The notes under the pieces: generated by a model
What the model was told of the DNA's origin: nothing
The model's database searches: none
The model's input: only the letters and a program-made list of their open reading frames with translations
DNA from: Fasciolopsis buskii
Taxonomy: Eukaryota > Platyhelminthes > Trematoda > Plagiorchiida > Fasciolidae
Length of the DNA stretch: 64,000 nt
NCBI GenBank assembly: GCA_008360955.1
Contig: LUCM01002898.1
Span: forward strand, 11,876 to 75,875
Reading direction: 5' to 3'
Program-made: the position numbers and the translations under genes
In this document: one piece after another, positions 1 through 64,000 of the stretch
Position numbering within the stretch: position 1 is the first letter of the stretch
Layout of the letters: every line of letters begins with the position of its first letter

Positions 1-44
<44 letters not shown>
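1..44. repeat. (AT)n microsatellite
   Basis: Pure AT dinucleotide run at the window's left edge; it probably continues outside the window. Confidence 0.95.
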
Positions 45-46
<2 letters not shown>

Positions 47-3019
47 TGCACTACAAGTTGTCTATCTGAGTGCATCTGAGAACACCACGCTAAGTAGCTG
101 ACCACTGGACATTTAAGTCACGCAGTGGTGTAGTAGTTTCAGTCCCATCATAAACTAGCTACGCCGTGGATGTGACGCAAACTGTTCGCGCTCTGCGTAA
201 TACTCGGAGTTCGGCAGTCTAGGTTGGCAAAGTGTCTAGTCTAACGCGCTGTGGAACCTGTCGCAATCCGTCTCCACAATTCCCCACTGTAAGCTGGGAA
301 ACAATTTGTGGACGCCCTTCAACTCCCATGTTCCGCCCTCCACCTCAGCGCAAACCATAGACCGGACAATAATTGACGGAACATGTTCATTCGTTCTCGG
401 GTTATCCATGCAACACCAGCAATCCCCTTGTCACCCATATATGTTTCAGATTAATGTAAACCCTTGGAAATTCCTAATCGTTCATGCTCCGTTTCCATGG
501 CTTTTTCAAATCGAATTTGCCTCTCTGTTATTTTGTTTTAATTGCTTTGTTGTTATCTGAATATTTTTGCTCTTATTTGAAGTTTTGATCGTTATTGTTT
601 TCCTATCCTCCTTTCGGTCAGCTGATATTCAGTCGTATAGTCGTGTGCCTTATCAATCCTAATTTTTTCTCCTCGCGAAAGATTGATTTTCATGTATTCT
701 TCTTGAAGATTTGGAGTTTGCGATCTGCGATGTCATTCATCATTTTCATATATCTTTTTCTCACCTCTTAAACAACCTGAGAAATCTTTCCTCATTTTTA
801 CTGCTCCTCGGGTACTGATCGCTACTTCCTTACTGGCGCGCCAAATCTAGCACGCCTGCCAGTAGTAGATGATTGTGAACTGAATACCTACGCCATTTGG
901 CCCGCAGAATAGGTTGTATTCTTTTTATTTATCTTCGACAGAAATGGCAACCAGCCATAAATGATTTACACGGTCACATGTCTCTGGCACACGTAATCTG
1001 ATACTATGTTGGCCGATTTCTGTACAAGTACTCCTAGTTTGACGAAGCCCTGAAGCACGACTACAGAGCTTCATTAACGGGACTAGTCAAAGAACAGTAT
1101 TCGCACAAAATCATTCAGCATGTTCTGTGGGCCCCCTAATTCCGTATTGTCCACATAAACTTTATTTCGTATTGGGCTACTCGTGTAATGTTCAGTAGGC
1201 AAATCAGCGCAAGTCCACCCAGTCTGTGAACATCCGGCTGAATTACCAATATCTAATTTCTCGCATAACAGCAATTCATACCAACATAGTTGGTCGTATA
1301 TTTCTTGAGCGAAGGGTGCCATGACATCTCAAGCAAACCTGTCACATTTCTAAGGTAGTCATTTAAGTGCTTACTTAAGGCACGTTCTGACGATTTAGAA
1401 CTGTTCTTCGAACACTGCCGCGATAACAGCTGGCTAAAACAACAAAATCGCTAGATTCGGCAATGCGCGTGATACTGAAAAATATTCTATGACGGAAATG
1501 AGATTCCAGCTTAGTGATATGCTTATAAGGGAAGTTGAATTGTCACTGACAGTTCCAACATTTGGCCCAAGGATTAGTGACGACGGACCATCCGAGCCTG
1601 AACATCTGGCTATTTTAATTGGTCGAATAAACCTAGCCAAGTCTTCTGTGGAACAATTCAAGTATCACCTTCCGAAAACAGTTTGACTGGGATGTCGTTG
1701 GTTGGACGAATGTTATCACTTTTACTTATACCGGTACCCGAATGAAGTCTCTGTGTCCTTCGATCTTTTACACCGAATCGCTGAACGCTTTATCATATGA
1801 TTTTACTGTTGCTACTCATTGTGAAATGCCTGGTGAACAAAGTAACAACGAGCTAAATTTCCGTGTTGTGCTTGGAAATCTACCTAGCTTGTAAACTTTT
1901 ACGGGGTTTGTCAAAAGATCATCTTTCGTCTTCTCGAGAGTGCTGGGCTGCATTGGTTGTTTGACTGAGAGTGACTGATTGGAAATTGGAAATTGCACTG
2001 TATTGCACGATAGATCTTTTCAGGTTAAGATATTAACATTCCAATCAGCAGCAAAAGAAAAACTGACTGATATGCATGGTATAAAGACTAACACCGTCGA
2101 TCTTTGAGCAAATAAACGTTGGACATCAAGTAAAGTATTTCAGTAATGATAGTGTAAACGTAGCTGTTTCATAGTTCATCTCTTCTTAATCAGAATGCTT
2201 GCTAGATTCGGAGCAGTGCGACTGTAATAAATATTGTTAAGCTATTTTGCTGGTCCAGATTTTGAACGAACGGACGCATACGAATGGGAGAGAGACAGAT
2301 ATTTATGTACGTGAGAGGAAAGATCTGCGAGAATTTTCTATGCTTGATGCGCAAGGCACATGTTTTATCAATGGGGGTCAGTCGGAATGGAAGAAACACT
2401 GATAATGACAGTCGAGTGAACACCTTTGTTCAGTAGGACTGGAAAGTTAACAGCAAAGCAGTAGAATGAGGTAGGGAGAAGGCAATGACGGACAGTATGC
2501 TTTACCACAATTTCCCTCAGTCTGAGAAGTTGATAAGACAGTCGACGCGTTCGGCTGCTACAGTCGAAATGTGCGAGGAAAATCGTAAACTGGTTCATAT
2601 TTGAACACCTAGTTGTTTCACTGATTTGGCCACGGGAACAGACAAACCTTCAATTACCAAATGTTTGCTTGAGATAGACAAGTGAGAAGACTTAAAAGGT
2701 AAGCCAAAAGATTCATATGTATTAAATTAAAAACCAATCAGAACACTATGTAGATTTCCTAAGGGAGACGTGAAGTCCGACTGATGACAAACTGATTGAC
2801 ACAGCACGAAATCTTCCACATTCATGAGAATTTGTGCACCTGGGTCGGTAAGCTAATCACTGAGATAAGGAGTGAAAGGTTAAGGCAGAAGAATAGTTCC
2901 ATAAAGAACACCGAAAGTGTTAGGTGAGAGACTAGATTAGTGATGACCAAATTTAGTTTGCTGGATTCAATTGGAAGAGCCATCTTTCAGTCACAATAAT
3001 GATGCCAGAGTAAGGCGAC
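45..3019. other. Non-coding stretch, nothing recognised
   Basis: Only short unconvincing frames. No domain, splice-bounded exon, RNA gene or tandem repeat that I can support. Confidence 0.5.
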
Positions 3020-3430
3020 TTTATCTAGATTGTTTCAGTTCGGCTTGTAAGCAAACTGAAATGATTACTGAGGTGATAAAGAACCGAAATCATCAAGGAT
3101 GGCATGGTCAGGTAATGTGGATGTAGAAGAGATAACTGCAATTGAACGAAATCGCTTCGATAGAACATCCGAGGTCGAGGGTTTGGGGATGACAACCACC
3201 GTCGCAGATCCTCATAGAGTCGAGGCGGAGCCGGTATCGAGGGATTTGTTGAGGGGCGCAGCCATATCATCCAAGAGAGTACGTGCTTCCAACTCGAGAC
3301 CAACTGCGAACGCAATTTTGGACGGTCGACGAATCTTGAATATCTCTTCTGAAGAAAAGAGTTCAAATTCTGAAGCTGTATGGGATGGCAGGGAGTCGGA
3401 GAATGGGTGTATGAATGCAGCATTCATAAA
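3020..3430 (-). mobile_element. CR1-like LINE reverse transcriptase fragment
   Basis: The minus-strand translation, with stops, gives in order FSSEEIFKI, VVVIPKPSTSDVLSKRFRSI, SLSPQ and FQFAYKPN. This is the start of the RT domain of CR1-type elements, where a VIPIPKP...RPIA segment is followed by PQ.QFAY. The nearly complete CR1-like copy at 25.3-28.1 kb shares FAYKPN. The long open frame on the plus strand (3099-3485) is antisense to this and not a gene. Truncated at both ends and decayed. Confidence 0.65.
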
Positions 3431-6400
3431 AAAGCATCCGCACCGAGAATCGGCAACCGGACTTATTGCTCATCCAGAGGCCTGATACGGTGCTAATGCG
3501 TTTTACTGTAGCTAACGCCCAAAAATCGACTGGCGAAGGATGACTTCAAGCGTTTTACCAACTGCTTGACAAAGACGGAGACGTGTTTCACAGCAGCTAG
3601 ATCTTGAAGCTAATAAGTGGTTTTTTTCATTTATCTGAGGGGTCTCAATAGGGGTAAGACCATCTTGTCTTTGGTATAGAATACAATTTCAATGGGATCG
3701 CATAAGCGAAAAATTAACACCATTGTTTACCATAGAGCGGAGGTATTCAAAGAAAAACCAAGAAAATGCCGTAGATATGAACATTTGCTACAGGGAAATA
3801 TTGGCATGCGACATATTTCTTGTCTTAGTCTTGATATATTTGGTTTTGGCAAGTGAGAGGTATGCTGACTATGAATAAATAGTAGATCTAACTGAAATTA
3901 GAAAGTGAGCACTTGATAAAACAAAAGTCCCCGACCATAAACGAAGGAGAATAAGATCACCTACGATTATTCTGTCTAAAATTCTGTTTCATCTGATGGC
4001 GATAAGACTTTGATCAACCAGGTCGAAAGTGAATAAGGCATAAGTGCAGGCGTGGATAAAATCACCACCGAAAAAGTATAAACAATCAAAAAACAGTGGT
4101 ATAAGAACCATTATCGAATTTCCATAGGACAGAATGGTATCACGCATTGATCAAAATAGGGCGATTTGCAGATTACTAATTGTTGTCATGATAAGGGGAA
4201 ATTTGGGATTACATTTAGTGGAGAGAGTGAAGGCAACGGTTCACCTGCCGAACCATTGGCTACTGATGTGGGTTGCAACACCGCCGCCCGTATTCTGGAA
4301 CTGAACGCTGTCTTGACAAAAGCTTTGAAAGTTTCCAATTAGGAACAGGCCATCCTCACTTTTTCACTGAGCAAGGATTCTTGAATGGAATTAAAAGTTT
4401 AAAACAATGGTCAAGCTCAGCATTTTCCCAAATGAAAATCTGATGTTAGTGTTGATCAAAGTCGGAGTGATCATTTTGCTTGGTGTTGGGCGACCAAGGG
4501 CTAGTTGCTAGACTGTCTGCGTTTCTTAAACCAGGATGATTTCACGAAGATAAGAAACACGGCAATAAGAATGAGAGCAGGGAACCAATATGGATGAAAC
4601 TTTTCTCCGGATAATGAATTACAGGCGACGTGGATAGACTGTGTTTTAATTCCCAGTAGCAGTACTAGGGACTAGACGGGTTGCAGCGCAGTCTGTCGAT
4701 ATGAGTGGAACCTAGGAAAAATGAGCTTTCCAAGATGCAGAATAAGTCGGAAAATGCAGTGTCTAACAGTAGGTTAAATTCGACATTGTCATTTGCTGCC
4801 TACTGGAGTGAGAAAAGCAAACGTGTTTGCAAAGAAACTTCTAAATTTTTGTCAAGTGTGAAACTATGAAGACGGACCTGGGTTTGATTAGATCGCTCCA
4901 CAGGATGGAGATTGATTCAGATTTCTTAACTAATAAAGATAAGGGTCACATATCGAAACATGACATAGAAGTGATATGAGATTTACTGATTTCCATGAAC
5001 GACTGATGATCGGGTTGTTATCATTCTTCTCGAATCCACGTGCCAGTTCAAACTCAATGGACACTGATTATTAGTGATTCCCTAGAAAAATAAAACTAGA
5101 GCGCGGACTACTGTGGAATGTCTTGTCGTGTAGAGTTGTATATCAAATATAGGAATGGCACGTTTGCCAGTTGTGATTCTGCAAGATTCCAACGAATTAT
5201 TACACGCATTTAACACCACATCCGATTACCTGATTTACGATCGAGTTGGAAAGTGACTGTTTTCTCCGGTTCCTGGATTAAGGCTTGCGCCGAGTAACAA
5301 AGGGTCAAATAAAGAAAGCCGCACTTCGTAAATCTTACCGGCTGGGAGATTAGACGCATTCCCCTAGCTTTGTTCGTCTCAAACAAAAGAGAAAATTGAC
5401 AAGATAGTTGACCTACAGAGCGACAAACATTTTAGCCCTCAGAAACGCATTAGGGCGCTGGAGTCCCAACCAGAAATTCTGAAGACAAATGGTTATTTTT
5501 TTCCTAACAAGGATGAAATGGCTGTACAGTGCTTCCATGGTTTCTTTATGGTGAATTGAGCGATGATAGTGAATTATTTCATGACAAATAGTTATCCTGA
5601 TAGGCTTGTTTGAAGATATACTACTGGATGAGAATCCTTAGTCTAAAACGCAATCAGTGAACAAGCGCACATTAGAGAGAGGTGACCTTTAAAACTGCTA
5701 GATCACCAGTTATCTAAAACCATTGAAATAAGCTTCCCTGCCGCAGATTATCAGGTTGTGTCAAAGACCAATCTGTTTTTAATTTGACGGTCTAGGGATT
5801 TGTTGCCTCATTCATTCCAATCTTTTGTGGTTTGTCAATTCACGCGTTCTTATAACGCAAGGCAAAGTGGACGCAAGGAGGCGACTATCCGGATGAGTGG
5901 CTGAGCATGTCCCGGCTTCTGTTTTGGTAGGGCACAGCTAAGGTAATAAACAGCACAATCCTACAAAGCTCGGTCGACAATAGACACCAAGTTGATCCGG
6001 TAACAGTATTTAGGACGATCCGCGGAGCACCGAGAATTAACACCAATGGAATGTGGAAGCGTTTTCTCATGACTTTTGAACCCATACCAATTAGAGTGCT
6101 CAAGCCAGAGCTAAGTAAGCAGCGCAATCTTGTGCAACCATTGTTGTTGCCTCGGGCAGGAAAGTGAAATGGATAAACCCTGATGCACGTTCAGTCTCTA
6201 CTCAACGATTTTCGATTCGTTTTATTTTCGCGCCTGCAGCTGAATTTTCTCACTCATACACTAACACATGGATCGCTTCACACCTATCCCTCGGAAAAGG
6301 AAATTCCAGTCGGTTGTGAAACTGTCAGATGTTTTGCACTCATTCACACATTTCTGCCTGTGCTACGCAGCGCTATATATGCAGATACTAGAAGCTATAC

Positions 6401-9400
6401 ATTGAAAAGAAATTTCTTCGTGTACAAGATTTCTTAACGACGATTCGAACGATAACGCTGCATGGTGATTAATTTCGTAAACAACACTACTTGGAAAGGC
6501 CCCACTTTACATTTGCCTGACGGGTTATATGCTAATTAAGTGTATACGGTAACCATCAAGCAACAATCCGAGAATCGGAATCTATTTCCCTTGTGGAATA
6601 ATGAAAGATTAAGGCAGCCTATCTGAGGGAGTGGTTGCGAATAGACAACGTAACTCCTTTTCAATCAACATAACTGCCGTGTCTATTGATGTTCAGCTAG
6701 TGAGTGCGGATTCTTCTGTTCTCTGGGTTTGCTAATGTTGTGACTTGCATTTACCTGACAGTCAACAAATTGTTTATAACCCTTATTAGCACTAAGGTCT
6801 CACTGTCAAACGTTTGACGTCTCTAAGTAAACCCAACTTTGAAATTTTTTGCTGAGTCGGTAAGTGTTGTTGCTCAGAATTACGTTTGTGACAACTTCAG
6901 TGCTGACTTCTTATGTTTCATTCAAAGCTCAGATAGCGTGGATAAAGATCACCGTATTTTTGTTTTGCACAAGGTGTCGTTAGAAAGTCGGCAAAGGCTC
7001 AATTGTTTACTGAATTTTTCACTACGACTTCTTATAACACTCACTGTTCACAGTGTTAAATTCTCGATCGATTCGGCTGAGAACACCTCCTGGTTCATCA
7101 TCGCTTCCCCGTTGGCCGTAAGGATGATGAATGCTGATCGGCCTTGCTGAACTTCGTACCATGTCGTCACAACTGCTGACAAACTCCCATTGACACACTT
7201 GCATTATCGATTAACGATCGATAAACATCGGCTCTGTACCAACGGTTTATATAAACCTTTATTATTCAGTACCACAATGCGGTTGTTGTTGACTTGTCGA
7301 CCACGCAGTTATACGATAAAAATATACATAACAGCGATCCACATGCAGCAACGTTATTTCAATCATTACGAACCGAACTCGATTCTGATACGGTTAATCA
7401 GCGATTTCCTAAGAAGACACTGGGGACAGCGTTTTTTCCGTGAACCCAATGCGAAAACGGCCAGATTTGCATCTCGTCGAGAGAACCAGCAATCACTGGT
7501 CCGCTGAGTTTGCTACGCAAACCCGAAAAGTCAGATAGACGAAATCCCGCATCATTTCCATATGGTACAATGCTTCTTTACGTTAGACTACAATTCACAT
7601 AGAATGAAAAGGTCAGATTTAATTCAAAATGGAGAAATAAAAGTTTGCATCTGGGTAGTTTGCAATTTATTAGGAAGAAATATACAAAGTATTTTTTCCA
7701 GTTTTTTTTTGTGAGGAAAGGAATGTGACATTGTGCAATGCTTGATGCTTTGAAAACGGTTTGTTGCCCGTTCTCCTTCTCGTAGATAACATCATTCCGA
7801 GCGACTCATTACACCGGAATCTTTTGCCAAACCAGGTGACTCCACCACATTTAGTTTTCCTAAGTCCATGCTTAAGTACAAACTGTATTCCAAAAATTCT
7901 TTATGATTTCATCTTTGTTCTCATCACTTTGTCGAAACTCATCTCCCAGAATTCGAATGTTCATCGCGTCATAACCGTTATTCGTATTGGAAAAGCAGGG
8001 TAAAATCTGTGAAGCACTTTCAGTGCCCGCTATTTTCATCCTTGCCGGACGAAAATTTTTCATTAACATGTTCGGATATACCTCCGTTCAAGTGAGCACT
8101 AAATAAACTATTTTGCCTTCAAAATATTAAACTTGCCATTAGCTTTTTCTGTGTTTCGCTTTCGACTCTGTGCTGTGGAACTAAGTAGTATTCTTCGAAA
8201 ATAAATCTGACGGACCAGGTTGCTCACATTGGACTGGGACAAAATTACCTCCGGGTCAGTTAGGTAGACACAAACTTGGTGAGGACCTGTTTCTTACAAA
8301 ATGAATAGTTCCATCTTCTTCATTTGAATCCCCCAAGCCAATCACACCTCAGTAATCAAATCAGCGGAACTTCTCGGGGACCTTAACATTCTCATGGTAG
8401 AAATTTCTTCTCAGAACCACCTGAACAGCCTGGACCAGTGACACCTGGGGACAACATTTTCGCCAGAGGCAGGCCAAAATACAACGAGACTGTTCATTTG
8501 GATATCAAGATTTTCTACCAACACCAAAATCACTACATTTTTCTAAGGTTTAATGGGGCAAGACAAACTACCAAGGAGCCACTGCATCAACACTGGGAAT
8601 GCTGCTATCCGAATACGGCTGTTTTTGGTCTTTAAATCCGTTTGACCGCTATCAACGTCGTAAGTCTTCACTCCCTATTTGAACGTCATTAATCTGATAA
8701 GCAACCAAAATACACAGAAGGAACTCCGGATCGCTTTTACGATTTCATTACGGGCTACTAATTTTAACAAGCAAATCATTTTCTAAAACTCTGTAATCTG
8801 CACTGCCTGAATTGAGAACAGAGTTCAAAGACGTCCCACACCATGGAAACCTCACTGAGGTTTTTTTAAATCCGTAAAAACCTCTTGAAAGGGGCATCAT
8901 TTGCTCCACTTTATCTCTGCTCCACTTTCAAATAACACCTTTTGTTGAAAGCTGCTGGCACGCAGGCGATCTTGATTAAGAAACTTGCCCCAATCAATTT
9001 CTATGGGAGTTTAAAGGAAACGTCGAAATATTTCGCTACCGAAGTTTACGGTGCTTTCCATTTGGAAACTATCCGTAGAATTACTAACTTCTTACCTACC
9101 TGTAGTCTTCTGTTCTTGACCCAAGATCCTTACTGACTTCTCAATAGGAAAACATGTGACTCTTCTCGGGCCGTGAAAGGTAGCTTTATTGGTCACTGCG
9201 GGGCGACTAGTTCTGACCAATCTTATGTTAAAGCGCGCAAACCATTGGGTGGTACCCTACAAGGACCCGCTTCAATAATAATCCAATGAACTTAGTTTGA
9301 TCAAAAACGAAAACATTTTCGAGGTAACTAACATCGATGGTAACTAAAGCGCATTTTGGGAAGTTGCCAGTCAAGAGCACTGAATCATGTTGTTGCAAAA

Positions 9401-11329
9401 GGTCACCTGGAAAGATAATAGCCAGAATCGCATCCCTACGATCCTACCTAGTCATTCTATCATATACGTATTAGGTAATGTGCATCATGGTCTCTCATGT
9501 CCGGATGCAGCGTATAATTTCTCGATCTCTTCGAAAACCACCAACAACCCCTCTGGCACGGTTCAGTAGCGCTCCATTTAACGGAAATGTGACTGCGGTC
9601 CAAATCATCTTGCTAAGCCAAATACTAAAGATGACTATCACGATGAACGGGATAGTTCCATCGGTCAGATTCCTACTCGTAAACCGTTTCTAATTTCTGG
9701 GGGTCATGGTGTCCATTTGAAATCAGAAGACGAACATGCCGAATACTTTCTGAGAAAAAATGGCCTATGAGGGTGAACAAATGGAGACCGCTTGGCAATG
9801 TTTCTTCTCCCCTTAGTCTGCTGGTCATCACCAATACTCCTTTTTCAGGACCCCAAAAGATACTTGCTGACAATACTTTGGTGACCCCAGACTGGTACAT
9901 TAAATCAACTACATCTTGTTGTATCCTCGTTGGGCACAAGTAGTCGGGCATGCAGCAGCGGCTTAATGTGAAATGACAGTGACATGGATTGCACACATTT
10001 ACGCTATTGCCTCAAGGTTCCTCTTTCAGTAAGGCAAAAAATTCGTCTCTGCTGCACAGACGATGCCACCAAGCTGACAATATCGGGTAAAGATCCTGAA
10101 TTTTACAAAGCTATGGAATTCAGGTTAATCGTGATGCAAAAAGATGACAACTGAATAAGTGGTGGAAGATCTCAAAGTATTCAATGCAATTAATTCACCT
10201 AAGAAGCTAATAAAAAGACAAAGGTAGAGAAACGCTTGTAAATCCACAGTTGTTACTCCGATCTCTCGTCTTTTATCTTCTCCAATAGTGGAACCAAACA
10301 TGTATCATTTCCAGAAAGAGGGTAGAGACCGACAAATGGCTACAAAGTGAAGGAGTCGACCGTCGCTGGGACGAATACAACCTGAGACCTTCAGCTTGAA
10401 AGTCTGTGGTGCTGATAGTTTGATCACTGCCAAGACTAAGGTGTCCAGATTTCACAATCTATCATATCATCACAACATTTTGCATGAAGCAAATTACACA
10501 GCAAGGAGATAGCAAGACAGACGCTGGAATCACAAACCGGTCTAAGTCTCCTGTTGCGGACCTTGTAGGTCTTTCCGACTCAAACACTCCTCTTCTGAGA
10601 AGGCAAAATTTCTTTCATGTTGTTTGACTCTAGGAGTCACCCGAATTTAAGACAGTAGCAGAAGCTTCAAATCTGACTTAGTCACTTCAGCCACTTGCTT
10701 AATCGCCCTCCCGTCCAGTCCGCATTGTAAGGGTCATTAAGCAATAATGAGCAAAACAAACTAAACCATAAGCCTCTTAGTGAAATGAAAATTGTCTCCA
10801 CCGTACAAGTCATGGAAGAAAAGAATTCATCTGGGAAAGATACCGTGCTATTCATTATCTTTGCACTGGGATACCAAAGACATACTAAAAGGTTGGACAA
10901 CACTCACTGCACTGCTTCTACTAAATGAGGGTGAAATGTCTATCTACGCGAACTACACGAATAATATTTCAAGCTTCATCCGTTTTGCTTCTATTACAAT
11001 CACATGAACAACTTGAAACCCGTGTTGTTTCATGAGTTAGGTCTGCATTCCATGGATAATTCTAAAACATTCCTGCAAATTTCAGCCACTCACCGAAGAG
11101 TATTCCATTGGCTTTAAGCAGGCACCCGATTGCCGTGACGGGCATGTACTCCGTCAAAATGCTACGAATCGAAAAGGTATCCCCTAAGTTATGTTGATTC
11201 GTTAGCAAGAGGCGCACAACGATGCGTGTTGCCGGCAGTTTCTCGAATTTTCATTAGATTTCGGCCCCCGACAGCGCCACCTTCCACCACCAGTCAAAGC
11301 GAGAACCAGAGTGGGCACTACGTCTTACA
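3431..11329. other. Long non-coding stretch
   Basis: No gene recognised. Short frames of 60-110 codons occur, for example 7190-7507 (+), 6839-7150 (+) and 9673-9996 (-). None shows a known motif, signal peptide or splice-bounded structure. A perfect 17-base inverted repeat lies at 8847-8863. Undetected decayed repeats are likely. Confidence 0.5.
8847..8863. repeat. Perfect short inverted repeat
   Basis: AAACCTCA and TGAGGTTT around a single C, followed by a T run. On the plus strand this is a hairpin followed by Ts. No gene lies beside it. Confidence 0.5.
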
Positions 11330-11545
11330 TGACTCCAGTAAGATGACAAAGCTTGTGTCCGATCTCGAGTTCGCCGACGACACTGACATTCTAGCGGAGG
11401 ATCTTGGAACTCCGTATTAAATGTGAAATTAATTCGGTTGGTCTGAATATAAATACTTCGAAAATAAAATTAATCTCCACTTCACAGGTCCTGACTCACC
11501 CTGACTGCATCAGTTATGAAACTGGGGGCAGGTGAGCCACTGGAC
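11330..11545 (+). mobile_element. RTE-like LINE reverse transcriptase fragment (FADD box)
   Basis: The translation gives VSDLEFADDTDILAEDLG, the catalytic YADD-type box of a reverse transcriptase (FADD at 11370-11381). After a frameshift it continues LRIKCEINSVGLNINTSKIK, matching the segment after the box (V..VGL.INT.KTK). Upstream and downstream parts are lost or unrecognisable. Confidence 0.65.
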
Positions 11546-14370
11546 TTACCCAGATCTTACTTTTAAGTCAAATAACCAGGTCACGTAGTGTTCACCTTAG
11601 TATAGGCTGCGCAATCACCTGCAATCTCGCGGTGAGTTGGTCTCCACCGGAAGCCGCGTGCTTACTAAGCTAATGACTACCTAGAGCCCATATAAACCTG
11701 CACATTTTGGCCGCTGAGAAAGAAAAGGGTACAGATTTTCTATCGATGATGCCTTAGCTATCTGACAGAAATGATAGGAATGACCACGTCCCAACCTACC
11801 ACGTGTCAAACCTGTGTGAACACAAGGCGTCTCTCCTAGTTACTCCGACGACGTTGCCGGCAGTGGTTCGCTCACGATCTTCACCAACCCGAAATGAAGC
11901 TTAATGGGGAGCTTAGTGCCACATAAATTATCAGAATAGAAATAACGCCTTGGTGCCTAATTAAAGTCGCGTATGAGCACAGTTAAGGTAGATATGGATC
12001 ATTTAAGCCTTCGGTCGATCTTTCGAGGGATCGCCAGACCCCACGGTGCACAGACCATTTGCCAGATTATAAAGTGTGTACGACTGCTACCAGAGGGATA
12101 AAATGTGCTCAAATAAGAGACACTGACACAAAAATAAAATAAATAATTAGCGATAATCAGGACAAATGTTTGATTGCTTTATGGCTTTCATACAATATCA
12201 GGAGAATAAAATGATTGTATACATTGTTCAAAAAGTTGGGCCTGATGATTCGGACATTTTCACGGTTCTTACACAATTTATTCGATTCATCTGTTTACTA
12301 TATCGTTCTGTATTTTTTGATAACCTGAGGCCAGAAGCTGGCTACATCCGGGCTTTTCAAATGTTTCCCATACATCTACAAGTACTTCCGTTAGAAGACA
12401 GAAAGATTTTTCCGCCACCAAAAAAGAAATATCAGATACAAAGTGTAGCACAATCGACGCCTTGATTCTGCACCTTCAAAATATGTTCATTCGATAGCTT
12501 CGTAAAATCCTTAGTTCGTGATTCCACATGAGTCAGGTAAACGTTGAAATTTCCGTCAGACTATACATATGGATGTGCATATTTAACGGTACCTCATTGG
12601 CTCTAGTTCGCTGGAAGTCTCACACAACTGGCCTGGGAAACGGAGACTTACCGATAGGGGCGTTCGCTCTCAGCTGTCGCTAAGCCCCTTCACCCAGACT
12701 AATAGTTATGAATAAATGCATATCTAGGGATGGAAACAGGAAATCAGTTTCTATTCAACGGATCCAAAACAGAATACTAAAAGCCAGGATTGAATCTGTG
12801 AACTTCCGTGGCTAGTGAGCACCAAAATGGCAATGTTTTAAACTAATTTAACTTTTAATGTTTTCTGATTAGTATAATCATCCCTTTAGACAATGAAGTC
12901 AATTAAAAAGCAAAACTTTCGTCTTTGTAGCACAACTGAACTATGACAGCTGAGGCTTTCGAAGGCCAACTGAACAAATGATGGCCCGTCCAATGGGCAG
13001 CAGTCACACAACAACAAATCAGATCTCAGGCTCGTCGGCAGAATAGAATACAAAGCAATTAGTAATATTGACTGTGTAGTGACGAATTAATACAATTAGG
13101 TTGAAGCTATGATTTTTACAACCGAATGTTCAAAAATTGAGCCCAGATGCGAAGAATGCAACGGACTTCATCGTCACTCTTAAAGCCCGTATACTTGTCC
13201 TTGACAAACTATTATATTGTACACACTATTGCATATCATGTTTTTGGATACTGAACGTTGATAGCCAACTCCAAGGTCAAGTGTCAGCACAACCGTGATG
13301 ACATCACACGGATTTTGCCAATCGGTGGTTGGGATGAGCGAAGAAGCCGCTCTAGAATGTCTGCCATTAGAGATAAACAAGATTAGTCCACGAAACCATT
13401 AGGCCAATTAGTAGTGACTATTAGGAACTGGCAAAGCGCTATATCCTTACTATTTTAAACGCGATTTGTTCGGCTACGCAATTCTCCCTAGAACTGCTGA
13501 GAATGAAAGATACTCATTTCGAGATAGAATCGATAGATTGTTTTCGAACTGATTCTTCGACGGACATCTTCAATTTTACGGCATCATTCAAATCGGCTTT
13601 CCTGAAGGATAATGCTTCATCCTATCTCGCTCTTACAATCAAAAACAGTCATCAAGTTGTTTATCACCCAGACATCTACTGTCCTGTCTCTCTTTATGTT
13701 GATTATTTTGAACGGGACTCTACTCTGCACCAAATACTCAACGGTTTTTGGCACTCATCGTTCACTTGGTTGTCCATCCAGTCGTTCTATCAATCCAAAA
13801 CGTCTGCAGGACTGAACGTCGCTTGGTCAATACGCAGCTTTTAGATTCCAACCGTGAACGGCGTTCTCAAACGTAAGGATTTTGCAGGTACACCAGTCGA
13901 ATTGGGGTTTTGAACAAGTACTGAATGCACATTAGCTATGGAAGATGGCAAGAGATGGCAGCAAAATTTCTCTGTTTGGATACGTTCGGTATTTTGAGCA
14001 AACGCGCGTCATGGATACACTTCTGAACAGGCACGTATCCGCGCATCACTTACTGCGACTGGCTAAAGGGTCATGCATGAGTTCAGATCTCGTGATATTT
14101 CAGTCGATGGTTTCGTAAGCAAAATTCATAAAAAAAAAGACTGAAATATTGACATGAAGCATTTTCTTTGGGTCGCGTTTCACGATTACTTTGCTTAACT
14201 ACTGATTCGATTTGGTTCACAGGCAGAATAATCCGGCTTCGTATAAATCTGATCATTTGAAATTGGTAACGTACATTAATCTGATCTGGCAGGTGTTAGT
14301 CCTTGGCGCAAACGCGTACACGCATGCGTAGGAGATAGCAGACTGTTGTATGTATTCTAAGGTTCACGAA
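11546..14370. other. Non-coding stretch left of the A2M-type gene
   Basis: No recognisable gene. Open frames at 12166-12465 and 13503-13844 (+) lack known motifs. This region is downstream of the A2M-type gene. Confidence 0.5.
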
Positions 14371-14376
14371 TTTAAT
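14371..14376 (-). terminator. Candidate poly(A) signal for the A2M-type gene
   Basis: ATTAAA on the minus strand, 275-280 bases past the stop codon. I see no AATAAA on this strand between it and the stop. A single hexamer is weak evidence. Confidence 0.25.
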
Positions 14377-14650
14377 CCAAAATTTGGCAACCGAATGAAG
14401 AATAAGAGAATAACCGTCAGCCATTCGGTAGAAATGAGCAAAACAAATCAAACTGTCGTACAGACTGATACGTCAAGTAAAACAGAACAAACCGGTGAAA
14501 TGAGAGAGAATAGCAGGCAGCTCCGGATCTGGTAACAAGTAATCCAGACAAAACTCCCAATTACACAGACGAGTATTTCTGAAATTCGACTGTAATATTG
14601 AGGTGAGGTGTTCCATTGTTTGGATGAATTATAAACAATTTTCATTCGGT

Positions 14651-17600
14651 TTAAATAAGATTTGCCTTTATAAAACGCCACAGAACCTCGACGCGATAAC
14701 ATGTTGTGAACTGTTGAGCTTCCAGATCCGTTGTCGTTGTAGTCGTCGTCATCGACTGTGTCGTTTGATCTGATTTCCAATGCTCACGAGCTCGCTGAAT
14801 TGCTGGCCAGGCAGCCTCAACCGGGATAAGCAAAGCTTCCGGATCCATCGAAAGAATCGATACTTCAGGATCGCCGGGGTCCACTTGTAGCCTTGAATTT
14901 GGACTCAGCCATAACAGTGTGGCCGGAGCAGTTAAGGATGTACAGGTACAGTCGACAGAAGTCGGCACTACCAGGGTTGCATTCCAGGATGAAATAGACC
15001 GAGTAAAATCAATTTCATTCAGAGTGACATTGTACAAATTCGCTTGGACCTGTGTGTGAACCTTCACACCAAACAAATTTGACCAACCATGACACACGTG
15101 ACTGCTTAGTTTATTCATTAGCGTTTGATTCATCTCCGGAGACAGTATACAAATAGGGCATCGCAGTGCGAATGACTCGGTACTCGACAATGCCGTGGGT
15201 CCAGTAGTGCTAGGAGTGGAATAAGCGTCTTTGTCCAATTTCCAAGCGCCAGGGCATTCGTCCAGTGTGTAGCTTGTCGAAACGCGTCGATTGTTCGAGT
15301 AATAATCTATCGCTGCAATCACCGCTGGCTTAGCGTTTTTCACATAAACAGACTGGATCAAAGTGAGTTTCACACACCGTTTCTGTTCTTCAATCCGTCC
15401 GCTTGCCTCCTCATGTTCGCGAGAAAATCCATCGAAGTAAGCGGAGACTGTACTGTCGTCTGGTGAAAACTCGATCTGCTTAGGACCATCAGAATTACCA
15501 CTGATTTGTTTGACTATTACCTGAGGAATCGGTTTCCATCCGGTTACCATATTGACAGTAATCAAAAGCATCCCAGTTTCTTCTGGACTTTCTTTATTTG
15601 GCATCAAGCAGATCGACAAAGTGGCAGCAGTACAGGCATTTGCAGGTGGTTCCTGTGGCTGTTCTATCAATTTCGTCATGTGAAACACATCGTCTCGTGA
15701 TTTCTCTCCTTCCTGTTCGTGATAGATCAATGAACAGTGCACGGTTACACATCCATCTAAGGGTTCGAGTGAACTCAGTGTCCAGCTGATTTGACGAATG
15801 TCTTTAGGAACCAAATCTCCTGGTACACTGAACTGATTTAGAACATGGCGTTTTTCACTGGTCATGCTCTGGGCAAATTTGAAGCCAACCGGTTGGATAA
15901 TCGCTTCAATTTCCAGCGTACTATTTGACGGTGGAGTGCCACTTATTCCAATCCGCTTAGCAAACTGGGCAATTGCTTCCAAAGCCATCACGGTATCTTG
16001 AGTTGAGAAAAACCCGCCTTCACGCTTTTGCTGAGAAGATAGCCAACGCACAACCGGAAAAAGAAGTTGATTCTCCGACTGAGTTGTTTTAGCGAATGTC
16101 AGCAAAGCATAACTTGTCGTCTCCACATCCAAAGCATTGATATCAACATCTGGTTTATTGTCGAGTGTTTCTAAGGCCCTCCAGTATTGCAAATTTTGTG
16201 ACAAACCACCGGGACTATGTTCTTGTTTGCGTCTTTCTAGTTCTTGTTTCATAACTACTGTTTGATTCTCATTGGGACCAAGTAGAACCGTGGCATAAGC
16301 TAGCTGAGCCAAAGCATAAGTGTTCAGTTGCCGTATTTCTTCAGTATTGCCTAATCCGTGTTTGTTACGCAAGCATCGCACTGCATTATCAATCACTTGG
16401 CTGAATTCCGGTGAGTAGTCCGTCCCGTTATCTGGTCTGGTTTCTAAGATAGCAGACAAAATGTACGTTGTCAAGAGCATTTCTTTCTCCTTTTTACTTC
16501 CCACCCCTGCACCGCCTTGCATGCCCGTGTGTAATACACGACCTTGTTCGACGAAGCAACCCGAATCTTTGTTTTGACGTGTTTTAAGAAATTGCGCTGT
16601 CTCGGCAAACAACGTACTCCATTCGACCTGAATAGAGCGATCTACTTTATAGGCTTTGGCAAACACACGTAAGACAAATGCTGTCAACCAAGTACTTCCC
16701 ACTGAATCTGATTTACCGAAAGCCGAGTAAGAGCCATCATCATGGCGATAGCCTAGCTGTCGCTGATATCCGGTCAGAATGTGCTTTTTTGCATCACGCT
16801 TCAAATTGTCCAGGCCGCGGCTATTCCCGGTCGCTTCGACAGAGTTCAAATAATCCAATACGTAAACGTTGGGTGCAACAAGGACCATATTTTGTTCACC
16901 ACATCCGACCGGTAGGCGAACCAATTGATCTAAATTAGCCAAAGCAGGACCTAGAACTTCATCCGTGTAGGCCAAATACACTCGCAGCGAATCTGACACG
17001 TAAGTGGAGTGGTCAGGCCACAAAATCGGATAATCTGCCTTAACGGACAGTTTTTTTTTCGTCAGACACAAGATATCCCCTTGACTGAGATCTCGACGCA
17101 CACCTTCCGGTTCCACTTTGATCGCGCGGCGCAGTAGATCGGAAAATGTGCGTGATTTGCCTGCGCGATCATCCGTCTCAGCTCGAATTTCATCTGTGCA
17201 TAGTTCCGTTTTTTCTCGACCGTATGCCTCCACTGTCACATTCAGCATGCCTAATCGCTTTGCTAACAGGCCCAAACGAAATGTTTTCTTGTTACCTGGA
17301 CAGAGACAGTCAGTAAACGACTGAGCACCAATCACAGCCCAATCGTCTTTGTTTAACTGTGCTATCACTGAGACAGTCATACAGTCAGTCAGTCCAGATT
17401 CATTTGTGGGAGCTGCAAATACACTCATAGGCAAATACAATATTTCTCCCCGTTTTAGATGGTTCGGTAGCGTAATCTCGGCAAAAACTGGCATGGAAGT
17501 AATCATCTCAACTGGTTTTGGTATCCATAATCCATTCGACTTGGTAGTACAAAAAGCATTTGCTCTCCAACTAGTAATCGTATCAGGCACTGTTAGAGCC

Positions 17601-20600
17601 TGTCGGATGTACCCACCAGTAGTAACGGTGGTATTTTGTTTCTCCGGTTGTTCCGTTGCATCGGACCACTGAATTCGATAGTAACTGAATAGCCATACTT
17701 CAGGGAAAAAATCTCTCAGTCTTGGTTTAGGAAATGGTTTCGGAATCATTGTGTCAGAAGTTTTGGCAAGCGGAGCCATTCTTGCCTCGGCCTTACCGAA
17801 TACACCCTGATCCGAGTCCATCACCATGTTAACTCTCCGCTGCTCGACAGAGTATGCAATAGGACATGGAATAGGTTCGATTAGATCAATATGGATGTTT
17901 GATATAAGACGTAATCCAGCGGCACGGAATGAGTTCACCAAAGAGGACGGTTCTGAACTATCGTAGTATTTGGGTTCCGTTGTCAGCAGCTGGCTAAGTG
18001 CGTTCAAATCAACCAAGTTCTTATTACCTTCAAAATTATCTAATGACTTATCTTGCATTCTAACAAAACAATATTGGTTATCATTTGTTTCATCATCGTC
18101 AGTTGGTTTTTCAATGCCTTGTGGAACTAACGTCAAATCGATTTTTTGTCCCGGACTCACTCGATTATTGTCCAAACGTAAACCATTTTCGGTTTGTGTT
18201 GACTCCATTGCTGTGGCTGGACTGACACACGTTGACATATTTTGCAGTTTAATAGTTACCGGTATTATTCCGGATGACGAGTTGTCTTTAATCAAGAAAA
18301 ATACGACTACCGTAGCTTCCGGACCCCAGTTACCATCCACTGGGAAAGACACATTTCGCAAATGCAGCGTTCTTTTTGGTGCATACCAAGCCGTAGAAAT
18401 TTGTTCTTCAGTCGTGACGGTTGTTGAAGCAACTTCCGTACTAGACTGACTCGTTCCTTGTTTTCCACTCGGGTGCATTTCGTCAAACGAGTTTCCAAGC
18501 TCCTCAACCTGTACGTCTGCACGGCCACATTCTCTACGTTCAGTGCAAACATCACACCCAGCCCCTGACCAATACCGGAAGCAGGTACACTGCTCGGGGC
18601 CGGAACATACTCCACCAGGACGGTGACAAGTTTGTTTCTCACACACAGGTACCAAACAGTCATCCCCTGTCCAACCGGGTAGGCATTCTATTTCATTTGA
18701 ATCCTGAGGACGCAGGCACTGGTAATGACCTAACTCGTCATCTCGGTCCCTACAAAGATCCGGGTTAGTAGTTGCGGAAATGACATGATGGAAATGTTTC
18801 CCTCTAATAATACCTTGAACATGAATTACTTTGTCTTGAAGTGGGGTATTGGCTAATAACTGGAACTGCGCAATACCGGGGCAAGTGACCTGGATTGCAT
18901 CGGGGGAAGGCCATACTATCATTGACTTATCTTGAGGAGCAAGCCACTTTTCCACAGTCTGCTGAGCTGTCACGCCTTCTTGTGGCTTTGGTGGTCTCCA
19001 TCTTGGAGGGACAATGAAACTCAGAGCAGGGACCGCATTTGTTTCCGGTGAATCGCTGACTCCGGGCTGATATGAGACAGTGAGCAGAACGGAGCGTTTT
19101 GCATTGATTGGCGGGATCTGAAAATCAGCCCTACCACTGCTATCAACGGTGAGCATTTTCGTGAAACGGTATTTCTTATCTTGGTGTACACGGTGTCTTG
19201 GGTAAAACCCGAAGAAGCAGCGCGGGACTGTCTCTTCAACCAGTAAACGTACTGCTACATTTTCAAAACTCACAAGATCGGGATGGACTAAGCGGACAGA
19301 ACCAACCACTGGTAGACCCGGTTTAAATACGCCCGGAGATTTCAGCTCAAAACGTGCTCGGTTGTGCTGGATAACGCGGGTACCGGGGTCACAACGGCTA
19401 ACATTCGACCCAGTCCCTTGCTCTTCTACGTGGGCACATATTACCGAAATCTGATCCCAAGTGGGGTAAGCCATATTTGACAAATCCAACAGTTTGGTGG
19501 ATACATTGAATGACGCACATCCATCGCTAGAAGAAAGAAGGCCGCTCACTGGGAGACAAGGACGTCGTTCTGGGTGCCAAGTGTTTGTGGTGCATGCTTG
19601 TTCCTCAAGCGTAATTTGTTGATCTGACGGATTCTGAATATTCACCCTGGAACAGACGCACAAATGAGCCCGAACTGTGCCAATCATTGGTGGTCCATTT
19701 GTGTACTGTGCACACACACTGAACTGAGTCTGCGTGGATTCGAAAGTCAAGTCCTCTGGTTGGATCATCGAAACGGTGAAACGTGGGAGCACGTACTGTT
19801 TTACATTGAACTCTAATTCCGTAATGACTGGTGGCAATGCACGAAGACGCGCCTTAGCCTTCCATTTCCCATTGGGGGCATCTGACAGTAGAGTATAGTT
19901 CAATGAAAATGCATCTTTTGGTGAAATATTCAACCACTGTTTCACCCGAGTATCACTCGGATCATGTATGACGATTTCTTCAAAGACCGGATTTGTTCTA
20001 GCAGAGATCAGTTCTTTATCTTCTTCAGTGACCGGTTCGAGATGCAACCTGTTACTCCCCGGAAGTTCTACCAGTTTTTCCGACGGGTACTTCAGCGGAC
20101 CGGAATTTGGCCATAACAACTCTGCTATTAGTGCGATGAAACGGAATCTAACTGTCTCTCCAGGGCGGTATAGAGGTTTGTCTGTTTCGCCGAGCAGATT
20201 AAAGGGAGGCTGCAGAACTTGGTATGATTCAGCTAATGAATGTGACTTTGACGTGTCACAGGTATGGGTGCTGCAAATCTGCACGGTAAAATTTATTGTG
20301 ATACTGCCTGCCATTGACTCCTCTAGAACTAAAAATGGAACACGGTAGGGAATTTCCACTGCGTACCAACCGCATGTTAATTGCTCAACTTGGTAAACTT
20401 TTGGGTCCTCGAAAACCTTGTCCAATCGATATTTCGTGGTGCTGAGAGTTACTCGGGTATTCGCATGTGTAGTTCGCACGATAACTTTGTTTTCCAGGCC
20501 CAAATAGACATTATTGGGCAAAGAAATGTAGATGTCATTCAGTTCAATATCTGTAGCACATATTCCATGAGATAGCATTAAGAATAGGCCAGCAAACAAA

Positions 20601-20647
20601 ATCATCCATGTTATCTCCTGCTGAACAGTTTTCGGTGCGATTACCAT
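14651..20647 (-). CDS. Secreted alpha-2-macroglobulin-type thioester protein with internal DSL/EGF module, intronless
   Basis: One uninterrupted frame of 1998 codons. Start: first ATG after an in-frame TGA 12 bases upstream, with A at -3 and G at +4. Residues 1-31 form a signal peptide (hydrophobic 14-26, likely cut after Ala31). Family landmarks in order: LYRPGETVRF (159-168, MG2); EFNVKQYVLPRF (279-290); bait-like segment about 928-980; FPEVWLF then VPDTITSWRANAFC; thioester GCGEQNM (1248-1254, Cys1249 and Gln1252); thioester domain to about 1560 (GYQRQLGYRHDDGSYSAFG, STWLTAFVL, GGFFSTQDTV); receptor-binding-like domain about 1660-1800 ending KPAVIAAIDYY. Family members trap proteases or tag surfaces through the thioester. 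At 1998 residues it is about 500 longer than human A2M. The excess is mainly a DSL/EGF insert in MG5 and a C-terminal extension. About 17 N-glycosylation sequons fit secretion. A2M-type identity is near certain; exact function is inferred. A spliced final exon cannot be excluded. Confidence 0.95.
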   Translation of the reverse strand: MVIAPKTVQQEITWMILFAGLFLMLSHGICATDIELNDIYISLPNNVYLGLENKVIVRTTHANTRVTLSTTKYRLDKVFEDPKVYQVEQLTCGWYAVEIPYRVPFLVLEESMAGSITINFTVQICSTHTCDTSKSHSLAESYQVLQPPFNLLGETDKPLYRPGETVRFRFIALIAELLWPNSGPLKYPSEKLVELPGSNRLHLEPVTEEDKELISARTNPVFEEIVIHDPSDTRVKQWLNISPKDAFSLNYTLLSDAPNGKWKAKARLRALPPVITELEFNVKQYVLPRFTVSMIQPEDLTFESTQTQFSVCAQYTNGPPMIGTVRAHLCVCSRVNIQNPSDQQITLEEQACTTNTWHPERRPCLPVSGLLSSSDGCASFNVSTKLLDLSNMAYPTWDQISVICAHVEEQGTGSNVSRCDPGTRVIQHNRARFELKSPGVFKPGLPVVGSVRLVHPDLVSFENVAVRLLVEETVPRCFFGFYPRHRVHQDKKYRFTKMLTVDSSGRADFQIPPINAKRSVLLTVSYQPGVSDSPETNAVPALSFIVPPRWRPPKPQEGVTAQQTVEKWLAPQDKSMIVWPSPDAIQVTCPGIAQFQLLANTPLQDKVIHVQGIIRGKHFHHVISATTNPDLCRDRDDELGHYQCLRPQDSNEIECLPGWTGDDCLVPVCEKQTCHRPGGVCSGPEQCTCFRYWSGAGCDVCTERRECGRADVQVEELGNSFDEMHPSGKQGTSQSSTEVASTTVTTEEQISTAWYAPKRTLHLRNVSFPVDGNWGPEATVVVFFLIKDNSSSGIIPVTIKLQNMSTCVSPATAMESTQTENGLRLDNNRVSPGQKIDLTLVPQGIEKPTDDDETNDNQYCFVRMQDKSLDNFEGNKNLVDLNALSQLLTTEPKYYDSSEPSSLVNSFRAAGLRLISNIHIDLIEPIPCPIAYSVEQRRVNMVMDSDQGVFGKAEARMAPLAKTSDTMIPKPFPKPRLRDFFPEVWLFSYYRIQWSDATEQPEKQNTTVTTGGYIRQALTVPDTITSWRANAFCTTKSNGLWIPKPVEMITSMPVFAEITLPNHLKRGEILYLPMSVFAAPTNESGLTDCMTVSVIAQLNKDDWAVIGAQSFTDCLCPGNKKTFRLGLLAKRLGMLNVTVEAYGREKTELCTDEIRAETDDRAGKSRTFSDLLRRAIKVEPEGVRRDLSQGDILCLTKKKLSVKADYPILWPDHSTYVSDSLRVYLAYTDEVLGPALANLDQLVRLPVGCGEQNMVLVAPNVYVLDYLNSVEATGNSRGLDNLKRDAKKHILTGYQRQLGYRHDDGSYSAFGKSDSVGSTWLTAFVLRVFAKAYKVDRSIQVEWSTLFAETAQFLKTRQNKDSGCFVEQGRVLHTGMQGGAGVGSKKEKEMLLTTYILSAILETRPDNGTDYSPEFSQVIDNAVRCLRNKHGLGNTEEIRQLNTYALAQLAYATVLLGPNENQTVVMKQELERRKQEHSPGGLSQNLQYWRALETLDNKPDVDINALDVETTSYALLTFAKTTQSENQLLFPVVRWLSSQQKREGGFFSTQDTVMALEAIAQFAKRIGISGTPPSNSTLEIEAIIQPVGFKFAQSMTSEKRHVLNQFSVPGDLVPKDIRQISWTLSSLEPLDGCVTVHCSLIYHEQEGEKSRDDVFHMTKLIEQPQEPPANACTAATLSICLMPNKESPEETGMLLITVNMVTGWKPIPQVIVKQISGNSDGPKQIEFSPDDSTVSAYFDGFSREHEEASGRIEEQKRCVKLTLIQSVYVKNAKPAVIAAIDYYSNNRRVSTSYTLDECPGAWKLDKDAYSTPSTTGPTALSSTESFALRCPICILSPEMNQTLMNKLSSHVCHGWSNLFGVKVHTQVQANLYNVTLNEIDFTRSISSWNATLVVPTSVDCTCTSLTAPATLLWLSPNSRLQVDPGDPEVSILSMDPEALLIPVEAAWPAIQRAREHWKSDQTTQSMTTTTTTTDLEAQQFTTCYRVEVLWRFIKANLI
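14777..15160 (-). other. C-terminal extension, possible NTR/C345C-like domain
   Basis: Residues about 1830-1957 lie beyond the receptor-binding domain, where A2M usually ends, after a Ser/Thr linker (1811-1826). The segment has Cys1830, 1833, 1852, 1900 and 1902. Its pattern of beta-like stretches is: VKVHTQVQANLYNVTL, WNATLVVP, a CTC pair followed by LLWLSPNS, and a late segment ending REHW. This resembles NTR domains, including C345C of complement C3-C5. Similarity is weak and the call is tentative. A Thr run (1967-1973) and a final CYRVEVLWRFIKANLI tail follow. Confidence 0.4.
16529..16531 (-). other. Histidine at the C3-type catalytic position of the thioester domain
   Basis: His1373 lies in VLHTGMQGG, which aligns with the VIHQEMIGG segment of complement C3, whose His is catalytic. 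Human A2M has Asn at this position (LNNAIKGG). The alignment is by eye and anchored by the shared GG. In C3 and C4B a His here favours ester bonds to hydroxyl groups. Confidence 0.6.
16892..16906 (-). other. Thioester motif GCGEQ
   Basis: Codons 1248-1252. Cys1249 and Gln1252 are the pair that forms the internal beta-cysteinyl-gamma-glutamyl thioester in this family. The surroundings (RLPVGCGEQNMVLVAPNVYV) match the family closely, so the thioester is expected to be functional. Confidence 0.93.
17708..17866 (-). other. Putative bait region
   Basis: Residues about 928-980, between the MG6 strand ending EPIPCPIAY and the conserved FFPEVWLF. This is where the protease bait lies in A2M. It contains exposed basic and mixed sites (Arg937-Arg938, Lys952, Arg956, Lys962, several Lys/Arg-Pro) and little else, as expected for a stretch cleaved by trypsin-like enzymes. 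Boundaries are approximate; cleavage is inferred from position. Confidence 0.6.
18377..18784 (-). other. Insert in MG5 carrying half a DSL domain, one EGF repeat and a Ser/Thr linker
   Basis: Residues about 622-757, between the two halves of macroglobulin domain 5. Cys632 to Cys644 reads CRDRDDELGHYQC, and Cys655 to Cys664 reads CLPGWTGDDC. The Cys spacings of 12 and 9 equal the second and third disulfide loops of the Notch-ligand DSL domain. An EGF-type repeat follows with cysteines 669, 674, 681, 687, 689 and 698; its last four spacings match EGF1 of Notch ligands. The first DSL disulfide pair is absent. Residues 727-752 are Ser/Thr/Glu-rich and look like a flexible linker. The DSL/EGF core is 18545-18754. 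The motif match is seen directly; descent from a Notch ligand is inferred. Confidence 0.82.
20555..20647 (-). other. Signal peptide of the A2M-type protein
   Basis: Residues 1-31: a short polar and basic start, a hydrophobic run WMILFAGLFLML, then SHGICA followed by TDIE. The small residues before Thr32 suggest cleavage after Ala31. Met15 is an alternative start that would leave a shorter signal, but Met1 is the first ATG after an in-frame stop and has the better context. Confidence 0.8.
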
Positions 20648-20703
20648 GATTAACAGTCAGCTTGAGTGGCGCAAGAGGGATGTCGGTAGAATTGGTGTGC
20701 AGA

Positions 20704-20712
20704 CTTTTATAG
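20704..20712 (-). promoter_or_regulatory. TATA box for the A2M-type gene
   Basis: On the minus strand the sequence is CTATAAAAG, 57-65 bases upstream of the ATG. Transcription would be expected to start about 30 bases downstream, leaving a 5' UTR of roughly 30 bases with no room for an upstream intron. Confidence 0.6.
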
Positions 20713-20823
20713 TCAAGAATTAGCGAAGACAGGGTGCTCGTTGTTTATAAATAATTGAATTCCGATTTGCAGTTTGCAAGAATTCTGCGCGCCTGCTACA
20801 TGAACGGTCTTAGATTTTGTTTA

Positions 20824-20845
20824 CCTGTGGCCATACGGTCACAGG
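20824..20845. repeat. Short imperfect inverted repeat upstream of the A2M-type gene
   Basis: Nine-base arms, CCTGTGGCC and GGTCACAGG with one mismatch, around a four-base spacer. It could be a dimeric protein-binding site or chance. Confidence 0.3.
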
Positions 20846-20988
20846 AAGCGGTATCCGTGCTGTACTATGCATGTGCGCCTGGCCACGAGTGCGATTTTTG
20901 TCGCATTTGTGTGTACAAATGAAGGCATCCACGCCGGTTTGTGCTCAGAACAACAGTGTGGTGTAAACAAATGACAGAGGCATGCGCA

Positions 20989-21060
20989 CACGTGATTATT
21001 TTGGTGCGGCCTGGCACGTGGTTATCGAACGAAATGGTAGATTAACAAGCTCATCACGTG
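20989..21060. promoter_or_regulatory. Cluster of three CACGTG E-boxes
   Basis: CACGTG occurs at 20989-20994, 21015-21020 and 21055-21060, about 340-415 bases upstream of the A2M-type start codon. CACGTG is a binding core for bHLH factors. A role in this gene's expression is inferred from position only. Confidence 0.35.
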
Positions 21061-22899
21061 ACTGAGTAGAGGTTCACTTGAATGGAGTGAGTTTTTTCAG
21101 TGAATCAACAATTCACAACGTATTGTGTATGTTTGATCATACGCAGCCAGTGAGTCTTCGTGAGCTATTACGCTGCTACGCTGTTTTATAAAATTTGGTG
21201 ACAAATTTCATTTGCCATCCTTTATTAATTTGGCTATTTATCATAGGCCCATATGCTATCAGATAGGTGTGTATGGCGAACACATTAAAGCGTTCAGCGT
21301 TTGGACAGCTTTTTCGTGTCAATCCAGACATCCCGGCTGCCACTATCACTGAAATCTCGTGGCTTTCTTGTGCAGTTAAGTGAATGAAACCCGAGTAAAA
21401 GAGCTCTAGGTCAAGCAACAATCTTTAGAAAGTTCCATACTCTTTCGCTATCCAGGGGTCACTAATCTTATCAACTTCTGTCATTTACGGATGGACGATT
21501 AAGTTTTTGAGTGATCCCTTACGGTAACAGATTTGATCTGCTTTTAAAATGACTCGTCTTATAGTACCGCCACTCACCAAGTTGTAAGGCATCGAATGAA
21601 TACAACTTGAACGAGGATGCCAGTTATCCTGTTATGCGCTTACATGTATTTGTGTCTGTTTGTGTGTGTGTGTGTGTATGTGTCTGGGATAAAACGAAGT
21701 AAATAGACAATCCGTTCCCATGTGGTAAATGCGACAGGAATTGTGCGGTGAACAATAGGAAGCCGACTGCATGGCTTACACGTCTTTCGGCAGAGGTTAG
21801 GGGATAAACCGTTTACCCTGACAACCAGAAAAGCAGGCGAGATCTATAGAAAAAGAGCGACTGAACATTGCATCATTTGACTGAGCACGCAATTATGTCA
21901 TCTGTGTGTGTGATGACAACCCCAGAGAAACAAGGAGTGAAGTTGCTGACAGGGGCTGTATTCTGAATATTTAAAGGTTAGTCCATAAGCAAATGTTTCC
22001 CAAAGTGGGCCCTCAAAGAAGTGCCACATGTTCCACGAAAAAATGAAGCATGGCAATTTGATGCAACATATTCTTAGGCAATTTAAATGGTATTTTACAC
22101 ATTATTTATTTATGTCGGTGCGGGTTACGACGGCCCCACCAGCTCCCGTCCGGAGTAATGGTAGCACAAACGCACTGTAATTGGAATATTCGAGTTGACA
22201 TCGTTAGTAGTTGCACTTAGTTAGTTGGCGTTCATTTAAGTTTATACGGTTGTTATGACCTCTGAACTCTGAACTTCTTTGCCAACCTTAACCTGGACAG
22301 CAGACTTCTGTTTTCCACTGTCCCAGTCTGCGAGAAAGCACATCAAAATCAGAATAGCCGCTGGAAACGGTAGAGGATAAATGTCATGAACAAGTTCTGG
22401 TTCTTGGACTGCGATAAGTGTTCTATGGGGCAGACCGAAAGAAAACTGGCCACCTAAATACGCGAGCGCAAACTAACTATAAGAAGGCATAATTCACTCT
22501 CCCCCATATCCCTCCATGAGGACCAAGTAAAATCCCATTTCAATCTGCATAATTTTGAAAATCTGTGTTAAGCAACCATGAGGCACGCCAGGCTGTTTTG
22601 GGATCAAGTCGCTCTTCAAATAATTCAGTCGGTAAGCATATCGAATTGGATCGCGTGTACAATGTGATGAAGGGCAAACAGTTCCGTCATCTAAGAGAAT
22701 CAGAAATCAAATCCCGCAGACCGGTGACTATAAATCTGAGTTCATTACACGAATCAATCGAAATGAATCATTCAATTTTCACATACAAAAGATAGAACAA
22801 ACAGCAAACACCTAATGGGGTCAAACTTCTCGATGCGAATTTCAATCATCTACGGTCAAAGGCCAATCCAACATAGGACATGTGTAAAACAAAAAATGA
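21061..22899. other. Non-coding stretch right of the A2M-type gene
   Basis: Contains a TG microsatellite at 21661-21677. No gene recognised. The part after about 22300 may hold a decayed 5' portion of the RTE-like element that becomes recognisable at 22900, but I could not trace it. Confidence 0.4.
21661..21677. repeat. (TG)n microsatellite
   Basis: Eight TG units with a slightly degenerate continuation (TATGTGTCTG). Confidence 0.9.
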
Positions 22900-24255
22900 T
22901 GTCCAAGTCAAAGTTGCTGCGGAGAGATTCAAGGGCAGAGCTAATGACAAACCTATTAACATAGAAGAAAATCAAAATATTCTCTTGTCCACTGACGATA
23001 CCATCTCGCCCGATGATAAAAAATTTGTGATCTAAAAGCAAATATCACGCCGGACTCCTTGCCATGTACACCTCTAGGACGACAGATATCTTTGACTTCA
23101 GTTGATTTGTTGGATTCTCGCGGATCCATCACCCCGGATGCCATATGCAATGAGAAACGTCGATCCCTGAGATATCAAGTGGTGAGAAATCTGAGAAATG
23201 TAGACAAATGGAAATGTCTGAGGGTATCAGAAATAGTCGCAATCCCTACCGACTGACTAGGAATATTATTCCGCAGAAGACGAACGAACGCGTGATTATT
23301 AGGGAATCTGACGGCACACTGAATCACTCTCAAATCACTAGGCTGGTGCAAAACACTTCAGGAAGCTGCTTAGCTGGCCCACAGCCACAGTGTATCTTCC
23401 ACTTAGGTTTTTCAGGTGAACAGGCAACGGTAGATACCAGCCGAAACGGAGATGATCAGGGTGATAGGTCTTCTTAAAAGGCTTTATTTCGCGGAACCAG
23501 ATGGTCCGCCGGTATTCTTCATCAAAGATGGCAACAAGGCGTAAAATCGAAATCAATAAAACTCATGAGATTAATGCAAGGAAGAGAAGAAGTTTCTGAG
23601 AACTACTGTGAATCGATGATTTTACCGATTTGCAAGAAGGGCGATAGATCCTCATGTGAAAATAACAGCAATTCGCTTGGTACTCGTTGCATCCAACCTG
23701 CTGTCCGTTATAAACTTTTCCCAATTATCTGGCACTCACGAAGGGTGTATTTGTGAGAACTAAGCTAGTTTCCATCTCGGTCGGAATAGTATTGATCAAA
23801 TATATACTTCACAACAAATCTTAGAATTCATTGAGGTCCCGAAACGCGACTGTTATTCTCGTAGTATTGGTACAATATGGTAGGTGAATTTTGTGAGTAA
23901 TTCAGAGGTTAGACATAAGGTACTGGGTCCCAGAGTTCAGTCTTTTGAACAGACAATGAACCAGAATAGGTAAAAGAGTTTGGGACGTTTTGCACATGCC
24001 CACAGAACGTCTGCTCCGTTGTAAGCTGTTCTTCGAGGCAGGTAATGGTTTAAGGATGGTTTAAGGTGACTGATGGATGACATGAAAAAGTTTTAAAACT
24101 GTAACCAGTGGACTGGCTCTTATAGGTGTAGTTAGACTACCGGGTTGGGGTCTACGAGATTCCCCGAAACAGCGGTTGGAGACAGCCGGCGATATGACTC
24201 TGTGTCAAAACCAGTAGTGATTCTGCATCCGAAATCTTTTCTTTTCCTAACTGTT
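22900..24255 (+). mobile_element. RTE-like non-LTR retrotransposon, decayed, plus strand
   Basis: Pieces of one element in the expected order, with frameshifts and stops. Linker after the endonuclease: SVDLLDSRGSITPD, RRSLRYQVVRNLR (about 23082-23200) and IIRESDGTLNHSQ (about 23292). RT start: ESMILPICKKGDRSSCENN (23610-23670). FHLGRNSIDQIYTSQQILEF (about 23770-23832) corresponds to the GF.PGR..IDQI.TLRQ box. C-terminal part: LPGWGLRDSPKQRLETAGDM (24137-24196), a characteristic end of RTE-type proteins. The RT centre is deleted. The element runs toward the A2M-like island that follows. Confidence 0.75.
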
Positions 24256-24319
24256 ATGCAGCCAGTCATTTTAAAGTCAATCTGTCCCTATTTCTCGTTC
24301 TTTTTTTCTGTTTGTCTAG

Positions 24320-24396
24320 ATGGTGCCGTGAGGCATCGGCCCGGCGATTCAAATCGACTCAATTTGGAAGTAGTAACGAAGGATGACATTAAACTT
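24320..24396 (+). pseudogene. Exon-like fragment resembling A2M MG2 (paralogue or relic)
   Basis: Preceded by a strong acceptor (long pyrimidine tract ending TTTGTCTAG). It reads PGDSNRLNLEVVTKDDIKL. The intronless gene at 14.7-20.6 kb has PGSNRLHLEPVTEEDKEL at residues 196-213, and the two match at most positions. This MG2 segment is not a general A2M motif as I know it, so the match suggests a close paralogue. The donor is weak (CTT|GTTTGT), and the frame stops at 24453. It sits between the 3' ends of two converging LINE copies. Short, hence moderate confidence. Confidence 0.45.
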
Positions 24397-24758
24397 GTTT
24401 GTATTAATAAATTTAAGAATTACATCCTCTTTATGAGAATTAAGTCACTTGGATAAAAATTCTGTTTTGGTTGGGTGAAAGCGGTTGAAGGAATATGCTC
24501 GGGTTCGAAGCCTTCCCTGTTGAAACACTCATTGTTTGGTTTCTCTGTCACACCAGATGACAATCATTTGATCATGATTTCGAAGTTCAAACTTCCCTGA
24601 GCAATCGCAGATCATTAGGTTTGTGGATCCGTTTTCAATTCTTATCGTCCTGGAAGAGAGAAATGTGGAATACGGTTTAACGTTTCGTAAATCCCCTCAT
24701 TTTTGGTTAGCGTTAAACAACAAGACAAGCCTCATTGACTAGTGCCTTTTCCCCACAG

Positions 24759-24854
24759 TTACATGTTTCTATAGAAAGAGTGAATAACGAAGGAAACGGG
24801 AAGTGGACCTACACAGGCGTGGAGAGACAAGAATGCTGCAGAAGCCAACATAAG
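24759..24854 (+). pseudogene. Second exon-like fragment resembling A2M MG2
   Basis: Ninety-six bases, exactly 32 codons, bounded by a good acceptor (CCTTTTCCCCACAG) and donor (AAG|GTATAC). It reads LHVSIERVNNEGNGKWTYTG and resembles residues 249-265 of the intronless A2M-type protein (LNYTLLSDAPNGKWKAK), mainly through NGKW. It lies on the same strand and in the same order as the fragment at 24320-24396, with compatible phase 0. About 36 residues between the two have no counterpart, so an exon is missing or unrecognised. Confidence 0.35.
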
Positions 24855-24894
24855 GTATACAGCTTAGCTGTACAAATACACATTTTCAATCATT

Positions 24895-25250
24895 CTGATT
24901 CGAAAGAAAATGACAACACGATCACCACTATTCACGGTTCGCTACCATATCTATCACTGTCTCCAGCTAGCTAGTTGACTAGTCATTCGGACTGCAACCT
25001 CGAAGACGTGAGACATCTACCTTACCTAAGTCCGCTGCACATTTTCTCATTCCAGGTTGTCACTTCATCTGTTGACTTCCAGGTGACTTCTTCCACTCCG
25101 TGGGACAAACGTGAAATAGGGCGTGGTATGGTAAACGAGTATTCGCCGTACACAACCAGCGTAGTCGACCAAGCTTCATACGCTGAGATAAAGTATTCTC
25201 AGAATTGGCGCCAAGTAGTAGATTCTTGATTTCCACATTGCTCACCCGAT
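24895..25250 (-). mobile_element. RTE-like LINE C-terminal fragment, minus strand
   Basis: The minus-strand translation gives RMKLGRLRWL, RLPYHALFHV, TEWKKSPGSQQMK, then QPGMRKCAADLGKVDVSRLRG and finally LETVIDMVANRE...SCCHFL. This is the characteristic C-terminal run of RTE-type elements (LRWLGH..RMP..RLP, W.K..GGQ.MTW, LETL.DMA.NR.QWRSC). Stops and a frameshift show decay. Its 3' end points toward 24.9 kb, next to the A2M-like exon fragment. Confidence 0.72.
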
Positions 25251-25253
25251 CAC

Positions 25254-28080
25254 TCCATTGTATTGTATTGTATTGTACAATAGATACAAAAAATAATGTT
25301 CCATTTCAGTCAAAAAATATGAGGGTAAAAATAAAATGGGAAATAAGTAAATAAATGAAATAAGAAATACGCTCATCGTCTGTTAAAAATATAAAATAGC
25401 TTATTCAGGAAAAATTATTGCAAATTATAGGCCGTTCAGGAATTCGGCTAAAACACGGTCGCGGTTTGTCAAAATGCGTGCTAAATATGGGACAGTGGAA
25501 TTCCTATAGATATTCATTCTAGAGGGTATGGAACGAAAAGCGGATTATGTAGAACTATGAGAGCGACTCTTTGGATGATCTTTGTGCAGAGGATGCATGG
25601 GATCAGAAAGAATTTTGTGAGCAAATTTCTCACATGCTGTAAGTGTTGATCACAAAGATTAAGGGACAATTTAGTGAATGGTGCAGAGGATATAGCTAAT
25701 AATTGATGGCACCCGGCGAAGAATCTTAAAGTCTTTTTTAAGTAAACGTACAAAAACAACAGGAGACCAGCAAAGAAGGATTGGAAATACACGTTGGTAT
25801 ACAAATCGGGAGATGGTGCTTTTTTAACTTTGTAGTGTCGAGGCTTCCTGAACTGAACTGATAACCGTTGGAGATTCTTTACACAGATAGAAATGTGAGT
25901 TTGACTGTAAAGCTTGCCTTGAGAAAGGCCAATTACATCTACCAGCAACGCTGCTATTAATGTTATATTATTTACAATTAAGTGTGCTGAGATTTAAACC
26001 GGCTAGTACAGAGAAATCGTAAACAGAAAATGGGTTTTTGGGAAAACTATGAAAATCATCGTTGATCGAAACGGCTTAAGAGGGGGCAACATCATCAGCA
26101 TAGTTAAATAGATGACACAGGGAGCTAGTTGGTAAGTCGCTGGTTTAAGTAGAGAAGGGAAATGGTGAAAGATCGGCACCCTGTAACACTCCTGAGTAGT
26201 CGATCATCGGTTTCGAAACTTTGCCGTCTATTCGTGTGCACTGGGTTCGGTTAGTAAAGTAATCAGACAGCCATGCTAATAAAGAACAGAGGCAACCAAA
26301 TGTTTGCAGTTTGTGGAGTAGAAGAGATCGTGGGACAGAATTAAATACCAACGAGTAGTCCAAGAAGACGCAACGCACAGATTTCACTGATGGGTTTAAT
26401 GATTTACAAATGTGGTGAATGAGGGAGACAACAGCATCCAAAGTGAACCTGTTAGGTTTATAGGCAAACCGAAAAGGGTCCTCAGGAGGGTGCACAGAAG
26501 AACGCAGACGCTTAAGTATAGCACACTCCGTCAGTTTAAGACGTTAAGGCGATGGGGCGAAAAGGTTTTGCTAATGCACTAGAACTGTTAGATCTTGAGA
26601 TTTGAGATTTGGTAGTGACGGGTCACCAACAGTCAGGGATGGAAGATGAGATTAATGACGAGTTAATTAGGGAAGTGAATGCATCCGTCAGTGCCACAGC
26701 ACCATGCCTTAAAAGAGCTGAGGACAGACTGTCAGGACCAATCGCAGTGGTAATTTTAGTGATTTGCAGAAGGTCGAGCACCTCCTCTCCAAAAATCTTG
26801 TACCTGTCATATCACCACCGTCTAAATATGACCGGAGTATAATTGGAAGTATGGATGAAAGCACAATTGATGCTGTCAACATCCGCAGGAGTTTACGCAT
26901 GTTTCTTTTTCTTTCCAAACAACAGTCGAATGCCTTGTCATAGCAATCGATTGTTGGTACCACTCAAGAGTTGGTTGGTGAATTTTGTATCGATGCGTGT
27001 GATTTCAGCTTTTATTAGGTTGAAAATATACCGCACGCTTGAGTTATTACGGGATTTGTAGAAATGCTCCTTGCATCTCCTCAGAGATTTCAGTTTCTGG
27101 GTGAAGATACGGCCATTTGAGGCGAATAGTGTTTCTGAGGGGCAGCAGATATCACAGGTTGAAAATTTTGGCATTGTCATTGGTTAGGGGCCCAAAAGAC
27201 AAGCAGGTAGATGCAAGTGGAAGGGATTTCGGAAGAAGAATAAGGTTGTTGTGTGAAAAGTTACGGAGACGAACTTGAATTTGATTTGTTCGCCTGAAGG
27301 AATGGAAGGCCGACCAAGAGTACATCTTGGGCCTTAACGGAAGCAAACAGGAGCAGGCGTTTTAAAAGGAAATAAATCAGAGTGGTTGGTAATAACTGTA
27401 TAAAATGGAGCCACCTCTGGTGGGAGAGACGTCGAGATCAATCAAATCAAGCGCAGTCAGTAGTAGGGTAGATGCATGATTAAAATCACCTACAATATTA
27501 TGCAGATTATCCTGAAGAAGAGGAACAATAAATACTAGAAAAGAGTCGAAAAATGAAGTGATGTTGTGATGTTGGTTAAAAGGAGCATTATGCAGGTCCA
27601 TTATGATCGTAAGGATGTGGCGAGAAAACCTAGGATTATACCGTGTCAGGAGACAGTCAGTTCCATTTATCGAGTACGCATAAGCAAATTCGGACTTGTC
27701 AGACCATAAAGAGTTTGTTTGTTATCAAATTGTCTCGAGTCTTTTTGTTCGAAACTCTGTCCTGCTGATGGAGTCCCAAGCTATCTATTGACACGAGTGT
27801 AAGATCGATATCCGATTCTTGTATGTAGATAATACAAGTATGAACTCGGATTGATGACTGAAGTACGAGGGACAGGTCCGACTTTTTCGTAAACAGAGAG
27901 CGGATGTTGGTACTCAAAAATGCCGGGAGGGTGCATTTAAGAGCTGCCTGGTATCCATCACGGGTGCCTCTTTTAGATCGATGAGAAGATCGTTGAGGCA
28001 CAGCAATGCTTGATCCCAGTGCATGTTGAAAAACTATACGGCTTGAACAAAAGTAATCCTGACTGATTGTCGCGGTGAAC
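25254..28080 (-). mobile_element. Nearly complete CR1-like non-LTR retrotransposon, decayed, minus strand
   Basis: Reading 5' to 3' on minus. Endonuclease: LPAFLSTNIRSLFTKKSDL near 27.9 kb, then NIVGDFNHAS...ALDLIDLDVSPTRGG (27377-27601). Linker: LKSLRRCKEHFYKSRN and VRYIFNLIKAEITR (26938-27180). RT: GPDSLSSALLRHGAVAL, FRFAYKPNRFTLDAVVSLIHHI, VFLDYSLVFNSVPRSLL, GVLQGADLSPF (26145-26495), and the catalytic NYADDVA (YADD at 26091-26102). C-terminal region: AGLLLFLYVYLKKTLRFFAGCHQLL (25514-25948). It ends in a pentanucleotide array, a usual 3' tail for CR1-type elements. Multiple stops and frameshifts make it inactive. The 5' boundary is uncertain by about 100 bases. Confidence 0.85.
25257..25275. 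repeat. (TATTG)n array at the 3' end of the CR1-like element
   Basis: Nearly four units on plus, read as CAATA on the element's strand. It sits where the CR1-like copy ends, consistent with the short 3' terminal repeats of that group. Confidence 0.7.
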
Positions 28081-28435
28081 GGAGAACATAATCGCATCAA
28101 ATATCCGAAAACGAAACGACGTAGTAGGATGACACAGAACCGCAGCGCAGCCAGTCAAAGAGTGCGTGCACAAAACAAACAAAAAACTCCACAGCTATGC
28201 AGGCACAATGCTCGGAGCATGGTTACAGACTTCGCTGGCATACCCTTTGGGAGTAGACCACTGAATAGGGCTGTTCAGTCCACTGAATCGAAAGAGCCTT
28301 TTAAGTCAAGAAATACTACTACCTTCGGCGCCTCCAAATGTCTCGGCTTAGATTCTCTTTCTTGTCTCAGGCTGCGAGTTTGCTACTTGCCCAGAAATGC
28401 CTTTCTGAATGCTCCCAAGTTACCGGGGTCTTAGC
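28080..28435 (-). mobile_element. RTE-like LINE RT fragment, minus strand
   Basis: The minus strand reads SLRQERES, then PRHLEAPKVVVFLDLKGSFD, SVDWTALFSGLLPKGMPAK and LRALCLHSCG. This is the first aspartate motif of the RT palm (VVFLDLK.AFDSVDR) and what follows. A degraded stretch ending IFDAIMF may be the next palm segment. The CR1-like element begins directly afterwards. Confidence 0.72.
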
Positions 28436-28869
28436 CTCTGCTGAGGAAGTACTATGCACTATCTTCTCTTGGCCGTTGTGTCCCTGCTTTAGTGTAAGGA
28501 CGAGGGTAAATGCCCGGTTCCCTCCAACTGGTTGACTGATCATTGATAGTCAGTCTAAGGGAACTGGTTAAACCCTGATTCCAAACTAACCACAGCCAGC
28601 GTACAAAGCACACGGCTGTGCTCACAGGCAACCGTGGCGAAGGAATGTACTAGGTACACGAGATGTCTAGCCCCATCCAAAGGGCGTATGAACTGAACAG
28701 TCAGTCACCCGTCCCCAATGGGTTACGTGGCCCTCACATCGTCCTACTGCCTTATGCACAAAATCATTTGATCTTAGGCTCCGGGTAGGTTCCTCTAAGT
28801 CAACTCTCTACTTCGGTTTGGGCAACCGCGTAGTAGCATGAATCGCGATGCATGGCCGGTGATGTAGAG
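28436..28869. repeat. Unassigned segment between two RTE-like fragments, possible element 5' region
   Basis: No coding match in any frame I tried. It lies between two minus-strand RTE-like RT pieces. Its position just before the RT fragment at 28080-28435 would fit a 5' untranslated or promoter part of a second copy. This is inference; copy number in the genome would settle it. Confidence 0.3.
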
Positions 28870-29510
28870 ATAGATGGAGGTTAAAACTAGCATGTGTTGT
28901 GAATAGTACACATTGCTTTCATCCTTCCCAGTGATTTCGGTGGCACAATAATTGTATTCGGATTTTTGCAAAATGTATAGAACCATAGGCATGCGGTGTG
29001 TATTGCGCGCTTCGAATAATTGCCGAAGAGTGAGTATTTGGTCAATGCCACCTCGACCTGGATGAAATCCAATCCGCTGTTTGCGGATATTACTCTCGCG
29101 AATTGGTGTCAAACGCCACAGCATCATGGAAACCAAGATCCTGTTAACTATCGAAATTGAACTAATCCCACGATGATTGCTGCAGTCACTCCGTGTGCCC
29201 TTCTTGAAGATGGGTCCAATCAGTGACTCACTCCACGATAAGGAAATACGTTCCTCGTTCTAGATATCACAAAGCAAAGAGGAAAGTGATCACATCGGAG
29301 CATCTCCACCCAATTTGAAAAGAATTGGGGAAGGTGGTCGGGACCGGATGCTGTCTCTCTCTTCAGAATCCCAATATTCGACTTCACTTCCACTACCGTT
29401 GAGGATCAAGTGACACCTCCCAAGGATTTGCAGTTGCAGACAACGCGCTATCCTCATGCCATTGGTTTGACTTCTTGCATTTATTGGAGTAGCATGGAAA
29501 CTTTTTCGCA
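28870..29510 (-). mobile_element. RTE-like LINE RT fragment, minus strand
   Basis: Reading from the high coordinate: ANPWEVSLDP, EVKSNIGILKRETASGPDHL, WSESLIGPIFKKGTRSDCSN, NHRGIS, RILVSMMLWRLTPIRESNIR, KQRIGFHPGRGGIDQILTLR and QLFEARNTHRMP. This is the linker and first third of an RTE-type RT, closely like the plus-strand copy at 22.9-24.3 kb. Frameshifts and an in-frame stop are present. It ends before the first aspartate motif. Confidence 0.8.
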
Positions 29511-31644
29511 CTTCAAAAGTCTTGTTTGTTCAGATCTTATGCGGACGTAATCAGGTCATGAATTTATTTGTCAATAAACCTGTGATAGCTAGTCAGGATT
29601 CATGAAAATCCCTTCACATAAACAGAGATACATACACGATCAGCAGATACCTTTTCAGCTCCTCTACTAATGGAATCATTCCCAGGGGAATGATTATTGT
29701 TAATTAAGGGATTCTAGGTGAGTGAGAAAGCGTGGAGTTTAAAATGACGCTGGCCGCCTGACCGCTTCCACAGTTCATGTGTCTAACATTAGATCCTATT
29801 CGTACCTGTCACCACTGAGGCTATCGATGATTTCGCTCATACTAGATGTTCTCTCTCTTTATTGCTCGACATGATAGGGGATCGTATCGAAATGCTACAT
29901 GTGGAACGTGTAGCGAATTTCGATTAGCGAAATGTACGAGAACAAGACGTTTGCACTTGATAAAATTTATTCCCAACAATGTGTAAAGCTTCACAAAGTG
30001 TTTCTTATTTCACAAAGCAAGTGAGATTAGTAACACAACGGTTCTGAACGAATACAGCAGTTTTAGTCGAGCAAGTTTTTCCATATGGTGCTTAAATTTC
30101 TGTAAGTTTTTGGAAAACTCTCTGACATGTTCAGAAGTAAAAAGCATTTGCCACAATGCGGCGGAGAAGTGAATTTCTGGACGCGATTTAAAATAATGTG
30201 ATGAGGACCATAGATGGTTCTCGGTGAATTTCAAACGTGATGCGAGACGGAACTGAGATGCGGCGCAAATTTCACCCAGTTTTGCAGTATTTGATCGGTT
30301 TTCAAAACGTCGGAAAAACGCAGTTATTCCTGCTTTAAGATACAATCAAATCTGGTTAGACTGTAGCGATGTTTAATGAAGAAAATGTTCTAGTTCTTTT
30401 GACGAGACAGTAAGCAAACTGTCGTCTAAGTGTATGTTTACCATTCCGTATAACCCTTTCGAATGCCTTAGTGGGCTTGGGGTGATCAACTCAGATGTTC
30501 ACCTAGAATCACTCCCAAATGACGGTGATTTCCAAGCATTATATTTTAACGAAGTTTTACCTACCACCTCGTGGTTGGCTTGTTCTTATGGAACACGGTA
30601 GACAATTAATGACTTATAGAACTGTAAACAGCATTTCCATTTCATATGTCATTCCTCCTCATTGATCTTCTATTTCGACACATTTTCGAGGGCAGCTGTT
30701 CTGCTTACAGACATTTTGTCTCTTTCTCATCCTCCCTGTCGCTATGCATGTAAATATTTTGGCCTATAGTTGAAAATTCTTTACATAGACAGGAGCACTA
30801 CCAGCCTAAGTAGCTGTAAGCCATATTCTAGGTGTACAGTTGACAAACAGCTATGAAACAGCATTCAGCGACTCATATTTGGCAAACAGATGGAAGAAGG
30901 CTGACACCGGAGGACAATAGGCATTCGACTAAAGCAGAATTTTCATAAACATAATATGTCCCGTGGAATTGCATTTACCACTCAGAAAGAGAACGGTATT
31001 CCGGAACTTCTTTCAGTCTGTGGCTTCTCTTCGGCATCAGTGATGAAAATTTTCTTGACTAGAAGAACAGGAAAAGAAACAATATAGATAAATTAAAAAA
31101 TAGTCATAAAGTCCTAGGTGAATTAAAGCCTGAGATCTACTGCTGCCCTTGTATTAACCCTTCATTAAGAATGCGTGCTATACTCAACACCCATTCGTCA
31201 TTCAGCTGGCGTCTTCGCTTATACCTCTGCCCTACGAAATTTATTACCCACAGTTGACTCACGCGATCCAATCATCAGTTCTACGCTGGTGAATTGCTTT
31301 GGGACAGTCAGTGCCCTGTATCTGGAGGAACATCCTTAGGATGTGTAAAAACATTCTGGTATCTTGCATTGATGTATTCTTGCAATGTTGCCTAGCAATC
31401 ACGCCTCGTCTTTTGATATGCTTCCGGTCTATGTGGGACGATATTCGGATGCGCAGGTGCACTCTGCACGTCGTCCAAGCTTTCTGGTAACCCACCAGTC
31501 ACGAGATTTTATTTTATTTCAAAAAAAACATCCATTAGATGTTCATGTGCAAGTCATATGCTATTTCGAAATATTTATCTATTCCGTAGACAAAATGGGA
31601 TCAGGAATCACCACAGCGACTGAGATCTGCAGATAACTACGTCT

Positions 31645-31724
31645 GCCCACTGTATGCCTGTACGAAAGCGTCTCGTGAATGCATACAAAGCAGATACGCA
31701 GTGGGCAACTCAGGTTGCCCACTG
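31645..31724. repeat. Compound inverted repeat
   Basis: CAGTGGGCAAC and GTTGCCCACTG form perfect 11-base arms around TCAG (31699-31724). A second copy of GCCCACTG at 31645-31652 can also pair with CAGTGGGC at 31699. Inside that larger stem, GTATGC (31652-31657) pairs with GCATAC (31681-31686). Two alternative hairpins share one arm. Confidence 0.6.
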
Positions 31725-34700
31725 ATCGGCGAAAATTTTTAGAAGATTCCCTTAGGGGAAAGATTAGTGCTTTCACCTGAACCATTATCATTGAGATGGT
31801 ACGAAAAGGTGCGTGTTTCCTTTAACCCACAGACTTGAAATCACTCCGTGGAATCTGCATTCTCAAAAGCGCATGTAGCAGCTTGCAGGCAGATGTTCAC
31901 ATGTGCTTACTTTGCGTCAGCGATGGTGATCGCCCTACCTAGTTGGCCAAGAGTTCTGTTACCAACATATATCGGTAGCATTTTGTGATTTTCGTCATGC
32001 TGACTACAGTATCCATCCATTCTGATTGACCGGTAGTTATCAACCGTAGGGGGAGTTGGTTGTATTCTTGTGGAGGTTATATTCAGAATCAGGACCAACA
32101 CCTACATAGTTGTCTTTAATTGTCGACACCCTCGAAATAGATCGTTCATAGATCGGCCAACTGTTTGACTAAAATTACAGTGCGCTGTCGCATCTACCAT
32201 GTCTAATTATCCGAAGAAATGGTATGAAGCTTGGCTGAATTGGTCATTTTCGAAACAGAGAACACTGTTTATTAATTCTTCCAGGGGTTATTTGTTATGG
32301 GGACCAGGTAGTAAATAATTTTGATCGGCAATCAGGTGTACTATGCGGTCGAAATTTTCTATCTCACCGATTTCTGCCTTGCAATCATTCTGCTCTTACT
32401 CCTTAACACACCTTGAAGTCGACTCTGTTCGTTGCAAATCGACTACTCGAGATTGCAATTTCCACATAAATGGACCAAAATGTGTCATCGCCAGCATATG
32501 GAGGTTGTTTGTGGATTTGATATAAACAAAAAATACCGTACAATCCCAAATGGTCTTTTCATTAACAATTAATGAACTTCTCCGTCTGTTGAGACATATT
32601 TTATGCGTGGTTCCCAAAAATTTTGTTCTTTTGCTGTTTTGTTTGTTTAGCGTGACTCGAAATTTCGACGGTGATTTTCTTTACCGGATGACCTGCAAAG
32701 ACCGAGATTAACGATAACAACGAGCTAAGCGGTTTGTTACCTTTTTTGTAACATGTCAGACTAGGTTTCGTGTCATGTGTCCTGTTGTTGTTGGCACTTG
32801 TATTACCTCCAAATGGAACAAGTGATCGGGCATCGACAAGCCAAACGATTCGTAACTCCACCGTTCACGTTTGTTGACCAACATGCACACACAGACACCC
32901 TACTGGTACACTGCGCGATAGTAAAAAGCAAGGTCACAGGACGTTGATCACATGGAATGTGTAAGTGGTTCATTCCGTGGTGCAAATTCGGGGTGAACGA
33001 GAATTAACCTTGCACACATCGCCGCGAATCATCCCGAGACCGAACGAAATCAGCGTGATTTGCGTGGGCCGACAATTCGCCTCTATCCGAAATGAATGTG
33101 TTCGGTCACACTGGAGCACCCGCGACTACATCCGTCTGGATTCGAAGTAGGACTGATATTAGTCGGTCATGTCGTGTATCAAGTGTTACAAAACACTAAG
33201 TGGTCCACATGCTTGGTTGTCCAATGATTTGGGCTGGGCACATCAAGAAACATCAGTTGACGAAGGAGCTGGTTTTCAGCGACTCGTACACACACTATTC
33301 GATCACTATAGACTGAGACAGTTTCCGGGACCTACGACTAGGCCGTGGTCACGAAAAGTCATGTGGACTGAACATTAAATTCATTTCAGTAGTCTAAAAT
33401 CTTCTTTATAATGAAAAGGAATTTCGTTAGAAGCCTCGAAAATCGAGCAAAGATGCACAAGGCCCACAATTGAAGGAAAACTACGAAATTTAAGAAAGAT
33501 TGTCATCGAAAACAGCTATTGAAGTTGGTGAATTGTGAAGATTAGGCGAACATGGGTAGAAATAGTCACAGACAATCGTGGACAGAAAGTCAGCGCATGT
33601 CTTAATTTTCTTCGAACGCGACACATTTGTAGGGTAACAGAAAGAACACTTTGTGGGGCTGGCAATAAAACCGTCAGACAAATTAGGTTTGAATCCCATC
33701 AACACTTCAGCCAATCGTGACATTGCAGCTGAAAGATAAACTTATTCAATCTGATGGGTTAGTTGTATGTTCGTGGTGGATAATATATGTCGGTCGTACG
33801 ACCAGGCGCTTTGAGAGCATTTGTGACAAACACCGCAGGGTTGGAAACAAAAACAGCTAGGTCACTCGGGAGTGCAGTGTTTCTCACCTGGCGCGGGCTA
33901 AGCAGGTCACAGAAATGACACAAGCTTTTCTTGCCCGGTCGGAGGCCCGGGATCAGGAACCTAGGTGGGCAAAATGTGATTTCGGAAGCAATCAAACGAA
34001 GTCACTTTTTGTTTCTGTGTTCAGAAACTAACTATGATTGTTCTTTAGGTCTACTGACTCGTCTTTTGGTTCAGAGCCGACCTAAGTTCAGACACCAGTT
34101 GGCACAAAACGTTCATCCAGTTTGAGGTTTCCCAGACAGCCTAGATATTGTTCCCACCAATATGATTCTTGCCCGTTTGTTGTCCGTTTAGTCCAATATT
34201 TCTGAAATTTTCCGTCGATTTCTATTTAAAACGGTCAATAGCTGTTACCTCGGGCAGAGGGTGGATGAACGATATTGATGCTAATAGTAATCCCCTTTAC
34301 CATTGTCACAATAAGAAGGATTCGCATCTCACCTAACCGATTACTCCGAATCACTAACGGAGAAATGGAAACCTTGTGTTATCTGCTTTGACACCGTTCA
34401 TTAAAATCCTTAATGCATACCCGGTCATGTTTCGGTGCTTGCATGAATCACGTGACCCTTTACTCCTGAACATGACTGATTTACTCGTTCAAAAATGTCA
34501 ACCACATCTCTTGATTCGGTTGCCAGGATAACTTGGAACTGGCCGTCTATTGCAATTTTTTGCTGTGAGCGAGGGATCATTCTACCATTGCCCAGTCATC
34601 TCCGATCAGGTTTGTTGCTTTCCTGTCCAGGTCACCATGGCCACAGTTTGGACACTGGGCTCTCTTCAGCTAGACGTTACTCCCAACACATCATTAGCTT

Positions 34701-37700
34701 GTCCTCTGTATCACCGTGTTGTGTGCATTAAATTTCCCCAATATTAAAATTTGGTTCACCTAATGGTCTAGTCATTATCACGATTCGTTCTCCTAGTTCT
34801 CTATCCCTGCCGTAATTATTAGTCATCATTTCAACTATTCTCTTCCCTCTCTCGATATTATTTTATGGAACTGCTCACTCCTGTCACGATGATCTAAGGT
34901 GATAATCACTCGTTGGTTCCAGTGGTTTATTCACTCATGTCCTTGCTCTTGTTGTGAACTGTTATGGACTTCTCTGTGCGCTTTCTCGCAGTTTGAAGCA
35001 AAAATTACACAACGGCACTTATTTCTAACTGACGCTTGCAGCTTACCAACTCCACTTTCCGTGAGTAGACGACTTGGACAACCCTTGGGACGTGACTCCA
35101 ATGTAGTCCATTCAAACCCATTTCCCGCCCAGTAAAATGGTCCTCTATCAGCAATGGGACTCCGCAAAAGTTATCGTACGAAATCGGGTACTAGGGGAAA
35201 CTGATAAGCATGAAGTGAAGTATTTGATGTAGAAAGTCTTTTTTAACCTTTTTTCTCTGTCTTGACTCCATTTCTTCCGGTTCCCAATGAATTCGTTGTG
35301 TGCAAACGAGGTATCTCCAGTGTTGAACTGCAGTCCAGTAAAAACTGAATCTCATTTAATTGCTTCTCTACCGAACGTATTCGTATTTATCTTATTTCAG
35401 TAGTGGTGATTGAGCTTCCGATCCGTCATATTTGCCGTCGCGTGAACATTGGTGAATTCTGATTTTCTTGAGTTATTTCGATACTTTTGTAGGCCATTCA
35501 CGACGAAACAGTGGGCAATAAACTGGCACAAGGCGAGTATCTGCTACGCTTGACCTCTGGGGACGGCAATATAATACCATTATTTCCACCTTCAAAGTCA
35601 TGATTTGCAGCTCTCGGTACCGATTGCTTAGGCTTTCACTTAGTATGACAAGTGATAATGACGGTAAACCGTGTTTACATTTAGTACGTAACTACGTGTC
35701 GTGTAGCTGCAACCAAGATTTTGTTAACGACCTCACCAGCACTCACAAACCAAGGTATAAAAGGAAGCAGCTGGCGAGTTTGAAGAAATAAACCTAACAT
35801 CAGAGTGCAAAAAAGTAATGAGCGGAAAACTGGTGAACGCTGCAATAAGTGGAACGCATAGGCACTTTGAAGCAAATGCTTGGGTTTTATTGCTAGTCAC
35901 CATTGATCGGTCACTCTTGGATGGGAGAGAATCACGACCGACAGATCAGGTCATGTCACGCAAAAGCAGAACGTGTGCCCACGAGACGGCACACACATTT
36001 CGAAAATGTAGCAGCAGAGAACAATTACAGTCTTACAAAGCTTAAAGTCATTAGATAATGCACTACACTTATTGTACTTGAGATGTCGCTAATTCGTTTG
36101 GTAGGTGCCTCGTGATTTTGACAATTTAAATATGTTCGTGATATTTTCGTGGTTAATTACCCTTCTCCCAGGGTTCCTAAAATGCACCCGGCTAGGGAAT
36201 TGCCATACACGACGTACAAGCTACGGCGTTTCACTTATCAACAACAGAGTTTGTCACATTTTCAAGCCTTTTCTCTCTAAGATCTTATTAATCAAAATTC
36301 ACTGTTAACAACTGCTACCAGCAGTCGTTTTCGATTCGGTATCGTTATTTCGCCCTGGTTAACTAGTATTTTCATGACCTCTAAATGGCAAAATTTGTTC
36401 CTCGTTACAGAGGAATGAGGATTTTAGAAAACCGCAGCCTAATAGAAATCTGTCAGCTAAACAATGATGGCTGATAAACAAAAATAAATCTTAGCAGTTT
36501 AGCCATAAATCTTAATGAGTTTGATTTCAAAATTCCACATCAAAATCCAAGTCGGAATGATTAGGCTAACCCAGCAGGAACATGTGTTCAGAAGAAAGTG
36601 CCACCTAATGAATTACGTCGTTAACGGAAAGGTCAACTCTGATATAACGCAAGCGTGCGACAGGGACATTCAGTGTGTGATATATGATTGCGGAAGACAC
36701 TAAGAACTACTTTGTTTTTGCCAATCCGAAAATTCAAAGTAAATGGAATCTTTTTAGCACAATTTGTCGAAACTTTCAGTCTGCATGATTTTCCTAAACA
36801 GGATGCTGAACAAGGAGAAATCAGCCGAACTTCGAAAGCTCTAAATATATTATCTGAAATGTAGTCGTGATATTCTGAGTCTTTTGGAGATCATTCAAGC
36901 CACCAGGGATAAATCGTAAACGAGGGATTGGAAACTTTCTAATTTGTATTGAACAAAAGCCCAACTATTGAATCGTAGAATGAGTCCAGCTTGTGGCCAT
37001 TCGTCTACAAGCAAGTCGCCACAGAAATGAAGTTTCATGTTAGAAATCCGTAGTTGAAACAGTTCCCAGATGTTCTCAGTAGGTATTTCGACAATAAGAA
37101 GTGGGTGTAACCATGGAAATATTTTTGCATACTCTCAGAGTCATCTGTACGTTACTTAACAACGCGGCAATCTCTGCGGAAAGTTGATAACTGCAATCTG
37201 TCTTTGATAAATCGAAAATGATCCAACATTTGCGTTGATCTGTCTTGAGGCAACTTAATCAGTATAGCTAAATATTCAAATCAGTTGAGGCTTACGACGA
37301 TGGATACTCTGGACTATTTTAATGTAATTATATCACTGGACATCGAGACACTTCCTCAATTTCTATGCTGTTTCACGGGTGACATCGCACTAGTCACCGA
37401 CAGTTAGCACAACCGACTGTAACCGAGGATGAGAAAAATGTTGTACCAACTTTGTCAGATCCGGTTAAATTAGGTGTTTGGCCTGGAAGCTATTGGAAGA
37501 GATCAACCCCCAAAAAATTAATGCATCGAAATTTGAGGCAAAATAGAAATGTAAGGGAATTCAAAATTTTCAATCAGAAATTGCCAATCGGTCATTTACC
37601 GTCGAGGAGAATCAAGTTGGCTGACCGCGGTAGTTGATGTCACGAATTACGTCTCATGCTTTCGATCCCCGAAATTAAAGACGGAATACGGCCTGGACAA

Positions 37701-38663
37701 AAATAGGCGAAAAAATTTCGACAAACTAATTCAGTTTTGTGATCCTGGCCTACTAGATGTGCCATGGGTGTGTCCCTCAAAACTGATTCCCGAATGTACG
37801 TTTAATATAGTAGTAACAACCTCCATATACGTCCACCCAATGGATGTATGAAAAACGTTTGGTTATCTTAGGCCTGGCTAAACGTTGACGGATAAACTTG
37901 GGTACACACGGTGATAGTGTGAGCATGAATTATCCATTTGTCCTGTCACACAAGTGGATATCGTAGATTCCCGGGTAAGTACATACAATGTTAGCTACAG
38001 CACGTGGCGAAATTTGATTAATAGAACTATCCTCAATTTGTCACAGGTGTGCATGCCACTTCACTCATCATTTAATATCATGTGATTAAGGTAGCCCATG
38101 CTAATCTGAGTTTCGAAACACACAACCACATGCACCCAAGTAAGCATAGACGTAATATGGATCTCATGAAATTATGGTCCGTTTGCAAGCGGGACACGAC
38201 AGAGTGGTTACGTTTTTCTATCCGTGACAGGTGGTAGGCACCTCGAGTTAGTTCAGTTATCTTAGTATACACAAATGTCCACACTCTAGCCCTGTGTCCA
38301 AATGGATATAGGCTTTGGACTTTTTTGTACTACAAAAATTGTATTGTAGGATAAATGGTCCCGGATGCCTCCTAGTTTAATACATGCAGTACAGTGCAGA
38401 TCACTTAAAAGATCATGCAGAAATACGACAATTTTACAGTACTTAACAAAACAGAAAATGTTGTCGAATCAAGTGACATTATTCACGTATGCATGAAGAA
38501 CGACTGGCGCACAATATTTTTAATGCCTTCGAAAACACGACAAGAAAAAAACTTTGAAAGTGACATATTGCAAAGAAACGGGAAACTGAGCCCAGATTAC
38601 CACGGACATGCTGGTTCTTCGATTCTCTATTTACAAATCATCCTTTAGGTTCCGTTGTTCACT

Positions 38664-38687
38664 GGTGTGTGTGTGTGTGTGTATGTG
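38664..38687. repeat. (GT)n microsatellite
   Basis: About nine GT units followed by a degenerate GTATGTG. Confidence 0.9.
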
Positions 38688-40750
38688 ATCCTTTACCCTT
38701 TTACAGTCCACCGCAGACGGTCGCCTTAGGGGAACATACCCTGTGTTTTATCACTAGGTCTAAATTACGAAGTACTGGGACAACCTGAGTAAGCTGCTCA
38801 TAGCCAGTGCCTGATTCATCAATCCATTCATTCTTCAAATCAGATTAGACGTCCTCTGCGCCCGATGTATCATTCAGCCACACAAACCGACAATCCTCGT
38901 ATCTCGTGATTCATAAATTGTTTGCTGTTATTGTTCAGATGAAGTTGACAGTTGCAATCATTGAACTATGGCCAAAACTTTTCTCTGGACGGCACATGTG
39001 TCGACAAATAGTCTGAAGCAGATATTTAACCGTCTGCTTTGGTATAATCACTTTCGCCCGGGAAAGGTACGCACTATCGTATGAAGGTGCTTTACAATGA
39101 CTTTACTCAAATAAGGTACGACCAGACGTGGCTGAAATGAGTTTGAAATCACCCGATTTCTTAGGGATCAAACATTTTCACCTGGATATAATACACCTTT
39201 TCGAGATATTTCAAAACCAAATCAGATCACCAAAGCAGTTCATGCATTTACGGAATGTATGATCCCTACGGTCGTCAGCGATGAGGCCATTAATGACATT
39301 TCTACTAGAGAAGTAGTCACTTTAAAGACGCAAATACAGGAACCCAAATCATGTTTTACGCGTTCCTCGTGATTTTAATTGTCGGTATATTTTCCCTATC
39401 GTATTTTGTCATTGGACAGCCCTGTTCCCTTGGTTTTGAATTGGCCATCGCGTATATAAAGCCTAAGTCGGTCAGCTCAAATGATTCTAGGAAATCTATA
39501 ATTTACAAAGCATTTTCTTCGTTAGGGGCAAAAATCTGACAAGTGGGCTACATTTAGCGGTTCTGTGGTTCTCAGCTTTATTGAATCGGTTTAAACAAAT
39601 TGGAAGGCTAGTGAAACAATGCATGATTAAGGGATTAGTTGCACGTCCCAGGAACAATTAGGGGCAGAAAATAACTATTACATATTCACAGTAGATAGCT
39701 CCTACCTGTCAATACTTGATCATTTCAATCCAAGTTATAAGTTTCCGTACTTCTTAGGGGGACGAGATCGCCAGGAATTCTCTAGAGGTCATTCACTATG
39801 CAACTTGATAGCTGTTCGTATTTGATCAGTGATCCAACACCTAAATTCACCTTAAAAGTGAACCAAATCAAAAAACCGTAGAATTAAGACAAATAGGGAG
39901 GAAATACTGAAACAGTTCAGGACTCAACAATACTCACTAGAAAACACAAAATTCAGACTTCATCATCAGCCTAGGTGTGTTTAGTTCTATATGTAGACAA
40001 TCATCCAGCTCGGTGACGAATTTGCTGTATGTATTCCAATGGTCAGGTGAACGTCCCTAATCCATGACGAACCACTTTTTCACCAATCGGGCAGCGCTGC
40101 TATCCAAACTGACCACGATAAAACAGTACAAACATCCGATTTAAAAATGGCTGGAAAATTCGTACCGAAACACGGACATCCAGGAATACTTTTGTTTACA
40201 GCGTCTTACCAGTGCACAACGAATTCAGTCTGTCAACTTCGGCATAACGCGGAGTTGATTAAAAAGTTCTGATACGTGCCTCGATAAAAAAAACACGAGA
40301 AAAGTGCACATCATTCATTCCAGCCGTGATTACTCGAATCCAGCTGGTTCCAGATGGGACGAAAATTGGCACAAATCACAGAAGTCAAATAAACTGTGAA
40401 TCATCTGAGGTCAACAAGCGGACGTTTTATAATAATCTTTGTTCTCTCCAAAACACTTTGAAAACAAGCAAAAAGATATGAAAATGAGTTGCAAAAATGT
40501 TGATCAGTAAAAAATGAAAGTATTATACTGACAGTGAGAGATTAATAGGGAAATGTTCAGCGTGTCACACTTCTTCCAGTGTGGAATAAGGAATAATTTT
40601 CAAAAAATATGCATAGAAACAAATTACGAAAATTTTGGTTTGAGTTCCAACGCAATAAAGCTATTTCACGGTGGGTCAGTTAACGAAAACAGTAGAAATT
40701 AACATATTATGTCTCCATAAACCGTACAATCATACAATCGGACAGATAGA

Positions 40751-40788
40751 CAGTCAGTCAGTCGTTCATCAACGTCAGTCAGTCAGCC
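40751..40788. repeat. Degenerate (CAGT)n tetranucleotide tract
   Basis: Two runs of CAGTCAGTCAGT separated by about 12 unrelated bases. Confidence 0.8.
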
Positions 40789-43700
40789 GGTCAATAAGTT
40801 TGTGGTCACCTAAATTAGGCGTTCATTCCTCCACTTTCTCCTCTTCTCTGTTTGCCAGTATCGGTCACTTAGTCTGTCTTGTTTTACATTCGTCTGTTTT
40901 TTTTTTAATTTTATGGTGGTTCGTCAGATGTGATGATTTGTCGAAATTTGGATTAGGTTACTGTGCAAAAGTTTTAATTCCTTTTTGCGCTTTGATTAAA
41001 CTATATAGCTTCAAACTGGTTTAATCCTCGAGCAGATTAAAAAACTGGCGTGAGCCTCCAGATTGCTCTGCGTCGTGTGAAACTTGACATTCTAACGAGC
41101 TGCTCCCGAACATAGTGACTCTGCTCAACAAAACACTGAACTGCCGATTGCGAGTCAGCTAAGCAACTGCTGACGATGTTTTCGGTGGAAAACTTCAGCC
41201 ACATTCGCGCATTTTCATCCACCTTAGGGAACGATTAAATTAAACGCGGAGTGGTGGATCAAGACTATTTCTAATAGTTCCACCGAGAAAAATCGCCAAA
41301 ATGTAAACTCCCTTTAATGGACTCAAAGGAATCGGTGCTGTGCTGGTAAAGGAGCTAACTTTGGGGGCATTGGACGATTAATGAATGAAACCTCAGATCA
41401 TTTGTGACGGTGATCGCCTAGTGTACTTCTTGGCATGTGACGGAAGAGATTTCGCAAAGCTACCCTGCTTACTCGCCGTTTGTTAGTAAAATAGTCGGAT
41501 GGCAAAATAAATCCACAACTAAAACAGAGTCCAGCGATAAGATAAATCCGGTAATCCCATTGTCAACATCGTTATTGAGTAGCAGAGATTTTCCTCGAAT
41601 AATGATAGTGACAGTTTCGTGCTAACATTTGAATGATACTGAAATGTCAAGATGCAAAAATGGACTATAAACTTGACTTTTATCTCTGTGTCGTGGAGAG
41701 AAATGAAGAAATGTTGGCTGAGAAAGCTGGAAGAAAATTTCGTCATCCCGATAGCTTGAAAGGATAAGTACAAAAAAATGATATTCCATCAAAAGTTGAT
41801 AACGGCTTGCACAGGAAAAAGTGAACAGTCGATGAGTATATTCTCGGGTCTTGTTGTCAACGATGTCTAGTGCTCCAGTTCCAATCGTCTAACCACCAGC
41901 TGATATGACATCACTATTGCAGTCAAAAAACATAGTAATACATGATATACTAATATCTATAATAATGTAATAAGCCTGACTGACGATTGTTTTTTAAGGT
42001 AAAAAACGACCTGTGAATTTGCATTAGGCAACAAAAAATTAGTTCTGCATCCCACGGGAGGGGTCCCAGGAACAAGCAGTCCACAAGTTCGACAGGGCGC
42101 AAGCCAACCAATTTCCGAATGGATGGGATGAGATATCTGAATCGACTATCAGTAACATAGAAGGATTACGAAGTTATTTTTTCCGTAATTCCAGCACTTC
42201 GGTGAATTCTGCTGCCGAATCAGTCGACAATGTTCCAATAATATCCCTGCAATGATGACGTAAGTTTCGGAGAACAAGCATTGCTGATTTTCAGGGAACT
42301 AGAAGGTGAATTTCAGGGGTCATTCAACAGGACCATTTGAGTTGCCTTCACTTCTCCACGATAAGGAACTGGCAGACTTTACCAAAAATGGCAGTGAATG
42401 CAGCGACCTTCCAAGCAAGCCAGAAAACTTTTTGGTTTACGAGTGGCAACGTGAAGTCTTGAGATCAGATGTTGAAGCTGAGCGAACCACCAACAATATT
42501 TCACACAAAAAAGAAAAGGAAACTGTGGATGCTATGTCCACTACTGAAAGCGTACAACCTACGGCCTCAAGTAGAAGGTCGAAGATTTGTGTCACTGATG
42601 AAAATTTTTAGTTAGTGCTACAAACAACATTCGGCACACAAACCACCAAGTAATCTTTGCCAGTAGAATAGAAGCCGAATCAGAAACTGTTCCGGATATA
42701 GATTAATAAGGAACCAATATCCAGAATGCAATCAAACATAGGAGAAGGATGTGCTTGTGGAAGTGCAGTGTCAGTTAAAAAGAAAATGAAAAAATGGATG
42801 AATCAAGCAAGAAAAGAATAGGCTTTGTCTAAGAGTAAAGGAGGAGGGGAAAATCCATTCTTGTTTTACCTATGCCAGAGGCTCAATCATCTATTTCATT
42901 GCTCAGGCGACGGGCCGTGGTCGGCAAGTTACCACCAGCAAATATAAGCAGAGGAAGATCATTCGTGTCAAATCATGAGCGCGTTTCTAGGGCGTAGCCG
43001 GCATGACACCGTGCAGTCAGCAGTAACCCGATATCGAGTACTGGTTGAACTTTGAAACAACAGAGATATAAACTGAATGAACCATATAGTTAGTATGCCA
43101 ACGTAACAATGATTGCTGTCTGCGTTTCAGTACAATTGGGGAGCGCTGTCAGCAGCTCCAGTTGGTCTGTCGCCGGTGGTTTTTGCGCAACTATGTTGCT
43201 ACTTACGAGTAGGTAAAACGTTTCTTGTGAATTTTGAATAATCATGTAATTGGCCAGTTGATAAGATGGAGGACAGTTTAAAGAAATTCTTTTATTGTTA
43301 CCCGCTTTTGTAACTTACGGATTGGTGACAGTTTAAAGGAAGTGACATTATTTCTTCGAGGAGCCGTTGATGAATGAACTCAAAGAAACTAATGATGTAG
43401 CGATCGTTTCTGTTATTCGCAATTATATCCAAGTTGTGTCGATATTCTCGGTTAGAGTAAATGCATACACCTTTTAGCTGTGCATTTGAAAATCAAACAG
43501 TTGGGTTGCGTATCACCTGAAAAATAAAAATGTGGTCTTTTAATAACGGGACTGGTATAACCGAAAGTCTTGAGTATATTTCGATTAGGCTACGATCCGA
43601 ATAATTGTGTCCCCTTCTAAGCACGAAACTCATGGATGTTTTGATGAAAAGTATGATCCTACAACAAAGATCCTGAAATCAAATAATAGAAAACAGTAAC

Positions 43701-46665
43701 AACGATAAATGCTCCAAAAGAGGGAGACAATGATCATGCACGGATAAGCAACTATACTGGAGCAAAAGTCATCAGTGATAGAAAGACTTCTCAAAGTAAT
43801 GAATACAATTCAGAAAATTGAATCGCGGAGTTTCACGGTAGCAGAGGATACTGTATGGAAAAAAAACAAACGGGTTGAACTTGAAATAGCACGACAAGGT
43901 CTCCGAGGGAGGGGGGACGACCGGCACGAACATCCTCCTGGTACTATTACCGATTGGTGAGAAGATCATATGCTAGAAATGCGCATGCCGAGTTGTCTTG
44001 ATTTGACTGTTTGTGTCATCTTTATCCCCGTTCTGTTTGTCCCAGTTTTCTAATCAGATCCGAGTCGAAGTGACCAAACTCCTTCTTATTTTTTCCACAC
44101 ACCTCGGCAGAAACGCATTAGAATCGCAAAGCAGTTGGTGAACTAAAATGTCTGTCCAAGTGGAAATGATAAGTTTGCCGCATTCAGGTAGTAAATGAAC
44201 ACATGAAAAAGATTTTGTGTAGTTCAATTCTTCGGGACAGTTGCGGAGTCTTCGGCAGTTACATGCATCTGAAGGATGGTATATTCATTTTTTAGAATTA
44301 CCCGTTTCAGTTAACCATTCTGGGGAAGATTTTACTTTCATCAAGGTGAACCAGTGAACCAAGTGCAAGATATTGCCGGTTGCCTAAGATACAGACAAAG
44401 AGAAAAGTTATTGTGGGAAGCAAATTTAAAACGGGAAAAACCAGTCAAGCAGAGGACAATTCGCCCCTGATGATAATCGTTTAGCAATATCCTAGAAAAC
44501 CCCAAAATATACAATACTGAAATTTATTGTATTAACCTCTCACCCTGTTCCAATCCTTGGGTTGGTGACAGGATGTCACAGACTTTACTGCACAGCGTAG
44601 AAACGTTTTTCTTCATAGTTATTTTTAACAAAGCTCTACAGGGTCCCGATTTTGAATCCTGGTTATGCACTTTGGAGATCGGACCCTAGCTATTTTCTCC
44701 AAATTCATCCACGAAATTCATAACAGAACTACGAGCCAATCAGTCAATGACCTGTCTGTTTTGAAATAATCATCACATTCTGCTAATGTAATATAAATGT
44801 TCAGTTACTTTGGTTTGCACCAAAAACCTGGAACCTCGAAGATCCTTTGAAATTAGAGGTCCCAAGAGGCACTGTCTGCATGTCATATTCAACCAAAAGC
44901 TGGTGCACCAAAATATAACAAATTCATACAGTTGAGTAGATTTTTTATGTTGCTTACTACAAATTCTATCAGTAGCACTATCTCTACCATGTTAACCTGT
45001 ACCCCACGTGATTCATTATCATACGGCAAGTTGGATTGTTCTGATCGTGCATTGTATGTGAGCACGGAAATGACAGGATGTTGGCTCAAATTGAGCGGTT
45101 CCTAAATGGTGTGCTATTTCCCATGCTGTCTTCAACTCGGCGATCGAGTCTTTACTGGTGACCCTATAATCGGACGAGGAATCAGGATCGTGAAATCTAA
45201 GTAGAAGTAAATAACAGGAAAATGTTTCTGCCTTGTGCATTGTGTACATCGTATCTGTGGCATCCTGTCGCAAAATGACTGCACTGTGATATCGTTAGGG
45301 ATGGGTTAAAATCGCTTCGTGTTCCTCGGGAATATTGCTCGAAATGAAGCTGGAATGCCGGGATTGAATTCGAATCTGACGGGCTATCCAGGGACTGGAA
45401 TGGAACGAGGAGTAAGCACAATAGATTGTACTACCACGCATTCATTCTTTGCCCAATAGCGCAAAACAATAAAAACATAATGAATTTTTTTCTCCATATT
45501 ATGTTTAATCTCAACAAGTGTAAAGTACTGCATATTATGTAAGATTTTAAATCCTACATATATTTAACAATATATAAGTCAATTTTATTGATACAGAGTA
45601 TCTCTTCTGCCTTTGCGTTCGGCTTCATTTCACACCATGGAAACCGATAGCCAGTATCCCGCATTTTCTGTTATCACAGAGCTTATACTGCGGACATAGC
45701 TAGTACTGTAAGGCATTCGGACAGGACGGCGACTTGAAGGTTGCTTGAAAAAAAACTAATTTCTGTGTAATGGTTCGACTTGCATAGTTTTCCACAAACT
45801 TGCAATAGGTTCGGAACCCGTGTAATGATAACATTTCACATCCTGTTCAACATCTTTTGCACATAATAAAAAAATTTTCATCTTCCCTGTTATTCTTGAG
45901 TGATTGTATTAATACGAATCTGGAACCACATCGTGACTAATGAGTCTTCCAGTTGGCGGGAAATTGCCAGTGATTTGCGAATTCCAATCCGGGGACATTT
46001 AAACCAGATCATCGCAATATTGGCTGTTTGCCGACTGTCGATCTTTGCTTGATGTGAAATGATACAGTCAACGGTTTTTCCCCCAGTGACCAGATCTTCA
46101 AACATTTCATCGGCAAAAATAAAAATGTATGAATACTAAATTAAAAAGTCGATTTCAGAAATTACACACCTTCGAAAATGGCACAAAATTTATCTTGAGG
46201 TCCCATTTTTCTTTCCAAAGGTCAACATTTTTTGGGGTACCACAATAACCATACCTTTAACGTCATTGTATCACAACTCTACCCGGATAATGTTTTTACC
46301 GATTCGATGCTACCGTTTTACCGCCAAATGAAGAAAAGGATTAGTTAGGTTTATTGTTCATTATCCGCATTCGCAAACGAGACCCTTATGCGGGGGAAAA
46401 AAGACAGCGAATATGGCGAATCACAATCGAATGTTACAAAATCAAAGGGGAACCTTAAATCACTTGGATAGCACGTACAGAGGGAGCTATTTTGAATTGG
46501 AGTGTTTTTTTTTGTATAACCTTTGCAATAACATTGTAACAACGTAGACTCAGAGAATGCAAAGAGCGGAGATCAGTATTTGGACAAGTTAGTACAGTCA
46601 ACGGTCGATCGGAATTGATCTGCCATGATCGGGGTTCAACTGCATGTATATGCGTCAGTTCTTTG

Positions 46666-46682
46666 ACGATCGATCGATCGAA
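46666..46682. repeat. (GATC)n short tract
   Basis: Self-complementary GATC repeated about four times, flanked by GAC and GAAC. Confidence 0.8.
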
Positions 46683-49600
46683 CAGTCTGTACGTTTGCGG
46701 TTGTTTGCCTGTGTGTTTGCGTGTATATTCTTGGCTATGGTAGAAATTACAAAAAAAAATAATCAATAAGTAAAATGAAAAGTATACTCGAAAAAATTCA
46801 CAGCCAGCTTATATCACGGCCGACTATCTGAAAGGGTCCCAAATATACTATCCATTCCAGCGTGCTATGTGGCTGGAAAATTGTACTAAGATTAGGCAAA
46901 TCGTTGTTTGAAATAAATATTAGTCAGTTACTAATCGTCTGCTCAACGAGAGAAAATATTTTGTCTAGACTAGATGAAACAAACCGGAATCCGCCCATTG
47001 AACCAGGTTTCGGGTCGCTATAGTAGGAACGGTTTGATTACAGAAACGGATTAAATGCTCAAGTTCCTATGGGACCATGAAATAAGTTACTAGTGACAGT
47101 CCTGGACGGACACAAACCTTTGTGGCTCATTAGGCACTAAGCCTCCCAACTAAGAGACTTTTCATGAAATAATTCACCATGTGATATCATCGCTCAACTC
47201 ACCATAAAGAAAACATGGAAGCACGGTACAGCTGTTTCATCCTTTAGTGAGAAAGACGCAAGTTTGACTCACCCAAGAAATTTAGTGACGCCAACTCAGT
47301 TGAATCAATTCGCTAGACATCCTCGATTGAGGCGATTAGAAAAAATATTCACACCTAGCAATTCGCGCCTTTCATGTTTTCATACGTCAACTGGATCAAG
47401 CAAATTGCCCATTGTTTCAAGTTAAAAAGCGTCTGTTAAAGACTAGCTTAATGAATAGTTTGATTTACTTCATTGAGTATGAGGTTATTTCACGGATGGA
47501 AAAGTCGGTTTTATCATAAGTTGGAAAATCGAAGTCCGGGACTTTTCTTGATGTCCAGAAATGCGGTTACAAAATCCCACCTAACGACATGCGGTTCAGC
47601 AGAAGGCAGACTAGGCGAAAAATTGCGGGTGCAAAGTGGATCAAGAAAAATGAAAATTTGAAACTTTTAAGTGAGTGTTCGTTATAACGAACCCGGATAT
47701 GTGTACATTGTCGGCATCTAGCAGCTAGACGGAGTAAAGTTGCCTGACGATTATTTTCGTGATTTAACTTTTGCAAAATGCACCAACGGGTACAGGAATA
47801 ATCGGGGACATGATGACAAGTTAAATAATTTTGAATTGAAATCCGTCTCCGATAGTGACGAGAAATAAAAGAATGGAAGGTTTCGGTGAGTGATTTAGTT
47901 TCTTTCGTTGTAAGTTACATTTTGCTGGCTGCTGGGCAACCGCCGCCCTTGACCGAATACAGTTTCATTCGGACATGGCAATTAGCATCCTCCTGTTGTG
48001 CATCCAAGAGGTCATGGATCACATCATTCGATTGCCTTCAAATTTGAAGCACCTAGAATTAAAACAAATATAAAAATGATCGAAATTATTCCATACTTCA
48101 TCACATTTTGGATTGTTCATTTCGTCCAACTTACTACGCACTGAATTCACATGTCGCTAGACTCTGTGGCATGATTGAGTTTGGGGTCATGGGGAGAAAA
48201 TCAAAGCAGATAAGCAGACAGATTGAAGTGGACCTAGGAACTAATTTTGTGGTAGTAGAAGGACTTAAGTTCCCCGCGTGCAAATCATTGCAAACTGTGT
48301 ACAGGGAGTCCCGTTTTAGATGATAAAAGTTTTGGAAATCTGTGATTCGAAATGGGTCAGGATGCTTCGAGTTTCTCCTTTGCTCGGTCTTTGTGCCACT
48401 TCCTCCCACCCGGACAAGATGGCGAATATACGCGTACTAACTGCGAGTAGCATATGCATGAATTACGGATTGAGGAATTCCCCCGAAGGCATACAGTCGG
48501 TTTCGTGATTAGTGTCGCTCTCCAGATGGACGTCCTGGGTAATATCCCGTCTAAACCTTCTTGTATTTGGATATTCCAAATTTCTTATAGCCCTACTCAG
48601 AATTGGGGAAGGTGGTTATTTGTTGACTATTCACCCGTAGAAACAACTGTAACTCACTGATGTTTCTGTCATTTGAGATGAGCTAAACCTAGGAATGAGG
48701 ACGAAGTGCCATGTGACATAAAAACTCGGAGTGCTTAAGTATGAGCTTGTCTGAATGCGGGAGCATCAGGTGGGCGCATCTGACGAGGAGGAATAACCGC
48801 GAAAGCGGTGGTGTGCCCCCAATGTAATTTCGTCTACTCATACAAGCACTGAATATGTGTCCTTATTATATATATCCACCAACAGCCAACGTACCCCAAA
48901 GCTGAGAGATAAAAATGCACTTTTTGGGTTTTTTTATTCACGGTATGTGGATCAGTAAGACCAATTTGTGATCAATTCTACACTTAGTTGTCGAGCAAAA
49001 CAACAAAGATATAGTGGCCTGTTTAAGAACTAAGTGTTTGACTTTCAGTACTAGTTTTGTGTGATTTCCAAAGTATTTATCATTGCATATTCAAAGCCCA
49101 AATAAAAATGTGGAAACCATGGAAATTCCGCACCGCTGTTCCATTCTTGTTGGGCCTCACAATCAGTCCACATTCACTGTGGTCATACTCGGACGCGAGC
49201 ACCGAACCAACTGCCTCTAGTCAAAGGCCCAAGCCATTACGTCAGCTAAGCTTGTTGTCAGTGGATTATTAAGTATCAGTACTGTATAACTTAGGGCTCT
49301 TGTTCTTCGCCGGATTTTACACGTCAGTCACGTTTGCTTACCAAATGATCAACCTCTAACTGACGGTAAAGCCTCTCGCAAGATCTTGAGGGTACTGTCC
49401 CTTAGGTGATCAAGGCGAGCGCAGTTCCGTGCCGCGATGAATATAAAAAACGAATAAATGGGCGCAGTCGATCGGCAAATTTATGCGGATGGATGTCATT
49501 TTCATTAGGGTATTAGGGCATATTAAAGAGGCTATCAACATACTACCCTAATATTTTGAGTGATCTTATCAAGTAGGGATTGCTTTTAGGAAGTGAAAAG

Positions 49601-50156
49601 ATACAGTTTATGCCATTCTAATTGGCACTTCCCAAAGAAATCCATTATATCTCGATTGTGGATCTATTGCGCATGAGTTGTCATAAGATATCACTGAAGC
49701 TAACGATCAAAGATCTGACAAATAAAACTCTGTTCAGCCATCTTTCTTTATCGTCCCTAGAACTAGTGAGCATTCAGACATGGGAAATAATCGGCTGAAA
49801 ACGGGAGATTAGGCGATCTGTGAACTGCATGACCACAGACTTTGCTGTCTTTCGAACGCATCATATGCGATGTATTTCATCTCATCTCTTGTAAAGTAAT
49901 TAATTTGAACTGGGAGGAATACGGTGACTTGACCTGTTTCGATCTTGCATGTCGAATCTTCTATTTGTAATTTACTTGTTTAAGGCCACTGATCGGTCTC
50001 TATAGGCGAGCAATATTTTATGACTCGGAAACAATAAATAATCTTTTAAGGTGTTCTCCGTACCTCCTTTGGCTGCTCTCTACTAGGGTTTCTGGATTAC
50101 ATGAAGTCTGTTTGCTGGCAAAACTCATCACCTCTTTTCAGACTGCATACTTATCG

Positions 50157-50212
50157 ATATACATATATATATATATTTACATATATATATACATACATAC
50201 ATATATATATAC
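50157..50212. repeat. Compound (AT)n / (ACAT)n microsatellite
   Basis: ATAT runs interrupted by ACAT units over about 56 bases. Confidence 0.9.
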
Positions 50213-52417
50213 CTTCACATGGTAAGAAGCTCGATGATTTCTATCCATCAAGTGATCCCCTCCTACGGTGTGCACTTGTTAGAAGAACGCAACCTTCCAG
50301 GCGAAATACCTGAAAACTTGATCAGACGGTACAAATGGTTCTCTTCTCCTCGATCGACTCACCTGAACAATGATAGTAAAAGCAGTGACGTTACTAGTAT
50401 TATTCTTATTAATATTAGCGTTTGTGGTATTGGTGGCGGTCACAGAGTTCATGACGGGAAGAGCAAAGTTGGTTTGTGTGGTTGGAACTTCATAAAGTCG
50501 GTAGACATCTTCTTTTGAAATTACTTTAAATTATCCGAATTGTCTGAAGCGCTCGATGGCGAAATTGTACCGAGTCGAATATTTGTTTCACCCACTCATT
50601 GCACCGTAATTTGCGTGTACATTTGTACGAAAAATGTGGACCATTCATCTAGTTTGTGATGTGAGTGAATGCACAAACGTACGCACACGTCGGCGTGACT
50701 GCACTGTCTCCGCTGGTCGACCCTGTTCCGGGACGCGCCATCTGCAAGTCTCATTAACTCGTCATTCAAATTCTAATCTCCGGGGCGGAGATGAGACACG
50801 GTACGGAACTGTAATTCATGTGGAGCTAGGGCCCAGGTCACAAGTAAAGACGGCCTGAGGGGTGGGGAAATCTAGTGAATAAGCTGAACAATCACAGGTG
50901 TCTATCGCGCGAGCGTCGGAGTGCGGAGGAGTTCAAACACCGACCAAGTACGGTTTTCGAAAACCCGCTTGATTTAGGGACGGATGGACAAGTGAGGACA
51001 AACAAGTCGTAACATTCGTTTATGGACCGCTAGGGGTCATACAAGAAAATAATTCCTCCTAGCGTTGAACACTATAACCCTGTCCACTACTACTCCAATT
51101 CCTCAGGGAACAATCTACAGTCTGGAATTTTTGATACATTGGGTCAAATTTAGGCAACTGAGGATTCGCATAATAAACCCAGATGGTTTGGGTGAACAAA
51201 CTCCCATCTGCATTGATACTTTCTGGACAGTGTGCCTTCTAAAATGTAGTTTGGTCAACTTTTGTAACCGTCTTCATGCATACTTTCTGGGGTTAAAAAA
51301 AGATTAAACGAGGACGAAATGTGGTCGGTACATCGGAAAATCAGCGACTGTTTTTGAAATGGCTGATTAGACGACATTTAGATCAGAGAAAGACTGGCTT
51401 TACTTTTCATGTCCTACTTAGAATAAATGGATACGACTAAATAAGTGAACTGTATAGGGGTCATTTAAGTCCGAGGGCATGGTGAAATTCGAACCAAACG
51501 ATTCATTAACGTCTGGAGTCCCAATAAGCCGTGTTTTTCGTTGTACTACAAGGATCTTCGCTAATCAAATGTGCGAGACACAATGAGCAAAACAGTGGCG
51601 GTGACAAGGATGATTAGGCAAAAATCTAAAGCGTCATGTACTGTATATTTAATCGATCGCTTCGAGATGTGAAAGACACCGATGTTGTCGGGATTGGAGA
51701 AAGCACAACAAGTGGTTTGTTTTGTGCTTATTCCAGACAGAACAGGACCCGGACAGAACTTAGTAACCTTGACACTTTGCCCACTGGGGCTAACACTGTT
51801 TTAGTCTACATTCGGATGGCGATTTTCGAAGGAGTCCCATGCTCGATATGAAATGCACAAAGGGAGAAAATTCAACGTGAGCCGAAGCCCGGCAAGAGCA
51901 TCAGCCAACAATAAAACTTACACAATCAAACCAATACTGCGGTCTACAGGCTAATCGCCATAAAGTCTTTGTTACGTTATTCGATTTTTCAAGCCGGTTA
52001 TTTCAAGGCCACTGAAATGGTATGCGAATGCAGATTCTCTTATTGACGGTCTCCTGCCACGGATGATTTCCGGTATCGTCTAATCCGCTGCTGTTTTTCA
52101 AGAATGCAAGGCACGCTCAAAGGATCCTGATTAATTCCTGTCCAATAACATCCCCGACATAGAAGACAATTGGGATTAGAATGTGGTGGTATTCGAAAAG
52201 ACCGGGTAATGAGTATCAAAAAGGTGTACTATATAATAATATGTTGCATGCAGTCGGGCCCGACAGATTGCATGCCCTTATAATTAAATTGCTCTATCAT
52301 GGGATCAAAAAAGTACAACATATGTCATGGAATGAAAAGCCTAATGCCAAAAATTCTCATCTCGCAGACGTTGATAGAACAGCCGAGGAGCGGGCCACTG
52401 ATTGAGTGAATCTGACG

Positions 52418-52445
52418 CGTATTTACGTATTTACGTATTATTTAC
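52418..52445. repeat. Short tandem repeat of GTATTTAC
   Basis: Two full units and a partial third, then a variant (GTATTATTTAC). Confidence 0.7.
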
Positions 52446-54965
52446 AATCAGACTGAGAGGAAATTTCCGTATGCCTCCGGGTTAATGTTTTTTTTTAACA
52501 AACGCGGGAAAATGTCAAAGTACTTGAGATGAGGACTTCACGGATCTGTTTGCGAATGATCATACGCGGCTGAAAAACAATCAGATATTTTACACTTCAT
52601 TAGCATAGTAACAGCTACTTATTCTTTTTGCGTTGCTGACAGGGGTTATTTACAGAAATCTTTTCCTCGTGAAAAATAGCTACCTGCACATTCGCCATCT
52701 TTATTTGATCCCATGTTGTCCTTCTGACTTGATTAAAACGAGGTCAAAACAAGTCAGGAACGTGAGCAATTCATACGTGAAGGTGTTTGTAAGTTATGGT
52801 CCGGCAAGACGAATTGTGGCGAAAACGAACCACAGTTGAACTTTTTCCAACATGCAACTTAATTCATAAATCGCGAAAGGGATGGTCATCCTACTACCCA
52901 ACTTTACACATGTCACTCGAAATTAAAAAGCTAATCAGATCTCGAGAAACATGGAGTTGAAATTTTTGTACTAATAGACGGATTACTACGTCGATATTCT
53001 AAGAAAAGTCTCCTTCCCAATAGATGCAGATGCTTATTGCTCCATTTTTAATTTCACGTTGTTTCTGTGTGACGATCCTGCACTCAGAACTTTGACATAA
53101 AACAGCGTTAACTACAAAAATTGGAAGAACGTGCTGCGCTACTCTCGCATTTGAAAACATAACAGTCTAGTTCATATCCTGGTGAGTATATAGCTGAAGA
53201 GACTCAGCTATTCCTTAATGGATCCAAACATTCGCATGCGGGATGCCTGTCGCATGTGGACTGTTCAACAAATTCTCAGGACTAACCATAGTGCATCATT
53301 CGAGTTTTCTTCTCATCACTTGTTCATCAGCTGGTGTAAACATCTGGTAGAATATTAGGATTCCCCTCGACCATCTTCTATGGTTCTACCGGCTAATGGC
53401 TAACATGTGAGCTAATGTACACCGTTTCCCTTAATGATTATATCCCATGTTCTCCCCATTTAAGAGAAGCTGGAATGTTTGATAACGACGGTAGCCCACC
53501 CATATATTCACATTTCATTATCCACTGAAGTGTTTACTTTCACAGAAATGATACAGAGAAAAAATAAGCCCATGGCTGGCAAAACGGATGAAAGACTGTT
53601 TATCGCGTTAGACAACACACGCCTCTAATATGGCATAAACCCAATAGCTTCAGCAGCACAGGATTGGGAGTTGCCTTAGGGGCAAAGATTGCATTCAAAA
53701 CCTGGTACGCAAGATTTGAGGATGGATTCGTTCACCACTGATTATGCGTCGTGAAAAGACAACGTGAGAGTTAAACTATTTATGAGCAAAATGATCCTAG
53801 TAGAATACCAACAGCATCTCAAATTTATCTCGGCCAGAAATCCAGTCGAAACAGTATTTCTGGAAACAGAAATGCGCCATACACAAAATCATCTCTCTGT
53901 CGAGCAGGATGTCAGTCTCTCCAAATCAGACAGACATGAAATGTGGGTTTCTTCATACGCGGAAAAGATCTATTAGCAAATCATTCCGGACGCCCATAGA
54001 CTGTCAAAATTCTGTGCTCCTGTTCCAACGCGTGGATACACAGATCGTAAGCGTAGGTCGTCAGAGGAACAAAAACACAACAAATGACTCAGAACTGACA
54101 GAGAAAGTAACGAAAAGCCTAGTGTTTGCCACAAAATCACCAGTTTATCCTCCCGCTGCAGGTTGGAAATGCAAAGGCTCTCACGGTATGAAGTGCTATT
54201 AGTTAATTAATCGAATCAATGACTTGATTGGTAAAAGGGATGTTGTGACCAGCGCAAAAATCACAAAGGAGACTGAAAGGAATACGTTCCCAAACTTTGT
54301 TAAATCAACCACGATTATTTGGAAGTCTAAGTGGTGCTCTTTTCTCTACTACCGAACATATGGTAACAGGAATAAATGAATACTGTTCCACTAATGTTCT
54401 AAATGGATTTGAGCTCAGCAAACCATTCTGACATAGCATTCGTAAGAAGCATTCATGAGGTTGCTCGGCCTTCCAATCAGAAAGTTATCTTATACACCAA
54501 ATTTTGAATGTGATTGGGTTGTTAAATTTCTCCCCTCTCTAATAGGTCGTTAATGTTTGATCCCCAAGTCCGGATGCAGTGCGATGGATTGGCACAAAAA
54601 GACTAGGATACATGAATGCCAACGAATTTTGTCTTTCTAATAACAAGGATGTGAATTATGTTTTATCACCACAAAGACCGAAACACTGTTCTTTCGGACA
54701 AACAGCGAAACATGGTTCACCTATTCACACTCATCCTAGCAACTCAGGTTTAGCTTCGTCCGCAGTAGGAATTAGAACCCCAAACGAACAGACAAGCGGT
54801 CTCATGTGTCTCAGAAACATTGTTTGTGTATTCAATCGGCCACGAGTTTATTCCAAAGGATCATTGGGATAATACAATGCAGTTTTGTCGCGAGGCCAAA
54901 CTCCCATCTGAGTTGAATGAGGCACGAGTGGAGTTACCGTTAGTTTAACCGGACCTTCCAAATGT

Positions 54966-55034
54966 ACGACGACAGCAACAACTCCACCAACGCCAACAAC
55001 AGCAACGACCACATCGACAACCACCGGCATCACC
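54966..55034 (+). repeat. ACN-type trinucleotide tract, Thr-rich in one frame
   Basis: About 23 codons read as threonine with some alanine, proline and serine, ending at a TAA. Frame upstream: GTSGVTVSLTGPSK after a stop. It could be the end of a mucin-like exon or just a decayed trinucleotide repeat. No upstream exon was identified. Confidence 0.4.
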
Positions 55035-57470
55035 TAAGAATTGCCGCGACATTTGTTATAATTTATGCTCATAGTATTTCAGAAGACGAAGTGTAACATG
55101 AAAACAGGGAATTATGCCCCGAAAAATGTGGCCTGTTTGTTCCGAGTTACGAGATCGGGTACAACAATTAGCTTTGCCGAAAATACATTCGTTGAGCTGA
55201 TAAATGCACTCCACGTGACCACCAGTACCTATCATCAAAATGAGACGGAACACATATAACCCATCCTATGCTTCCTCGTGCATCGCAGTTGACTTTTCAC
55301 GTGTCCGGTACAGATCAATGCAGACACGCAAATATGCGAAGTTCAAATAATTACGGGAAAAAAAGTTGTCACGGTTCCTTTTACTGAACACTTTAACAGA
55401 TAAACCTGTTAAATTTGAGTAACTCCTTATATTGTTTTCTGGTTTATTGGTTGATGTATGCACGTGGTTGTGGTGTGTAATCCTCTCAGTTGAGCGAAGC
55501 AGGGAAATTGTCACCAAGTAAAATATAATTTCACAAAGAATTTTAGGCGCAAGAGAAAAAATAATTAGTAATTTTTCAAGCCAAATTCTTGTTGATTTAC
55601 TTTGGTTTGGTCTGCTGTAGAATCGGCAGACTCCTTAACTTTGTCATTCTTGGCACTTTCATCCAATTTGGAAATTGACCACTGAAGATCGGAAAACTTT
55701 CTGATTGATTTCCGATCAACTTAACACTTCACCCTTGTATAGGTTACCAAGTGATTCCCCAAATCTCTATTGCCGATACTTGAGTTAGTTTGCGACTCTT
55801 AGAAGACCTAGTTTGCAGATTTCTGATTTTCTATTCTCACAGTTGTGGGGAATCAGTATGCCGGTGCCCACTACCATCATTCACGTGGTGCTTCAATTGC
55901 GTTTGTCTTTGCTTCCTTGGACAAGCAATCCCTCGCTGTAGGAATAAAGGGGGCACTTGGCTCCGTATAGTATAATTTTAATCGGTGCATTTCTGTTCTA
56001 TTCCGGGGTCTAATTTTACTCAGAGTTAAGACCATGAGCGGACTTTGTGAAATTTGAAATCCGGTACAAGAAACATTGAATTGCGTGTAGGGGAAGGACT
56101 GCTGGGATACGATAATCACACCGAAAGCACTGCAAATATGACCATTTGAATGTGTTATATTCGCAAGCTGGTAGTTGGTAAATGACGTGCTCAGGAAAAT
56201 GAAGTATTTTTCGTGGAGGGCTTTGATTTCCTCTGGTTACTTCTCGCTGAAACGGTTTCTAAGCTTTCTTGGTTATTTCAGTTTTGAGCGTACTAAAAAG
56301 CCTTATCTTGGCGCAATTTGCTAATGCTTCTTGACAATATCTTCCTTTCTGACAGACCTTTCTGACAAACATTCTCTCGTATTACTGACACATTTTATTG
56401 GGTATGCTGCCAAAGACGATCTACTCCATTTGCCATCCTCCATTTTCTGTCGTATACTTTCTCCAGTCACTTATGTACTAGTTTTGTCCATCTGTACCAA
56501 ACGGACCAAATTTATGCGCATCAAGAAATGCGTCTTCCGTGTCGGTTCGAACCATACAGTCATCAAGTTCAACAGGTCAACAATCCAACTCTGCACTTGA
56601 CAGCGCATTCGCTATTTATCCGACTGTGTATTTTACAACCATTACTTCCCCTTTCTGACTTCTCATTCTGCCCTCCAACCCCTCTTCATCGACAACAGGC
56701 CATATACGAGTAGCAAAGAACGCGAGTGGTTCAACACCCCTCGTCCGAGTGACTGTCAAAAGTAAGTTGTTTCCGTTTCTTATCTGTATGTTTCTCTGAT
56801 TTTACGATTAATGACTGTCTCTACTGCATCCACCTTACCGCAAATAAAGGTATATTTAGCTTAAATTGGGCTAATACTTATAATCAATACCATTATGACG
56901 ATGGTAATTTGCAACATCTCAACCTCAAACGATGGCGTTTTGAAATCTGACAACAACGGATTACTTTTTTTAATTTTTTTCACACTTTCTGGTTGAATGT
57001 CGATATCACAGAGACTACGGCATGTTAATTGTCCATAGTTCTGTGCGGCACTAACATGTCCGGATTCTTCAAATGGTAAAGTGTGAAGGACTATTGGTTT
57101 GGTTCCTTGTACATCTGTCCCAGGTACGCCGTGGCTGAGATAAATCAACGCAATAATCGATAGGGAAAATTTCTCACCTGGTATTTGCCAGGACATTTTA
57201 TGCTTAGCTATCTGCAGTGGACATATACACTGTATGGCTACAGCATGGGCAACCTTTGTAAAAAAAACTGATATTCGTTGGTTATGGATATAAATTTATC
57301 ATCAGGACAATGGCAAATCAACATCGCGATCATATTGCTGCAAACAATGCGGACGGAAAGAACAAAGGGGTTTAAGACATTGGATTTACAAACCGATGAC
57401 CACAAACTGGTTGACACACTGACAGCGAATGTATGAAAACCAGCTCACGGCGGACTAAAGGAGCCTTATC

Positions 57471-57560
57471 GGACAGCTCAAGTGTTAGAGCACGTAGGCC
57501 ACGGTAACAGATGATAAGATTCCTCGAGTGAAGATACAGAACGGAGGTTCAAACAGGTCG
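57471..57560 (+). repeat. Possible tRNA-like head of a SINE
   Basis: AGCTCAAGTGTTAGAGC (from 57475) resembles the tRNA D-arm and A box. GGTTCAAAC (from 57546) resembles a B box. The spacing is about 28 bases longer than in a tRNA gene and no cloverleaf forms, so this is at best a tRNA-derived SINE, not a tRNA gene. Confidence 0.35.
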
Positions 57561-60500
57561 ATTGGGCTTACGGGAGGAGCAATACCTAAATAATTGTACT
57601 GATGACCTCTGTAAGAGAGTGAAAACCGATGAAGAATCCCTAGCTCGGCGGATGATCGATGGGGTTTGAGTGCTATCCGGAAAACGGGATACGTTGGGTT
57701 TGCGTCCCCATTACGCTGTCATAGCGTACTCTCAATTCCGGTGGGCAAGCTTACGCTATTAGTTTCCCAGTAGAAAAATGGCAAGTCGCTCTACCATGAA
57801 TTCACACATTCTGCTTTATCCAAAATCAGTAATTCTTTAGCATCGACGCAAATTCTTCAATTTAGATTCTTAGTTTTTCCCCAGAGCCCACATATTGCCA
57901 TGCCGCTATAAGCCAATCACAGCACAAAATAATGGAATAAACTGAGGTTAACTAGTGTTGGAAAATTATTTTTAATATTGTTGGGCTTTGAAAAGCTGGA
58001 ATAATAATAAACGAAAAATATTTCGGGTCGTATGCAGTGCACTTCACCAAGTGCAGCAAGTCAGATTGGCTGGAGACATTTTTGGGGGGTTCTAGTCGCT
58101 GAGCGTGTCATGTGAATCGGTTGTATTTCATCGTCAGCCAAGGCCACATTGACTGTTATTGGAACGTTTGGCTTTTAAACAGCAAACTCGGCGATCAGAT
58201 CCCAATGAAAATCAAAAACCTGAACTAGGAACAGCACAAGTTTTCCACTTCATTGTTTGGAGACTGTTTTAAACAAAGCGCCCGTATTATTGAGCCATTT
58301 GGGAAATCGGGCAAGATTTCAGCATTTTACGGCAAGAACTGTGTTCCGAAACTGATATTCACTAGGGCGGCACTCGCAAGATCACTACCTGGTCAGTTTA
58401 TCCACGGTTTTCAACGGACCGCATTTACTTACAACAACGACGCAAGACAAAATGTTCTCAGATCTTGCAACTTGTTTGTATGAAATCTTATAGACGAGTT
58501 TTCCGCGGGGATGCCTTGGTCACTTCATTTGTGCCAAATTCCAACTGAACTATTGTACTAACTGATGAACCGCGAACGGCAAAACGCTACCAGTTAACTC
58601 CAGCAAACCCAATACAACCATGTCGAATCGTGTGCGCTTTTTGGTAGTGCAAGCAGAATGGGACTGCGTGATCCCACTGATTACCAACAGTCAAGTGATA
58701 GGAACTCGTAAGTGAATGATTGGGAGGAGGAATGCAAAATTAATGTGCCATATACTGAGTGAACCAGTTAGTCAATGTGTCCGGACGAATTTTCACAAAC
58801 TGACGTAAACCATATGCAGCTAAGGACCTAATAACAAGGAGCACCAATCAGAGGAGGAATCGGAAAACCGAAAAAAGATGTGACAGACACGAAGACATGG
58901 ATATACATTTTTTACTTCTACATATGTGATTGATTTTGCCCTATTAAATTACATTTATAACGGCCTGACCTCGGTAATTTTGCTAGAGCTGACCGGTCGA
59001 TTATCGGTTAGCAAAAGGTGCGTCTGATGATAGACGACTCCAGATAGGTTGAAGGATGGTTTTTAAGATGATCACTGACAGACGCTTGGTTTTTTTAATA
59101 TAAGTTTCCCGGGCTTTTTTATTACACATGATGTAAAATATACTGAAGGAGTAAACCCAATGGTCCGACCATAAAAGGGCAAAACATTCCGGGGTTTAGT
59201 TGATTACCAAAACTTTTGGATTACGATCAACCAAGGACTTCACTATGGAAAAAGATGCACGGGTAAGATCAACGAAATGAAAAGTAGCATCTAAATTTTG
59301 ACAGTAGCCAGCGGGGTTTGGAAGAGATAAGTTGGCAAATACAAAACAAAGGCCCACAAGGGATTCCACCTATAACACTAGTATCCAAGTAATTTTTGGG
59401 GAGAACAGTAAAACAGTGCTGGATTTCTGTGAGTTTCGACTTCTGATAAAAAGATGGCTAGTTCCCCGTATAAAATAATAATATGAGTTTGCCTACTTCC
59501 TACTCATTCATTATGCTGTAAATTTGTAACATTTCAGAAAGTTAACAGCGGCTACTAAATGGCTATCGAATGAGCAGGCCATTGACGCTGATTGGAGCTA
59601 AACTCCCAGTGTCCGTAAGAGATAGCCAAGATGTGACTTAGCTGGCTGCTGTCCAATGGTAGAAAAGCGGTGTCATTTTATGACCACTGACCGAATCAAA
59701 ATAAGCATATATGATCATCGCTAGTTTGATCCGTCTCCATCCGGGTCTCCATCAAAACTTCAGCTAAAACAAACTTTTCGCCAATAAGTTCTATTAGATG
59801 CTATCTACTAATTGATCTCTATTTTAGCGCTCGTAAACGGGTGAAAAAACAGACCATTATTCCCCGCGGCTCTCAGTCAGGAGACAAAAATGGCCGATCA
59901 AAGCGCAACGACAACTGAGCAGTTTCTTGGCAAGGCCATTTGATTACTTCCTTCCACGATAATCTGTTCTCCGTGAGACTATGTCCTCACCATTTCTGCC
60001 GCTAACTCGATATGTTTTTTCTGATAAAAGCAGGGCTTAATGTAGACATTGTCATCTTAGATGTTAGAACGAAGTGAATTACAAAGCGAATTGTGTCAAA
60101 AAGGAATGAAAATTAAGAAAACAAGATACGCAAAACCAAAATAACTGACTGAGGACTAATTCGGAGCACAAAATGCTTCGATCATTCGATGTAGAACGAT
60201 TAGATCGCAAAGTCATCTCACCTAATTCACAAACTTCCTTCCCGTCACATTTTTGGGGCCAACTTTTAGGAGTTGGGAAAATGTGAATGTCAGTGGGAAA
60301 ATATAACGTTTGCTAACTTGACCCATTCGTCGCTTTTTCTGTACCTGTGTTCAGTCCAGTTTCTTCAGGTTCAGTGCTTATAATATGAAGGAAGGGACTA
60401 TCACTGGTATCTTTCGTGCGACTGCTTCGTTTTACCTTCACGAACGAGAGAATGCTGCCCTAGAATTTCGAAAATGAATATAAAAAATATCGTGGTGCCA

Positions 60501-63500
60501 ACACAACTTGTCTGCCATAGCCAAAAATATCAGTTCAAATAGGACATCAGTTAAGCGTCTTCTTCGTTTTCTTCCATTCATTTATATTTGATTCTTATAG
60601 AAAATCATCAATCCACAGAAAAAGTTACACGGCGGAAACTGATGTCAAATATGTTGTAATTTTGACAGCTGAACAGATCCGCATTTGGCGCTGCACTGGA
60701 TGGTTCTCCCTGAAGCAGCCAGGCGACAGAAGACAGCTGGATTAAACCATACCTACCAAATATAATACTTGAAAACTGAGAAGATGGAGCTATTAAGACG
60801 GAAACCGCAAATGGCTGTATGTCTGCTACTAGTTGGAGTGATAGGAAACTAGAAGACGGCGACGGTTCGCGCATGACAATTTACTCCCCCTCCTCACTGA
60901 CTGCCATTGAGATGAGGCTAAAACAATGACCCAGTTTCAGATTGGATTAAAAACAAACCTCTGATTTGCAATAAACTCTATCCACTATTTAGTGAGCAAT
61001 ACCTCATAGAATAATAATGCACACACTCCGACAGACAAAATGCACGCAAACGTTTGTTGTGTGCATCAAAGCTGGTGGTGGTTGCCAGCCCGTGAGTCAC
61101 CCGATCTGTTGTTCGAGTTATCACTAATCGGTTGAAAACGCGCGAACATGTCAGGGCAAAGCAACTGTGACTGACTTGTCATAGAGGGGATGAAAGAAAT
61201 AGGATTAACGTAAACGAAAAGCGAACGTTTATTCTCTTTGTGCAACAGCAGCGGACTGATATTCACGGAGAAATTATTCGAGTCGGTTTCCGGTTTCCCT
61301 CACTTAGTGTTTACTCAGATCTTGTGAAGGCTGGCTTGGGTAGCCTCAGACAGATTCTCTAAAACTGACCTCGAGGAAATAGTAAAGATGTAAGTCTAGG
61401 AGTATACGAACTTGTTTTACATGCCATTCATCCCCTTGTGTAAGTGAAACTCGACCGTCGGAAAATTCTTTGCTTTTAAGGGCTGGATATCCATAGAAAT
61501 TGGTTGGTTATGTCATTTCAAGTAGGAATTTATTGCCGCAACATACGGTTTTCACTCTTTTAAACACGAATCCAGCCTTCGATTTCTGCCACATTTTCCA
61601 ATACGTCCATCCAAGGAGCAGACAAACTCTTGGTAAACCTCTGTAAATAGTAACTATCTCATTTGTTCGTGTAAATGTTAATGTATGCTCAGTACATATT
61701 CAAGGGAAGAAGTTACTAGGACGTGCCTCACTGAGACCAATGCTACAAAGTCGTCACGCATTGGAAACATTCTCAAGTCTCAGGTACTTTAACCGGGTCA
61801 AACAACTGTTCATTTACAAACGTATCACTCGTCTCTGCGAACAGATAGTCAAAAAAGATGTACACCTTTTGTCCTCAGATTTTTCAATTGGTCTCTCGTT
61901 TGGCGGTGCAAATGAAAATCGATTGAATAGGGAACATCTGGACGGAACGTGCTGACCGCTGAAGAACAACTAGGAAAAGGAAAAACTGTGCATCTACAGG
62001 AAGATCCGCGTAATTAGACGAGGCAAACGTAAAACGTCTGGCAAATATAACGGAGTCGGTAATAGCGTTAGTTCAAAGGTGCGCAAAATCTAAAACCACT
62101 CAATGTTCTGCACGGAAATGTGAACAGTTTTCTTGTAGAAAATTGACTTATATTTAATTAAAAATTAATTCGTTGCTACAGCTGCTGCTTCCACATATTG
62201 CATGGCATCGTACTGTTCGATCTTTTACCTTTCACTAAAGACAAAATAAAAAATTTCCACGGTATACGACACAATAATAACGACAGTAAAAATTGGAAAA
62301 TTAACGGAATGTGAGTCAGAAAAGTGTGTCTCGCCAGCGGCGAGATATTTATTCAGCGGAGCTGGAACAAGGTAAGGCTCACGAGGGTTCTTGTGGAGAC
62401 TAATTTTGGTAGGCATAATGCTAGAAAAGGATCTAATTTTTGTATCATGCCAAGATATATGGAGAGACGACCACTTACAGGATGGGGAGTATCTTCGAGA
62501 ATCTTCGACGCAGTTTTCGCAGGAACTTATTTTTAGGACACGTGTCGTAGCACACGTCACATATCAGGATGGAAGAAACACGTCTAATTAAAAGTCGGCT
62601 ATAGCGTAAAAGTTTTGAGTTGCACCTAATGGTCCAGGAGAGACTGCACAAGGGAGGTGAAGTATGATCTGTAAGACGGACTGAGAAATGTGGAAATGCC
62701 TCAGTATTTTCTTTGAAAAGCTTCGATCCGTTTATTTGTTTGCCGGTGTTTTTATTTCGAGCATGTCAATATTGTGCGATTCAGTTCCGTAGACAGATCC
62801 GTATAGATGACTCGGATCTGTGACTATGGGTTTAGATGAGATTCCGGTTTTCTCAGGTAACTGATTTTTCTGCCTCTCATCCGAAAGTACACGTGATCCA
62901 ATTCGATGTGTCTAGTATTTGAATTGTTTGAAGAACACAAGGCTTCTAAAAACTTCCTCACGTGCCTACCAGTTGCCTGGTCCAGAATAGCAACGATATT
63001 TAGATTAGACGGATATGACTGAATGAGTGTAGGGGTCGTGTCTTCTTTTAGGTGGTTTGTGCTCGTACATTCGCGTAGTCACGTTTCTCCCGGTTTAACC
63101 GATATAGCACTTATCGCAGTCCATATACTTGATTTTGTAAACCACGTTTGTTTTCTCCTCCGTTTCCAATCGCGTCTTTCTTTTTGGTACAAATCTTCTC
63201 GAAATTTGGGACGGTCTAAGTATTGGAAGTGATGCTGTCCACTGGGAGCTTCACATATTAACAGTGATCGTTTATTTCACCCCTGCTCGATAGCGTACAT
63301 GAGGTCGCAGAACAAATGTGCACAAACGCAGCCATTTTTGTCACCCAATCGAAATAGGCAGAATCTGATTCGCAAACCCAGAGATGACTACCTAGTAGAT
63401 CACATGATTTGAACAAATGTGAATCACCTATCCGAGAATTCCGAGATGGGATACAACAGTTTATTTTAACAAAAGTAAAGCACGAAACACGGCGCCATTA

Positions 63501-64000
63501 TTCGTTGATGTGCCTAACATCGTCTGAGATTGTTGGATTTGTGACAGTTGACTATTACAGTGCAAAAAACTTCTTATAAAAGAATTAATCAAAAATGAAA
63601 ATGTAATAGCTAGCTGACCCAAATTCAAACCAGCAATTTGCACTCTTTACAAGTTATTTTCACTGGCCCAGTTTGATGTCATTCCAATCTCAATTAGTGA
63701 ATGCAGAGTAAATAGCCGTCACTCCCGTAGATTCAAATCGTTTGTCATATGGTACACACCAAAAACCTAGAGGCAGCCAAGAAGACTTCCTATCAAAGCT
63801 CCCGACCTCATACAAACAACTTAGCTTTGTGACATCGTAATTTTAACAAGAAATATGGTTGCCAGAGTAAGCCAGCTGTCTTAGAATGAGTCGCATCTAG
63901 GAGGTCCTTTAGGTTTTGATTTCTCTCATTCTGAAAACGGGGGACGGTTGTTGACTTTGCCCACACCATCAATTATTTCCCTCTTGTAGATGCTTCGGAC
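57561..64000. other. Non-coding stretch to the right edge
   Basis: No gene, RNA or mobile element recognised. Short frames (for example 62225-62560 on minus and 61740-61955 on plus) lack motifs. Confidence 0.5.

Follow-up and report, generated by a model that had tools for sequence, protein, structure and literature searches.

A Notch-ligand-type DSL-EGF cassette within the MG5 domain of flatworm alpha-2-macroglobulins

How does a module typical of Delta and Jagged come to sit inside a macroglobulin, and what might it do there? The question is raised by a 64,000-nucleotide stretch of the Fasciolopsis buskii genome (here termed the window), which carries an alpha-2-macroglobulin (A2M) family gene at 14651-20647 on the minus strand, as do all features of this gene given below. 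Its coding part is a single, uninterrupted open frame of 1998 amino acids (P0001), in which a Pfam scan reports PF07678, PF17791, PF00207, PF07677 and PF01835 above their cut-offs, covering MG2, MG3, A2M, thioester (TED) and receptor-binding domains, while PF17789, at 23.9 bits, falls slightly under its cut-off of 24.7. The TED occupies residues 1229-1561 (15965-16963; PF07678, 252.5 bits) and includes the thioester motif GCGEQ at residues 1248-1252 (16892-16906). A bait-like variable stretch, whose limits were drawn by eye, lies at the expected place (residues 916-974; 17726-17902) and shows 23% mean conservation among flukes; the A2M_BRD profile scores 18.0 bits against the protein, with a cut-off of 22.7. 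In these respects the protein resembles A2M and A2ML1, from which it differs by a Notch-ligand cassette in MG5, by an unmatched C-terminal extra of about 175-190 residues and by having four paralogs devoid of the thioester.

The C-terminal extension (residues about 1825-1998; 14651-15175) contains CPxC and CxC cysteines common to other flatworm A2Ms, finds no Pfam or PDB sequence match, and by eye recalls an NTR/C345C-like arrangement. The Fasciola gigantica protein is 68% identical to that of the window. Elsewhere in the window, LINE-type reverse transcriptase-like fragments were noticed by eye at 28795-29259 (minus strand) and 23478-23756 (plus strand).

The earlier note had read residues C632 to C701 (18754 to 18545, within the one open frame) as half a DSL domain followed by an EGF repeat, and both its coordinates and its cysteine arithmetic proved exact, with steps of 12 (C632-C644) and 9 (C655-C664) and EGF spacings of 6, 5, 1 and 8 (C674 to C698). 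The cassette begins with the second half of a DSL domain, that is, disulfide loops 2 and 3 (residues 632-664; 18656-18754), and continues with an EGF1 of the Delta/Jagged type, assigned by cysteine spacing and by alignment to DLL4 and Jagged (residues 665-698; 18554-18655), and with the start of an EGF2 (residues 699-707, with C701 and C707; 18527-18553). The alignment to the ligands extends beyond residue 701, through the EGF1/EGF2 junction C-x2-C-x5-C. Since EGF2 is whole in most other flukes in the alignment, it is eroded in the window gene and in Fasciola gigantica. A Ser/Thr-rich linker follows (residues 708-756; 18380-18526), with a mean identity of 12% among flukes.

The Delta/Jagged homology of this segment is borne out by several lines of evidence. 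Residues 630-665 match PF01414 over profile positions 12-44 of 46, scoring 28.8 bits (cut-off 24.2; E 1.5e-6). Among the PDB sequences searched by phmmer with residues 599-726, human DLL4 ranks best (E 1.9e-13), followed by rat DLL4 (1e-12), Jagged-2 (1.4e-9), Drosophila Delta (1.4e-8) and then Jagged-1, DLL1 and Serrate, the first protein other than a Notch ligand being SCARF1 (E 0.0046). When the non-cysteine residues of the cassette were shuffled, the observed Jagged alignment score was reached in 0 of 1000 cases for each of four targets. Furthermore, the predicted structure of the DSL second half superposes on DLL4 and Delta, a check of the kind proposed beforehand. The loss of the first DSL disulfide was likewise correctly seen: only the cysteines C3-C6 of the six-cysteine DSL domain are found, leaving loops of the C3-C4 and C5-C6 type, and residues 600-631 of the window protein contain no cysteine. 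The corresponding columns are cysteine-free in 20 of 23 aligned rows, with one cysteine in each of three Paragonimus rows.

Model strands, together with an alignment to nine non-flatworm A2Ms, place MG5 strands both before the cassette (residues 559-623, approximate; 18779-18973) and after it (residues 757-818, approximate; 18194-18379), so that the model and the alignment agree in supporting an insertion within a loop of MG5, as the earlier note had held. This loop appears, from the same alignment, to be an insertion-prone site in macroglobulins: four of the nine non-flatworm proteins have long inserts of 75-166 residues at this place, and the other five have 13-26. One of the long inserts, in an annelid protein from Pseudopotamilla (P0063, entered at its source as Complement C3-like), is a small disulfide-rich domain as in the flatworms, albeit a trypsin inhibitor like (TIL) domain instead of DSL-EGF; it lies at 550-608, after MG4 (362-447) and before the bait domain (694-776). 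The remaining long inserts occur in Lineus, Patella and Diadema (P0087, P0075 and P0089). The claim that an A2M with a DSL module is undescribed held up in the open-licence literature, where no paper on such a fusion was found; PF01414 is nonetheless precomputed on these flatworm A2Ms in the protein database, where the co-occurrence is already visible.

The distribution of the fusion, which it had been suggested to look for in flatworm proteins, covers flukes, tapeworms (Spirometra, Hymenolepis, Echinococcus) and the planarian Dugesia japonica. When residues 1000-1998 served as the query, 4317 matches passed among the 7980 best candidates scored, and flatworm proteins, including the window's own, account for 24 of the best 120 of these 4317 matches. 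The cassette is seen in all 24, one of them (P0046, Echinococcus) being broken in EGF1; PF01414 is annotated in 20, and P0009, P0013, P0014 and P0044 show the cassette by alignment, the last (Hymenolepis) with a shortened DSL loop. By eye, PF01414 was not seen in the other 96 of the best 120 of 4317 matches. All 24 flatworm rows, those of the database and that of the window taken together, have GCGEQ. Two trees were built from chosen rows, flatworms making up 19 of 34 in one and 19 of 24 in the other, and in both the flatworm A2Ms fall on one side of a 100/100 branch. The planarian cassette, which starts with CFPRNDFFGHYEC, matches Jagged-1 proteins at about 44% identity. The cassette is therefore an old flatworm trait, and a single capture before the split of flukes, tapeworms and planarians would be the simplest account. 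Among 17 fluke orthologues, the DSL half is well conserved, at 62% without its cysteines as compared with 50% for the TED, but it comes after the thioester, at place 118 of 1965 windows.

A different picture of conservation emerges within the genome of F. buskii itself (assembly size 703 Mb). A search with the 76-residue cassette gives five matches, all within single frames of 1849-2001 amino acids: the window gene, a tandem pair (P0156 and P0157, contig C1993), P0158 (contig C6503) and P0159 (contig C3528). The four A2M-like genes on these three other contigs (L010, L011, L012 and L013), each a single frame, are 1838-1924 amino acids long and contain no thioester motif; L012 is the one whose DSL loop 2 has no cysteines. 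CGEQ is present in the window copy only and absent in the other four, and a recognisable DSL-EGF1 cassette is retained in all five; these thioester-less, cassette-keeping copies are the surprising part, and new here. Profile searches of the genome give six DSL and three TED matches. The TED model is passed by P0156 (83.4 bits) and P0157 (62.0 bits), and P0158 and P0159 pass no A2M-family Pfam cut-off. With cassette and linker masked, BLASTP still matches each of the four paralogs to the window protein both before and after the cassette, and a cassette-free flatworm A2M profile, which as a control reported neither three Jagged proteins nor four shuffled sequences, scores P0156, P0157, P0158 and P0159 at 475, 395, 216 and 203 bits.

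Among the four paralogs, P0157 alone passes the DSL cut-off (27.4 bits), and in P0158 neither cysteine of DSL loop 2 is left, though RDDWLGHH and EGF1 are kept. Compared with the window copy, the four are 43-59% identical over the DSL half and 42-48% over EGF1, as against 11-27% in ten other regions; across all pairs of the five copies, with shared cysteines excluded, the 15 best of 1930 windows start at residues 633-656. The cassette is the best conserved stretch among the five copies. Because four copies lack the thioester, all five keep the cassette and the cassette is best conserved, the function that they have in common probably sits in the cassette arm rather than in the covalent trap. 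The earlier note proposed that bait cleavage might expose or hide the arm; the role of the arm need not depend on thioester chemistry, given that four arm-keeping paralogs have no thioester.

Possible sites of action are suggested by reports on parasite A2Ms that we infer to be orthologues of the window protein. Of the three uncharacterised proteins that are most abundant in the gastrodermis of Fasciola hepatica, one was modelled as an A2M and has a predicted signal peptide (PMC9143473). The schistosome protein Smp_089670 is tabulated among vomitus proteins, with whole-gene dN/dS values of 0.37 and 0.44 (PMC4350168), and also figures among gut genes with enrichment in day-3 larvae (PMC3166049). 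We take P0016 for this Schistosoma mansoni protein, because its 2127 amino acids, Ser19 and final Asn match the range S19-N2127 given for Smp_089670 (PMC9016452). The schistosome A2M ectodomain is listed as expressed recombinantly (PMC9016452; PMC6833992), one parasite A2M has been expressed and screened as an antigen, and an A2M has been reported in tapeworm vesicle fluid. The passages concerned do not mention a DSL cassette. Taken together, the gut-cell, vomitus and vesicle-fluid reports would fit a secreted protein at absorptive surfaces.

The explanation that we favour, at somewhat better than even confidence, is that a secreted A2M took up a Notch-ligand cassette in its MG5 loop in a single event, and that the cassette has since been retained as an arm for recognition or tethering. 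Before planarians, tapeworms and flukes diverged, the DSL second half, EGF1 and EGF2 of a Notch ligand would have entered the strand-to-strand loop of MG5 in their ancestor. The arm is predicted to project from the macroglobulin ring on the variable linker, and its partner may be a protein, either one of the worm's own, with EGF repeats or from the matrix, or one from the lumen or the host. In this way the arm could localise the inhibitor, and in the thioester-less copies the macroglobulin may serve as a plain carrier of the arm.

A more specific proposal, which we regard as doubtful, is that the arm belongs to the Notch pathway, as a soluble ligand, co-ligand or antagonist of EGF11-type repeats of the worm's own or the host's Notch. 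The cassette shares with DLL4 and Jagged the cysteine order, the sequence and the predicted fold of DSL loops 2-3 and EGF1 and, in most other flukes, EGF2 as well. Within the DSL face of Jagged1, formed by F199, R201, R203, D205 and F207 (PMC3415683), the window protein keeps three of the five residues (R633, R635 and D637, equivalent to R201, R203 and D205) and has L631 for F199 and L639 for F207, in agreement with the earlier reading of a retained Arg203 and a Phe207 replaced by Leu. The R203 position is Arg in 17 of 23 rows and the D205 position Asp in 16 of 23; Phe never occurs at the F199 position in these rows, Arg at the R201 position occurs in only four, and the F207 position is Leu in 19, Phe in three (the planarian and two Echinococcus rows) and Tyr in one, with Phe also in the paralog P0157. 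Leu639 is weak evidence either way on Notch binding, because a Phe207 equivalent is also missing from three further DSL loops of the worm (CDPRHSVMTHYRC, CQPMRGPHGNFIC and CAPNPPSYTC), a comparison that rests on the three readable loops, the fourth other DSL match (L006) being partial. Unlike DLL4 and Jagged, the cassette is embedded in another domain of a secreted-looking protein and lacks not only the first DSL disulfide but also the C2 domain, which makes site 1 of the Notch contact (PMC5538765): C2/MNNL (PF07657) was not found in the window protein by a Pfam scan at E up to 1, and MG5 strands precede the cassette in the model. The strict DOS pattern, as printed in PMC11162419, occurs in 0 of 24 flatworm rows, as compared with 33 of 34 Jagged rows. 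A partial Notch ligand can work, however, since C. elegans proteins that have the DOS motif but no DSL domain are reported to be Notch ligands (PMC11162419); the flatworm A2Ms resemble such DOS-motif proteins (OSM-11, DOS-3, DLK1) in having partial Notch-ligand modules without a full DSL ligand, but differ in having half a DSL domain and no strict DOS pattern. A host target is unlikely to have been the original reason for the fusion, because the free-living planarian has it too.

It is similarly unlikely that the cassette is a partnerless structural spacer that merely stabilises or lengthens a tolerant MG5 loop. The long inserts of other A2Ms at this place, TIL included, and the erosion of EGF2 in a window gene that has not itself been lost would agree with such a role, but no other part of the five diverged paralogs is as well conserved as the arm, which is still there in the copies that have lost the thioester, while the adjoining linker varies freely. 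A recent transfer from a Jagged or Delta gene of a vertebrate host could be suspected from the scores of the window's DSL half, which reach 96 against a fish Jagged and 70, 53 and 29 against three other DSL domains of the worm; the divergence of those other domains explains their lower scores, and with the cassette in the same loop in tapeworms and the free-living planarian, and the sampled flatworm A2Ms forming one clade, such a transfer is disfavoured as highly improbable. Chance resemblance, misassembly or a retained intron might be considered for a frame read from genomic sequence, yet the open frame, the same insertion in all 24 flatworm rows listed and all five own-genome copies found, and the shuffles reduce this prospect to almost nothing.

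Two further observations concern the other DSL-bearing loci of the genome. Three of these domains (L001, L002 and L003) are strongly diverged in loop 2, to an extent exceeding that of the A2M cassette. On contig C1747, from 145936 to about 161400, the exons of a Jagged-like gene comprise a full DSL exon followed by EGF exons recovered by tblastn (L001, L014 and L015); this gene lies 113 kb from the DSL-A2M gene on the same contig, which may be a coincidence.

The A2M protease trap and the Notch-ligand head, both among the best studied of extracellular machines, are thus joined in a single protein of flukes, tapeworms and a planarian. Four copies with the cassette but no thioester separate the function of the arm from that of the trap and so constitute a natural experiment, and in planarians the role of the cassette is directly testable by gene knock-down. 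A broader view, which we offer tentatively and consider rather improbable as it stands, is that the macroglobulin may have become, in flatworms, a soluble platform on which a Notch-ligand arm is displayed. A secreted family, some members traps and some thioester-dead, would then act on receptors with EGF repeats, namely Notch of the worm itself and, for parasites, possibly that of the host, and would join protease sensing to Notch-type signalling or its blockade.
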